From positions 1-42,294 of the forward strand of contig JADFLH010000007.1 of NCBI GenBank assembly GCA_022564515.1: a DNA stretch of 42,294 nucleotides, in the 5' to 3' direction. Shown piece after piece: positions 1 through 42,294 of this stretch (position 1 is its first letter; each line of letters starts with the position of its first letter). The DNA is from Nitrososphaerota archaeon (GTDB taxonomy: Archaea > Thermoproteota > Nitrososphaeria > Nitrososphaerales > Nitrosopumilaceae). The notes below the pieces were generated by a model, which had not been told where the DNA came from, ran no database searches, and saw only the letters and a program-made list of their open reading frames with translations. The position numbers and the translations under genes are program-made.

Positions 1-73
1 AATAGCATACACGGGTTAGTTTTGGGAATTTAGCAACGCACGTGCTGCCCAATTATTTTTTGAATGGGGAGCT

Positions 74-667
74 GTGCCTACCTGTATCACAGGTTCAGGT
101 CACATAATGATTCAAGGAACCCAAATTCTTTGTCCAGACATGCCTTTTGTTTCTTTGCTCAGCTCGACATTCTTACACGGAGGTCTTTTGCACCTTGGAG
201 GGAACATGTTGTTTTTGTGGATTTTTGGAGATAACATTGAATTAAAATTTGGAAGAGCCAAGTTTCTTGGAGTTTACCTTCTATGGGGAATAGTTGCAGG
301 ACTAGCTCACATTGTTGTTGATCCAACAAGTTCAATTCCTGCAGTTGGTGCATCAGGTGCAATTTCAGGTATCTTAGGTGCATACCTTGCTATATTTCCA
401 AAGGCCCGTATCCTGACATTCATGATGTTGGGATTTTTCTGGAGAATGATGCACATTCAAGCAAGGTGGTTCTTGCCTTTTTGGTTGGTATTTCAAAACA
501 TTCTTCCATTCGTCGTTGGTGGTTTTGGTATTGGAGGAGGAGGAATTGCATTTATGGCTCACATAGGAGGATTTGCGATTGGCTTTGCTTCTGGCATTCT
601 CTATAAAAAAACTCACAGTTCAGAATTCACATATGGAACAAGATACGGTTGGAGAAGAGATTACTAA
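74..667 (+). CDS. Rhomboid family intramembrane serine protease, N-terminus uncertain
   Basis: Integral membrane protease that cuts transmembrane substrates within the bilayer. The active-site serine lies in the GASGAISG motif and the histidine in the AHIGG motif near the C-terminus, so the Ser-His dyad is intact; the HLGGN and FGDNIE motifs are also typical. The first in-frame start is GTG at 74, but recognisable protein sequence (FWEFSNARAAQLFFEWGAVP) begins at base 20, just after an in-frame TAG at 17-19. The usual first membrane helix therefore lies upstream of this stop or outside the window. The gene could be interrupted by a nonsense change, carry a sequencing error, or truly start late. 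The family call is firm; the 5' end is not. Confidence 0.85.
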   Translation: MPTCITGSGHIMIQGTQILCPDMPFVSLLSSTFLHGGLLHLGGNMLFLWIFGDNIELKFGRAKFLGVYLLWGIVAGLAHIVVDPTSSIPAVGASGAISGILGAYLAIFPKARILTFMMLGFFWRMMHIQARWFLPFWLVFQNILPFVVGGFGIGGGGIAFMAHIGGFAIGFASGILYKKTHSSEFTYGTRYGWRRDY

Positions 668-703
668 ATCTAAGAATAAATCATACATACGTTGTAACAA
701 TAC

Positions 704-880
704 ATGCCAATAATTACGGTCTCAATGTATCCAGGAAGAACGCAAGAACAAAAAGAAGAGTTTGCAAAAGCAATTACAAAATCAGCAGTACAAATTCTGA
801 AGGCTAAAGAAAATCATGTGATAGTTGTTTTTGAGGATAATCCTAAAGAAAACTGGTTCATGGCAGGAAATCAACTATAA
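704..880 (+). CDS. 4-oxalocrotonate tautomerase family small protein
   Basis: A 58-residue protein starting MPIITVSMYPGRTQEQKEEF. Family members use the N-terminal proline exposed after Met removal as a catalytic base for keto-enol tautomerisation; Pro2 is present here. Length and the beta-alpha-beta pattern (PIITV strand, helix with EQKEEFAKAITKSAV, HVIVVFED strand) match the 60-residue family. It lies between the rhomboid and nitrilase-like genes on the same strand. The real substrate cannot be told from sequence, because such proteins are often of unknown physiological role. Confidence 0.8.
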   Translation: MPIITVSMYPGRTQEQKEEFAKAITKSAVQILKAKENHVIVVFEDNPKENWFMAGNQL

Positions 881-915
881 CTTATCTTTTTATTTTATTC
901 ATTTTATCGGAATTT

Positions 916-1725
916 ATGTCAAAAGTTGCAATTGTACAATTCAAAGCTTCAACTAACAAAAATCAAAATCTAAAAAAAATTCTAAACTACATTGACAAAG
1001 CATCAAATAAAGGTGCGGAGCTTTGTGCATTTCCAGAATTTATGATGTTTTACAGTCCTTCCTCACAAACATCAAGCAAACTAGCATCTTTGGCTGAAAC
1101 AATTAATGGCAATTTTGTTACAACAATTGTAAAATCCGCCAAGAAAAACTCTATCCAAATAGTTGGCACATTTTATGAAAAAAGCAGGAAGAAAAATAGA
1201 GTTTATGACACCTCCTTTATCATCAACAAATCTGGTAAAGTTGTTTCAACCTACAGGAAAATTCATCTCTATGATGCTTTAGGCTTTAGAGAATCAAACA
1301 AGATGGTTCCAGGTTCAAAAATTGTTAAACCATGCAAAACTAGTGTTGGAAGAATTGGAATGTTGATTTGTTATGACTTGAGATTTCCTGAGATGTCAAG
1401 AATATTGGCATCATCTGGTTCAGAAATATTGGTTGTACCTTCGGCTTGGGTTAAGGGAGAAATGAAAGAAGAACATTGGATTACAATTAACAAAACACGT
1501 GCGATTGAAAACGGATGTTATGTAATAGCACCAGATCAAGTAGGAAATATTTATTGTGGCAGAAGTTTAGTTGTGGATCCAATGGGAAAAATTTTACTTG
1601 ATATGAAAAAGCACCAAGGAATTGGTTTTGTTAACATTTCAATAAATAAAGTAAAGAAAACAAGAAGTGTTATGCCATTATTAAAAAACCGAAGAACTGA
1701 CGTTTATTCAAACTTTAGGATTTAG
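916..1725 (+). CDS. Carbon-nitrogen hydrolase (nitrilase superfamily, Nit-like)
   Basis: Cytoplasmic amidase-type enzyme hydrolysing a non-peptide C-N bond. The catalytic triad is visible: Glu41 in FPEF, Lys115 in YRKIHLYD and Cys152 in LICYDLRFPE. The 269-residue length and the YDLRFPE context resemble the Nit1/Nit2 (omega-amidase or deaminated-glutathione amidase) branch rather than true nitrilases. The 3' end overlaps the convergent zinc-finger gene by 11 bp. The exact substrate is not determinable here. Confidence 0.88.
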   Translation: MSKVAIVQFKASTNKNQNLKKILNYIDKASNKGAELCAFPEFMMFYSPSSQTSSKLASLAETINGNFVTTIVKSAKKNSIQIVGTFYEKSRKKNRVYDTSFIINKSGKVVSTYRKIHLYDALGFRESNKMVPGSKIVKPCKTSVGRIGMLICYDLRFPEMSRILASSGSEILVVPSAWVKGEMKEEHWITINKTRAIENGCYVIAPDQVGNIYCGRSLVVDPMGKILLDMKKHQGIGFVNISINKVKKTRSVMPLLKNRRTDVYSNFRI

Positions 1726-2188
1726 GAGTGTTACTTTCACAATTAATATTTGCACATCGTTTATTCCATTTTTGAGTTCGAGAATATCTAAATATTATTA
1801 TTGGCCATGAACAAACCACACATTTTTGTTTAGTAGCTCTAAGTCTAGCTTTTTGAAACAATGGTGACGATGCAGTACAACCATTATAATAATTGGAACA
1901 ACCAATGAATCGTTTTTTAGTTTTATTGGAATTTATTACCATTAATTGTCCCACGTGACAACTTGGACATTCTACTAATCCATTTTTAGGAGAATTCGTA
2001 CCTAAAATTATATACTTTTTCTTCTTTGCAGACCATGAAAGATAACCATTAACATCATAATATTGATTAATTTCGTTTTTGAGCAAGTTTGTAATTCTTT
2101 TTGTAGGCTTTACTGCATTTCGAGTTTTTAGAATTTTTTCACTCTTGACAATTTGAATTGAACTTTGTTGAGAATATTTCTTGCTCAA
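1715..2188 (-). CDS. Topoisomerase-type zinc finger protein of unknown function
   Basis: 157 residues with two cysteine-rich modules. The first is CPSCHVGQLMV followed by FIGCSNYYNGC, the layout of the C4 zinc finger found at the C-terminus of type IA topoisomerases. The second is CVVCSWP followed later by CANINC. The N-terminal half is basic and lacks a recognisable domain, and no topoisomerase catalytic part is present. It probably binds nucleic acid, which is inference from the finger type. Its 3' end overlaps the nitrilase-like gene, and its 5' end is divergent from the thiolase gene across about 60 bp. Confidence 0.7.
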   Translation of the reverse strand: MSKKYSQQSSIQIVKSEKILKTRNAVKPTKRITNLLKNEINQYYDVNGYLSWSAKKKKYIILGTNSPKNGLVECPSCHVGQLMVINSNKTKKRFIGCSNYYNGCTASSPLFQKARLRATKQKCVVCSWPIIIFRYSRTQKWNKRCANINCESNTPKS

Positions 2189-2247
2189 GATTTTCTACAA
2201 TAAAATTACATGTTTAATTTTTATAGGGAATCTGGTCAGCAAATTTT

Positions 2248-3402
2248 GTGGAAAAGGTTTGTGTTCTTGGTGCTGGAGGCACCAAATATGGTAAATTAGA
2301 AGACAGTATTTCTGATATTGCCATTCAAGCTTCAGCAGAAGCCATTGAAAGTGCTGGGATTCAACCCAAAGAGATCAACGCAGGTTACATTTCAAATGTA
2401 TTTGGTGTTGCTGACAAACAGGTGCATTTAGGACCTGTAATAATGAGCAATTTAGGAATACCTGAAAAACCATCATTAACAATAGAATCAGCTTGTGGTA
2501 GTGGTTCTGTTTCTTTTAGGGAAGCATTTGCAAATGTTGCTGCTGGATTCTATGACGCAATACTTGTTACAGGAGTTGAAAAAATTACACACACAGGAAC
2601 CGAATGGACAACAACATATTTTTCTTATTGTTCTGATTTCTTTTATGAAGGACAAGCTGGAGCTTCATTTCCTGGATTATTCGCATCAATGGCACTAGCT
2701 TACTTGACAGAATTCAAAGCTACAGAGGAAGATTTTGCAGAAGTTGCTGTAAAGAATCATGACAATGGTTTACTTAATCCTAAAGCCCATCTAAGAAAAA
2801 AGATCACAATTGAAGATGTAATGAAGTCACCTGTTGTTGCAAGTCCACTAAAACTTTATGATTGTTGTCCATTCTCTGATGGTGCAAGCTCTGTTGTTCT
2901 TTGTAGTGAAAAATTTGCAAAAGAACACAGCAAAGACTACATCCATGTTATTGGATCAGGACGTGGTGGTTCTCCTGCAGCACTGCAAGGTCGTGAGCAT
3001 ATGACCACCATACCAAGTACAAAAATTGCAGCTGAAGCAGCATACAAGATGGCAGGGATTACTCCAAAAGACATTGATTTTGCTGAAGTTCATGATTGTT
3101 TCACGGTTGCTGAAATAATAGATAGTGAGGATCTTGGTTTTTTTGAAAAAGGTAAAGGTGTTCAAGGTGTTCGTGAAGGACAAACCAAACGTAATGGAGA
3201 AATTCCACTAAATCCATCGGGTGGACTAAAATCAAAGGGACATCCCATTGGGGCTACCGGAGTTGGACAAGTGGTAGAAGTCTTTGAGCAACTTACGGGA
3301 AAGGCTGGTGAAAGAACTGTTAAGGATGCCAGAATTGGTTTAACACATAACTTTGGTGCAACTGGCGCAAGTTGCGCTGTTCATATTTTTCAAAGTGTGT
3401 AA
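2248..3402 (+). CDS. Thiolase family acyl-CoA acetyltransferase
   Basis: 384-residue thiolase of the archaeal/SCP-x-like type, which condenses or cleaves acetyl-CoA units. The nucleophilic Cys lies in ESACGSGS, the His in NPSGGLKSKGHPIGATG, and the final glycine-rich loop in HNFGATGASC. It starts with GTG at 2248. The downstream DUF35 gene begins one base after its stop, the pairing seen for archaeal thiolases, where the DUF35 protein helps channel substrate between thiolase and HMG-CoA synthase. Plausible roles are acetoacetyl-CoA formation for mevalonate synthesis or the last step of the 3-hydroxypropionate/4-hydroxybutyrate cycle; the sequence does not decide between them. Confidence 0.9.
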   Translation: MEKVCVLGAGGTKYGKLEDSISDIAIQASAEAIESAGIQPKEINAGYISNVFGVADKQVHLGPVIMSNLGIPEKPSLTIESACGSGSVSFREAFANVAAGFYDAILVTGVEKITHTGTEWTTTYFSYCSDFFYEGQAGASFPGLFASMALAYLTEFKATEEDFAEVAVKNHDNGLLNPKAHLRKKITIEDVMKSPVVASPLKLYDCCPFSDGASSVVLCSEKFAKEHSKDYIHVIGSGRGGSPAALQGREHMTTIPSTKIAAEAAYKMAGITPKDIDFAEVHDCFTVAEIIDSEDLGFFEKGKGVQGVREGQTKRNGEIPLNPSGGLKSKGHPIGATGVGQVVEVFEQLTGKAGERTVKDARIGLTHNFGATGASCAVHIFQSV

Positions 3403-3403
3403 A

Positions 3404-3769
3404 ATGTCTGCAAAACAAGAATTTGTAGATAATGCCAAAGCAGGTAAAGTTTTAGCTAAAAAATGCACCAAATGTGGTGAACTTGATTTAGCGACAATTT
3501 ATTTTTGCAAAAAGTGTGGCAACAAGGGATTTGAGAATGCTGTTTTAGAGGGCAAAGGCACAGTCGTTACCTACACCATAATCACTGTTCCCCCATCAGG
3601 CTTTGCAAAATACACTCCATATGCTTGGGTAATCCTTAATCTAGATGAATCAGACTTGAAGATTTCAGGATTTATGGCAGGAGTTAAAAACACATCTGAA
3701 CTCCCTATTGGAACAAAGGCAAAAATCACTGGTTTTGATGATCGTGGAATCCTCATCGAAAAGCAGTAA
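3404..3769 (+). CDS. DUF35 OB-fold zinc-ribbon protein, thiolase partner
   Basis: 121-residue protein with an N-terminal rubredoxin-like zinc ribbon (CTKCGEL...FCKKCG) and a C-terminal OB fold (GKGTVVTYTIITVPPSGFAKYTPYAWVILNLDE), the standard DUF35 architecture. I chose ATG 3404, one base after the thiolase stop, because the reading frame further upstream runs through the thiolase gene and adds unrelated residues. Established work on archaeal homologues places it as an acyl-CoA binding scaffold in a thiolase/HMG-CoA synthase complex. No HMG-CoA synthase gene is in the window. Confidence 0.88.
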   Translation: MSAKQEFVDNAKAGKVLAKKCTKCGELDLATIYFCKKCGNKGFENAVLEGKGTVVTYTIITVPPSGFAKYTPYAWVILNLDESDLKISGFMAGVKNTSELPIGTKAKITGFDDRGILIEKQ

Positions 3770-3838
3770 AATAATTTAGTGCGATCATTAAAAAAATCAA
3801 ATTAGATTTTTAATTAATTTGATAAAAGAATTACTTTC

Positions 3839-4000
3839 ATGTCAGTTGAAATCATTTGTGGCAAGTGCGGTGAACAGATCACTAACATGAAAATGTTAAA
3901 GTCTTTAAAAGTTGTAATGAATCCTTACAAAAACAAATGTCCATCATGTGGGCACCCATTATTAACATCTGAGTTTTCATTAGATGTTCAAGAGAACTAA
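3839..4000 (+). CDS. Mini zinc-ribbon protein, 53 residues
   Basis: Small protein beginning MSVEIICGKCGEQITNMKML, with a second knuckle CPSCGHPLL; the CxxC pairs at each end form one four-Cys zinc site. An AT-rich stretch with a TATA-like run precedes it at about 3803-3825. It stands alone between the DUF35 gene and the NrdD-like regulator. Function is unknown. The clean zinc ribbon and full-length frame without internal stops support it as a real gene. Confidence 0.7.
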   Translation: MSVEIICGKCGEQITNMKMLKSLKVVMNPYKNKCPSCGHPLLTSEFSLDVQEN

Positions 4001-4055
4001 TTAGTACAATCATATGATACAGTCATAAATCTTAATTAGTCCTCTTTTTCTAGAC

Positions 4056-6164
4056 ATGAGTATGGAACTGGAAGAGGAAGTAGCGGAGCTTCCAAGGAAT
4101 AGTCTTTTACAATCATCATCAAAGCGGGTAAGGATGATTTTTTCTGTTATGGCAAGCCCAAACAGAATTGAAATTTTAAAAATTTTGAATTCAAAGGGAC
4201 CTCTAACTTATTCAGAATTAAAATCCCTTGCTGGATTTAAGTCAAAAAAAGAAAGTGGAAAATTTGCATACCATTTGAGAAAATTACTAAGACAATCTCT
4301 AGTCGCTCTTAATAAAGCTGAAAGGCGTTATACCATTACAAATCTCGGGAAACTAGTCCTTAGTTTGGCTAGACAAATTGAAGAACGATCAATTATTGAA
4401 AGCGGAAAAATGTATGTCAGAACTTCACATGAATCAATTGAGGAATTTAGTTCACATAAGATCATTCAATCTCTTGTACGTGAGGGAAATCTTCCTTTGG
4501 AACTTGCTCAAAAAATAACTGAAGAAGTTGAAAATAGGATTTATAAATATCAAACAACTTACCTCACTGGTTCTCTTATACGCGAAATGACAAACTCAGT
4601 TCTTTTAGAACACGGTCATGAAGAATACCGAAACAAACTGGCAAGACTAGGTTTGCCTGTCTTTGACGTTCAGGAGATGCTAGCAAATGTGACTAATGTT
4701 GACAACGGGGCTGGGGGCATGCTACTTAAAACTGGCCAGAAGGTCTTTGCTGAACATCTGATTACAAACACCCTTCCAAAAGATGTAGCCGATTCTCACC
4801 TTTCAGGCGAACTCCACATCACAAACCCAGGAACCTGGTCATTGGTGCCTGACACCATTTTTGTTAACGTTAAAGAATTGATTGATGATGGAATCGACCT
4901 TGGTGGAAAATATCTTGAGACATCTAGAATTCCATCAATAAAAGATCTGGATGATCTTACCTCTTCACTTTCAGCGATCGTTTCATTACTTTTAAAAGAA
5001 GCATCTCAAGAAGTTGTAATTAATGGACTTGTACCATTGTTCACAAAACACACAAATAATATTTCAGAATTAGAACACAAACTTACAAATGCATTTGCAA
5101 GTATATCTATAACTTCCAACTACCATAAAACAACACCACAAACTTCATTTAGACTTCAATTAGGTTCTGACACAAAAATAATTAACACAATTCTTTCAGC
5201 TTACAAAAACTACGTGAGAATTACACCCATTCCAAATATTGGTTTAATTATTGATTATGAAAAAAGTAAATTAACCAATGTATCAAAAACACTTGCAGAA
5301 ATTATTTCCCTTGGCGGAAAAATTTTCTTTGCGAAGGGATCAGTATCAAGTAAAGGAATCTCTAATCATACTAACAAGAATTCTAGTTTACTTGCAATAA
5401 AATTACAATCCATTTCAATTAATCTGCCGCGTCTTGCATTTGAATCAAATAAAGACGAAACTTACTTTAGGGCAAGATTAGCTCTATTAATGAAACCGGC
5501 ACTTTCTTCTATGGCGTTAAGAGCGAAAGACATTTCTGATCTGACTAGACGTGGTCTTAATCCAATTCTTGCAAAAAACACTCAATATATGCAAAGTAAT
5601 TCGATCTCACTTGTCCTTAATCTAGTTGGTTTACGAGAAGCAATCTTTAGCATTCTTGGTTATCAAGACAATAAAGAGGGGCGACAAATTTTACACGGGG
5701 TTATTGAAACAGCTGTAGATATAGCAACAAAGAAAGGAAAAGAACTCGAAGTAGATGTCAGAATATGTATGACCCAAAGTGATGGAACTTCAAGATTTGC
5801 TTTCCTAGACGGAGAAAAATATGGCAAAAACTCACTCATAAATGTCTTAGAAAATGATTCCTATTCTGAGGGAATAATCCTAACGGGATCTGAAGTTGCT
5901 AAATTGACAAACAAGAGCGAAAAGATCTCTGAATGCAACAAAATTGCTAATATACTAAATGGAGGTCTCCTTGTACACCTTCAACTAGATAACGAATCCA
6001 AGATTGACGATATAAAAAATATAATAGAAAAGACAGCCTCACTTACATCTTCATTCAAGGCTGTAAAGGAAATATCAATTTGTGGTGAGTGTGGCTACAA
6101 AGATGAAAAACTATCAGACAAGTGTATAAAATGCAAATCACCATACATGATACGAAATTCGTAA
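4056..6164 (+). CDS. Winged-helix / ATP-cone / inactive NrdD-like fusion protein, putative regulator of ribonucleotide reductase
   Basis: 702 residues in four parts. Residues 25-105 form an ArsR-like winged helix (ASPNRIEILKIL...KSGKFAYHLRKL is the style). Residues about 119-205 form an ATP-cone (VRTSHESIEEF...ITEEVENRIYKY...LLEHGHEEY). Residues about 220-670 follow class III ribonucleotide reductase (SGELHITNP near 250, INLPRLAFES near 453). The end is a zinc ribbon, C676-C679-C690-C693. The protein has no Cys before about residue 570, so both thiyl-site cysteines of NrdD are missing, and it ends nine residues after the zinc site without the glycyl-radical motif. It therefore cannot be a working reductase. 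It lies directly upstream of nrdJ, so a nucleotide-sensing transcription factor is the best inference. Confidence 0.8.
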   Translation: MSMELEEEVAELPRNSLLQSSSKRVRMIFSVMASPNRIEILKILNSKGPLTYSELKSLAGFKSKKESGKFAYHLRKLLRQSLVALNKAERRYTITNLGKLVLSLARQIEERSIIESGKMYVRTSHESIEEFSSHKIIQSLVREGNLPLELAQKITEEVENRIYKYQTTYLTGSLIREMTNSVLLEHGHEEYRNKLARLGLPVFDVQEMLANVTNVDNGAGGMLLKTGQKVFAEHLITNTLPKDVADSHLSGELHITNPGTWSLVPDTIFVNVKELIDDGIDLGGKYLETSRIPSIKDLDDLTSSLSAIVSLLLKEASQEVVINGLVPLFTKHTNNISELEHKLTNAFASISITSNYHKTTPQTSFRLQLGSDTKIINTILSAYKNYVRITPIPNIGLIIDYEKSKLTNVSKTLAEIISLGGKIFFAKGSVSSKGISNHTNKNSSLLAIKLQSISINLPRLAFESNKDETYFRARLALLMKPALSSMALRAKDISDLTRRGLNPILAKNTQYMQSNSISLVLNLVGLREAIFSILGYQDNKEGRQILHGVIETAVDIATKKGKELEVDVRICMTQSDGTSRFAFLDGEKYGKNSLINVLENDSYSEGIILTGSEVAKLTNKSEKISECNKIANILNGGLLVHLQLDNESKIDDIKNIIEKTASLTSSFKAVKEISICGECGYKDEKLSDKCIKCKSPYMIRNS

Positions 6165-6315
6165 AAGCGTAGTCGGTTTCAATCAACTTATAACCAAAAA
6201 TTTGTTCTTTTCAGATCAATAACTATACGAAAACATTATTATAAAATTCATTGCCTAAAAAATCAAAAATACGTTTTTCGGACTAGATGTATAATGCAAA
6301 AGTTCAAAAATATTA

Positions 6316-6334
6316 TTTTATGAATTTCATAAAA
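6316..6334. promoter_or_regulatory. Perfect 19-bp interrupted palindrome upstream of nrdJ, candidate operator
   Basis: TTTTATGAA, one central T, then TTCATAAAA: two 9-base arms that are exact reverse complements. It lies in the 271-bp gap between the NrdD-like regulator and nrdJ, about 75 bp upstream of a TATA-like element (AATTTATAAT, 6391-6400). A second, shorter palindrome, TGATCTGGATCA, sits at 6362-6373. The symmetry suits a dimeric winged-helix protein. An RNA hairpin at the 3' end of the upstream transcript is the alternative. Confidence 0.5.
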
Positions 6335-6435
6335 ACTGTTTAAAATAAGTTAAGCTAAACCTGATCTGGATCAAATTTTATTAGTTGATAAATTTATAAT
6401 CATTTGAATTCTACCTCATGAGGGGGAGATTATAA

Positions 6436-9084
6436 TTGGATAATTCACAAATAGAGAGTTCTATCGTCGAAATACGCAAACGAAACGGATCGGTTGTGAA
6501 ATTTAATAAAGATAAAATCTCAAATGCTATATATGCAGCATTTACTGCCTCATCCAAAGCCGATCGTAGTATAACCGATAAACTAACTGACGATGTTGCA
6601 AAAAAGCTAGTTGAGCATGGATTTTCTGCCTCAAGGTCTCCAAGCGTAGAGGATATTCAAGATTTAGTAGAATCTATTTTGATTGAGAAAGGACATAGTG
6701 ATATTGCAAAGGCTTACATTTTGTACAGACATGAACACCGGAAATTAAGAGATGAAAAGATAAGAATCCTAAATGCGAAAACTCTAGATCCTGTTGCCAA
6801 AAAATTTGATATTAATAGTCTTAGAGTCCTTGCATCCAGATACCTATTTCGTAACAACAAAAGCGAGATCAACGAAAGTCCAAGTCAACTGTTTGAGCGA
6901 GTTGCAATTCTTGTTGGAATTGGTGATCTGTTTTATGATAATGAGATCTTTTCAAAAGACGGTAATATTAAACAAAACATTGAAGAAGCAAAAGATTATC
7001 TTGATAAACTTGATAACTTTAATTACAAATTCAAAATTAGTGAATACTATCTAAACAAATGGCACTTTCGAGCTCTAATCAACCATTATATTTTATTGGC
7101 AGAAGAAGGACAGATGAAAGTTGGTTTTAAAGAACTGTTGATAATGATGGCAGCCAACAAATTTGAAAACTATGGAGAGAAAATTTCAGAATATTATACT
7201 ATGATGACCTCACAAAATTTTCTACCAAATTCACCAACAATGATGAATGCAGGTGGACGTCTTGGCCAACTTTCTGCATGCTTTGTTTTAGATATGCAAG
7301 ATGATATGGAACAAATTATGAAATCAACATCTCAAGCAGCACTTATCTTCAAATCTGGTGGTGGAGTTGGAATCAACTATTCTAACCTGCGCCCAGAAGG
7401 AGATATTGTAGCCTCAACATCAGGAGTAGCATCAGGACCTGTATCCTTCATGAATATCATCAATACAGTAACTGAGGTGGTAAAGCAAGGAGGTAAGAGA
7501 AGAGGTGCAAATATGGGCATAATTGACGCATGGCACCCAGATATTGAAAAATTCATTACACAAAAAACAGAACCAGGCATTTTAGAAAATTTCAATATAA
7601 GTGTAGGAATTTGGGAAGACTTCTGGGATGCACTTGTTAACACAGAAGAGGGGAAGTTCATGCTACGTAGTCCAAGAGACAATTCACCAATTCGTGAAAT
7701 AAACGCACACCAACTCATTGACCTAATTGCACTTTCTGCTTGGAAGAGTGCCGAACCAGGATTGATCTTCTTTGATCAAATTAACAAATACAATGTATTT
7801 GCAAAAAGTAGAGGTGGACCAATAAGAGCTACAAATCCATGTGGTGAACAAAGTCTTTATCCATACGAATCATGCAATTTAGGTTCTATCAACTTGGCAA
7901 ATCTTGTAAAGAGAAAAGCAGATGGAGAATACGAATTTGATTGGCAAGGATATGAAGAAATCATAAGAAAGTCAACTAGATTCTTAGATAATATAATTAA
8001 TGTCAATCTCTATCCGGTCCAAGAGATTGATATTGCATCAAAAGATTCCAGAAGAATTGGTTTAGGTGTAATGGGAGTAGCGGATCTACTATACAAGCTT
8101 AGAATTCCATACAACTCTAAAGAAGGATATGAATTTCAATGCAAACTCGCTGAAGCCTTAACATATTATTCCATGGAAGAAAGTGTAGCGCTTGCAAAGT
8201 CAAGAGGCCAATTCCCACTTTGTACTAAAACAGAATATCCAGAAGGAAAAATTCCAGTATCTGGATACTATGAGAAATCAAAAGAACAACATTTCTTTGA
8301 TTGGGATGCTCTGATTGAGAAGATAAAAATTCACGGAATAAGAAATGTCCTGACAACCACAGTTGCACCAACTGGTACATTATCCATGATAGCTAACTGT
8401 TCTAATGGAATGGAACCAACATTTGCTTTGGTATTTGAAAAAAGAGTAACTGTTGGAAGATTTTTCTATACAAACAAAATCTTCGAACAAGTTTTAAAAG
8501 ACAATGGATTGTATTCTGATGAATTAATAACAAAAATTGCCGACAATTATGGTTCTGTGAAAGAAATTCCAGAAATTCCAGAATGGATGCAACACGTCTT
8601 TGTTACTGCAATGGACATCCACTGGACAGACCACCTAATGGCACAGGCCGTTTGGCAAGAATGGATTGGTAATGCTATTGCAAAGACAATCAATATGCCC
8701 TATGATGTTACAGTAGATGATGTAAAAGCATCTTATTTGCTAGCACATGAAATGGGTCTAAAAGGAATAACCGTATATCGTGATAGTTCAAGACACAAAC
8801 AGGTACTACATATGACAAGTAAAAAAGCTAAAAAAACCTTCCAAGTAACACCAAGTAAATTTATTACCGATTTTGTTTCCAACAAAATTACAAATCTGTA
8901 CACAAAAACTCAAGTTGATCGTGCACTGAAATTCAGAGAACCTGAAGAAACTCCAGTTGAAACCCATGTTAAGGAGGAAGTAAGTGAAGAAACACTTTGT
9001 CCATCATGTAAAAACAACCTTGTCTTCGTTGAGGGATGCAGTCTCTGCATTGAGTGTGGATACACCGGTTGCACATCTGCATAA
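6436..9084 (+). CDS. nrdJ: Adenosylcobalamin-dependent (class II) ribonucleoside-diphosphate reductase
   Basis: 882 residues; makes deoxyribonucleotides from ribonucleotides using a B12-generated thiyl radical. An ATP-cone occupies about residues 10-100 (allosteric activity site). Active-site residues are Cys282 in LSACFVLDM, the NPCGEQ motif with Asn467, Cys469 and Glu471, and redox Cys480 in SCNLGSINL. The C-terminal tail carries CPSC, then GCSLCIECGYTGC, typical for the cysteine tail that re-reduces the active site. The start is TTG 6436, preceded by a purine-rich run (AGGGGGAGAT, 6421-6430) that can act as ribosome binding site. A TATA-like box lies at 6391-6400. Its expression is probably controlled through the palindromes just upstream. 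Confidence 0.95.
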   Translation: MDNSQIESSIVEIRKRNGSVVKFNKDKISNAIYAAFTASSKADRSITDKLTDDVAKKLVEHGFSASRSPSVEDIQDLVESILIEKGHSDIAKAYILYRHEHRKLRDEKIRILNAKTLDPVAKKFDINSLRVLASRYLFRNNKSEINESPSQLFERVAILVGIGDLFYDNEIFSKDGNIKQNIEEAKDYLDKLDNFNYKFKISEYYLNKWHFRALINHYILLAEEGQMKVGFKELLIMMAANKFENYGEKISEYYTMMTSQNFLPNSPTMMNAGGRLGQLSACFVLDMQDDMEQIMKSTSQAALIFKSGGGVGINYSNLRPEGDIVASTSGVASGPVSFMNIINTVTEVVKQGGKRRGANMGIIDAWHPDIEKFITQKTEPGILENFNISVGIWEDFWDALVNTEEGKFMLRSPRDNSPIREINAHQLIDLIALSAWKSAEPGLIFFDQINKYNVFAKSRGGPIRATNPCGEQSLYPYESCNLGSINLANLVKRKADGEYEFDWQGYEEIIRKSTRFLDNIINVNLYPVQEIDIASKDSRRIGLGVMGVADLLYKLRIPYNSKEGYEFQCKLAEALTYYSMEESVALAKSRGQFPLCTKTEYPEGKIPVSGYYEKSKEQHFFDWDALIEKIKIHGIRNVLTTTVAPTGTLSMIANCSNGMEPTFALVFEKRVTVGRFFYTNKIFEQVLKDNGLYSDELITKIADNYGSVKEIPEIPEWMQHVFVTAMDIHWTDHLMAQAVWQEWIGNAIAKTINMPYDVTVDDVKASYLLAHEMGLKGITVYRDSSRHKQVLHMTSKKAKKTFQVTPSKFITDFVSNKITNLYTKTQVDRALKFREPEETPVETHVKEEVSEETLCPSCKNNLVFVEGCSLCIECGYTGCTSA

Positions 9085-9130
9085 ACACTTATCACAACTT
9101 TTTTACCTACTTCGCTAACTGCCAATATTA

Positions 9131-10267
9131 TTGAATAATAAAACAATTGTAGGCATTGGTGCTGGAATTGGCGTAGTAATTATTGCAATATCGATTTTTG
9201 CAATTACTTCTGACTCTGGACAAAATGGAATAGAACCCAAAATTATAACAAAAAATGAAAAATTAGGACTTGTAATTAATACACCAACAAGTGCAGTAAC
9301 TATTCAACAACTAGCTCAAACCTATGAAGATGCATCATTAACAGGAATAGGGCGAAGTAATGTCTACATGTTTTGGGATATTATAGAGCCTGAAAAAGGT
9401 CAGTATAATTTCAAAGAAACTGATATTTTGATGAGCCTAAACAGAAAACATGACCTCATAGTAACATTGTATTTTTCAATAATTAATGGAAAAACTTTAG
9501 GACCATTTCCAGACTGGATAGGAAAACCAAGCTTGAATGCAATTTCAGAAGATAATCTTGTCAAAGTATTAGATGTAATATTATCAAGATATGATATTAT
9601 TGATTCAGTAATAATTGCTGGAGAAACTGATGAACATTTCAGATATCAAGAAGAATCTATCCCAGTTTATGACGAATTATTCAACAATGTATATGATAGA
9701 ATTAAAGAAAAACATCCAGATGTTAAAATTGGAAATGCCTTTTCGCTACATGGAATATTTAATAAAAATCTAGAACATATCGTAGAACAATTAGCGCTTG
9801 GAGATTTTGTAGCTTTTACGTATTTTCCAGTTGATTCACTTTATGATATTAACAAAACACCGAAGGAAGCAAAAGATGATTTAGAGAAAGCCTTAGAACT
9901 AGTTCCAAATAAAAAGGTCGCAATTTTTGAAATTAGCTGGAGTACCTCTGATTTTGTTGGTGGAAACCCAAATCAGCAAGTTGAATTTCTAAATGAGATA
10001 TATGATCTCTATGATGAAAACGAATCAAAATTTGAATTCTTTACTTGGTATAGGCAATATGATAAACAAGCAGGAATATGTGCTATTGATCCACAAAGTG
10101 TAGAGGGTACAGTAGAAGTTGGTGGAGCATCTAACCTTGGAAGTAGTGCATTTGTTATAGAAAGACTAAGTAATTACATCTGCAGTACCGGTTTGATTAA
10201 TGCAGATGGAGAACCAAAACCAGGATGGCATGAATTTAAAAAACAAATTCAGAGAGTCAGTTCTTAG
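9131..10267 (+). CDS. Membrane-anchored glycoside-hydrolase-like TIM-barrel protein
   Basis: 378 residues with an N-terminal membrane anchor (GIGAGIGVVIIAISIFAI, about residues 8-25), so the rest probably faces outside. The pattern NVYMFWDIIEPEKGQYNF near residue 80 resembles clan-A glycosidases such as GH42 or GH5. Candidate catalytic acids are Glu165 in IAGETDEHF and Glu267 in IFEISWS, spaced as acid/base and nucleophile would be. The start is TTG 9131. No transporter or sugar genes are adjacent. It could be an active glycosidase trimming S-layer or polysaccharide sugars, or a non-enzymatic barrel; the fold call is moderate and the substrate unknown. Confidence 0.6.
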   Translation: MNNKTIVGIGAGIGVVIIAISIFAITSDSGQNGIEPKIITKNEKLGLVINTPTSAVTIQQLAQTYEDASLTGIGRSNVYMFWDIIEPEKGQYNFKETDILMSLNRKHDLIVTLYFSIINGKTLGPFPDWIGKPSLNAISEDNLVKVLDVILSRYDIIDSVIIAGETDEHFRYQEESIPVYDELFNNVYDRIKEKHPDVKIGNAFSLHGIFNKNLEHIVEQLALGDFVAFTYFPVDSLYDINKTPKEAKDDLEKALELVPNKKVAIFEISWSTSDFVGGNPNQQVEFLNEIYDLYDENESKFEFFTWYRQYDKQAGICAIDPQSVEGTVEVGGASNLGSSAFVIERLSNYICSTGLINADGEPKPGWHEFKKQIQRVSS

Positions 10268-10270
10268 ATT

Positions 10271-10939
10271 ATGCTGTCTGTTATCTTAGCTGAATCATCA
10301 CTTGAACTAATTCCTAAATCAATACAAAATCATCCCTCTGTAATTTCTCATGCAAAAAAATTAGAAAAAAAACCATCAGAAATTTTGTTAGATAATTCAT
10401 GGCATTTTGCAGCGATGAAAGGAATCGACAATGAACATAAAAGAGGAAGACCGGATCTGGTACATCTTTGTTTGTTAGAAGCTTGTACTATACCACTTTA
10501 TCTTGAGAATAAAATTATGATATATCTACATACAATAGATGATAAAGTAATTTTCGTTGGTAAAGGAGTCAGAATTCCAAAATCATATCATAGATTTGAG
10601 GGATTAATTGAAAAATTGTACAAAGAAAAAATGATAGAAAGTGATGGAAAAATTTTACTTGAATTAAAAGAATTGAACTTTGCTAAACTATTAGATCATA
10701 TTAAACCCAAAAAAGTGATCGGCTTATCTATAGAAGGCACATCCAATTCATATCAAAACATTGCATCAATATTTGATGATAATTATAGTGTTGTAATTGG
10801 TGGCTTTCAAAAAGGACATTTTTCTGAATTAGTGAAAAATAGAATCGATGAATTGTATTGCATTGACAAAAAGTCATTAGAAGCACATGTAGTTGTTGGA
10901 AGAACTCTATACGAATATGAAAAAACAATTTTTAAGTAA
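10271..10939 (+). CDS. nep1: 16S rRNA pseudouridine N1-methyltransferase Nep1/Emg1
   Basis: 222-residue SPOUT-fold methyltransferase acting in small-subunit ribosome maturation. Family signatures include KRGRPDLVHLCLLEA near residue 57, IPKSYHRFEGLIEKLY, and the C-terminal cofactor knot VVIGGFQKGHFSE with VVVGRTLYEYE. It starts 3 bp after the preceding stop and is followed at once by a tRNA gene and then rnp4 and rps19e, so it belongs to an RNA/ribosome group. Length matches archaeal Nep1. Confidence 0.92.
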   Translation: MLSVILAESSLELIPKSIQNHPSVISHAKKLEKKPSEILLDNSWHFAAMKGIDNEHKRGRPDLVHLCLLEACTIPLYLENKIMIYLHTIDDKVIFVGKGVRIPKSYHRFEGLIEKLYKEKMIESDGKILLELKELNFAKLLDHIKPKKVIGLSIEGTSNSYQNIASIFDDNYSVVIGGFQKGHFSELVKNRIDELYCIDKKSLEAHVVVGRTLYEYEKTIFK

Positions 10940-10961
10940 GCAACAAATTTGTCCTTCTTAG

Positions 10962-11034
10962 GCGGTCATAGTATAGCCTGGTAGTACGCTGGCCTTCCAA
11001 GCCCGTTACCCGGGTTCAAATCCCGGTGACCGCA
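10962..11034 (+). tRNA. tRNA-Gly (anticodon TCC)
   Basis: Cloverleaf of 73 nt. The acceptor GCGGTCA pairs with TGACCGC (11027-11033), discriminator A at 11034. The D arm contains CCTGGTAG, the anticodon loop CTTCCAA gives TCC at 10996-10998, and the T arm is CCGGGTTCAAATCCCGG. One mismatch is visible in the anticodon stem (CTGGC against GCCCG). No CCA is encoded and no intron is present. Confidence 0.93.
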
Positions 11035-11085
11035 TAAATGGGTATTAAACGATCAAAATTTTTAGGACCTTAATTATTATCTTGC

Positions 11086-11388
11086 ATGAAGCCAGCTGCT
11101 AAAAAAATTTTATTGGAAAGAATGGAAATCTTAATTGACAAAGCTATCTCTAATGCAAAAGCAAACCCCCAATTGGCACAACGACAGGCTTTTCTTGCGC
11201 GCAAATTAAGTATGAGACATAAAGTTAGGATGCCTTATATTCTTAGAATGGTTTTTTGCAAGAAATGCAAAAGTTTCATTGCGCCAGGAATAAATTCAAA
11301 GATAAGAGTTGGAAGAACATCAATCAAGTCAATTCGAATAACTTGTAAGTTTTGTGGTCATACTTATCGTAAAATAATAGCTCCATGA
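11086..11388 (+). CDS. rnp4: Ribonuclease P protein component 4 (Rpp21/Rpr2 family)
   Basis: 100-residue basic protein subunit of archaeal RNase P, which trims tRNA 5' leaders. Two helices (residues 1-45) precede the zinc ribbon with CKKCK near residue 59 and CKFCGH near residue 87. It lies just downstream of tRNA-Gly and upstream of rps19e, a usual archaeal neighbourhood. ATG 11086 fits the family start. Confidence 0.9.
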   Translation: MKPAAKKILLERMEILIDKAISNAKANPQLAQRQAFLARKLSMRHKVRMPYILRMVFCKKCKSFIAPGINSKIRVGRTSIKSIRITCKFCGHTYRKIIAP

Positions 11389-11419
11389 TTTATAAGACGA
11401 TTATCGAGTTTGTCACTTT

Positions 11420-11869
11420 ATGGCTAAGGTACATGATGTTCCAGCTGATGTGTTGATAAACAAGTTAACTGATATTCTAAAGAACGAAGATATACCTCCT
11501 CCGAGTTGGATTTCATTTGTTAAAACTGGTGCACACGCAACAAGGCCGCCTTATGAAGAAGATTGGTGGTATACCAGATGCGCTTCCATTTTGAGAAAAA
11601 CCTACTTACATGGTCCTTTAGGAGTTAATGAATTAAGAAGAACATATGGGGGAGGAAAACCGGTTGGTTACGGTGCGGCACATCACAAAGATGCAGGGGG
11701 CGCTATCATAAGAAATGCAATGTATGGTTTAGAAAAACTTGGATATATTAAAAAAACTGAGAAGGGCAGAGTTATTTCTAAACAGGGAATGCAAAAACTT
11801 GATAAGCTAGCAACCGAAATTCTTAAAGAATTGATTGTTAAAAATCAACAATTGAAAGTATATTCCTAA
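11420..11869 (+). CDS. rps19e: Ribosomal protein eS19
   Basis: 149-residue small-subunit ribosomal protein found in archaea and eukaryotes. Signatures include DWWYTRCASILRKTYLHGPLG and the loop RRTYGGGKPVGYGAAHH, followed by the winged-helix end GLEKLGYIKK. It lies in an rnp4-rps19e-pdcd5 run on the same strand with short gaps. Confidence 0.96.
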   Translation: MAKVHDVPADVLINKLTDILKNEDIPPPSWISFVKTGAHATRPPYEEDWWYTRCASILRKTYLHGPLGVNELRRTYGGGKPVGYGAAHHKDAGGAIIRNAMYGLEKLGYIKKTEKGRVISKQGMQKLDKLATEILKELIVKNQQLKVYS

Positions 11870-11876
11870 TAATGCT

Positions 11877-12167
11877 ATGAGTCACTCAAATTCGAATGAA
11901 ACTGATAATCAAGAAAAACAAGTAAATGATACAGAGATCGAAGCTAAACAGGAACAAATTCTTAAACAACTACTTGTTCCTGATGCAAGACTAAGACTAA
12001 ATAACATCAAAATGGTAAAACCTGAATTAGCAAATCTTGTAGAAAACTATCTTATTGGTATGGTCACTCAGGGAAAATTAAATTCCCAAATTTCTGATGA
12101 TCAACTAAAACAAATCTTATTGTCTCTTCAGCAACCAAAACGTGACTTTAAGATAACACGTCGTTGA
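11877..12167 (+). CDS. DNA-binding protein of the PDCD5/TFAR19 family
   Basis: 96 residues with a charged N-terminal helix and the conserved three-helix bundle (LVPDARLRLNNIKMVKPELA...QISDDQLKQILLSL), ending in the basic tail KRDFKITRR. The family binds double-stranded DNA and is linked to translation or chaperonin roles in archaea. It follows rps19e after 7 bp, the same order as in many archaeal genomes. Confidence 0.93.
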   Translation: MSHSNSNETDNQEKQVNDTEIEAKQEQILKQLLVPDARLRLNNIKMVKPELANLVENYLIGMVTQGKLNSQISDDQLKQILLSLQQPKRDFKITRR

Positions 12168-12210
12168 TTTCTGAGAAAATATAATTAGGGGAAAAAGATC
12201 GACACTAATC

Positions 12211-13290
12211 ATGAAAGGACTTGTTTTTGAAGAATATGCTCCTGATAATGATTTTCAAAAAATTCTTAAAGTTAAAGACGTCGATGATCCAAAACCAAAA
12301 TCAAATGAAGTTATTTTTCAAGTTAAAGCAACATCCCTTAATTACAATGATATTTGGGGAATGAGAGGTAATCCCATCCCAGTACAGCTTCCACACATCT
12401 CAGGATCTGATGCTGCGGGCGTAGTTATTGCAGTTGGAGATGGAGTAAATGACATCAAAGTAGGTGATAGAGTTGTTTCTCATGCAAACATGTCATGCAG
12501 AACTTGTAAAGCATGTACTGATGGAAGAGAATTTGATTGCACAAAAAGAACTATTTGGGGATTTCAAACAGGTCCTCTTTGGGGAGCATATTGTGAAATT
12601 GCACATCTCCCAGAAGTTAATGTAGTAAAAATACCTGATAATGTGAGTTTTGATGAGGCTGCTGCTGCTTCAATGACTCTTCTAACTTCATGGCATATGT
12701 TAGTTGGTAGGGCAAAAATACAACCTGGGCAAACAGTTCTAATAATGGGAGGTGGCTCTGGTGTTGGAAGCTTTGGAATCCAAATAGCTAAACTTTACAA
12801 TTGTGATGTAATTGCGACTGCAAGTCCAGACAAATTAGATAAATGTAAAGAATTAGGTGCTGATTATGCAGTTGATCATAGAAAAGATGATTGGCATAAG
12901 GAAGTTAGAACCATTACAAAGGAACTTGCTAAGAAAAAAGGGGAATTAGCTGGAATTGACGTTTCATTTGATCACATTGGTGAAACACATTGGAATAAAC
13001 AACTTACACTTCTCAAATTTGGAGCAACATTAGTCACATGTGGAGCTACAACTGGTTATGATGCAAAAATGGATTTGCGTCACATATTCTTCAAAGGAAC
13101 AAATATCCTTGGTTCTACACAAGGAACAAAAGCTGAATTAGAACAAGGATTGTATTGGATGGGACGAGGAAAAATAAAATCAAAAATTGATTCAGTATTT
13201 TCCTTTGAGCAAGCAGCAGAAGCTCATACTAAAATGCTTACTGGAAAAGGCCTCTTTGGCAAAATCTTAATGAAGCCAGAAGGTATCTAG
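12211..13290 (+). CDS. MDR-superfamily reductase lacking catalytic zinc; possible acryloyl/crotonyl-CoA reductase
   Basis: 359-residue medium-chain dehydrogenase/reductase. The structural zinc lobe is kept (CRTCKACTDGREFDC near residue 91) and the NADP-binding loop is GGGSGVGSFGIQ near residue 179. Catalytic-zinc ligands are absent: the usual Cys position reads NYNDIW and the usual GHE reads GSD. This is the state of enoyl-CoA reductases in this superfamily, so reduction of an acryloyl-CoA-like substrate is plausible in the 3-hydroxypropionate/4-hydroxybutyrate cycle. The role is inferred; a quinone-reductase-like activity is the alternative. The next gene, a CitE-like lyase, starts 7 bp downstream. 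Confidence 0.75.
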   Translation: MKGLVFEEYAPDNDFQKILKVKDVDDPKPKSNEVIFQVKATSLNYNDIWGMRGNPIPVQLPHISGSDAAGVVIAVGDGVNDIKVGDRVVSHANMSCRTCKACTDGREFDCTKRTIWGFQTGPLWGAYCEIAHLPEVNVVKIPDNVSFDEAAAASMTLLTSWHMLVGRAKIQPGQTVLIMGGGSGVGSFGIQIAKLYNCDVIATASPDKLDKCKELGADYAVDHRKDDWHKEVRTITKELAKKKGELAGIDVSFDHIGETHWNKQLTLLKFGATLVTCGATTGYDAKMDLRHIFFKGTNILGSTQGTKAELEQGLYWMGRGKIKSKIDSVFSFEQAAEAHTKMLTGKGLFGKILMKPEGI

Positions 13291-13297
13291 TCATTTA

Positions 13298-14155
13298 ATG
13301 ACACAGCTTTTTCGTAGCCTAATTTTTGTTCCAGCAAATAATCCACGTTTTTTAGAAAAAGCAAAAACTTTGTCGGCGGACATTGTTTGTTTTGACTTGG
13401 AAGATTCCGTACCAGAACAACAAAAGAAAAATGCCAGAAAACTGATTAAAAAAGCCCTAAAAGAACGAAATCAATATTCTTCCTCAGTTTATGCTAGAAC
13501 AAATTCTCCACTCTCAGGAAAGATTCCAGAAGATCTTCAAGAAATAGTTCAGAAAGGAATCGATGGCATTGTAATTCCAAAGGTGAATACCATCAAAGAG
13601 CTGAAAAAAATCGAAAAAACCCTTTCTAGTATTGAGAAAAAACGTAACCTAAAACCTGTTGAGATAATGCCATCAATCGAGTCTGCCAAGGGAGTAATAA
13701 ACGCTTATAGTATTGCCTCATACTCAAACCGAATTTCTGCTCTGGTTTTTGGAGTATTTGATTTTCTTAATGATATGGAAATTGAATATGCTAACCAACC
13801 TGAGGGTGCAAAATACGCCCGAGCCAAAATTTCAGTAGATGCAAAAGCTGCAGGAGTTCTTGCTATTGATGCCATATGGCAAAATCTAAAAGATGAAAAA
13901 GGTTTGAAAAATGATTGTTATATTGGTAAACGTCTAGGCTATGTAGGAAAAAGTATTATTCATCCAGACCAAATTAAAATAATTCACAAAATTTTTCATC
14001 CAAATAAAACCGAAATTGAATGGGCAGCCAAAGTTTGCAAAGCTTATTTGAAATCCTCAGAAAAAGGAAGAGGGGCTACTATAGTTGATGAAAAAATGAT
14101 TGATGAAGTACATTACAAAAGAGCAAGGGCATTATTAGAACTTACTAAACAATAG
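13298..14155 (+). CDS. CitE-like acyl-CoA lyase (HpcH/HpaI aldolase family)
   Basis: 285 residues with the family hallmarks RSLIFVPANNPRFLEKA, CFDLEDSVP (metal-binding acids), IPKVNT, MPSIESAKGV, FGVFDFLNDM and GKSIIHPDQI. Such enzymes cleave or form C-C bonds next to a CoA thioester, as in citryl-, malyl- or methylmalyl-CoA. No CitF, CitD or CoA-transferase gene is nearby, so it is not part of citrate lyase. Together with the upstream MDR reductase it suggests CoA-thioester metabolism. Confidence 0.85.
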   Translation: MTQLFRSLIFVPANNPRFLEKAKTLSADIVCFDLEDSVPEQQKKNARKLIKKALKERNQYSSSVYARTNSPLSGKIPEDLQEIVQKGIDGIVIPKVNTIKELKKIEKTLSSIEKKRNLKPVEIMPSIESAKGVINAYSIASYSNRISALVFGVFDFLNDMEIEYANQPEGAKYARAKISVDAKAAGVLAIDAIWQNLKDEKGLKNDCYIGKRLGYVGKSIIHPDQIKIIHKIFHPNKTEIEWAAKVCKAYLKSSEKGRGATIVDEKMIDEVHYKRARALLELTKQ

Positions 14156-14282
14156 AATTAGCATGGTGTATTACAAATGATGGGAGAAGGGCTGAAAAAA
14201 CTTCATGAAAACTAATCTAATAAAGATGAAAAATATAACACCTTAAAATTCAAATACCATTAACAATTTTTATCATAAATAT

Positions 14283-14867
14283 ATGTTCACTGGAATTATA
14301 ACCGGTACAGGAAAAGTAGTGAAGATAACAAAAAACAATAAAAATCGTAGTGCTATTCAAATGACAGTAGATTTAGGAAAGCAAGCAAAAGGATTGAAAA
14401 TAGGTCAAAGTGTGGCTTTAAACGGAGTTTGTTTAACTGTAACTAAACTTTCTAAGAGCTTGGCAAAGTTTGAAATGATTGATGAGACCACAAAAAAAAC
14501 AGATCTTGGAAATCTAAAAACTGGAAGTATTGTCAATATTGAACGAAGCTTAAAGGCTGGTGAAAGATTAGAGGGGCATTTTGTTTTAGGTCATGTTGAT
14601 GGTGTAGGGAGAATAACAAAAATTAAGAAAAAACCTAAAGAGGTTAAGGTATGGCTTGAAGTCCCAAATAAATTAGTAAAATACATTGTGAAAAAAGGTT
14701 CTATAACAATTGATGGAATTAGCCTCACCGTTGTTGAAAAAAATAAGAATCTTGCTTCAGTTTGTTTGATTCCACATACTATTAAAATTACAAACTTTAG
14801 GACAAAAAATGTAGGTGACAAGGTAAATATTGAAACAGACATTCTTGGAAAATACATTTTAAAATAA
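14283..14867 (+). CDS. ribC: Riboflavin synthase, bacterial-type (alpha chain)
   Basis: 194 residues made of two similar lumazine-binding barrels. The start MFTGIITGTGKV is the family signature, VALNGVCLTV and ITIDGISLTVV mark the equivalent loops of each half, and GHFVLGHVDG is also conserved. It converts two 6,7-dimethyl-8-ribityllumazines to riboflavin. Methanogens use an unrelated archaeal riboflavin synthase; this bacterial type is notable. It is first in the riboflavin cluster that runs to 18615. Confidence 0.93.
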   Translation: MFTGIITGTGKVVKITKNNKNRSAIQMTVDLGKQAKGLKIGQSVALNGVCLTVTKLSKSLAKFEMIDETTKKTDLGNLKTGSIVNIERSLKAGERLEGHFVLGHVDGVGRITKIKKKPKEVKVWLEVPNKLVKYIVKKGSITIDGISLTVVEKNKNLASVCLIPHTIKITNFRTKNVGDKVNIETDILGKYILK

Positions 14868-14945
14868 ATCTAATAATCTACTACTTTATTGGTAATTACA
14901 AATTTTTGAGTAAACTTTATAATCAGAACAGAACCGAATTTTTTT

Positions 14946-15620
14946 ATGGTACTTGAATCAGCAATTGCATCACTTAAACGAGGAGAATTTGTTTTACTTC
15001 ATGATTCCGCAGGACGAGAAAATGAAATCGATATGGTTGCTGCAGCTGAATTTGTAACCCCTGAACATGTAGCAAGAATGCGTCAACACGGAGGCGGTTT
15101 AATATGTATAGCAATTGATAATTCATTTGGACAAAATCTTGGCATAAAATACATGCATGACATACTTTCAAATTCTGATTCGTTTGATTCTAAATCAAAA
15201 GAAATGATTATGGGTCTCGCACCATATGGTGATCATCCTACATTTTCCATTACAATAAATCATTACCAAACTTACACTGGAATTACCGATCGTGATAGAG
15301 CACTAACAATTAGAGAAATGGCAAATCTCTTCAGAATTGAGAATAAAAGGAACAAATTTGTATCCTCATTTAAGACCCCAGGTCATGTTCCCTTGTTGAT
15401 TGGTTCAAGGGGCTTGCTTGCTTCTAGACAGGGTCATACCGAAATGTCAATTTATTTGGCACAACTAGCAGAACTTGTACCTGTCACTGCAATTTGTGAA
15501 ATGATGGATGCTGAAACTTATTCGGCACTTTCCTTCGAAAAAGCTCAACATTATGCAAAACAAAATGCCATCCCATTTATAGATGGTAAAGAACTCATTG
15601 AATACACTAAGGTGCATTAA
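14946..15620 (+). CDS. ribB: 3,4-dihydroxy-2-butanone 4-phosphate synthase
   Basis: 224 residues; makes the four-carbon precursor of lumazine from ribulose 5-phosphate. Visible are DSAGRENEIDMVAAAEFVTPE (acidic metal/substrate loop), MRQHGGGLICIA, TGITDRDRALTI, and GHVPLL with RQGHTE (catalytic His region). No RibA domain is fused. It follows ribC after 78 bp and precedes ribH by 2 bp. Confidence 0.95.
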   Translation: MVLESAIASLKRGEFVLLHDSAGRENEIDMVAAAEFVTPEHVARMRQHGGGLICIAIDNSFGQNLGIKYMHDILSNSDSFDSKSKEMIMGLAPYGDHPTFSITINHYQTYTGITDRDRALTIREMANLFRIENKRNKFVSSFKTPGHVPLLIGSRGLLASRQGHTEMSIYLAQLAELVPVTAICEMMDAETYSALSFEKAQHYAKQNAIPFIDGKELIEYTKVH

Positions 15621-15622
15621 TT

Positions 15623-16036
15623 TTGAACATTGCAATAGTGGTTTCAGAATTTAATGAGAAAGTGACATCTAGAATGCTTTCTGTTGCTGAAGAAAAAGCA
15701 AAACTTTTGAAATTAAATGTAAAATATACTTGTAAGGTTCAAGGAGCTTTTGATATTCCTATTTTAGTAGATGCATTATTAAAAAAAAAAGATGTAGATG
15801 GAGTAGTCACTCTAGGTGCAATAATCAAGGGTCAAACAAAACATGATGAAGTGATAGCCCATTCAGTTGCCAGGAAATTAATCGACCTATCATTAACATA
15901 TCAAAAACCCGTCTGTTTGGGAATAAGTGGACCTGGGATGCAAGAAAGACAAGCATATGCAAGAATAAGACCCGTTGCTGAAAGGACTGTTGAATCAGTT
16001 GTAAAAATTTCAAAGGAGCTCAAAAGAATTAGATAA
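15623..16036 (+). CDS. ribH: 6,7-dimethyl-8-ribityllumazine synthase
   Basis: 137 residues, normal for the family. The N-terminus NIAIVVSEFNEKVTSRML, GAFDIPILV, LGAIIKGQTKHDEVIAHSVA (catalytic His in the KHDE segment) and CLGISGPGM are characteristic. It condenses the RibB product with the aminopyrimidine formed by the ArfA/ArfC branch. The TTG start at 15623 lies 2 bp after ribB, and arfA starts 2 bp after its stop, so translation is probably coupled. Confidence 0.95.
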   Translation: MNIAIVVSEFNEKVTSRMLSVAEEKAKLLKLNVKYTCKVQGAFDIPILVDALLKKKDVDGVVTLGAIIKGQTKHDEVIAHSVARKLIDLSLTYQKPVCLGISGPGMQERQAYARIRPVAERTVESVVKISKELKRIR

Positions 16037-16038
16037 AA

Positions 16039-16788
16039 ATGATTCAGCTGACGATTATCAAAATTAACGACTATGGACCCTGGACTTTGACTCTAGGCAG
16101 TGATAGAGAACACGAGTTACAGATGTTCCAAGCCTCCCTTTACAAGGAGATTCAGAAATTGTTCTCAGAAAAAAATTCCCTTGTTTTTTTAAACAGATCT
16201 GATGAATTTTTTGCCCTCACAAATGGAATTACGCTTGATGATCATATTGAAATTCAAAAAAATTTGGAATCATCATTTAATCTTAAACTTTCTATGACCA
16301 TAGGATTTGCAGAAACTCCATTTGATGCCAATCTTAAAGCCTATGAGGGAAAAAAATCACAGGTGTTTTTAAACAAAGAACACAACATCTACGGTTTTTT
16401 GAACGGTAAGAAAGATGAAAAGGTTACAATTTTGCATCTCGATGTTGATAATATTACATCAAAGCTAAAAACAATGTCGCCCTACGAAATCTCGTCTTCT
16501 ATTTTTGGGCTGTATTCTAAAATGTCTGAATTTTTTCTAAACAAAAAAGCTTTAACCTTCTTTACAGGTGGAGATAACTTTATGGTGATTACAAATGAAA
16601 ATGCAAAACAAATGGCACGAGAATTTCTTGACATTTTGAAAAAAGAACAAAGAATAACTCTCAATTGTGGAATTGGTACAGGAACTTCTCCTAGAGAAGC
16701 TGCAAAACTTGCAACAAAATCACTTGACACTATTAGAGAGATCAGAGATTCTGGTAAAGAAAAACCAGATATTTTTGAAACGTCATGA
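16039..16788 (+). CDS. arfA: GTP cyclohydrolase III, first step of archaeal riboflavin/F420 synthesis
   Basis: 249 residues. The start MIQLTIIKINDYGPWTLTLG is the family signature. The fold is two GGDEF/cyclase-like repeats, with HLDVDNI near residue 135 and FFTGGDNFMVI near residue 174 supplying metal-binding acids. It opens GTP to 2-amino-5-formylamino-6-ribosylaminopyrimidinone 5'-phosphate, keeping the formyl group. Its stop overlaps the start of the next gene in ATGA, tying it translationally to the amidohydrolase. Confidence 0.93.
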   Translation: MIQLTIIKINDYGPWTLTLGSDREHELQMFQASLYKEIQKLFSEKNSLVFLNRSDEFFALTNGITLDDHIEIQKNLESSFNLKLSMTIGFAETPFDANLKAYEGKKSQVFLNKEHNIYGFLNGKKDEKVTILHLDVDNITSKLKTMSPYEISSSIFGLYSKMSEFFLNKKALTFFTGGDNFMVITNENAKQMAREFLDILKKEQRITLNCGIGTGTSPREAAKLATKSLDTIREIRDSGKEKPDIFETS

Positions 16789-17972
16789 TTTTAAAAAATG
16801 TTAGTGTACTTTTTGGCAACGAATTAGAATACATTCCATCAACAAGTACTCAGATTTCTAAACAACGATTCAAACGCATTCAAAAAAACATTCATCCTAG
16901 TGCAAAAGAAGAAACTTTTGATTGTGAAGGATTACTTCTAATTCCCGGCCTTATCAATTCGCATACTCATATTGGTGATTCTATAGCAAAAGATGTAGCA
17001 ATTAACAAATCAATTGATGAAAAAATTCATCCAGTTTTAGGTGTCAAATCAAAGATTCTAAAAAAAGCAGAACCTTCTCAACTTACACGTTTTATGGAAA
17101 ACAGTTGTAAATCTATGGTTCGAAAAGGAATCACTACTTTTGTTGATTTTAGAGAAGGTGGCATTGATGGTATAAACCTCCTAAAGCAAGTCCTGACAAA
17201 AGTTCCGATCAGATCAATAATTTTAGGTAGAGTAGAATATTATCAAAAACCAAGTCAAATCAGACATAACAAGGAACTTCCCTTAGAAAAACGAAATGAT
17301 TTATCTGAGATTTTAAAAAAATGTGATGGAATTGGAGTTAGTGGAGCAAATGAAAACAGTAATTCTGTCCTAAAATACTATTCAACAACGAAAAAATTGC
17401 GTGCTATTCATTCTTCAGAAACCAAAGAAAGCATCAAAGTTTCAAAAAATGTGACTAAAAAGTCTGAAACTTTACGTGCTCTACAGCTAAAACCACATTT
17501 TTTGGTACATATGATCTATGCCACAAAAAGCGAGTTATTAATAGCTGCAAAGAAAACTCGAGGAATAGTTATATGTCCAAGAGCAAATGCTGCCTTGGCT
17601 GAAGGCATTCCCGATCTAGAATTAATGCTTAAAACAAAATGTAACATCGCAATTGGAACTGATAATGTTATGATCAACTCACCAGACATTTTTAGAGAAA
17701 TGGACTATCTTTGGAAAGTTACAATGGGAATTAACAAAAAAAGAATTGATCCAAAACAGATTCTAAAAATGGCAACTGTAAATGCTGGAAAAATTCTGCA
17801 GAAAGATTTTGCAGTGAAACCTGGTAATATAGCAGACTGTGTTTTAATTGATAAACATTCAATTGATTTAGAACCAATGCACCAACCACACGCTTCAATA
17901 GTTCACAGAACTTCTGAAACTGCGATAAGAGCAGTCATGATAGGAGGAAAGATCGTTTTTGGTAAAATCTAG
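16785..17972 (+). CDS. Amidohydrolase-superfamily deaminase-like enzyme in the riboflavin cluster
   Basis: 395 residues. The metal site is complete: His60-x-His62 in INSHTHIG, HxxE in AIHSSETKE, a His in FLVHMIYAT and Asp in IGTDN. The HxxE-T motif is characteristic of the cytosine/guanine/SAH-deaminase branch, which removes an amino group from a purine- or pyrimidine-like ring. It overlaps arfA by 4 bp and arfC by 14 bp. Archaeal riboflavin synthesis needs a formamide hydrolase and a ring deaminase; the known ArfB belongs to the creatininase family and is not nearby, and I know of no assigned archaeal deaminase. This gene is a candidate for either, better for the deaminase. The enzyme class is firm, the substrate inferred. 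Confidence 0.8.
   Translation: MILKNVSVLFGNELEYIPSTSTQISKQRFKRIQKNIHPSAKEETFDCEGLLLIPGLINSHTHIGDSIAKDVAINKSIDEKIHPVLGVKSKILKKAEPSQLTRFMENSCKSMVRKGITTFVDFREGGIDGINLLKQVLTKVPIRSIILGRVEYYQKPSQIRHNKELPLEKRNDLSEILKKCDGIGVSGANENSNSVLKYYSTTKKLRAIHSSETKESIKVSKNVTKKSETLRALQLKPHFLVHMIYATKSELLIAAKKTRGIVICPRANAALAEGIPDLELMLKTKCNIAIGTDNVMINSPDIFREMDYLWKVTMGINKKRIDPKQILKMATVNAGKILQKDFAVKPGNIADCVLIDKHSIDLEPMHQPHASIVHRTSETAIRAVMIGGKIVFGKI
17942..17948 (+). promoter_or_regulatory. Ribosome binding site for arfC inside the amidohydrolase gene
   Basis: AGGAGGA lies 10 bases before the TTG at 17959, within the last codons of the upstream gene. It supports the TTG as the real start of arfC and a 14-bp gene overlap. 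Confidence 0.65.
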
Positions 17973-18615
17973 ACCTCACATAATTCTCAGCGCTGCAATT
18001 TCTCTTGATGGAAAAATTGCTACAAAGAATGGAGATTCAAAATTTTCATCAAAATTAGATAAAATTAGAGTTCATAAAATACGCTCAAAAGTTGACGCAA
18101 TTTTAGTGGGAAAAAACACATTATATCGTGATGATCCTATTCTTACTGTAAGATATTCTAAAGGAAAAAATCCAATACGGATAATCCTTGATTCTAGTGG
18201 AACTATATCGTCTAACTCAAGAATTCTCAAAACATGTCATAAGGTTCCAACAATCATCGCAATTTCAAAAAAAATAACTAAAAAAAATCTTCAAAGACTA
18301 AATAAATTTCCCATCGATATAATAAGTTCTGGTAAAAAACATGTCAATCTAAAACAACTTCTAAAAAAACTTGTAAAAAGAAAAATAAAAAAACTATTAG
18401 TTGAAGGAGGCGGAACTGTTAATTGGGAATTTATTAGGCAAGATCTTTTTGATGAAATAATTATTACAGTTACACCTTTTCTTGTTGGTGGTAAAGAAGC
18501 AATAAGTTTAGTTCAAGGAATTGGTTTTCCAAATATTAAAAAATCATCTAAATTAAAACTTAGAAAAGCTCTACGTCAGAAAAATGAACTTGTTTTACAT
18601 TATTCTAAATTGTAA
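17959..18615 (+). CDS. arfC: 2,5-diamino-6-ribosylamino-pyrimidinone 5'-phosphate reductase
   Basis: 218 residues, the RibD C-terminal (dihydrofolate-reductase-like) domain alone. Signatures are LSAAISLDGKIATKNGDS, VDAILVGKNTLYRDDPILTVR, RIILDSSG, and VEGGGTVNWEFI. It reduces the ribosyl group to ribityl with NADPH before deamination, the order used in archaea and fungi. The bacterial deaminase half of RibD is absent, which leaves the deamination step to another protein. Last gene of the cluster. Confidence 0.93.
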   Translation: MVKSRPHIILSAAISLDGKIATKNGDSKFSSKLDKIRVHKIRSKVDAILVGKNTLYRDDPILTVRYSKGKNPIRIILDSSGTISSNSRILKTCHKVPTIIAISKKITKKNLQRLNKFPIDIISSGKKHVNLKQLLKKLVKRKIKKLLVEGGGTVNWEFIRQDLFDEIIITVTPFLVGGKEAISLVQGIGFPNIKKSSKLKLRKALRQKNELVLHYSKL

Positions 18616-18720
18616 TATTTTTCTCTAAACGTAATTTAGAATACTATCCTGAAAAAACAGAATTTATGACTACTACAACCTGTAAGTTATTATACCAAAA
18701 CAGTAATAAAAATTCGAGAA

Positions 18721-18960
18721 TTGGCAATAAAAAAATCAATAACTAGGAGTAGAAAAAAAACTACAATAAAATCAAAAGCTAAAAGTACAAAAAAGACCAC
18801 AAGAAAATCCAAAGGAAAGCCCTTCGGTGGTTATACAATTAAATTTTCTGGACGACAAGATACCTTAGAACAAGTTTTCGGCAGTGCGCCAGTCACTCCA
18901 AGTCAGATGACAAAGAAAATTTGGACTTTCATTAAGTCAAGACATCTAGCAAATAAATAA
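18721..18960 (+). CDS. Lysine-rich small protein with weak SWIB-like C-terminus
   Basis: 79 residues. The first 33 are almost all Lys, Arg, Ser and Thr, like a nucleic-acid-binding tail. A compact C-terminal part contains GGYTIKFSG and TPSQMTKKIWTFIKSRHLANK, which faintly resembles the middle of SWIB/MDM2 domains. TTG start at 18721. Likely DNA- or RNA-associated, judged by composition only. A stand-alone gene between arfC and a 220-bp gap. Confidence 0.6.
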   Translation: MAIKKSITRSRKKTTIKSKAKSTKKTTRKSKGKPFGGYTIKFSGRQDTLEQVFGSAPVTPSQMTKKIWTFIKSRHLANK

Positions 18961-19161
18961 GATCATTGAACTAGTAGGCAAATTAGAGTTTTAAATTACT
19001 AACCTTGTTGACTCGCCATTTCTATTAAAATTTACTGCTAAAAATTGTTTCATGTAAAATAAATTAACACAAGTTGAAACCCATTTTTTATACGTAGTAT
19101 TGGTTTTTATTTTAATCTTAATGATTATTTGAAATGAGGTTTTTTAGAATAGGTATCATTA

Positions 19162-19177
19162 CTAGAAAGTTTTCTAG
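19162..19177. terminator. Tight hairpin at the 3' end of the minus-strand gene cluster
   Basis: CTAGAAA, GT, TTTCTAG: seven-base perfect arms around a two-base centre, lying 3-19 bp beyond the stop of the minus-strand gene at 19181. A transcript end is plausible. The rest of the 18961-19180 gap holds no gene that I can see. Confidence 0.35.
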
Positions 19178-19180
19178 AAA

Positions 19181-19564
19181 TTAAAAACGCACTTTGCCAA
19201 TTATTTTGAGTATCTTTTGAGCAAACTTGTCAATGTCTATTAGAGGATCGGTTGATACTAGCAATACATTGTTGTTGATGGGAAAACTCATCATTACTGC
19301 TTTTTCTCTTCTTGATGCAGAATACTTTACAGGCCCTAAACTATAATCAAACTCCATTCTCATTGAAACACGTAAAGCAAGCTCCATGTACATTTTTTGG
19401 CGTTCAGCTTCATCTTCGAGTGGATTAATACCTTCTTTGAATCCACCAGCTACTAACTTTCCCATATTATTTATAAAACCAGCAAACCGAATTCCATCCT
19501 CTTTTAACAATAGGTCACATTTTTGATGGAATATAGCATACTCATGAGATTTTTGGTGAGACAT
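19181..19564 (-). CDS. Conserved small archaeal protein, DUF6659-like
   Basis: 127 residues, no membrane segment or cysteine cluster. It contains HQKCDLLLKEDGIRFAGFINNMGKLVAGGFKEG, then a YSASRREKAVMMSFPI strand and VLLVSTDPLIDIDKFAQKIL. The alternating strand-helix pattern recalls roadblock/profilin-like sensor folds, but this is weak. I recognise similar proteins from ammonia-oxidising archaea, where they occur in several copies. Function unknown. Confidence 0.65.
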   Translation of the reverse strand: MSHQKSHEYAIFHQKCDLLLKEDGIRFAGFINNMGKLVAGGFKEGINPLEDEAERQKMYMELALRVSMRMEFDYSLGPVKYSASRREKAVMMSFPINNNVLLVSTDPLIDIDKFAQKILKIIGKVRF

Positions 19565-19629
19565 ATCTTACTATTTTCTTTACATCAAAACTGTATTTAG
19601 ATTTATGTCCATATTTTGAGTTTACAATC

Positions 19630-20145
19630 TCAAAAAGTTTGTTGCATATCTTTTTTTATTTCATCGATCTTTCGTGCAAATGCTTTTTTCGATTTTTCAT
19701 TCTTTTTCAGGTTGAGAACCTTCCCACACGATGGACACTTGAACATTGCTTCTAATGAATCTTCAAAAGTGATCCTAGGGCAATTTTCATCTCCACAATG
19801 GTAAAACTCGAAAGAATTTTCATAATCTGATCTTTGTTGAAGCCTATCAGAAATCTTCTTCTTTTGATTTTCAATAAAGCTCTCTACTTCTTCTCTTCTA
19901 GAACGCCATCTATAAACAAACCACCCTTTTTTGTCGTGTTTAACTCTAACTGCAGTAATCAATGATTTTCCAAACAAGTCGTAGAGGACCTTTCTTACCA
20001 TGTTAATTCTTAATCCTGTGGAACTTGCAATTTCTTCATCCGTCGCGTGTTCTGCCTTCAAAAGAGAACGGGCCACTTTGCGGTATTCATCACCTCCAAT
20101 CATTGAAGCAATTCTCACAAAAGGATCTTCGTACTTGTTAACCAA
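19630..20145 (-). CDS. tfe: Transcription initiation factor E, alpha subunit
   Basis: 171 residues: an N-terminal winged helix (ATDEEIASSTGLRINMVRKVLYDL, about residues 30-60) and a C-terminal zinc ribbon (YHCGDENCPRI and FKCPSCGKVL). TFE helps RNA polymerase open promoters with TBP and TFB. It is downstream of trm56 on the same strand across about 25 bp. Confidence 0.95.
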   Translation of the reverse strand: MVNKYEDPFVRIASMIGGDEYRKVARSLLKAEHATDEEIASSTGLRINMVRKVLYDLFGKSLITAVRVKHDKKGWFVYRWRSRREEVESFIENQKKKISDRLQQRSDYENSFEFYHCGDENCPRITFEDSLEAMFKCPSCGKVLNLKKNEKSKKAFARKIDEIKKDMQQTF

Positions 20146-20170
20146 TGCATGTCTTCTCTATCCTGAATTA

Positions 20171-20704
20171 TTAATTCCTTGTATTTTTTACGACTACATT
20201 TTTGCCCTGTTTTGTTGGAATAATTTTTCTTTGAGCTTCATCGAACGAAGTCGAGAATTTTTTTCCTTTCAAAATTCTATCCAACAAAACAGCCAAAGCA
20301 CTAATTTCTGAATGAGGTTGATTGCCAATTGCTACATTATAGTCTGCTAAATCAAAAATCTCCCTCGGTACCTTTTCAGCTCCTATCACAATTAACAAAT
20401 CTTTTTCTTTTTCCAACCTTGATTCAATATCATTTATGTCCTCACCATACATGGTAAGATGAACAATTCTAACTGAATCGTTTTTTCTTCTCTTCACTAA
20501 TTCCTTCCAATTATCAATAAATGAAATTTCAAAGTCACCACCCCAAGTTTTGTTAATCCCATCCAGAGTATCTTTTATCTCTGGATTAACTTCGTTCATG
20601 TAAATTTTAGATGCACCAAATGCTCTAGCAGCTAGAGCAACATGTGTTGTAACACGATCATCTCGTACTAAGCGTTGCCCAATTCTTAAAATTTCAATCA
20701 CCAT
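20171..20704 (-). CDS. trm56: tRNA (cytidine-56) 2'-O-methyltransferase
   Basis: 177 residues, SPOUT class. The start [31 protein letters not shown]-type sequence is the aTrm56 signature, and the knot is formed by [29 protein letters not shown]. It methylates C56 in the tRNA T loop, an archaeal modification. Its start overlaps the hflX 3' end by 7 bp, so the two are co-translated. Confidence 0.93.
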
Positions 20705-21819
20705 AGATTTTTTTCCAACTCTTCTTTGTGAGTTTTTTTCTGTTTATCTGGCCTTCGTCGTGATTCTATTACATTTTCAATAAATTCTTTGAGCTGTTTT
20801 GTGTTTTGTCCTGTTTTAGCAGAAACTGGAATCCACCTTTTGCTTCCCGTTAATCCAAGATATTCTACTTTTTCAAAAATTTCGTTTTTGTTCTGTAAAT
20901 CCGCTTTATTAAATACATAAACAATATTATCTTGCTCAACACCTATTTCACTTAGAGTTTTTTTACAACTCGCAAACTTCTTTTTTAAAGTAAATAATGA
21001 ATCATTTACATCAATAATGAGAATAACAATATCAACGTATAACAATTCTTCAAGTGTTGACTTGAATGCTTCAATCATATAAGCAGGAAGATTACTTATA
21101 AAACCAACAGTATCTGAAATCAAAAATACCTTATGTTTAATTGTAAATCGCCTAACCATAGTTGTAAGAGTAGTGAAAAGCTCATCTCCCTCCTGCCGTT
21201 GTTCCCCAGTAAGTTTGTTAAATAGAGTTGTTTTTCCAGCGGATGTGTAACCAGCAAGTGATATCATTTTAAAATCATGTCTTTTCCTGGCTTGCCTATG
21301 GAGCTCTCTTTGTTTACCAGCTTTTTTCAATTTTGATTTTACAGTTTCCATTCTGTGTTTGATATCATTGTAATAAACATCAACTTCGAATTTTCCAATT
21401 CCTAAAAATCCTGGCTGTTCACCCTTTCTTGCAAGTCGAACCTTTTCTTTTGCTCCATGCATTTCATAACGCATTTTAGCCAACTTTACCTGCAATTTTG
21501 ATTCAGAACTCGAAGCTCGACTCTCAAAAATTTCTAAGATCAAAGCCTCACGGTCAAGTATATTTTTGTGCAATTTTGAGGCCAGGTTGTAATTTTGGCT
21601 TGGCTTTAGAATCTCGTCAAATACGATAACATCTGGCCTGTACTTTTTTACCATCTCCTCTAATCTAGTCACAATTTCTTCACTAATACCGAACTTTTGA
21701 CGTTTCAAATATTTCTGTTTGATAATATAAGGTACTCCATATCCAGCGGAACCGCAAAGAGCTATTGCTTCACTGATAATATCCTCTTTATCATAAGTAA
21801 TCAAAATAGCAGTTTTCAT
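20698..21819 (-). CDS. hflX: Ribosome-associated GTPase HflX
   Basis: 373 residues. The N-terminal HflX domain ([34 protein letters not shown]) is followed by a coiled region and a GTPase domain with [12 protein letters not shown] (P loop, near residue 190), DTVGFI, and NKAD. HflX binds 50S subunits and splits stalled ribosomes in bacteria; archaeal members are similar. It starts 5 bp after the phoU-like gene and overlaps trm56. Confidence 0.94.
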
Positions 21820-21824
21820 ACTGA

Positions 21825-22871
21825 CTAACTGGTTTTCTTTAATACCTTTTCGATATTGATATTGAGGACAATTTCAGCAATATCACTGGCATATTCTGAA
21901 ATTCTTCTAATATTTTCAGTCATTCTTCGAATGCGGTAAATCTCTTCATCATCTCTTAGAGATCTTGTTGAATCGAGAACCTTTTTTTCATATTTTGTTA
22001 TCTCTCCTGACCTTACAATTGTTTTTTCGGCCTGAACATAATCTTCTTTGAAAAGGGCTAAACAGGCATCATCTAAAACCGAAATCGAAAAGTTGTTCAT
22101 GTCCTGAATTTTTTCGAAAACTTCTTTTTTGATTCCTTTTTTGAATTCTAAAAGATCCTTTGCAATGAATGCTGCGTGATCTCCGGTTCTCTCAATATTT
22201 TTAACAACTAATCTGTAACCAAGACATATTCTTGCATTATCAAATTTCATCTCTTTTAACATGTGTTCATTTTGTATTGCAATTTTTAGTTGACGAATTA
22301 TATAGAACCCAAATCTGTCTACCTCATCATCTGTGTTGATTACTTCTTTAGCAAGATCAAGATTTACTTCTTTTACTGATAGTAAGGCATCATTCAGCAT
22401 AGATTTTGCCAAATGCATCATTCTCTTAAATGCTCCATCAACGGATAATTCAAGCAAATTCACAATCACTTGTATTGTAATTCCACTAGTAGAATCTGAA
22501 ATAATTTCAGAACCCATCAGCATTCTCCTAACAGAACCTTTAATTGCGGTTCTCTGGGCTGGTTTCAGTCTTCCCATTTTTGGTTTTATGTTGACTTTCT
22601 TATAACCCAAAAAATACAGTGATATTAGTTTTCGAATTATTGATGTGGGCTCTTCTTCTGCATCTATCTCCATTGTAGCGTCTTCCTTTGGCGTAACTCT
22701 TGAATGAAATTCAGGTGGATAGATTTGCAGCGCGGTAGAGCCTTGCCTAGAAATTCTCATTTTATCTCCTCGTTTAAGGCCAAGATCTAGTATCCATTGT
22801 TTTGGTAATGAAATTATGTAAGAAGATTTGCCAGTAAATTGGATTTTTCTTGTTTCTTCTGCTTCATTCAC
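21825..22871 (-). CDS. PhoU-domain protein with N-terminal AbrB-like domain
   Basis: 348 residues. The first 45 form a SpoVT/AbrB-like DNA-binding motif ([33 protein letters not shown]), followed by two PhoU helical bundles with [16 protein letters not shown] and the C-terminal [19 protein letters not shown]. Archaeal proteins of this type are thought to regulate phosphate uptake. No pst transport genes are in the window. First gene of a minus-strand run phoU-like-hflX-trm56-tfe. Confidence 0.88.
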
Positions 22872-22961
22872 ACTCTATTGTAAAATTTACTATCTATATA
22901 GTTTTGTTACAAAAATATAGATCATCAGTGAACTAATATGTAAACTAGATTGGTCTGTATT

Positions 22962-23438
22962 ATGGAACATGTGCTAAAGCTCAAGCATACAATTGATGCA
23001 TTATTTGGAAATGGAGTTTCAAGATATCTTCCAAAAGATATTGAGCTCACATTTTCAAAAAAGAATGGACGTATTAGAAATGTCTATCTAGATGAAAAAC
23101 TGCTCTGTACTTTACGAATTGATGGCGGATTAGCAATTAGTCCTTTTTTTGCACAAATGCTTTTGAAAAGCAAAAAATTCAAAGAGAACTGCCTGGAGAT
23201 AAATTCAGAAGCAAAACCCTTTGTTGAGGAGGGTAGATCCGTTTTTTGTAAGCATGTTGTTTGGTGTGGTAAAAATGTGATGATTGCATCTGATACACCA
23301 GTATTATTCAAAGGAAAGGTAATTGCTGTAGGACGCGCAGTTTTATCAACAAAAATGATTCTAAACCAGAATCTGGGTGTAGCTGTAAAAATTAGAGATA
23401 GTTTAAAAAGTCGAAAAAAAGGTGAAGGATCATTATGA
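22962..23438 (+). CDS. PUA-domain RNA-binding protein
   Basis: About 158 residues from ATG 22962 (a TTG at 22950 would add four). The N-terminal part (LKHTIDALFGNGVSRYLPKDIELTFSKKNGRIRNVYL) is a pre-PUA module and the end (KHVVWCGKNVMIASDTPVLFKGKVIAVGRAVLS) is a PUA domain, which binds RNA in tRNA/rRNA-modifying enzymes and translation factors. No catalytic domain is attached. The stop overlaps the NAC gene start by 4 bp (ATGA), the same pairing with NAC seen in other archaea. Confidence 0.82.
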   Translation: MEHVLKLKHTIDALFGNGVSRYLPKDIELTFSKKNGRIRNVYLDEKLLCTLRIDGGLAISPFFAQMLLKSKKFKENCLEINSEAKPFVEEGRSVFCKHVVWCGKNVMIASDTPVLFKGKVIAVGRAVLSTKMILNQNLGVAVKIRDSLKSRKKGEGSL

Positions 23439-23776
23439 TGCGTGGAGGAAATCGTCAAATGAGAAGGATGATGGATAAGATGGGATTAGACATGCAGGAC
23501 ATCCCTAATGTGCAAGAGGTAATAATCAAGACGGACAAAAAAGAAATCATTCTTTCAAAACCACAAGTTACTGAGATGAAAGCGAAAGATAACTCCATTT
23601 TTACAATTACTGCAGAAAGCTATGAGGAAAAAGAATTGGAGGTTCCCATATTTTCAGATGAGGATATTCAACTTGTTTGTCAGCAAGCTGATGTTAATGA
23701 AGAAAAAGCAAAAAATGCCCTAGCGGAGGCAAAAGGTGATCTGGCCAGAGCAATTTTACTGTTAACGACAGGTTAG
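23435..23776 (+). CDS. nac: Nascent polypeptide-associated complex protein, alpha
   Basis: 113 residues. The NAC domain (MMDKMGLDMQDIPNVQEVIIKT...FTITAE) and a C-terminal UBA domain (SDEDIQLVCQQADVNEEKAKNALAEA) are both present. Homodimers bind ribosomes and emerging chains. Translationally coupled to the PUA gene. Confidence 0.95.
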   Translation: MMRGGNRQMRRMMDKMGLDMQDIPNVQEVIIKTDKKEIILSKPQVTEMKAKDNSIFTITAESYEEKELEVPIFSDEDIQLVCQQADVNEEKAKNALAEAKGDLARAILLLTTG

Positions 23777-23896
23777 CAAAAAAACTTTACCTTATTGGAA
23801 ACCGGATTATCAAAATGGCTTTATTTTCGGTTCATAACTATCCGATTTTAGACCTAAGATATTTTGAAAACTGAATGATTTAATTAATGGAATGGA

Positions 23897-24247
23897 ATGA
23901 TTTTATCTGAAATGAGTAGCTTGCCTCAGGGCAAAGTACATGGAATTATTAAGGCGTTAACCGAACTTGAAGAAAAAATAGAATCTCTAAACACCAAGGT
24001 TGCTGATATGAAAAAGAACCTTAATCAAAAAGCAAATTCTGAGATTGACAGACTCATGGCAAAGACTAGAGATATGGCTACCAAAGAAGCCGAAGTTATT
24101 ATTAATGATGCTAGGGAGAAGGCAAACGAAGAATCACAAAAAATACTACAAGAGGCAGAAGGCAAACTAGCAGAACTTAAATCAAAAATTGATTCCAATT
24201 TTGATGATGCAGTAACATTTGTCGTGTCAACTGTTCTAAAGGCATAA
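23897..24247 (+). CDS. Coiled-coil protein resembling V/A-type ATP synthase subunit H
   Basis: 116 residues, nearly all a long coiled coil: ALTELEEKIESLNTKVADMKK, then Ala/Glu-rich AEVIINDAREKANEESQKILQEAEGKLAELKSKI, ending with FVVSTVLKA. Length and the A-x3-I-x2-A pattern fit the peripheral-stalk H/E-type subunits of archaeal ATP synthase, but no other ATP synthase gene is near. An unrelated coiled-coil protein is possible. Confidence 0.5.
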   Translation: MILSEMSSLPQGKVHGIIKALTELEEKIESLNTKVADMKKNLNQKANSEIDRLMAKTRDMATKEAEVIINDAREKANEESQKILQEAEGKLAELKSKIDSNFDDAVTFVVSTVLKA

Positions 24248-24273
24248 GATCTAAATCAGGGAAAAACGCCATC

Positions 24274-24933
24274 ATGATTATCGATCTATTAAAAAATACT
24301 CGAATTGGTATCGCGACAATATATGGCAAGCCTTACTACAGATTCTCAAAATCCCTTAAAAGCCTAAACCTGAAATTTGATTCCATTTTACCAGAAGAAA
24401 TTCCAACATATGAAGGAAATCTTATTTTGACCACAAAATCGGAAGCCCCACCAGAACCTACTAAACCAACTCTCTTTGAGGATATACTTGATAACCACAT
24501 AACAATAATTCGAGGAAAAATCATTCAAAAATTAGATATTGGCTTTGATCAAGATGTGATTATTCTAGGAATTGACCCAGGTAGTAGAATTGGATTATCA
24601 ATTTTTTTCCATGGGAAAGAAATTGAAAATTCTCTGTATAATTCAGTTGAGGAACTTGTATCTCATGTTATCAGTGTTCTTGCAGAGTTTGGGACAAAAC
24701 GAAAGCTAGTAAGAATTGGAAATGGGAACATGGAAGTAGCCAAAAAAATAAGCACCATGCTTAATCTAAAATTCTGTTCATCGTTTGAGCTTGAATTTGT
24801 TGATGAAAGAAAAACAAGTTTGAAAATAAAGAATTTCAATCAAAGAGGAAAAAGAGACATGCTTTCTGCAAAATACATTTGTCAGAGAGAAGGTTACAGG
24901 CACTTTGTGTTACCATTATCAATTACTGGTTAA
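24274..24933 (+). CDS. RuvC/RNase H-fold protein, putative nuclease
   Basis: 219 residues. An N-terminal region (1-85) of unknown fold precedes an RNase H-like core starting VIILGIDPGSRIGLSIFFHG near residue 91, where the Asp would be the first catalytic acid. Later acids suitable for metal binding are Glu in FVDERKTS and Asp in RGKRDMLSAKYICQREG near the C-terminus, the same order as RuvC-type nucleases. The KRDMLSA ending resembles the final helix of such enzymes. Archaeal Hjc resolvases are unrelated. Possible DNA-repair or junction nuclease; function unproven. Confidence 0.6.
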   Translation: MIIDLLKNTRIGIATIYGKPYYRFSKSLKSLNLKFDSILPEEIPTYEGNLILTTKSEAPPEPTKPTLFEDILDNHITIIRGKIIQKLDIGFDQDVIILGIDPGSRIGLSIFFHGKEIENSLYNSVEELVSHVISVLAEFGTKRKLVRIGNGNMEVAKKISTMLNLKFCSSFELEFVDERKTSLKIKNFNQRGKRDMLSAKYICQREGYRHFVLPLSITG

Positions 24934-25034
24934 TTTTAGATTTTTCCAAATTTTTGAAATTTGATGTAATATTTTCTTAAATAACCCTCTCAAATTCCAG
25001 AAAATTTAAAAAAAATGAATTTCTAAAAATCTAT

Positions 25035-25160
25035 AGATATTTATACAGCTTTTTTATTTAAATCACGAATTTTGTCCTCTTATATACCCTTAATAGTGTA
25101 AAATTTTCAACTTTTATAATCAAATTCTATAGAAATTGTAGATCCATCCTTATATAGATA
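25035..25160 (+). promoter_or_regulatory. Gap with three tandem TATA-like elements before a zinc-ribbon gene
   Basis: The AT-rich 24934-25194 gap has no gene that I can see. It carries TATA-like strings TATTTATACAG (about 25037), CTTATATACC (about 25079) and CTTATATAGA (25149-25158). The last is spaced to start an mRNA about 15 bases before ATG 25195. Multiple boxes suggest strong or switchable expression; this is inference from sequence only. Confidence 0.4.
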
Positions 25161-25194
25161 AGAATTCTATATTATTATGGAAAGGTAAGATAGT

Positions 25195-25437
25195 ATGACA
25201 TGTAAGGGAATTTGCATTAGATACAAGGCTCAGAAGCCTGTCGGTACAGGTAGATATGCTTCTGGACAAAGACGATGCCAAATTTGTGAAATCTTCATCA
25301 AATGGGAAGGACTTTGGTGTCCATGTTGTGGATACAGACTGAGAACCAAACCACGAAACCTCAAGTACAAAGCAAAACTCAGAGAACGAGTTGAAGCTGA
25401 TTCTAAGCAAGCTGAAGCAATAGCAATAAAAGCATAA
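25195..25437 (+). CDS. Conserved thaumarchaeal small zinc-ribbon protein
   Basis: 80 residues. It starts MTCKGICIRYKAQKPVGTGR and continues with CQICEIFIKWEGLWCPCCGYRLRTKPR, giving a CxxC...CPCC zinc site, then a charged helix. The highly similar form is, to my knowledge, a family typical of ammonia-oxidising archaea and often multicopy. Function unknown; the ribbon and basic tail suggest nucleic-acid or protein binding. The three upstream TATA-like elements suggest high expression. Confidence 0.8.
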   Translation: MTCKGICIRYKAQKPVGTGRYASGQRRCQICEIFIKWEGLWCPCCGYRLRTKPRNLKYKAKLRERVEADSKQAEAIAIKA

Positions 25438-25454
25438 GATTTGTCAAAAGCTTA

Positions 25455-25796
25455 TTGACTACCACTTCTGGTTTTTTGAAAAAAACACTGGATGTGGCCA
25501 ATCGTCATTTTTTATTAACGGTCCTAAAATTTGAAAACGGAAATTTTATTTCTATATCAGAAGGTCACGAAAGGCTAGGCTCCATGGTAGTATCATTATC
25601 AACAGGACCAGCTCCTGTTACTACAACTGTAATTCCCGCCAGAACAGAATCTCTTTTTTTAAAATTAACTGCAGAAAAAATTAGTACATCAGTTAAAGGA
25701 ATTGCAATAGTATCAGCTTTCGTTCAAAAAGAGCTTGAGCATGAAACCGCAAAAGCACTAATGGGAGAAATAACGAAGATGGTGCAAAATGTCTGA
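25455..25796 (+). CDS. Possible proteasome-assembly-chaperone 3/4-like protein
   Basis: 113 residues from TTG 25455. The order of segments recalls PAC3/PAC4: a first strand-turn part (RHFLLTVLKFENGNFISISE), GSMVVSLSTG, TTTVIPARTESLFLKLTAEKI, AIVSAFVQKELEHETAKALMGEITKMVQ. Length matches. The likeness is by eye and could mislead. The stop overlaps the UbiD-like gene by 8 bp, implying joint expression. Confidence 0.4.
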   Translation: MTTTSGFLKKTLDVANRHFLLTVLKFENGNFISISEGHERLGSMVVSLSTGPAPVTTTVIPARTESLFLKLTAEKISTSVKGIAIVSAFVQKELEHETAKALMGEITKMVQNV

Positions 25797-27120
25797 TCTT
25801 AGAAATTACATTTCAATAATCAAAAAAAATCACGAACTAAAAACAATTAAGAAAAAGGTATCTACAAAATACGAAATTGCAGCCATCACTGCTAAAGTAG
25901 ATGGCTCATATGCTGTATTATTTGAGAACATCAAAGAAAGTAAATTCAGGCTAGTCTCAAATTTGGTCGGAACAATAAATCGATTTGCAAAAGCGGTTGG
26001 TGCAAATGAATCTAATATTCATGAAAAAGTCTTCTCTGCAATTAAACACGCTAAAAAACCAAAAATTATCTCTTCAGCTAAATTCATGGAAAATAAATCA
26101 AGGAATCTTTCTTTACTTCCAATTGTTACACATTTTGCCAAAGAATCAGGTCCATTCATCACCTCATCAATAATTTTCGCTAAAAATCCAGATACTGGTT
26201 CCCAAAATTCATCATTTCATCGGTTAATGCCAATTGATAAAAGACACTTTTCTATAAGAATGGTTGAAGGACGACATCTTCACCGATTTTTTGTAGATGC
26301 CAAAGAACATGGAGAGGATCTTAAAGTTGCAATAGCTGTGGGAGCGCATCCTGCTATTTCTATTGCAGGGGCTTACCAAGCAGATTGGGGAAAAGACGAA
26401 ATCGATATAGCAAATACTCTACTAAAGGGAAAACTACACCTGGCAAAATGCCCATATTCTGAATTGATGATTCCAGCCTCTACTGAAATCGTTATGGAAG
26501 GAAGAATTCTCAAGGATAAAACACACAAAGAATGGATGGTTGAAATGCTTCAAACATATGATCATAAAAGATATCAGCCAGTCTTTGAACTTGAGCACTT
26601 GTATTTTAGAAATGAGCCAATTTACCACGACATTTTATCAGGATTCTCTGAACACAGACTCTTGATGGGAATGCCAATTGAAGCAAAACTTGATGGAGAA
26701 CTTAAAACGGAATTTCCTCAAACAAAAAAAGTTTCAATAACAAATGGTGGATGCAACTGGTTACACGTTGTAATTCAAATAAAGAAAAAAACCCAATCAG
26801 AACCCAAAAAAATTATTAAAAAAGCATTCTCAATACATCGTTCTCTAAAACATGTTACAGTAGTTGATGATGATATAGACCCAAATGATCCTGTTGAAGT
26901 GGAGTATGCTGTTGCTACAAGATTTCAAGCTAACAAAGATTTGGTTATACTTGAAAATGTAAGAGGTTCAAGTTTGGATCCATCAAGCGACCAAAAAAAA
27001 TTGCAAACAGCAAAAATGGGAATGGATGCCACAAAATCATTTAATAAAAATCATTCAGGTTTTGAAATTGCAAAGATCCCTAAATTTGAAAGCATATCAT
27101 TAAATGATTATTTCAAATAA
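25789..27120 (+). CDS. UbiD-family decarboxylase
   Basis: 443 residues. UbiD family enzymes (de)carboxylate aromatic or unsaturated acids with prenylated FMN. Matching stretches are MVEGRHLHRFFVDAKEHGEDL, VAIAVGAHPAISIAGAY, and LMIPASTEIVMEGRI followed by QPVFELEHLYFRNEPIYHDIL, where family acids and the prFMN pocket lie. No ubiX flavin prenyltransferase gene is in the window. Quinone or other isoprenoid-lipid synthesis is a possible role. Confidence 0.88.
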   Translation: MSDLRNYISIIKKNHELKTIKKKVSTKYEIAAITAKVDGSYAVLFENIKESKFRLVSNLVGTINRFAKAVGANESNIHEKVFSAIKHAKKPKIISSAKFMENKSRNLSLLPIVTHFAKESGPFITSSIIFAKNPDTGSQNSSFHRLMPIDKRHFSIRMVEGRHLHRFFVDAKEHGEDLKVAIAVGAHPAISIAGAYQADWGKDEIDIANTLLKGKLHLAKCPYSELMIPASTEIVMEGRILKDKTHKEWMVEMLQTYDHKRYQPVFELEHLYFRNEPIYHDILSGFSEHRLLMGMPIEAKLDGELKTEFPQTKKVSITNGGCNWLHVVIQIKKKTQSEPKKIIKKAFSIHRSLKHVTVVDDDIDPNDPVEVEYAVATRFQANKDLVILENVRGSSLDPSSDQKKLQTAKMGMDATKSFNKNHSGFEIAKIPKFESISLNDYFK

Positions 27121-27187
27121 AATTTAATAAAGAAAATTTATTTTTTTCCATTTTTCAAAATGTAAATTCTATTTGTTTTTAAATTAG

Positions 27188-27610
27188 TTAATTTTTTTCT
27201 TGTTTTTGAGGCCACATATCATTCCAAGTTTCAGCAAATTTTTTCATCATTTCACCGTAGGCCTTTATTTGTTCCATTCCTGATTCATCGAGTGATTTTT
27301 GCCAGTTTTCAGCAAATTGTTTGAAAGAAGCAACACTTAATTCACTCATAGCTTTTTGCCAGCTTTCACCAAATGTTTTAAATGGATCAACTCCTGCCTG
27401 CCTCATAGCTTTTTGCCAGTTTTCTCCAAACTGTTTCACTGTGTCAGCTGAGGATTCTTTAACTGCCTTTTCCATGACTATATTGAATTTTTGCTGCATC
27501 TCAATACTTGCATTTTTAACAGACTCAAAGAGCTTCATCCAGTTTTCTAGCGACTTTGTATAATCTTGCCATAACTTTTCCCATTCATTAGAATTTTCAG
27601 TTTCTGACAC
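27188..27610 (-). CDS. Repeat protein with four 19-residue units, phasin-like
   Basis: 140 residues, helical and acidic, no cysteine. Residues about 57-132 hold four consecutive 19-residue units: VKQFGENWQKAMRQAGVDP, FKTFGESWQKAMSELSVAS, FKQFAENWQKSLDESGMEQ and IKAYGEMMKKFAETWNDMW. The invariant K-x-[FY] and the W-Q-K core define an amphipathic helix repeat. Such proteins can coat polyhydroxyalkanoate granules or membranes (phasin/PhaE-like), which would fit a PHA-making archaeon; no PHA gene is adjacent. Confidence 0.65.
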   Translation of the reverse strand: MSETENSNEWEKLWQDYTKSLENWMKLFESVKNASIEMQQKFNIVMEKAVKESSADTVKQFGENWQKAMRQAGVDPFKTFGESWQKAMSELSVASFKQFAENWQKSLDESGMEQIKAYGEMMKKFAETWNDMWPQKQEKN

Positions 27611-27752
27611 GATTTAATTTCTAGAGAGTACCACATAAACGGATCCTTAATTTTCAAACATTACATAAATTTTCTCTCATGAGAATATCAAAATAAAAAT
27701 AAATAGAAGATTATAGTCAGTGAATATTATCTTCTTCATAAGGCATAATGAT

Positions 27753-27776
27753 TTCATGCCCAAATCAAGGCATGAA
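27753..27776. promoter_or_regulatory. 8-bp inverted repeat, possible terminator or operator
   Basis: TTCATGCC, eight-base loop, GGCATGAA. It lies in the 224-bp gap between two minus-strand genes, 60 bp past the stop of the PAC2-family gene and 143 bp upstream of the repeat-protein start. A weaker GGTT-(T)5-AACC element follows near 27796. Transcript end or regulator site cannot be decided; no gene is visible in the gap. Confidence 0.35.
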
Positions 27777-27834
27777 TCTATGATTCTCTATGTTTGGTTT
27801 TTTTAACCAGCGGATCACTTTTTCAATAAATAGT

Positions 27835-28680
27835 CTAGTTTCTAAAACGATCATCTGATTCAATATCAGAACCACCGAGTTTTAACGATGATATCCAATC
27901 ATTCATGACCCAATCAAAAACATGTTTATCATACCCAATTCCTGAAATCTTAGATAATGTTTCAAGCATTTTTCTTATTGAATCCTCATAGGGTGGTTTT
28001 TCACCATGATTTGAGTTAATCCGAAAACCCGTCATTTCATAATGTTCTGAAGCAACTCCCAAGATCACATTTGTAAAATAAGGAGCTGCCTCATTTTTCA
28101 TTATTGTAACAGAGTTTTTCTCAAGAATTTGAATTGCTTCCTCACTTGTAGCATATCCTGTTGCTTTACCTCTAGGGCTGACTTCAGCAAGTCTGGTGCC
28201 AACTGTATATACTTCTGTAACTCCAATTTCTTTTGCAATTTTTAGATAAAGCTCAGAATAATCTCTCAAAAAAAGACACGGCGCATATCCCTCTGGTTTT
28301 GTTAACAGAACAAAATTTTCATTACCCCTCAAGAACTCTGCATGGCAATTTTGTGTATGATATGGAATTTGTTTTGTGTCAACTCTTTGCTCAAAATCTG
28401 GAAGTGATGCTATTCCATATTGATTAATCTCTATAAAATCAATCTGGTCTGGTGCTGAATATTGAAGTGGAATATCTGGATAAACATCTTGACACCAAAC
28501 TTTTACAAACGGTCTCATGTTGTGTGATGAAGCAATAATCTGTCCTAGAATTTTTCCATGACTATAAAACTCGTCAAACATGTAGATTGAGGGGAAGGCT
28601 ACAATTAATTTGCCATTCTGCAGCTTTGGAGAGTTCTCAATGACCTCAAGGTTGCTTATCAACAATTTGGAATTACTCAA
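27835..28680 (-). CDS. PAC2-family (proteasome assembly chaperone 2-like) protein
   Basis: 281 residues. It shows the family layout: LIVAFPSIYMFDEFYSHGKILGQIIA near residue 24, PEGYAPCLFLRDYSELYLKIAKEIGVTEVYTVGT near 130, TNVILGVASEHYEMTGFRI near 205, and a C-terminal helical part. Archaeal PAC2 homologues bind proteasome parts; some have other roles. Minus strand, alone between two gaps. Confidence 0.8.
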   Translation of the reverse strand: MSNSKLLISNLEVIENSPKLQNGKLIVAFPSIYMFDEFYSHGKILGQIIASSHNMRPFVKVWCQDVYPDIPLQYSAPDQIDFIEINQYGIASLPDFEQRVDTKQIPYHTQNCHAEFLRGNENFVLLTKPEGYAPCLFLRDYSELYLKIAKEIGVTEVYTVGTRLAEVSPRGKATGYATSEEAIQILEKNSVTIMKNEAAPYFTNVILGVASEHYEMTGFRINSNHGEKPPYEDSIRKMLETLSKISGIGYDKHVFDWVMNDWISSLKLGGSDIESDDRFRN

Positions 28681-28740
28681 TCTTAATTATGCAATTATTA
28701 TCAAATAAATTAGCTTTAACATTGAAACCAAATACTTTAT

Positions 28741-29346
28741 TCATTTGGACCAATAGCCGTCAGCAGGAAATTTCATACCTGCAACTCGTTTAGTCTCATC
28801 TTTAATTTTTGCAAATTTTTCAACAACATTCCAATTTTCTTTAATTATTTTTGCAACTTCAGGGAGCACATCTTCTTCCCAAGTAGAATTCTTGCCTTTT
28901 GCAGCATTAAACAACTTGGTTTTAACAGAACTTGCAGAAATCTCCTTTCTCGAACCTATCCTTGGGTGAAGCCCATAAACTTTGAGCATTAATCTTTCAG
29001 CCTTGTCTCCGGTGTAAGTAAAATAATCATGGTTTAGACCCTTGCTTAATTGACGCCTTAGCTTCCAAGAAGATGGAGAAAGCAAGGGAGGCAGATATCT
29101 AGAAAATGGTGCATTAAATGTATAATTTTTTGATATTGTTATAGAATCGCTAAAAACTGCGTCTAACATTTTTTTTCGTAAGTTAAAGTCAAAGGGAAAA
29201 CTGCGGCTATTGATCTCTTTTCCATTTTTTAGGAATATGACCGGCATAATTACTACTCTTTCAGATTTTTTTTGTAGATCTTTAATGATCTCAACATGTG
29301 CCTTAGTTACTGGATTAAGATGTGCAAGATATACTGCTTTTGTCAA
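28741..29346 (-). CDS. Nucleotidyltransferase (HIGH-type), NMN adenylyltransferase-like
   Basis: 201 residues. The HxxH-like motif is in VYLAHLNPVTKAHVEIIKDL near residue 5 and the second nucleotide-binding motif reads ISASSVKTKL, comparable to the ISSTxxR of this superfamily. The middle part lacks the usual signature of NMN or phosphopantetheine adenylyltransferases, so the accepted substrate is unclear. Minus strand, tRNA-Pro just upstream. Confidence 0.65.
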   Translation of the reverse strand: MTKAVYLAHLNPVTKAHVEIIKDLQKKSERVVIMPVIFLKNGKEINSRSFPFDFNLRKKMLDAVFSDSITISKNYTFNAPFSRYLPPLLSPSSWKLRRQLSKGLNHDYFTYTGDKAERLMLKVYGLHPRIGSRKEISASSVKTKLFNAAKGKNSTWEEDVLPEVAKIIKENWNVVEKFAKIKDETKRVAGMKFPADGYWSK

Positions 29347-29391
29347 TTATACATTATCTTAATTGGTTCTATTTCAATTGTTTAATTTTAA

Positions 29392-29465
29392 TGGGGATGA
29401 TGGGACTTGAACCCATGATCTCCAGCGCCCGAGGCTGGCAGTATACCAAGCTAACCTACATCCCC
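29392..29465 (-). tRNA. tRNA-Pro (anticodon CGG)
   Basis: 74-nt cloverleaf on the minus strand. Acceptor GGGGATG (29459-29465) pairs with CATCCCC (29393-29399), discriminator A at 29392. The anticodon stem CCAGC/GCTGG encloses loop CTCGGGC, giving CGG. The T arm is ATGGGTTCAAGTCCCAT. No intron and no encoded CCA. Confidence 0.93.
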
Positions 29466-29513
29466 AAAACTAAATCTGAAATGATGATTTTATTTCTTTA
29501 AAAAAGAATATGA

Positions 29514-30356
29514 TTAACCATATGATTCGTATTTTACTTCGAAACTTCCGTCTTCACGTTTTTTACGTTCGGTAACGAATCCTCGTGGATTCATAAAGTC
29601 CATTACAGCATCGATTGTTCCTTGCCAACCACAAATGTAGAACATTGTGTTTTCTTTTGTAATTTTCTCGCCAATAATTTCTTCTAACGGCGACTTGCCG
29701 TTATCCTTTGGTCTCAAAAAGGTCTCAACTCTTCCTGTTTGACCACTCCATGATCTGTTAAACCATTCTTCCGGTCTGCTAATAGAAGCTCGATAGGTAA
29801 AGTTCCACTTGTCTTTCCCTCTATCGAGACTATCATATTCTAAATTGGTCAGTAATTCCTTGTAGCTTAATTCATCAACATAACTTGCACCATGTAAAAC
29901 AATGATTTCTCTTTTATCTCCAACATCATGAAGATGTTCCGTATAACTAACAAATGGTGCAAGACCTGTTCCTCCACCAATACAAACTATTCTTCTTTCG
30001 TCCTTGCTACCATCTGGCATTTTCTCATTAAGTGTAAAAGCACCAGTTGGTTTTATCCAATTTACCTCATCTCCTTCTTTTGCATTGAACAATTGTGTAG
30101 TCAAACGACCAGGTAAAGGCTTTCGTACCCATCTAACAACTAATTCAATATACTTTCTATTTTCTGGATGAGATGCAATTGAATATGCTCGTCTTACAAT
30201 TTTGTTATTCTCAACAGGATTGGGCATTCCAATAGTGATGAATTGACCAGGTTTGTAGTCTGGAACCTGACCACCATTTGGAACCATCCGAAAAATTCCA
30301 AGATCTTCTTTAAGTAACTGAACATAAGTAATCGTCCCTTTATTATCTACGACCAT
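29514..30356 (-). CDS. Ferredoxin-NADP(+) reductase family flavoprotein
   Basis: 280 residues. The FAD domain carries RRAYSIAS (near residue 54), and the NAD(P)-binding domain begins ICIGGGTGLAPFVSY near residue 122, with the C-terminal FYICGWQGTIDAVMDFM helix. It transfers electrons between NAD(P)H and ferredoxin or flavodoxin. The PGQFITIGMP motif also fits. No ferredoxin gene is in the window. Cytoplasmic; divergent from tRNA-Ala. Confidence 0.88.
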   Translation of the reverse strand: MVVDNKGTITYVQLLKEDLGIFRMVPNGGQVPDYKPGQFITIGMPNPVENNKIVRRAYSIASHPENRKYIELVVRWVRKPLPGRLTTQLFNAKEGDEVNWIKPTGAFTLNEKMPDGSKDERRIVCIGGGTGLAPFVSYTEHLHDVGDKREIIVLHGASYVDELSYKELLTNLEYDSLDRGKDKWNFTYRASISRPEEWFNRSWSGQTGRVETFLRPKDNGKSPLEEIIGEKITKENTMFYICGWQGTIDAVMDFMNPRGFVTERKKREDGSFEVKYESYG

Positions 30357-30486
30357 TCGTTTGATAACTCTATAAACATTAAATATCTTCTGTTAACTGC
30401 AGTTTTGTTGAATTTGAATTTGTAAGCTAAACTATAATATTCAAACAAAAAAAACTAAACAGATCAAACTTTTGAAATGATCAATC

Positions 30487-30560
30487 GGGCCGGTCGTCTA
30501 GACTGGTAGGATACGCCCTTGGCATGGGTGAGATCGTGGGTTCAAATCCCATCCGGTCCA
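30487..30560 (+). tRNA. tRNA-Ala (anticodon GGC)
   Basis: 74 nt. Acceptor GGGCCGG pairs with CCGGTCC (30553-30559), discriminator A at 30560. The D arm contains GACTGGTAGGAT, anticodon stem CGCCC/GGGTG encloses TTGGCAT (GGC), T arm GTGGGTTCAAATCCCAT. No intron, no encoded CCA. Confidence 0.93.
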
Positions 30561-30564
30561 CTTT

Positions 30565-31116
30565 TCAATTTTGTCTTGCTAACACTAACAACTTTTTAAG
30601 ATCGTCGTCTATTTCTTTGGAAATTTCATTAATTTCTTCAGGATGAATTTTATCACCAATGTCTATAACTGCCTTTAGAGCACTCTTCTTTACCTCTAAA
30701 TCAGTATCGGAAAGACAACTGTGAATTGCTTTACTAGCTTGATCAGCTTTAAGATAACCTAGGGCTCCTAATGCACAGGATCTTACCAAAGAACTAGAAT
30801 CATTTGTAAGTTTGATAATTGATGAAATAGCTTCTGAATTATTTCTGTTTGCTAAAATCAAAGCTAAAAATCCCCTAATGTTTTCACTTTCAGAATTTAA
30901 ATTTTTTATTAAAAATTTAGAGATATTATTTTCGTTTATTACTAAAACACTAAATACTTCTCCTCTAACTTCAATATCTGGATCGTCTAACATTGAGATT
31001 ATTTTGTTAATGATTTTGGAATCTGTTGTTTCAGTTAAAGATTCTAAATTTTTAATTTTTTCTTCTTTTGAGCCTGAATCTAAAATTTTGTTTAATTCTT
31101 CAAAGGATTTTCCCAT
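30565..31116 (-). CDS. HEAT-repeat protein
   Basis: 183 residues from ATG 31116; the longer GTG/ATG start at 31140 adds eight residues. I prefer 31116 because a purine-rich GGGGA element precedes it. At least four HEAT units are visible, for example INKIISMLDDPDIEVRGEVFSVL, LNSESENIRGFLALILANR, LTNDSSSLVRSCALGALGYL and LSDTDLEVKKSALKAVIDIG. Such alpha-solenoids are binding scaffolds. Function unknown. Confidence 0.8.
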   Translation of the reverse strand: MGKSFEELNKILDSGSKEEKIKNLESLTETTDSKIINKIISMLDDPDIEVRGEVFSVLVINENNISKFLIKNLNSESENIRGFLALILANRNNSEAISSIIKLTNDSSSLVRSCALGALGYLKADQASKAIHSCLSDTDLEVKKSALKAVIDIGDKIHPEEINEISKEIDDDLKKLLVLARQN

Positions 31117-31225
31117 TAAGATTCCCCATCGGTTAACCAAAGAAAAGTATATTTTTTCATAAAATCATTATACTCTTAAAATTTCTCGTTCTTAGATTTA
31201 AATTATCCTCAAATGTTTGGAGGGT

Positions 31226-31588
31226 ATGTCTACAGAAAACGAACAATCTACAAAAAACGAACAATCTACAAAAAACGAACAGTCTACTGTGACCAAAGAA
31301 ACTACTGGAAGCAGAGACACAATATTCATTGGTAAGAAACCATTGATGGCGTATGTTACAACAACACTAATTCAATTGGCTAACTTGCCTAGAGTGAGTA
31401 TCAAAGCGAGAGGTATGAGCATTGGACGTGCAGTGGATGTTGCACAAATCATCTCACGTAAAACAGAAAATGCTGGATACATTATCGGAGAGATCAAAAT
31501 CGGTTCCGAGTCTTTAGAGTCAAATGACGGTAGACAAAGAAACGTATCAACAATCGATATTGAAGTAAAGCGAAACGCAAATAACTAA
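31226..31588 (+). CDS. alba: Alba chromatin protein with tandem N-terminal repeat tail
   Basis: 120 residues. The Alba domain starts IFIGKKPLMAYVTTTLIQL, where the two Lys are the conserved DNA-contact pair, and continues with IKARGMSIGRAVDVAQII and a C-terminal beta hairpin. The N-terminal tail is an unusual run of NEQSTK repeats encoded by an 18-bp DNA repeat. I take ATG 31226 as start; a TTG at 31217 would add three residues, and the GGAGGG run sits only two bases before the ATG, so leaderless initiation is likely. Packages DNA or binds RNA. Confidence 0.9.
   Translation: MSTENEQSTKNEQSTKNEQSTVTKETTGSRDTIFIGKKPLMAYVTTTLIQLANLPRVSIKARGMSIGRAVDVAQIISRKTENAGYIIGEIKIGSESLESNDGRQRNVSTIDIEVKRNANN
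31232..31285 (+). repeat. Three 18-bp tandem repeats inside alba
   Basis: Three consecutive copies of ACAAAAAACGAACAATCT, with a G in the first unit and a G for A in the last. They encode three NEQSTK-type hexapeptides. The whole number of codons keeps the frame if copies are gained or lost. Confidence 0.85.
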
Positions 31589-31614
31589 TCGCGCTTTACT
31601 TGTAATTTTTTATT

Positions 31615-32481
31615 TTATTCTTTTTTTGAAACGCTGTATTTTTTTTCTAATCTACGAAACTTTCTTAGTTCCACTAAATCATTGAACTGATCAAAACTTA
31701 CTAATTTATTCTTCAATTTAGTGGTGGTGCCTGCTTTTTTGAGTTCATTCAGAATATTTATTGTTGCAAAAGTATTTGCAAATAGCACAGAAAGCGGATA
31801 AAGGATTATTTTAAAGCCCATCTTGTAGAGATTTTCCGCTGAGCTAATGGGCGTTGCACCACCTTCTATCATATTTGCCACAAGAGGAGCATTGATCGAC
31901 CTGCCAATCTTTTTCATTTCTTTAACTGATTTTGGGGCTTCAATAAATATTGCATCAGCTCCTAATTTTTTGTTGTAAATACCACGTTCGATAGCTGCAT
32001 CAAGACCTTCTGATGCACGTGCATCTGTTCGTGCAACAATAATGAAGTTTTTACTACTTCTTGCATCAATAGCAGCTCCAAGTTTTTCTGCATACTCTTC
32101 TTGTGATATGACTTCCTTTCCTTGCATGTGTCCACATCTTTTTGGCCATCTTTGGTCTTCGAGAAAAATTCCAGATGCACCAGCTGATTCTAATTCTTTA
32201 ACTAATTTCCAAACACTCAATGCGTTTCCATACCCCGTGTCTGCATCAACAATCACAGGAACTGAAACTGCACTACATATTCTCCTGGCATTATCAATAG
32301 TTTCAGTAGAGCTAATGAATCCATAGTCAGGCATTCCAAAAAGAGTAGCTGATGTTCCGTAACCTGTTTGAAACATCGCTTTAAACCCTGTCTTCTCAGC
32401 TATTTTCGCACTCATTGCATCATAAACGCCTGGAATAACAAGAGGACCTTTCTCCTTTAACATCTGCCTTGGGCTTTTCAA
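31615..32481 (-). CDS. Isocitrate lyase / PEP mutase family enzyme
   Basis: 288 residues. The family signature KKRCGH appears as PKRCGHMQGK near residue 112 (catalytic Cys), and VDADTGYGN near residue 79 supplies metal ligands; the start MKSPRQMLKEKGPLVIPGVYDAMSAKIAE is typical. Likely 2-methylisocitrate lyase, oxaloacetate decarboxylase or a related C-C lyase; no prpBCD partners are adjacent. Minus strand, divergent from endonuclease V. Confidence 0.85.
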   Translation of the reverse strand: MKSPRQMLKEKGPLVIPGVYDAMSAKIAEKTGFKAMFQTGYGTSATLFGMPDYGFISSTETIDNARRICSAVSVPVIVDADTGYGNALSVWKLVKELESAGASGIFLEDQRWPKRCGHMQGKEVISQEEYAEKLGAAIDARSSKNFIIVARTDARASEGLDAAIERGIYNKKLGADAIFIEAPKSVKEMKKIGRSINAPLVANMIEGGATPISSAENLYKMGFKIILYPLSVLFANTFATINILNELKKAGTTTKLKNKLVSFDQFNDLVELRKFRRLEKKYSVSKKE

Positions 32482-32519
32482 TGAAAAGACTTTTTCAAAT
32501 GAATTATTTATGATTTTAA

Positions 32520-33188
32520 GTGAAAATCAAAATAGAGCAAATGAAATCCAAATTAGAATCTCAGACGATAAAACTCCAGAGCAAATTATCAAAAAAGGTC
32601 ATTTCGAAAAATTGCCTTCCTAAAAAAATCAAAATTGTGTGTGGAATTGATGTTTCATATAAAGAAAAAATGGCGTTTTGCACAGCAATAATTCTTGATA
32701 TTAATAACCTGAATATCCAAGAAACCATTCGTTTTTCCATGAAGATTTCTTACCCCTATATTCCTGGTCTTTTCATGCTAAGGGAATCAGAACCAATTCT
32801 TCAAACACTAAAAAAGATAAAAACAGATTTTGATATTCTCTTAATTGATGGCCACGGAAGGTTGCATCCACGCTTTTGTGGTCTGGCATGTTATATTGGA
32901 ATAAAAATGAACAAATCTACAATAGGTGTGGCAAAAAAAATTCTTTGTGGCAGAACAAAATCAGATTCTACAGTAGAATACAAGGGAAAAATATTAGGAT
33001 TTGAACTAAAAAATAACAAAAAAAAGATCTATGTAAGTGTAGGACACAAAATTAATCTCAAAAGTGCTGTTAACATTGTTAAACAATTAATCTTAGAGAA
33101 AAAATGGTATCCTGAACCGCTTCGTTTAGCCGATTCTGATTCAAAAAACTTTAGAAAACAATACCTGCATAAAAAAATTACACACTAA
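32520..33188 (+). CDS. nfi: Endonuclease V (deoxyinosine-specific)
   Basis: 222 residues. Catalytic acids sit in VCGIDVSYKEK (Asp44) and LIDGHGRLHPRFCGLACYIGI; the YIPGLFMLRESEPI wedge motif is also family-specific. It nicks DNA 3' of deoxyinosine, starting repair of deaminated adenine. GTG start at 32520. The N-terminal 36 residues are a Lys-rich helix, normal for the family. Confidence 0.93.
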   Translation: MKIKIEQMKSKLESQTIKLQSKLSKKVISKNCLPKKIKIVCGIDVSYKEKMAFCTAIILDINNLNIQETIRFSMKISYPYIPGLFMLRESEPILQTLKKIKTDFDILLIDGHGRLHPRFCGLACYIGIKMNKSTIGVAKKILCGRTKSDSTVEYKGKILGFELKNNKKKIYVSVGHKINLKSAVNIVKQLILEKKWYPEPLRLADSDSKNFRKQYLHKKITH

Positions 33189-33244
33189 ACAACAAAATTA
33201 ATTATAATAAGGATAAATTTTCATAAACAGATTTGGAAAAATTT

Positions 33245-33757
33245 TTACTCTATTTTAATCTGTTTTCCATTTTTCTTGGTAGTTTTTTTACTTAATCTTT
33301 CAAGTTCAGATTTAAGAAATTTTCTGTAACGCTCAGTTTCATTTTTTGTCATATCGGAAGCATTTGTACTTAACAGAGCTCCCATTGATGCAATTTTTTC
33401 AATTATATCCATGGCTACAAATTTTCCTAAACTTCCAAGTCTTGATAGAACTTCTAGTTGTTTTTTCACTACATCATTAATTTTTTTAACATCCTCAGCT
33501 GTTGCTTTTCCTTTTTTTGTAATTTGATATTTACCATCCTTTACTTCTTCAATTAATCCTTCATCTAGCAACCTTCCAAGTAAGGGGTAGATCAAACCTG
33601 GGGAAGGTTTCCAAATTCCTTCGCTTTGTTCAGTTGCATGATCAATGATCTCTTTTCCAGTATGGGGCTTCTTTTTCAAAAGCTCTAAGATGAAATATCT
33701 TGAAAATCCTCTAGGAATAGAACTGCCAACTCTTTTAATCCAGTCTGAAATCATCAC
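33245..33757 (-). CDS. PadR-family transcriptional regulator
   Basis: 170 residues. The winged helix (residues about 18-85) has FILELLKKKPHTGKEIIDHATEQSEG, WKPSPGLIYPLLGRLLDEGLIEE and GKYQITKKG, and the tail is a dimerisation helix. PadR proteins bind palindromic operators, usually near their own promoter; the twin palindrome at 33753-33776 overlaps this gene's start codon (GTG 33757 or ATG 33754). Divergent from sdhA, so it may control either or both. Confidence 0.88.
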   Translation of the reverse strand: MMISDWIKRVGSSIPRGFSRYFILELLKKKPHTGKEIIDHATEQSEGIWKPSPGLIYPLLGRLLDEGLIEEVKDGKYQITKKGKATAEDVKKINDVVKKQLEVLSRLGSLGKFVAMDIIEKIASMGALLSTNASDMTKNETERYRKFLKSELERLSKKTTKKNGKQIKIE

Positions 33758-33776
33758 TAGTGATATCGCTAGCGAT
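33753..33776. promoter_or_regulatory. Two abutting perfect 12-bp palindromes, candidate PadR operator
   Basis: ATCACTAGTGAT (33753-33764) directly followed by ATCGCTAGCGAT (33765-33776). Each is its own reverse complement, and they differ only at the two symmetric bases flanking CTAG. They cover the padR start and lie about 80 bp before sdhA. The run of TATATATTAATG just after can serve as TATA element. Confidence 0.7.
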
Positions 33777-33854
33777 ATATATTAATGTTTTTTTTAAGTT
33801 TAACATAATATTTTGCATACATATTTAACCGAATTTTAGAGGACAAAGTGCGAA

Positions 33855-35567
33855 ATGGTTGAGTCTATTGAATGTGATCTAATTATTTGTGGATCGGGCT
33901 TGGCAGGATTAAGAGCAGTAATTGAAGCTGCAAAAAAAAATTTGAAAATAAAGATCATTGTTATTTCTAAGGTACAAGTTATGCGCTCACATTCTGTTTC
34001 TGCGGAAGGAGGAACCGCTGCAGTAATTTTTGAAGATGAAGGTGATACAATAGAGTCGCACATCTATGATACAATAAAGGGAAGTGACTTTTTGGCTGAT
34101 CAAGATGTGGTAGAAAGATTTTGTCGTGAAATGCCAAATGAAATCTATCAACTGGAAAGATGGGGAATGCCATGGTCCAGAAGAGAAAATGGGAAAATTG
34201 ATCAACGGTGGTTTGCAGGGTATAGCTTCCCTAGAGCAAGTTATGCATCTGACAAGGTTGGTTTCTTTGAAATGCAAACATTGTATGATACTTGCCAAAA
34301 GTTTGATAACATTGATTTTTTCAATGAATGGTTTGCAACATCAATAATTCATAATCGAAAAAGATTCATGGGAATTACTGCAATTGAGCTTTCATCTGGA
34401 ACATTCTATGAAATAAAAGCAAAGGCGTTGATAATAGCAACAGGTGGTGCTGGTAGAATCTATAGCTATTCTACTTATGGTTATTCATCAACTCCTGATG
34501 GTCTTGATATGGCATACCGAGCTGGTGTGGCACTTAAAGACATGGAATTCGTTCAATTCCACCCAACTGGAATCTTACCATCTGGAATTCTAATTACTGA
34601 AGCAGCAAGAGGAGAAGGCGGTTATCTTCTAAATAACAAAGGAGAGAGATTCATGAAAAACTATGCATCAAGCAAAATGGAGCTTGCTCCAAGAGATATT
34701 GTTTGTAGGTCAATGATTACCGAGATTAATGAAGGTAGGGGTTACAAGCACGAAACAGGCGTGGATTGCCTTAAATTAGATTTGAGGCACATTGGAGATG
34801 AGAAAATCAAGGAGAAATTAGGAGCAATTAGAGAAATTTCGATCAAGTTTTCTGGAATTAATCCAGCTCAGGAAATTTTGGATGTTAGACCTGTATGCCA
34901 TTACATGATGGGTGGAATTCATACAAACATTGATGGTACAACAGAACTTGAAGGAGTTTGGGCAGCTGGTGAGGTTGCTTGTAATAGTGTACATGGTTCA
35001 AACAGACTTGGAGCAAATTCTACATCCGAATGCCTTGTGTGGGGAAAAATTACTGGAACACTTGCTGTAGATTATATCGAAAAAGGAGTTCCATCTGAAC
35101 CATGGCCTGATTTTCTAGTTGAAGCTGAAGAAAAAAGAATCTATGATGGAATATTTCGTGGAAAAGGAGATGTAAATCCATACGAAATAAAACAAGAACT
35201 TACAGACACTATGAATGAAAAAGCATATGTATACAGAGATGAAGCAAGTTTGGTTGAAGGCCTTAAAAAAATTCGAGCTCTCAAAGAACAAACATGGAAA
35301 CATGTCGATGATAAGGCAAAGGAATACAATACCAACTTTACAAACGTCATGGAGCTAGATTCAATGTTTAGAGTAATTGAAATTATTTTAATTGGTGCAA
35401 TAAACAGAAAAGAAACTCGTGGAGCACACGCAAGAACCGACTTTCCAAAACGAGATGATACTAATTTTATGCATCACACACTTGCATATTATGACCCAAA
35501 AGAACCAATAATGAAAACTTGTCCAGTTACAGTGACTAATTATAAACCGGTTATGAGGAAGTACTGA
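33855..35567 (+). CDS. sdhA: Succinate dehydrogenase flavoprotein subunit
   Basis: 570 residues; oxidises succinate to fumarate in complex II. The FAD-binding start is CDLIICGSGLAGLRAVIEA, the flavin-attachment region RSHSVSAEGGTAAV near residue 44, the active-site motifs are FVQFHPTGI, EAARGEGGYLLN and RPVCHYMMGGIHTN, and GSNRLGANSTSECLVWG closes the FAD site. It leads a compact sdhACDB operon; sdhC starts in the overlapping TGATGG. Possibly controlled by the adjacent PadR palindromes. Confidence 0.95.
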   Translation: MVESIECDLIICGSGLAGLRAVIEAAKKNLKIKIIVISKVQVMRSHSVSAEGGTAAVIFEDEGDTIESHIYDTIKGSDFLADQDVVERFCREMPNEIYQLERWGMPWSRRENGKIDQRWFAGYSFPRASYASDKVGFFEMQTLYDTCQKFDNIDFFNEWFATSIIHNRKRFMGITAIELSSGTFYEIKAKALIIATGGAGRIYSYSTYGYSSTPDGLDMAYRAGVALKDMEFVQFHPTGILPSGILITEAARGEGGYLLNNKGERFMKNYASSKMELAPRDIVCRSMITEINEGRGYKHETGVDCLKLDLRHIGDEKIKEKLGAIREISIKFSGINPAQEILDVRPVCHYMMGGIHTNIDGTTELEGVWAAGEVACNSVHGSNRLGANSTSECLVWGKITGTLAVDYIEKGVPSEPWPDFLVEAEEKRIYDGIFRGKGDVNPYEIKQELTDTMNEKAYVYRDEASLVEGLKKIRALKEQTWKHVDDKAKEYNTNFTNVMELDSMFRVIEIILIGAINRKETRGAHARTDFPKRDDTNFMHHTLAYYDPKEPIMKTCPVTVTNYKPVMRKY

Positions 35568-36001
35568 TGGAAAAAGTTGATGAAAATAAAGAAGGAATCA
35601 AAGGAATGGTCAATCCTCGTAGGTATGGGATTGAAAGAGTTGCTTATTTGTTAATGAGACTTAGTGGACTTGGTCTTCTTGCATATTTTGTGGCACACAT
35701 TTATGAAACTAGTAACATTCTACGAGGTCGCGTTGGATGGGAGGAAGTGATTTCAATTACACAAACAACAGAAGGTCATGTTATACTTGCCATAGTAATT
35801 GGAATGTGTGTTTTTCATACAGCGAATGGTATTCGCGTAATGCTTGGTGAGAGTGGTATTGGAGTTGGAAAACCAATCAGACCCGACTATCCATACCCCT
35901 CGCCATCACAAAACGCTAGACACAAAATTGCAATTTATTCCTCAATAATTCTTGCTGCTCTCGCAATGATGTATGGTCTTGCGGTAATGTTTGGTGAATA
36001 G
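35567..36001 (+). CDS. sdhC: Succinate dehydrogenase membrane subunit C (cytochrome b-type)
   Basis: 144 residues, three membrane helices (about residues 25-45, 67-87 and 122-140). His in YFVAHIYE and HTANGIRVML are candidate haem ligands; the H-x2-NG-I-R motif is the sdhC signature. Starts at the last base of the sdhA stop. Anchors the dehydrogenase and passes electrons to quinone. Confidence 0.88.
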   Translation: MEKVDENKEGIKGMVNPRRYGIERVAYLLMRLSGLGLLAYFVAHIYETSNILRGRVGWEEVISITQTTEGHVILAIVIGMCVFHTANGIRVMLGESGIGVGKPIRPDYPYPSPSQNARHKIAIYSSIILAALAMMYGLAVMFGE

Positions 36002-36002
36002 A

Positions 36003-36347
36003 ATGAGAGAAAGTGTAATTATGAAAATTCATTATGGAACTGCTCTTGCTGCAGTGGCACTTGTTGCTGTTCATGTTTTGTTTAGACTCACTCAAGGGTT
36101 TGTTGATTCATTAACCTATGAAAGTGTGATTGCAAATTATAGGTTCTTACCATATGCTGGAATGTTGGAAATCATCTTGATTTTACTTTCAATTCATGGA
36201 TTTAATGGTCTAAGAGTTATCCTGCTTGAGCTCAAACAGGGCAGATCTTATGAAAAAGCAGTTTCTTATGGTTGCATAGCAGCAATGATAGCAATTATAG
36301 CATATGGTTCCAGAACTATATTCATGACAAATATGGGGATGGTCTAG
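36003..36347 (+). CDS. sdhD: Succinate dehydrogenase membrane subunit D
   Basis: 114 residues from ATG 36003 (in-frame TTG 35991 would overlap sdhC and add four). Three membrane helices; His in LVAVHVLFRLTQG and the HGFNGLRVIL motif mirror those in SdhC, showing the two are related in fold. sdhB starts directly after the stop. Confidence 0.82.
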   Translation: MRESVIMKIHYGTALAAVALVAVHVLFRLTQGFVDSLTYESVIANYRFLPYAGMLEIILILLSIHGFNGLRVILLELKQGRSYEKAVSYGCIAAMIAIIAYGSRTIFMTNMGMV

Positions 36348-37115
36348 TTGGCAACAATACTAAGCACTCCAAAAGAAAAAACAACATCTGTAATTTCACC
36401 CTCAAAAAAAGTTACTCTAAGAGTAGCAAAATACAACCCAAAGACAGATCCCAAAAAGAAATGGGTAAACTATCAAATCCCATATGAAAAATGGACTACG
36501 GTTCTAGATGTACTCTTAGAAGCTAAAAATCACCTTGATCATTCCATTGGAATTAGATATTCTTGTAGACAAGCATCTTGTGGTTCATGTGGTATGATAA
36601 TTAACGGCAAGCCAAGACTTGCATGTTTTACAAAAATTACTGAATTAGATACTACAATGGTAACAGTTGAACCAATGAAAAACTTTCCAATTATCCGCGA
36701 CTTGGTAGTTGGTTTTGACAGATTATTTAAAACTCACAAGAGAATAAAACCATATATTATTAGCGAAGATTCTGAAATAACTACAAAAACAACAGAATTA
36801 CTACAAACCCCAAAAGAAGTAAACAATTACATCCAATTTGCAAACTGTATAAAGTGTGGTCTTTGTAACTCTGCTTGCCCTACAATGGCAACTGATTCAT
36901 TATTCATTGGACCGCAAGCACTTGCACAAGCATATCGATATGTTGCAGATACAAGAGACAAAGGAAAAGACGACAGACTCAAAATTATTGATGAATCTCA
37001 TGGAATTTGGCGATGTCATTTTGCAGGTTCGTGTAGTCAAGTTTGTCCAAAAGGAGTAGATCCAGCTATGGGGATCCAGCTTCTAAGAGGATATTTGCTT
37101 GGCTTTAGAAGTTAG
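36348..37115 (+). CDS. sdhB: Succinate dehydrogenase iron-sulfur subunit
   Basis: 255 residues. The [2Fe-2S] ligands are in YSCRQASCGSCGMII...LAC, the second group CIKCGLCNSACPT, and the third CHFAGSCSQVCPKGVDP; all cysteines of a normal SdhB are present. TTG start abuts sdhD. Its stop overlaps the stop of the convergent MIP18-family gene. Carries electrons from FAD to the membrane quinone. Confidence 0.95.
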   Translation: MATILSTPKEKTTSVISPSKKVTLRVAKYNPKTDPKKKWVNYQIPYEKWTTVLDVLLEAKNHLDHSIGIRYSCRQASCGSCGMIINGKPRLACFTKITELDTTMVTVEPMKNFPIIRDLVVGFDRLFKTHKRIKPYIISEDSEITTKTTELLQTPKEVNNYIQFANCIKCGLCNSACPTMATDSLFIGPQALAQAYRYVADTRDKGKDDRLKIIDESHGIWRCHFAGSCSQVCPKGVDPAMGIQLLRGYLLGFRS

Positions 37116-37438
37116 CCACTTTGTTTTTTTGGATTTGGACTACTGTTAACCTGTTTATTTATTTGCTCAGACATAAAGTGGTTTGATACATTTACCTTAA
37201 CATCATCAATTCCATCTATTGTTAGTAAATTATCATGAACGTCTTGACAGATTTTAAATCCAAACACTGCAGGACAGAAGGGACTGGTTAAATGCAAATC
37301 AACTTTGACATTACTTCCATCAATATCCACCTCGTCAATTAACTCAAGCTCTGTAATTGTTACGTTAATTTCAGGATCTACAATTTTTGAAAGCTCATCG
37401 AAGATTTTGACTCGCGTTTGTTTAATGTCTTGAGACAT
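37112..37438 (-). CDS. MIP18/PaaD-family iron-sulfur assembly protein
   Basis: 108 residues from ATG 37438; a longer frame up to 37528 would run into argH, so I reject it. The core KIVDPEINVTITELELIDEV and HLTSPFCPAVFGF (conserved Cys) are the DUF59/MIP18 signature. Family members help deliver Fe-S clusters. Location next to sdhB, an Fe-S protein, fits such a role. Divergent from argH. Confidence 0.88.
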   Translation of the reverse strand: MSQDIKQTRVKIFDELSKIVDPEINVTITELELIDEVDIDGSNVKVDLHLTSPFCPAVFGFKICQDVHDNLLTIDGIDDVKVNVSNHFMSEQINKQVNSSPNPKKQSG

Positions 37439-37458
37439 AAACGCAAAAGCGTCTATGC

Positions 37459-37466
37459 TATATATA
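37459..37466 (+). promoter_or_regulatory. TATA box for argH
   Basis: TATATATA about 22-29 bases before ATG 37482/37488. The in-frame ATG 37455 lies upstream of the box, so it cannot be in the mRNA; the box fixes the start at 37482 or 37488 and predicts a leaderless message. Confidence 0.6.
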
Positions 37467-37487
37467 ACTATTTTAGAATCTATGGTG

Positions 37488-38951
37488 ATGTATCGTTCCA
37501 GATTAGGAAATGATCTTAATAAAATCACATTAGATTATTTATCATCAATTTCTGAAGATATTGAGATTGCATTGTATGACATACTTGGAAGTCAAGCACA
37601 TGTCATAATGCTTTATGAAAATAAAATCATAACAAAAACCGAAGTAAAAAAAATTCTTTCTGCACTAGAATCTCTAAAAAAAGAAAAATTTGATAAAAAA
37701 TCTGATGCGGAAGATATCCACGAATTAATAGAATCACTTGTCATCAAAAAGGCAGGAACTGCAAGTGGTGGGAAAATGCATACAGCGCGTTCTCGAAATG
37801 ACCAAGTATCACTTGACATACGAATGAAAATCCGAGACGATATCAATGTTTTGTGCAATTGTCTTTTAGACACAATTGAAACGCTTGTTTCACTTGCAAA
37901 ACAACATCAAAAAACCGTAATGCCACTTTATACACATTTACAACAAGCACAAGCAGGAGTTTTTTCACATTATCTTTTAGCCTATGCAGATTCTTTGTTC
38001 CGAGATGTTGATAGACTGTATGTCACATATGGTAGGGTTAATGAAAGTCCCCTTGGAGCTGGTCCAATTGGGGGAACCAGTATTCCAATAGATCGGCAAA
38101 GTACTGCAAAAATGCTTGGCTTTAAGGGAATTGTTGAAAACTCAATTGATGCAACAAGCACAAGAGATTTTGTAATAGAATATGTGTCTGCAGTGGCGAT
38201 TCTTATGACTAATCTTAGCAAGATTGCTGAAGATTTTGTAATTTGGTCAACATCAGAATTTTCCTTCATTGAACTTTCAGATGAGATTTCCTCTCCTTCT
38301 AGTGTAATGCCTCAAAAGAAAAACCCAGATATTCTTGAGCTAACTAGAGGTAAGACATCTGAGGTTATTGGACATCTTATGGCAATTTTGGCAACTGTAA
38401 AGGGGCTTGCAACTGGATATGGGAGAGATTTACAGCAAATCAAGCCAGCAATTTGGTCTACCTCAAAAATCTCCATTTCTACACTGCTTGTTCTAAAACC
38501 AATGTTGCTAACGCTTCGAGTAAACGAAAAACAAATGAAAAAAGCTGCAGAAGGAAATTATTTGATTGCATTAGACGTTGCTGAGAAACTTGTTAAAAAT
38601 GGAATTCCATTTCGCACCAGTTACAAAATATTAGCTCAACTTGTTCAAAGAGCATATCGGGCAAAAAAACAACTATCAAAACTTTCCATTGCTGAAATAA
38701 AACAATTAATTAAAGAAACTAGGGTTGATCCTAAACTTGTCTCACAAATTATCCAAACAACTTCAATTTTTTCATCTCTAAAGGAAAGGAGTTCAGAGGG
38801 TTCATCAGGATATGAAGAACAAAAAAGAATGATTGGAAATAGAATTAAAAAAGTCAATGCTTATCGAACCGGAACTACAAAGCGAGATAACCAAGTAATA
38901 ACTGCTTTTGCAAATCTTTCAAAGAAGGTTAAAGTATTAATGAAAGAATAA
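37488..38951 (+). CDS. argH: Argininosuccinate lyase
   Basis: 487 residues from ATG 37488 (ATG 37482 adds two). Cleaves argininosuccinate to arginine and fumarate, last step of arginine synthesis. Starts MYRSRLGNDLNKITLDYLSS; HTARSRNDQVSLD, THLQQAQ and the superfamily signature SSVMPQKKNPDILEL are complete. No other arg gene is in the window. The fumarate formed can feed the TCA enzymes, to which the neighbouring sdh operon belongs. Confidence 0.94.
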   Translation: MYRSRLGNDLNKITLDYLSSISEDIEIALYDILGSQAHVIMLYENKIITKTEVKKILSALESLKKEKFDKKSDAEDIHELIESLVIKKAGTASGGKMHTARSRNDQVSLDIRMKIRDDINVLCNCLLDTIETLVSLAKQHQKTVMPLYTHLQQAQAGVFSHYLLAYADSLFRDVDRLYVTYGRVNESPLGAGPIGGTSIPIDRQSTAKMLGFKGIVENSIDATSTRDFVIEYVSAVAILMTNLSKIAEDFVIWSTSEFSFIELSDEISSPSSVMPQKKNPDILELTRGKTSEVIGHLMAILATVKGLATGYGRDLQQIKPAIWSTSKISISTLLVLKPMLLTLRVNEKQMKKAAEGNYLIALDVAEKLVKNGIPFRTSYKILAQLVQRAYRAKKQLSKLSIAEIKQLIKETRVDPKLVSQIIQTTSIFSSLKERSSEGSSGYEEQKRMIGNRIKKVNAYRTGTTKRDNQVITAFANLSKKVKVLMKE

Positions 38952-39000
38952 ATGGTCTTGTGGACCTAGTTCGTTTTTGGTCTAATTTTGGACGCACTTG

Positions 39001-39019
39001 AGTTCATATCAAATGTTAA
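39001..39019 (+). repeat. Dispersed motif copy 1 (degenerate)
   Basis: AGTTCATATCAAATGTTAA, two mismatches to copy 4 (AGTTCGTATCAAATGTAAA). Downstream of argH. Confidence 0.5.
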
Positions 39020-39108
39020 TTAATGAAGATGTTTGTGAAATATAACAATTATAATTTAAAAATAGGATAGCAATCTTCCAACCAGATGATGATCCTATGA
39101 TCCTCATC

Positions 39109-39140
39109 CACTGATCCGGTTTAAGATCATCAGTGTTTTT
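39109..39140 (+). terminator. Hairpin plus T-run downstream of argH
   Basis: CACTGAT, 13-base loop, ATCAGTG, then TTTTT at 39136-39140. It lies about 160 bp past the argH stop. Archaeal ends usually depend on the T-run, so terminator is plausible but not proven. Confidence 0.4.
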
Positions 39141-39292
39141 AAGTCAATTACTACCCAAATAATACCTCAACTAATGGAATAAAAACATCATTTTAAATTT
39201 CTTAACATTTGTTCATTATTAGCTTCCTTTAAAAAACAATTTTACAAAATTAGGATTTTGTATTTTATAGAATTAAAACCAATTTTATTTGA

Positions 39293-39433
39293 ATGAAGTC
39301 ACAGGCAATCGAAGACTATGCCAAGTGTAAATATTGTGATAATCCTTTTTTTCACTGTCACTGCAAGTGCCCATACTGTGATGAAAGAGACAAATGTGAA
39401 TGTGCCTTGTTTGAGGCAGCTACTGGCGCTTGA
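39293..39433 (+). CDS. Cysteine-rich mini metal-binding protein, 46 residues
   Basis: Starts MKSQAIEDYAKCKYCDNPFF and continues with HCHCKCPYCDERDKCEC, giving eight Cys (12, 15, 22, 24, 26, 29, 35, 37) and two His in a 26-residue stretch. The density suits one or two metal ions, zinc or Fe-S. A TATA-like TTTTATAG element lies near 39264-39271. Its stop overlaps a copy of the 19-bp repeat. Function unknown. Confidence 0.65.
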   Translation: MKSQAIEDYAKCKYCDNPFFHCHCKCPYCDERDKCECALFEAATGA

Positions 39434-39434
39434 C

Positions 39435-39453
39435 AGTTTGTATCAAATGTAAA
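39435..39453 (+). repeat. Dispersed motif copy 2
   Basis: AGTTTGTATCAAATGTAAA, directly after the stop of the Cys-rich protein and 87 bp before the methyltransferase start. Confidence 0.7.
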
Positions 39454-39539
39454 AGAAAAAAGGGTCAGTGTCTGTGAATTGAACCTACTACCATAAAGGC
39501 TCAAATTGACAAGTTTCGTAGGTTACAAATTGAAAAAAG

Positions 39540-40388
39540 TTGAAGAAAAAATTTGATTATAATGCATATAAAAAAAACATAATTAACATTTGGAATGAAG
39601 TAGCTCCAAGATACCACAAAAGATTTGCTCAAAAAGACATAGGTCCATTCCAAAGTACATCAAAACTTGTAGAATTTGCAAAAATTAAGCCAGGTGATAA
39701 GGTTTTGGACATAGCATGTGGCACGGGTGCTGTTACCAAAAAAATCTTAAAAAAAGTTGGATTGTCAGGAATGGTAATAGGAACAGATGTGTCTTTTAAT
39801 GCCATAAAAATTGCCAAAAAATGGAATGTACATAAAAATAATTTGGATTTTCTTGTAGCAGATGCTGAAAATACTTTTTTTCAGAAAAAATTTGATATAA
39901 TAACCTGCCAATATGGACTTTTTTTCTTTCCAAATGCTTCAAAAGTTTTAATGAATTTAAAAAAATGTTTAAAAAAAAATGGTGTCCTTGCTATTTCTGT
40001 ACATGGGGATAAAGACACTGTACCTTTTTTTAGCACCATTCTAGAAGCAATTAAAAAATTTATTCCCGATTTCATTCCACCTGGTACTCCAACTTTTGAT
40101 CGTTTTGGTAACAAACAAGCCTTAAGAAAAGTAGTATCTGCTGCCAAATTTAAAAAAATAAAAGTAAAAGAATATGTTTTCACATATAATATAGATTCGT
40201 TTTCAGATTTCTGGAATAATTACTTACGATACGTTGCAAAACCTGTTAAAGTAAAACTAAATACATTATCCCCAACAGAAATGAAAAAAGTTAAGGAGTT
40301 AGCTAGAAAGAATACTTTAAGGTATACTGACAATGGAAAGATCGTTTTCCCATGGAAAGTATTGATTCTTACTGCATCAAAAACATGA
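39540..40388 (+). CDS. Class I SAM-dependent methyltransferase (UbiE-like)
   Basis: 282 residues. SAM-binding motif VLDIACGTGAVTKKIL near residue 55, followed by VIGTDVSFNAIKIAKKW, VADAENTFF and FDIITCQYGLFFFPNASKVL. TTG start at 39540. The layout is that of UbiE/Coq5-type enzymes, which methylate quinones or other small lipids; the substrate is unknown. Flanked by repeat copies 2 and 3. Confidence 0.85.
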   Translation: MKKKFDYNAYKKNIINIWNEVAPRYHKRFAQKDIGPFQSTSKLVEFAKIKPGDKVLDIACGTGAVTKKILKKVGLSGMVIGTDVSFNAIKIAKKWNVHKNNLDFLVADAENTFFQKKFDIITCQYGLFFFPNASKVLMNLKKCLKKNGVLAISVHGDKDTVPFFSTILEAIKKFIPDFIPPGTPTFDRFGNKQALRKVVSAAKFKKIKVKEYVFTYNIDSFSDFWNNYLRYVAKPVKVKLNTLSPTEMKKVKELARKNTLRYTDNGKIVFPWKVLILTASKT

Positions 40389-40466
40389 TCTATTTCATAT
40401 AGTGCTCATGTTTTTTTGAATCCGATCAAAACCATATTATTTCTGGATTCATTTGACTTCGTTTAC

Positions 40467-40485
40467 AGTTTGCATCAAATGTGAA
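40467..40485 (+). repeat. Dispersed motif copy 3
   Basis: AGTTTGCATCAAATGTGAA. It overlaps the last codons and stop of the minus-strand exported protein (stop at 40475). Confidence 0.65.
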
Positions 40486-40804
40486 TTTCAAAACTAGTAG
40501 CAGCTGTGTGGATATTATCAGTTGCTAGCACATCATATTTTCCTGGGCTAAGATAATTAATAATTAAGGGCATAAAGAGATCTCCCCTGTCGGTTGTTTG
40601 GGTTAAGAGATCTACTATCAAGAGGTCATCTTGGTATATTACAATCTCTACATTATGTAAGCGATGAAAGCCTTCTCCTCGAAACACTATCATATCCCAA
40701 ATGTACACCGAAGTAATTTCTGTATCAATTGAGGCTGCCTCTGCAAGAATAACACTTGAGCTAAGAATTATCAATCCAAAGACAAAAAATAGAAATTTTA
40801 TCAT
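40475..40804 (-). CDS. Small exported protein of unknown function
   Basis: 109 residues with a clear signal peptide (MIKFLFFVFGLIILSSSVIL then AEAAS). The mature part is beta-rich (VYIWDMIVFRGEGFHRLHNVEIVIYQ, then YLSPGKYDVLATDN), like an Ig/IPT-type surface domain. No cysteine. Minus strand, with repeat copies 3 and 4 at its two ends. Confidence 0.6.
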   Translation of the reverse strand: MIKFLFFVFGLIILSSSVILAEAASIDTEITSVYIWDMIVFRGEGFHRLHNVEIVIYQDDLLIVDLLTQTTDRGDLFMPLIINYLSPGKYDVLATDNIHTAATSFEIHI

Positions 40805-40844
40805 ACAATTTTTTCTTTGAATCCCATTTATGAGTTTGTTCCTT

Positions 40845-40864
40845 GTTAACAGTTCGTATCAAAT
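40845..40864 (+). repeat. Left arm of a perfect 20-bp inverted repeat (includes dispersed motif copy 4)
   Basis: GTTAACAGTTCGTATCAAAT. Its exact reverse complement lies at 42105-42124, across 1240 bp that contain the ZnuA-like gene. The motif copy itself extends to 40869 (AAATGTAAA). Confidence 0.85.
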
Positions 40865-40910
40865 GTAAACATCGAATTCACCGAGCCCCCGCAATTCTTG
40901 GTCAAAATCA

Positions 40911-40955
40911 AGACCCAATCAGAATAAAAAATATTTTTTTAAAAAAATTGGGTCT
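40911..40955. repeat. 9-bp perfect stem with AT-rich interior, in the gap before the ZnuA-like gene
   Basis: AGACCCAAT (40911-40919) and ATTGGGTCT (40947-40955), with a 27-base interior that contains a self-complementary A/T run. It sits in the 329-bp gap 40805-41133, which has no gene. Could be a hairpin end, a regulator site or a small RNA structure. Confidence 0.55.
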
Positions 40956-41044
40956 AAAATAAAACCAACTTGTGATCAAATAGGTTCAACGGGTCTGGTG
41001 GGATTCTTGGCAAAAATGAAACGTGTCTTTTCGTTTTATGCCTA

Positions 41045-41061
41045 CATAATCTTACTATGAT
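41045..41061 (+). repeat. 17-bp direct repeat, copy A
   Basis: CATAATCTTACTATGAT, repeated exactly at 42143-42159. Copy A is upstream of the ZnuA-like gene. Confidence 0.75.
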
Positions 41062-41133
41062 CATCCATCTTGAAATTTTATCTTTACACCTGTAATGATT
41101 TTGAAATAAATATGTCACTTAGTAGATGAGAGT

Positions 41134-42078
41134 ATGGTTAATCAAACTAAGATGGGAATAATTGCAATCATAGCGGTTATCCCACTTGCTTCTTTTGCTG
41201 TATGGAATACAGATCAACCAGTTGAATCATTTGAATCTGATTCAAAAACACAAGAAATCAACGTGTTAGCTTCATTCTATCCCATAGAAGAATTTACAAA
41301 AAAAGTTGGTAAAGATAAAGTAAACGTTTCATTATTGGTCAACCCTGGTGTCGAGCCTCATGACTGGCAGCCAAGCATAAAGGATATTCAAAGAATGCAA
41401 AAATCTGATTTGATCATAATTAACGGTCTTGGAATCGAAAATTGGGCAGATGATATTGGCACAATCAATCCAGATGTAACAGTTGTTGATACTAGTTATG
41501 GTATTGCCACGATTAAAGTTAATCCAGAAAGTAATTTGGACATCTTTGGTAATGAGCCCACAGAATTTACAACTGACCCACACATTTGGCTTAACCCAAT
41601 TACGATAAAGGTACAGGTACAAAACATCGCAGATGCACTAATCGAATTAGATCCCGAAAATGGAAATTATTATCAAAAAAACGCAGATTCCTACAAACTT
41701 GAACTTGATATTTTAGATGAGAAAATCAGAGAAGAATTATCAAAATGTAATAAAGATTTTTTTGCATTTCATAATGCTTTCGCATATTTTGCGCTGGAAT
41801 ATGGATTGAATCAACACACTGTCTTAAAATCTATAGATCCTTTTGAGGACCCTAGTCCAAAAGACATACAGAAAGTGATTGATTTAGCAAAAACATTAGA
41901 GACTAGTGTGATCTTCACCGAAGAGTTTGTAAATCGAAAAGTATCGCAAGTAATTGCCGATGAAATTGGGAGCAAAGTGCTTGTTCTTTCTCCATTGGAA
42001 TTTGGTGATGAGAACGGAACTTTCTTGGAAAGAATGGAACAAAATCTTGATAATTTGAAAGTGGCTCTGTGTAATTAA
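41134..42078 (+). CDS. ZnuA-like metal ABC transporter substrate-binding protein
   Basis: 314 residues. An N-terminal membrane anchor (MGIIAIIAVIPLASFAVW) is followed by the cluster A-I binding fold. Metal ligands are visible as His in VEPHDWQPS, His in TDPHIWLNP, His in AFHNAFAYFA, and an acid in FTEEFVNRK near the C-terminus, as in ZnuA/MntC-type receptors for Zn or Mn. No His-rich loop is present. AAATAAATAT at 41104-41113 is a TATA-like element that would give a nearly leaderless mRNA. No permease or ATPase gene follows; the next gene is on the other strand. It is flanked by the 20-bp inverted repeat. Confidence 0.88.
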   Translation: MVNQTKMGIIAIIAVIPLASFAVWNTDQPVESFESDSKTQEINVLASFYPIEEFTKKVGKDKVNVSLLVNPGVEPHDWQPSIKDIQRMQKSDLIIINGLGIENWADDIGTINPDVTVVDTSYGIATIKVNPESNLDIFGNEPTEFTTDPHIWLNPITIKVQVQNIADALIELDPENGNYYQKNADSYKLELDILDEKIREELSKCNKDFFAFHNAFAYFALEYGLNQHTVLKSIDPFEDPSPKDIQKVIDLAKTLETSVIFTEEFVNRKVSQVIADEIGSKVLVLSPLEFGDENGTFLERMEQNLDNLKVALCN

Positions 42079-42100
42079 ACATCTATTATTTTACCATGAA

Positions 42101-42124
42101 TTAGATTTGATACGAACTGTTAAC
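42101..42124 (-). repeat. Right arm of the 20-bp inverted repeat (dispersed motif copy 5)
   Basis: ATTTGATACGAACTGTTAAC at 42105-42124, exact reverse complement of 40845-40864. The motif copy on the minus strand spans 42101-42118. Confidence 0.85.
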
Positions 42125-42142
42125 CTATACAGGATTATCCGG

Positions 42143-42159
42143 CATAATCTTACTATGAT
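42143..42159 (+). repeat. 17-bp direct repeat, copy B
   Basis: CATAATCTTACTATGAT, identical to 41045-41061. Lies 18 bp right of the 20-bp repeat arm in the gap after the ZnuA-like gene. Confidence 0.75.
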
Positions 42160-42242
42160 TACCCAGAGGGCTTTGAACTAAAACAACAAGACCCTATGAC
42201 GGCCTAAATTACTTCTAATTTTGGTTCAAGCCTCTAATGATG

Positions 42243-42294
42243 TTATTCGTTTAATTTTTTATCAAGTTTCTCTTGAGATTCTTTGAATTCTTGA
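42243..42294 (-). CDS. C-terminal end of a coiled-coil-like gene, cut by the window edge
   Basis: The minus strand reads QEFKESQEKLDKKLNE and then a TAA stop (complement of 42243-42245). The Lys/Glu-rich heptad pattern looks like the end of a coiled coil. The start lies beyond the window. It converges with the ZnuA-like gene. Confidence 0.45.
   Translation of the reverse strand, partial: QEFKESQEKLDKKLNE

Follow-up and report, generated by a model that had tools for sequence, protein, structure and literature searches.

NrdR serves as the model for nucleotide-dependent control of ribonucleotide reductase (RNR) genes (PMC9110341, PMC12051234). This repressor of about 150 aa (TIGR00244) combines a Zn ribbon with an ATP-cone and has no reductase body; it is rare in archaea (PMC9110341). 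Two further types of protein are of relevance here, namely the class III reductases NrdD, such as those of T. maritima, S. thermophilus, P. copri and T4, which are composed of an ATP-cone, a barrel body and a Cys4 zinc ribbon, and the archaeal winged-helix regulators of the ArsR/HTH_20 type (PF24038 DUF7347, PF12840). For archaeal lineages without NrdR, the agent of RNR gene control is, to our knowledge, largely unknown, and we found no description of an NrdD-derived regulator among open-licence papers.

The window, i.e., the whole stretch of 42,294 nucleotides that was analysed, codes for a protein of about 700 aa that shares features with each of these (Table 1). As with NrdR, an ATP-cone is joined to a DNA-binding domain, the gene lies directly upstream of an RNR gene preceded by conserved palindromic DNA, and transcription of that RNR gene is probably under nucleotide control. 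Unlike in NrdR, the domain order is winged helix, ATP-cone, NrdD and Zn ribbon, and TIGR00244 gives no match. The window protein has the ATP-cone, barrel body and Cys4 zinc ribbon of class III NrdD, but it lacks the catalytic Cys and the glycyl Gly-Tyr, has an added N-terminal winged helix and stands apart in the tree. Its N-terminal domain resembles the ArsR/HTH_20-type regulators, from which it differs by its fusion to an ATP-cone and an NrdD body and by having no apparent metal site, there being no Cys before residue 571. We regard it as a member of the NrdD fold that is neither an active NrdD enzyme nor an NrdR, and whose probable function resembles that of NrdR. The family is carried by ammonia-oxidising archaea, several of which are among the most abundant archaea of the ocean, and by their relatives.

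Table 1. Features of the locus, with positions in the window
Feature	Position	Strand	Basis
53-aa double-CxxC Zn-ribbon ORF, directly 5′ of the regulator gene	3839..4000	+	
Gene of the HTH-ATP-cone-dead-NrdD protein, 702 aa, ATG start	4056..6164	+	ORF, Pfam, alignment
Winged helix-turn-helix (HTH) domain, residues 28-102	4137..4361	+	Pfam DUF7347/HTH_20
ATP-cone, nucleotide-binding regulatory domain, residues 119-191	4410..4628	+	Pfam
NrdD-like body, about residues 206-670	4671..6065	+	Pfam, structure model, fold and profile matches
Codon of T267, which aligns with the invariant Cys of active NrdDs after the SGELHIHDL strand	4854..4856	+	Alignment
Codons of G434-I435, which align with the invariant Cys-Cys of active NrdDs (catalytic Cys region)	5355..5360	+	Alignment
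Cys4 zinc ribbon C676, C679, C690, C693, kept from NrdD	6081..6134	+	Alignment
Perfect palindrome TATGAATTTCATA, candidate operator 5′ of nrdJ	6319..6331		Comparison of relatives, genome scan
Putative TATA-like box TTTATAAT of nrdJ	6393..6400	+	By eye, from TTATAACC/TTTATACC conserved in relatives
nrdJ, class II (B12) ribonucleotide reductase	6436..9084	+	Pfam, only Ribonuc_red_lgC match in the genome

Domain architecture and catalytic residues

The succession of winged helix, ATP-cone, NrdD-like body and terminal zinc ribbon proposed in the initial annotation was borne out by Pfam and by alignment. NRDD (PF13597) matched the window protein with an E value of 3.1e-26 and 92.6 bits (cut-off, 26.2 bits), the best stretch being residues 447 to 695, and the motifs INLPRLAFES (455-464) and SGELHITNP (250-258) aligned with NLPRIAYKA and SGELHIHDL of active NrdDs. 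In a Pfam scan, HTH, ATP-cone and NRDD were common to all 24 diverse homologues, with the winged HTH recognised by PF24038 in 24/24 and by PF12840 in 18/24, arguing that the architecture is not a chance assembly.

The AlphaFold model of the body had a pLDDT of 85 to 95 across most of residues 300 to 670. As HTH and cone were poorly modelled (pLDDT 30 to 50, with a near-invariant alignment), the body alone was used for fold comparison. The structural comparison with class III NrdD that had been suggested from the sequence showed that the first 35 Foldseek ranks of the predicted body against the PDB were all class III reductases. A profile of the family also had class III NrdD as its top match in the PDB by sequence, whereas phmmer with the single window protein gave no match there.

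The window protein and 40 relatives of the same architecture were aligned column by column with 19 active archaeal NrdDs. The Cys that follows the SGELHIHDL strand, the paired Cys and the glycyl Gly-Tyr were present in 19/19 active enzymes and absent from the window protein. Among the relatives, none of the 40 had Cys at the first position of the pair, and a few Bathyarchaeia-like ones had it at the second; Gly-Tyr was found in register after the zinc site in 0/40, and in one sequence (L064), which lacked the Cys, a GY was shifted by one position. The first Cys of the window protein is residue 571, close to the position of about 570 given initially (580 when numbered in a frame longer by nine residues), followed by 627 and by the CxxC...CxxC of the zinc site. 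Beyond that site, where a glycyl-radical motif had been noted as missing, active NrdD continues with RVTGYYQ; the window protein ends in CKSPYMIRNS, without a glycyl loop. Judged by these columns, the window protein is catalytically dead as a class III reductase, in keeping with the initial annotation. That it nevertheless functions as an unusual reductase, obtaining its radical chemistry elsewhere, is highly improbable: the NrdD fold, the zinc Cys4 and the NLPR and HLSG motifs are retained, but the catalytic Cys and Gly-Tyr are gone and reductase activity is already available from nrdJ.

In a quick tree, with SH-aLRT support only and some long branches, a fully supported branch split the active NrdDs from all regulators. 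The NrdG activase gave no match over the cut-off in the genome of the window, using a model that also missed control genomes bearing nrdD. An NrdD-like ORF of another genome (G230, L166, 2478-4742) has no HTH, keeps its Cys residues and ends before the zinc site, and is either truncated or another pseudoenzyme.

The family is present in 77/77 genomes listed for the family and order of the window's archaeon. Between close relatives, the HTH was the most constrained part, with a median dN of 0.005 against a dS of 0.70; median-based dN/dS was about 0.007 for the HTH, 0.04 for the ATP-cone, the second most constrained part, and 0.1 for the body. The protein is under purifying selection, which is strongest in the helix-turn-helix. 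A functionless, decaying remnant of an old nrdD might look like the gene of G305, which is broken into two ORFs (L049), or that of G108, which lacks the zinc ribbon (L050), both of them still adjoined by nrdJ; given the occurrence in every listed genome and a dN well below dS throughout, this explanation can practically be dismissed. In-frame stops reported in relatives were merely terminal stops read through in those inspected. The 53-aa Zn-ribbon ORF is possibly co-transcribed with the regulator gene, and it seems to be kept in relatives, with a common motif at a similar distance.

Linkage to nrdJ and a candidate operator

A survey of gene order with nrdJ had been set beforehand as a test of the regulatory interpretation. 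The gene immediately 3′ of the regulator gene, and transcribed in the same direction, was nrdJ in 77/77 named Nitrosopumilaceae loci that were informative and in 19/19 informative ones from diverse Nitrososphaeria, including one genome (G332) with a quite different nrdJ (33% identity) at the same place. In the genome of the window, which is 95% complete, no class I/II catalytic subunit other than nrdJ was found. No second NrdD-like gene scored over the cut-off in this or 13 other Nitrososphaeria genomes. NrdR had no match in the window's genome and exceeded the cut-off in 0/15 Nitrososphaeria, with one sub-threshold match (G393).

The palindrome TATGAANTTCATA occurred 5′ of nrdJ in perfect form in 39/78 relatives and with at most one mismatch in 51/78, counts that are not independent as the loci are related; shuffled controls gave 0/3,900 and 15/3,900, respectively. 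Its ten outer positions were 98 to 100% conserved and its centre base varied freely, among sequences within one mismatch that had been selected for that match. Its distances from nrdJ group around 107 and 117 nt, a difference of roughly one helical turn. In the 1.5-Mb genome, no perfect copy exists besides the one at nrdJ, and other copies across 61 genomes of the family were near the background given by the reversed pattern. As some 60 bp separate the palindrome from the TATA-like box downstream of it, activation or looping is no less plausible than repression. It is missing in some Nitrosopumilaceae in which the HTH has barely changed, and we therefore treat its link to the window protein as a hypothesis. 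The palindromes CGATCATCG and TCAATATTATTGA were discarded as operators, neither being found within the nrdJ upstream region of the window. In four loci (L010, L013, L017 and L028), that region measures 300 to 570 nt, compared with about 205 nt in most relatives, and seems to contain two promoter-like segments.

Proposed regulation of RNR genes

We consider it likely that the window protein is a transcription regulator of RNR genes that evolved from the catalytic subunit of a class III reductase. The domain architecture, the NrdD fold, the lost catalytic residues, the constraint on the HTH, the adjacency to nrdJ or nrdD, the distribution of NrdR and the palindrome all point to this reading, which the gene context strongly favours. 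The spacing between the palindrome and the TATA-like box, which would be unusual if the archaeal protein acted by simple repression, and the lack of the palindrome in some Nitrosopumilaceae count against it.

According to the proposed mechanism, the winged helix would bind DNA near the nrdJ promoter, and ATP/dATP or other nucleotides would be bound by the ATP-cone and perhaps also by the remodelled NrdD body. Nucleotide binding would alter the oligomer or the DNA affinity of the protein and thereby tie transcription of the sole RNR to the nucleotide pools. The protein would take the part that NrdR plays in bacteria, relying on another type of DNA-binding domain and using an entire inactive reductase for sensing. 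DNA binding, the ligand, the direction of control and TATGAANTTCATA as the site of the window protein are what we infer here. By analogy with NrdR (PMC9110341, PMC12051234), nucleotides bound at the ATP-cone would change both the oligomeric state and DNA binding. The cone retains some, not all, of the positions that bind nucleotides in E. coli NrdA; at K9 and R10, which contact phosphate in that protein, the window protein has T and S, a further point against the reading.

Each of the 77 genomes sampled from the order carries one such candidate protein, encoded beside the only RNR gene, and a candidate DNA site is named as well. If the reading is true, we have here a clear example of how an entire metabolic enzyme came to regulate its functional counterpart.

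Relatives associated with nrdD, NrdR and pyrBI

The regulator family reaches 50 genomes that we take to be Bathyarchaeia-like, where it coexists with active RNRs encoded elsewhere in the genome. There, going beyond the initial annotation, we found that in several families the regulator gene comes first in an operon with an active nrdD and that NrdR holds the equivalent place in other genomes. An active nrdD comes next after the regulator in eight genomes (G059, G073, G087, G124, G271, G299, G118 and G307) of three families, f28, f38 and f57, with a glutaredoxin-like gene in between in f28 and f57; in f19 (G019), another nrdJ (42% identity) follows. The claim that the protein is an RNR regulator is supported by its adjacency to nrdJ. 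The claim that it controls nrdJ is too narrow for the family, whose members are likewise found with nrdD, other nrdJ types and pyrBI.

This variety also bears on the idea of a protein-level partner, in which the dead NrdD body would associate with NrdJ or NrdD in a mixed complex that modulates the activity of the enzyme, with the HTH serving for dimerisation or being secondary. A reductase fold in common and a gene beside that of the enzyme speak for such a complex. The family, however, pairs with class II NrdJ types that are 33 to 42% alike and with class III NrdD, which is awkward for one conserved contact surface, and conservation is by far highest in the HTH, making a role of this kind rather improbable.

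Findings in the Bathyarchaeia-like genomes also count against the RNR-regulator reading. An RNR gene was not seen adjoining the regulator in 41/50 Bathyarchaeia-like genomes, and NrdR scored over the cut-off in 19/50, there located directly upstream of nrdD by coordinates. In one genome (G299), NrdR adjoins one of the two nrdDs and the HTH-ATP-cone-dead-NrdD protein adjoins the other, and the sampled NrdR-linked and regulator-linked nrdDs fell into separate clades of the tree.

The most common neighbour of the regulator in the Bathyarchaeia-like loci read was pyrB, which follows in convergent orientation in 13 of 20 loci (L055-L074), with pyrI beyond in nine. A nucleotide-responsive regulator with a wider regulon, comprising pyrimidine synthesis and replication with RNR as one target, would account for this arrangement and for the coexistence with NrdR. 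It overlaps with the RNR-regulator reading, and we hold it to be conceivable but on the unlikely side: three loci have the order regulator-nrdH-nrdD-pyrB-pyrI, which suggests that regulator-nrdH-nrdD-pyrBI is ancestral and that pyrBI may be a relic neighbour, and the single perfect copy of the candidate operator in the window's genome is at nrdJ. In a more far-reaching reading, which we hold to be less likely than not, the disarmed RNR would represent a widespread family of archaeal transcription factors that use the ATP-cone, and perhaps the allosteric and substrate pockets, as a multi-nucleotide sensor, replacing NrdR in lineages where it is lacking and being also coupled to pyrimidine synthesis (pyrBI).

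No perfect palindrome was common to the upstream regions of the Bathyarchaeia-like nrdD operons. An element resembling TTATACA..ATTTTATAC recurs 5′ of nrdH/nrdD in six loci of three families (L060, L063, L066, L074, L155 and L167), and the promoter region of L155 carries the perfect palindrome TTATACAAAAAAATTGTATAA. Some relatives have RNR open frames of 1,000 to 1,600 aa, of nrdJ in L054, G043, G326 and G115 and of nrdD in G006, G008 and G027; these overlong frames perhaps contain inteins.
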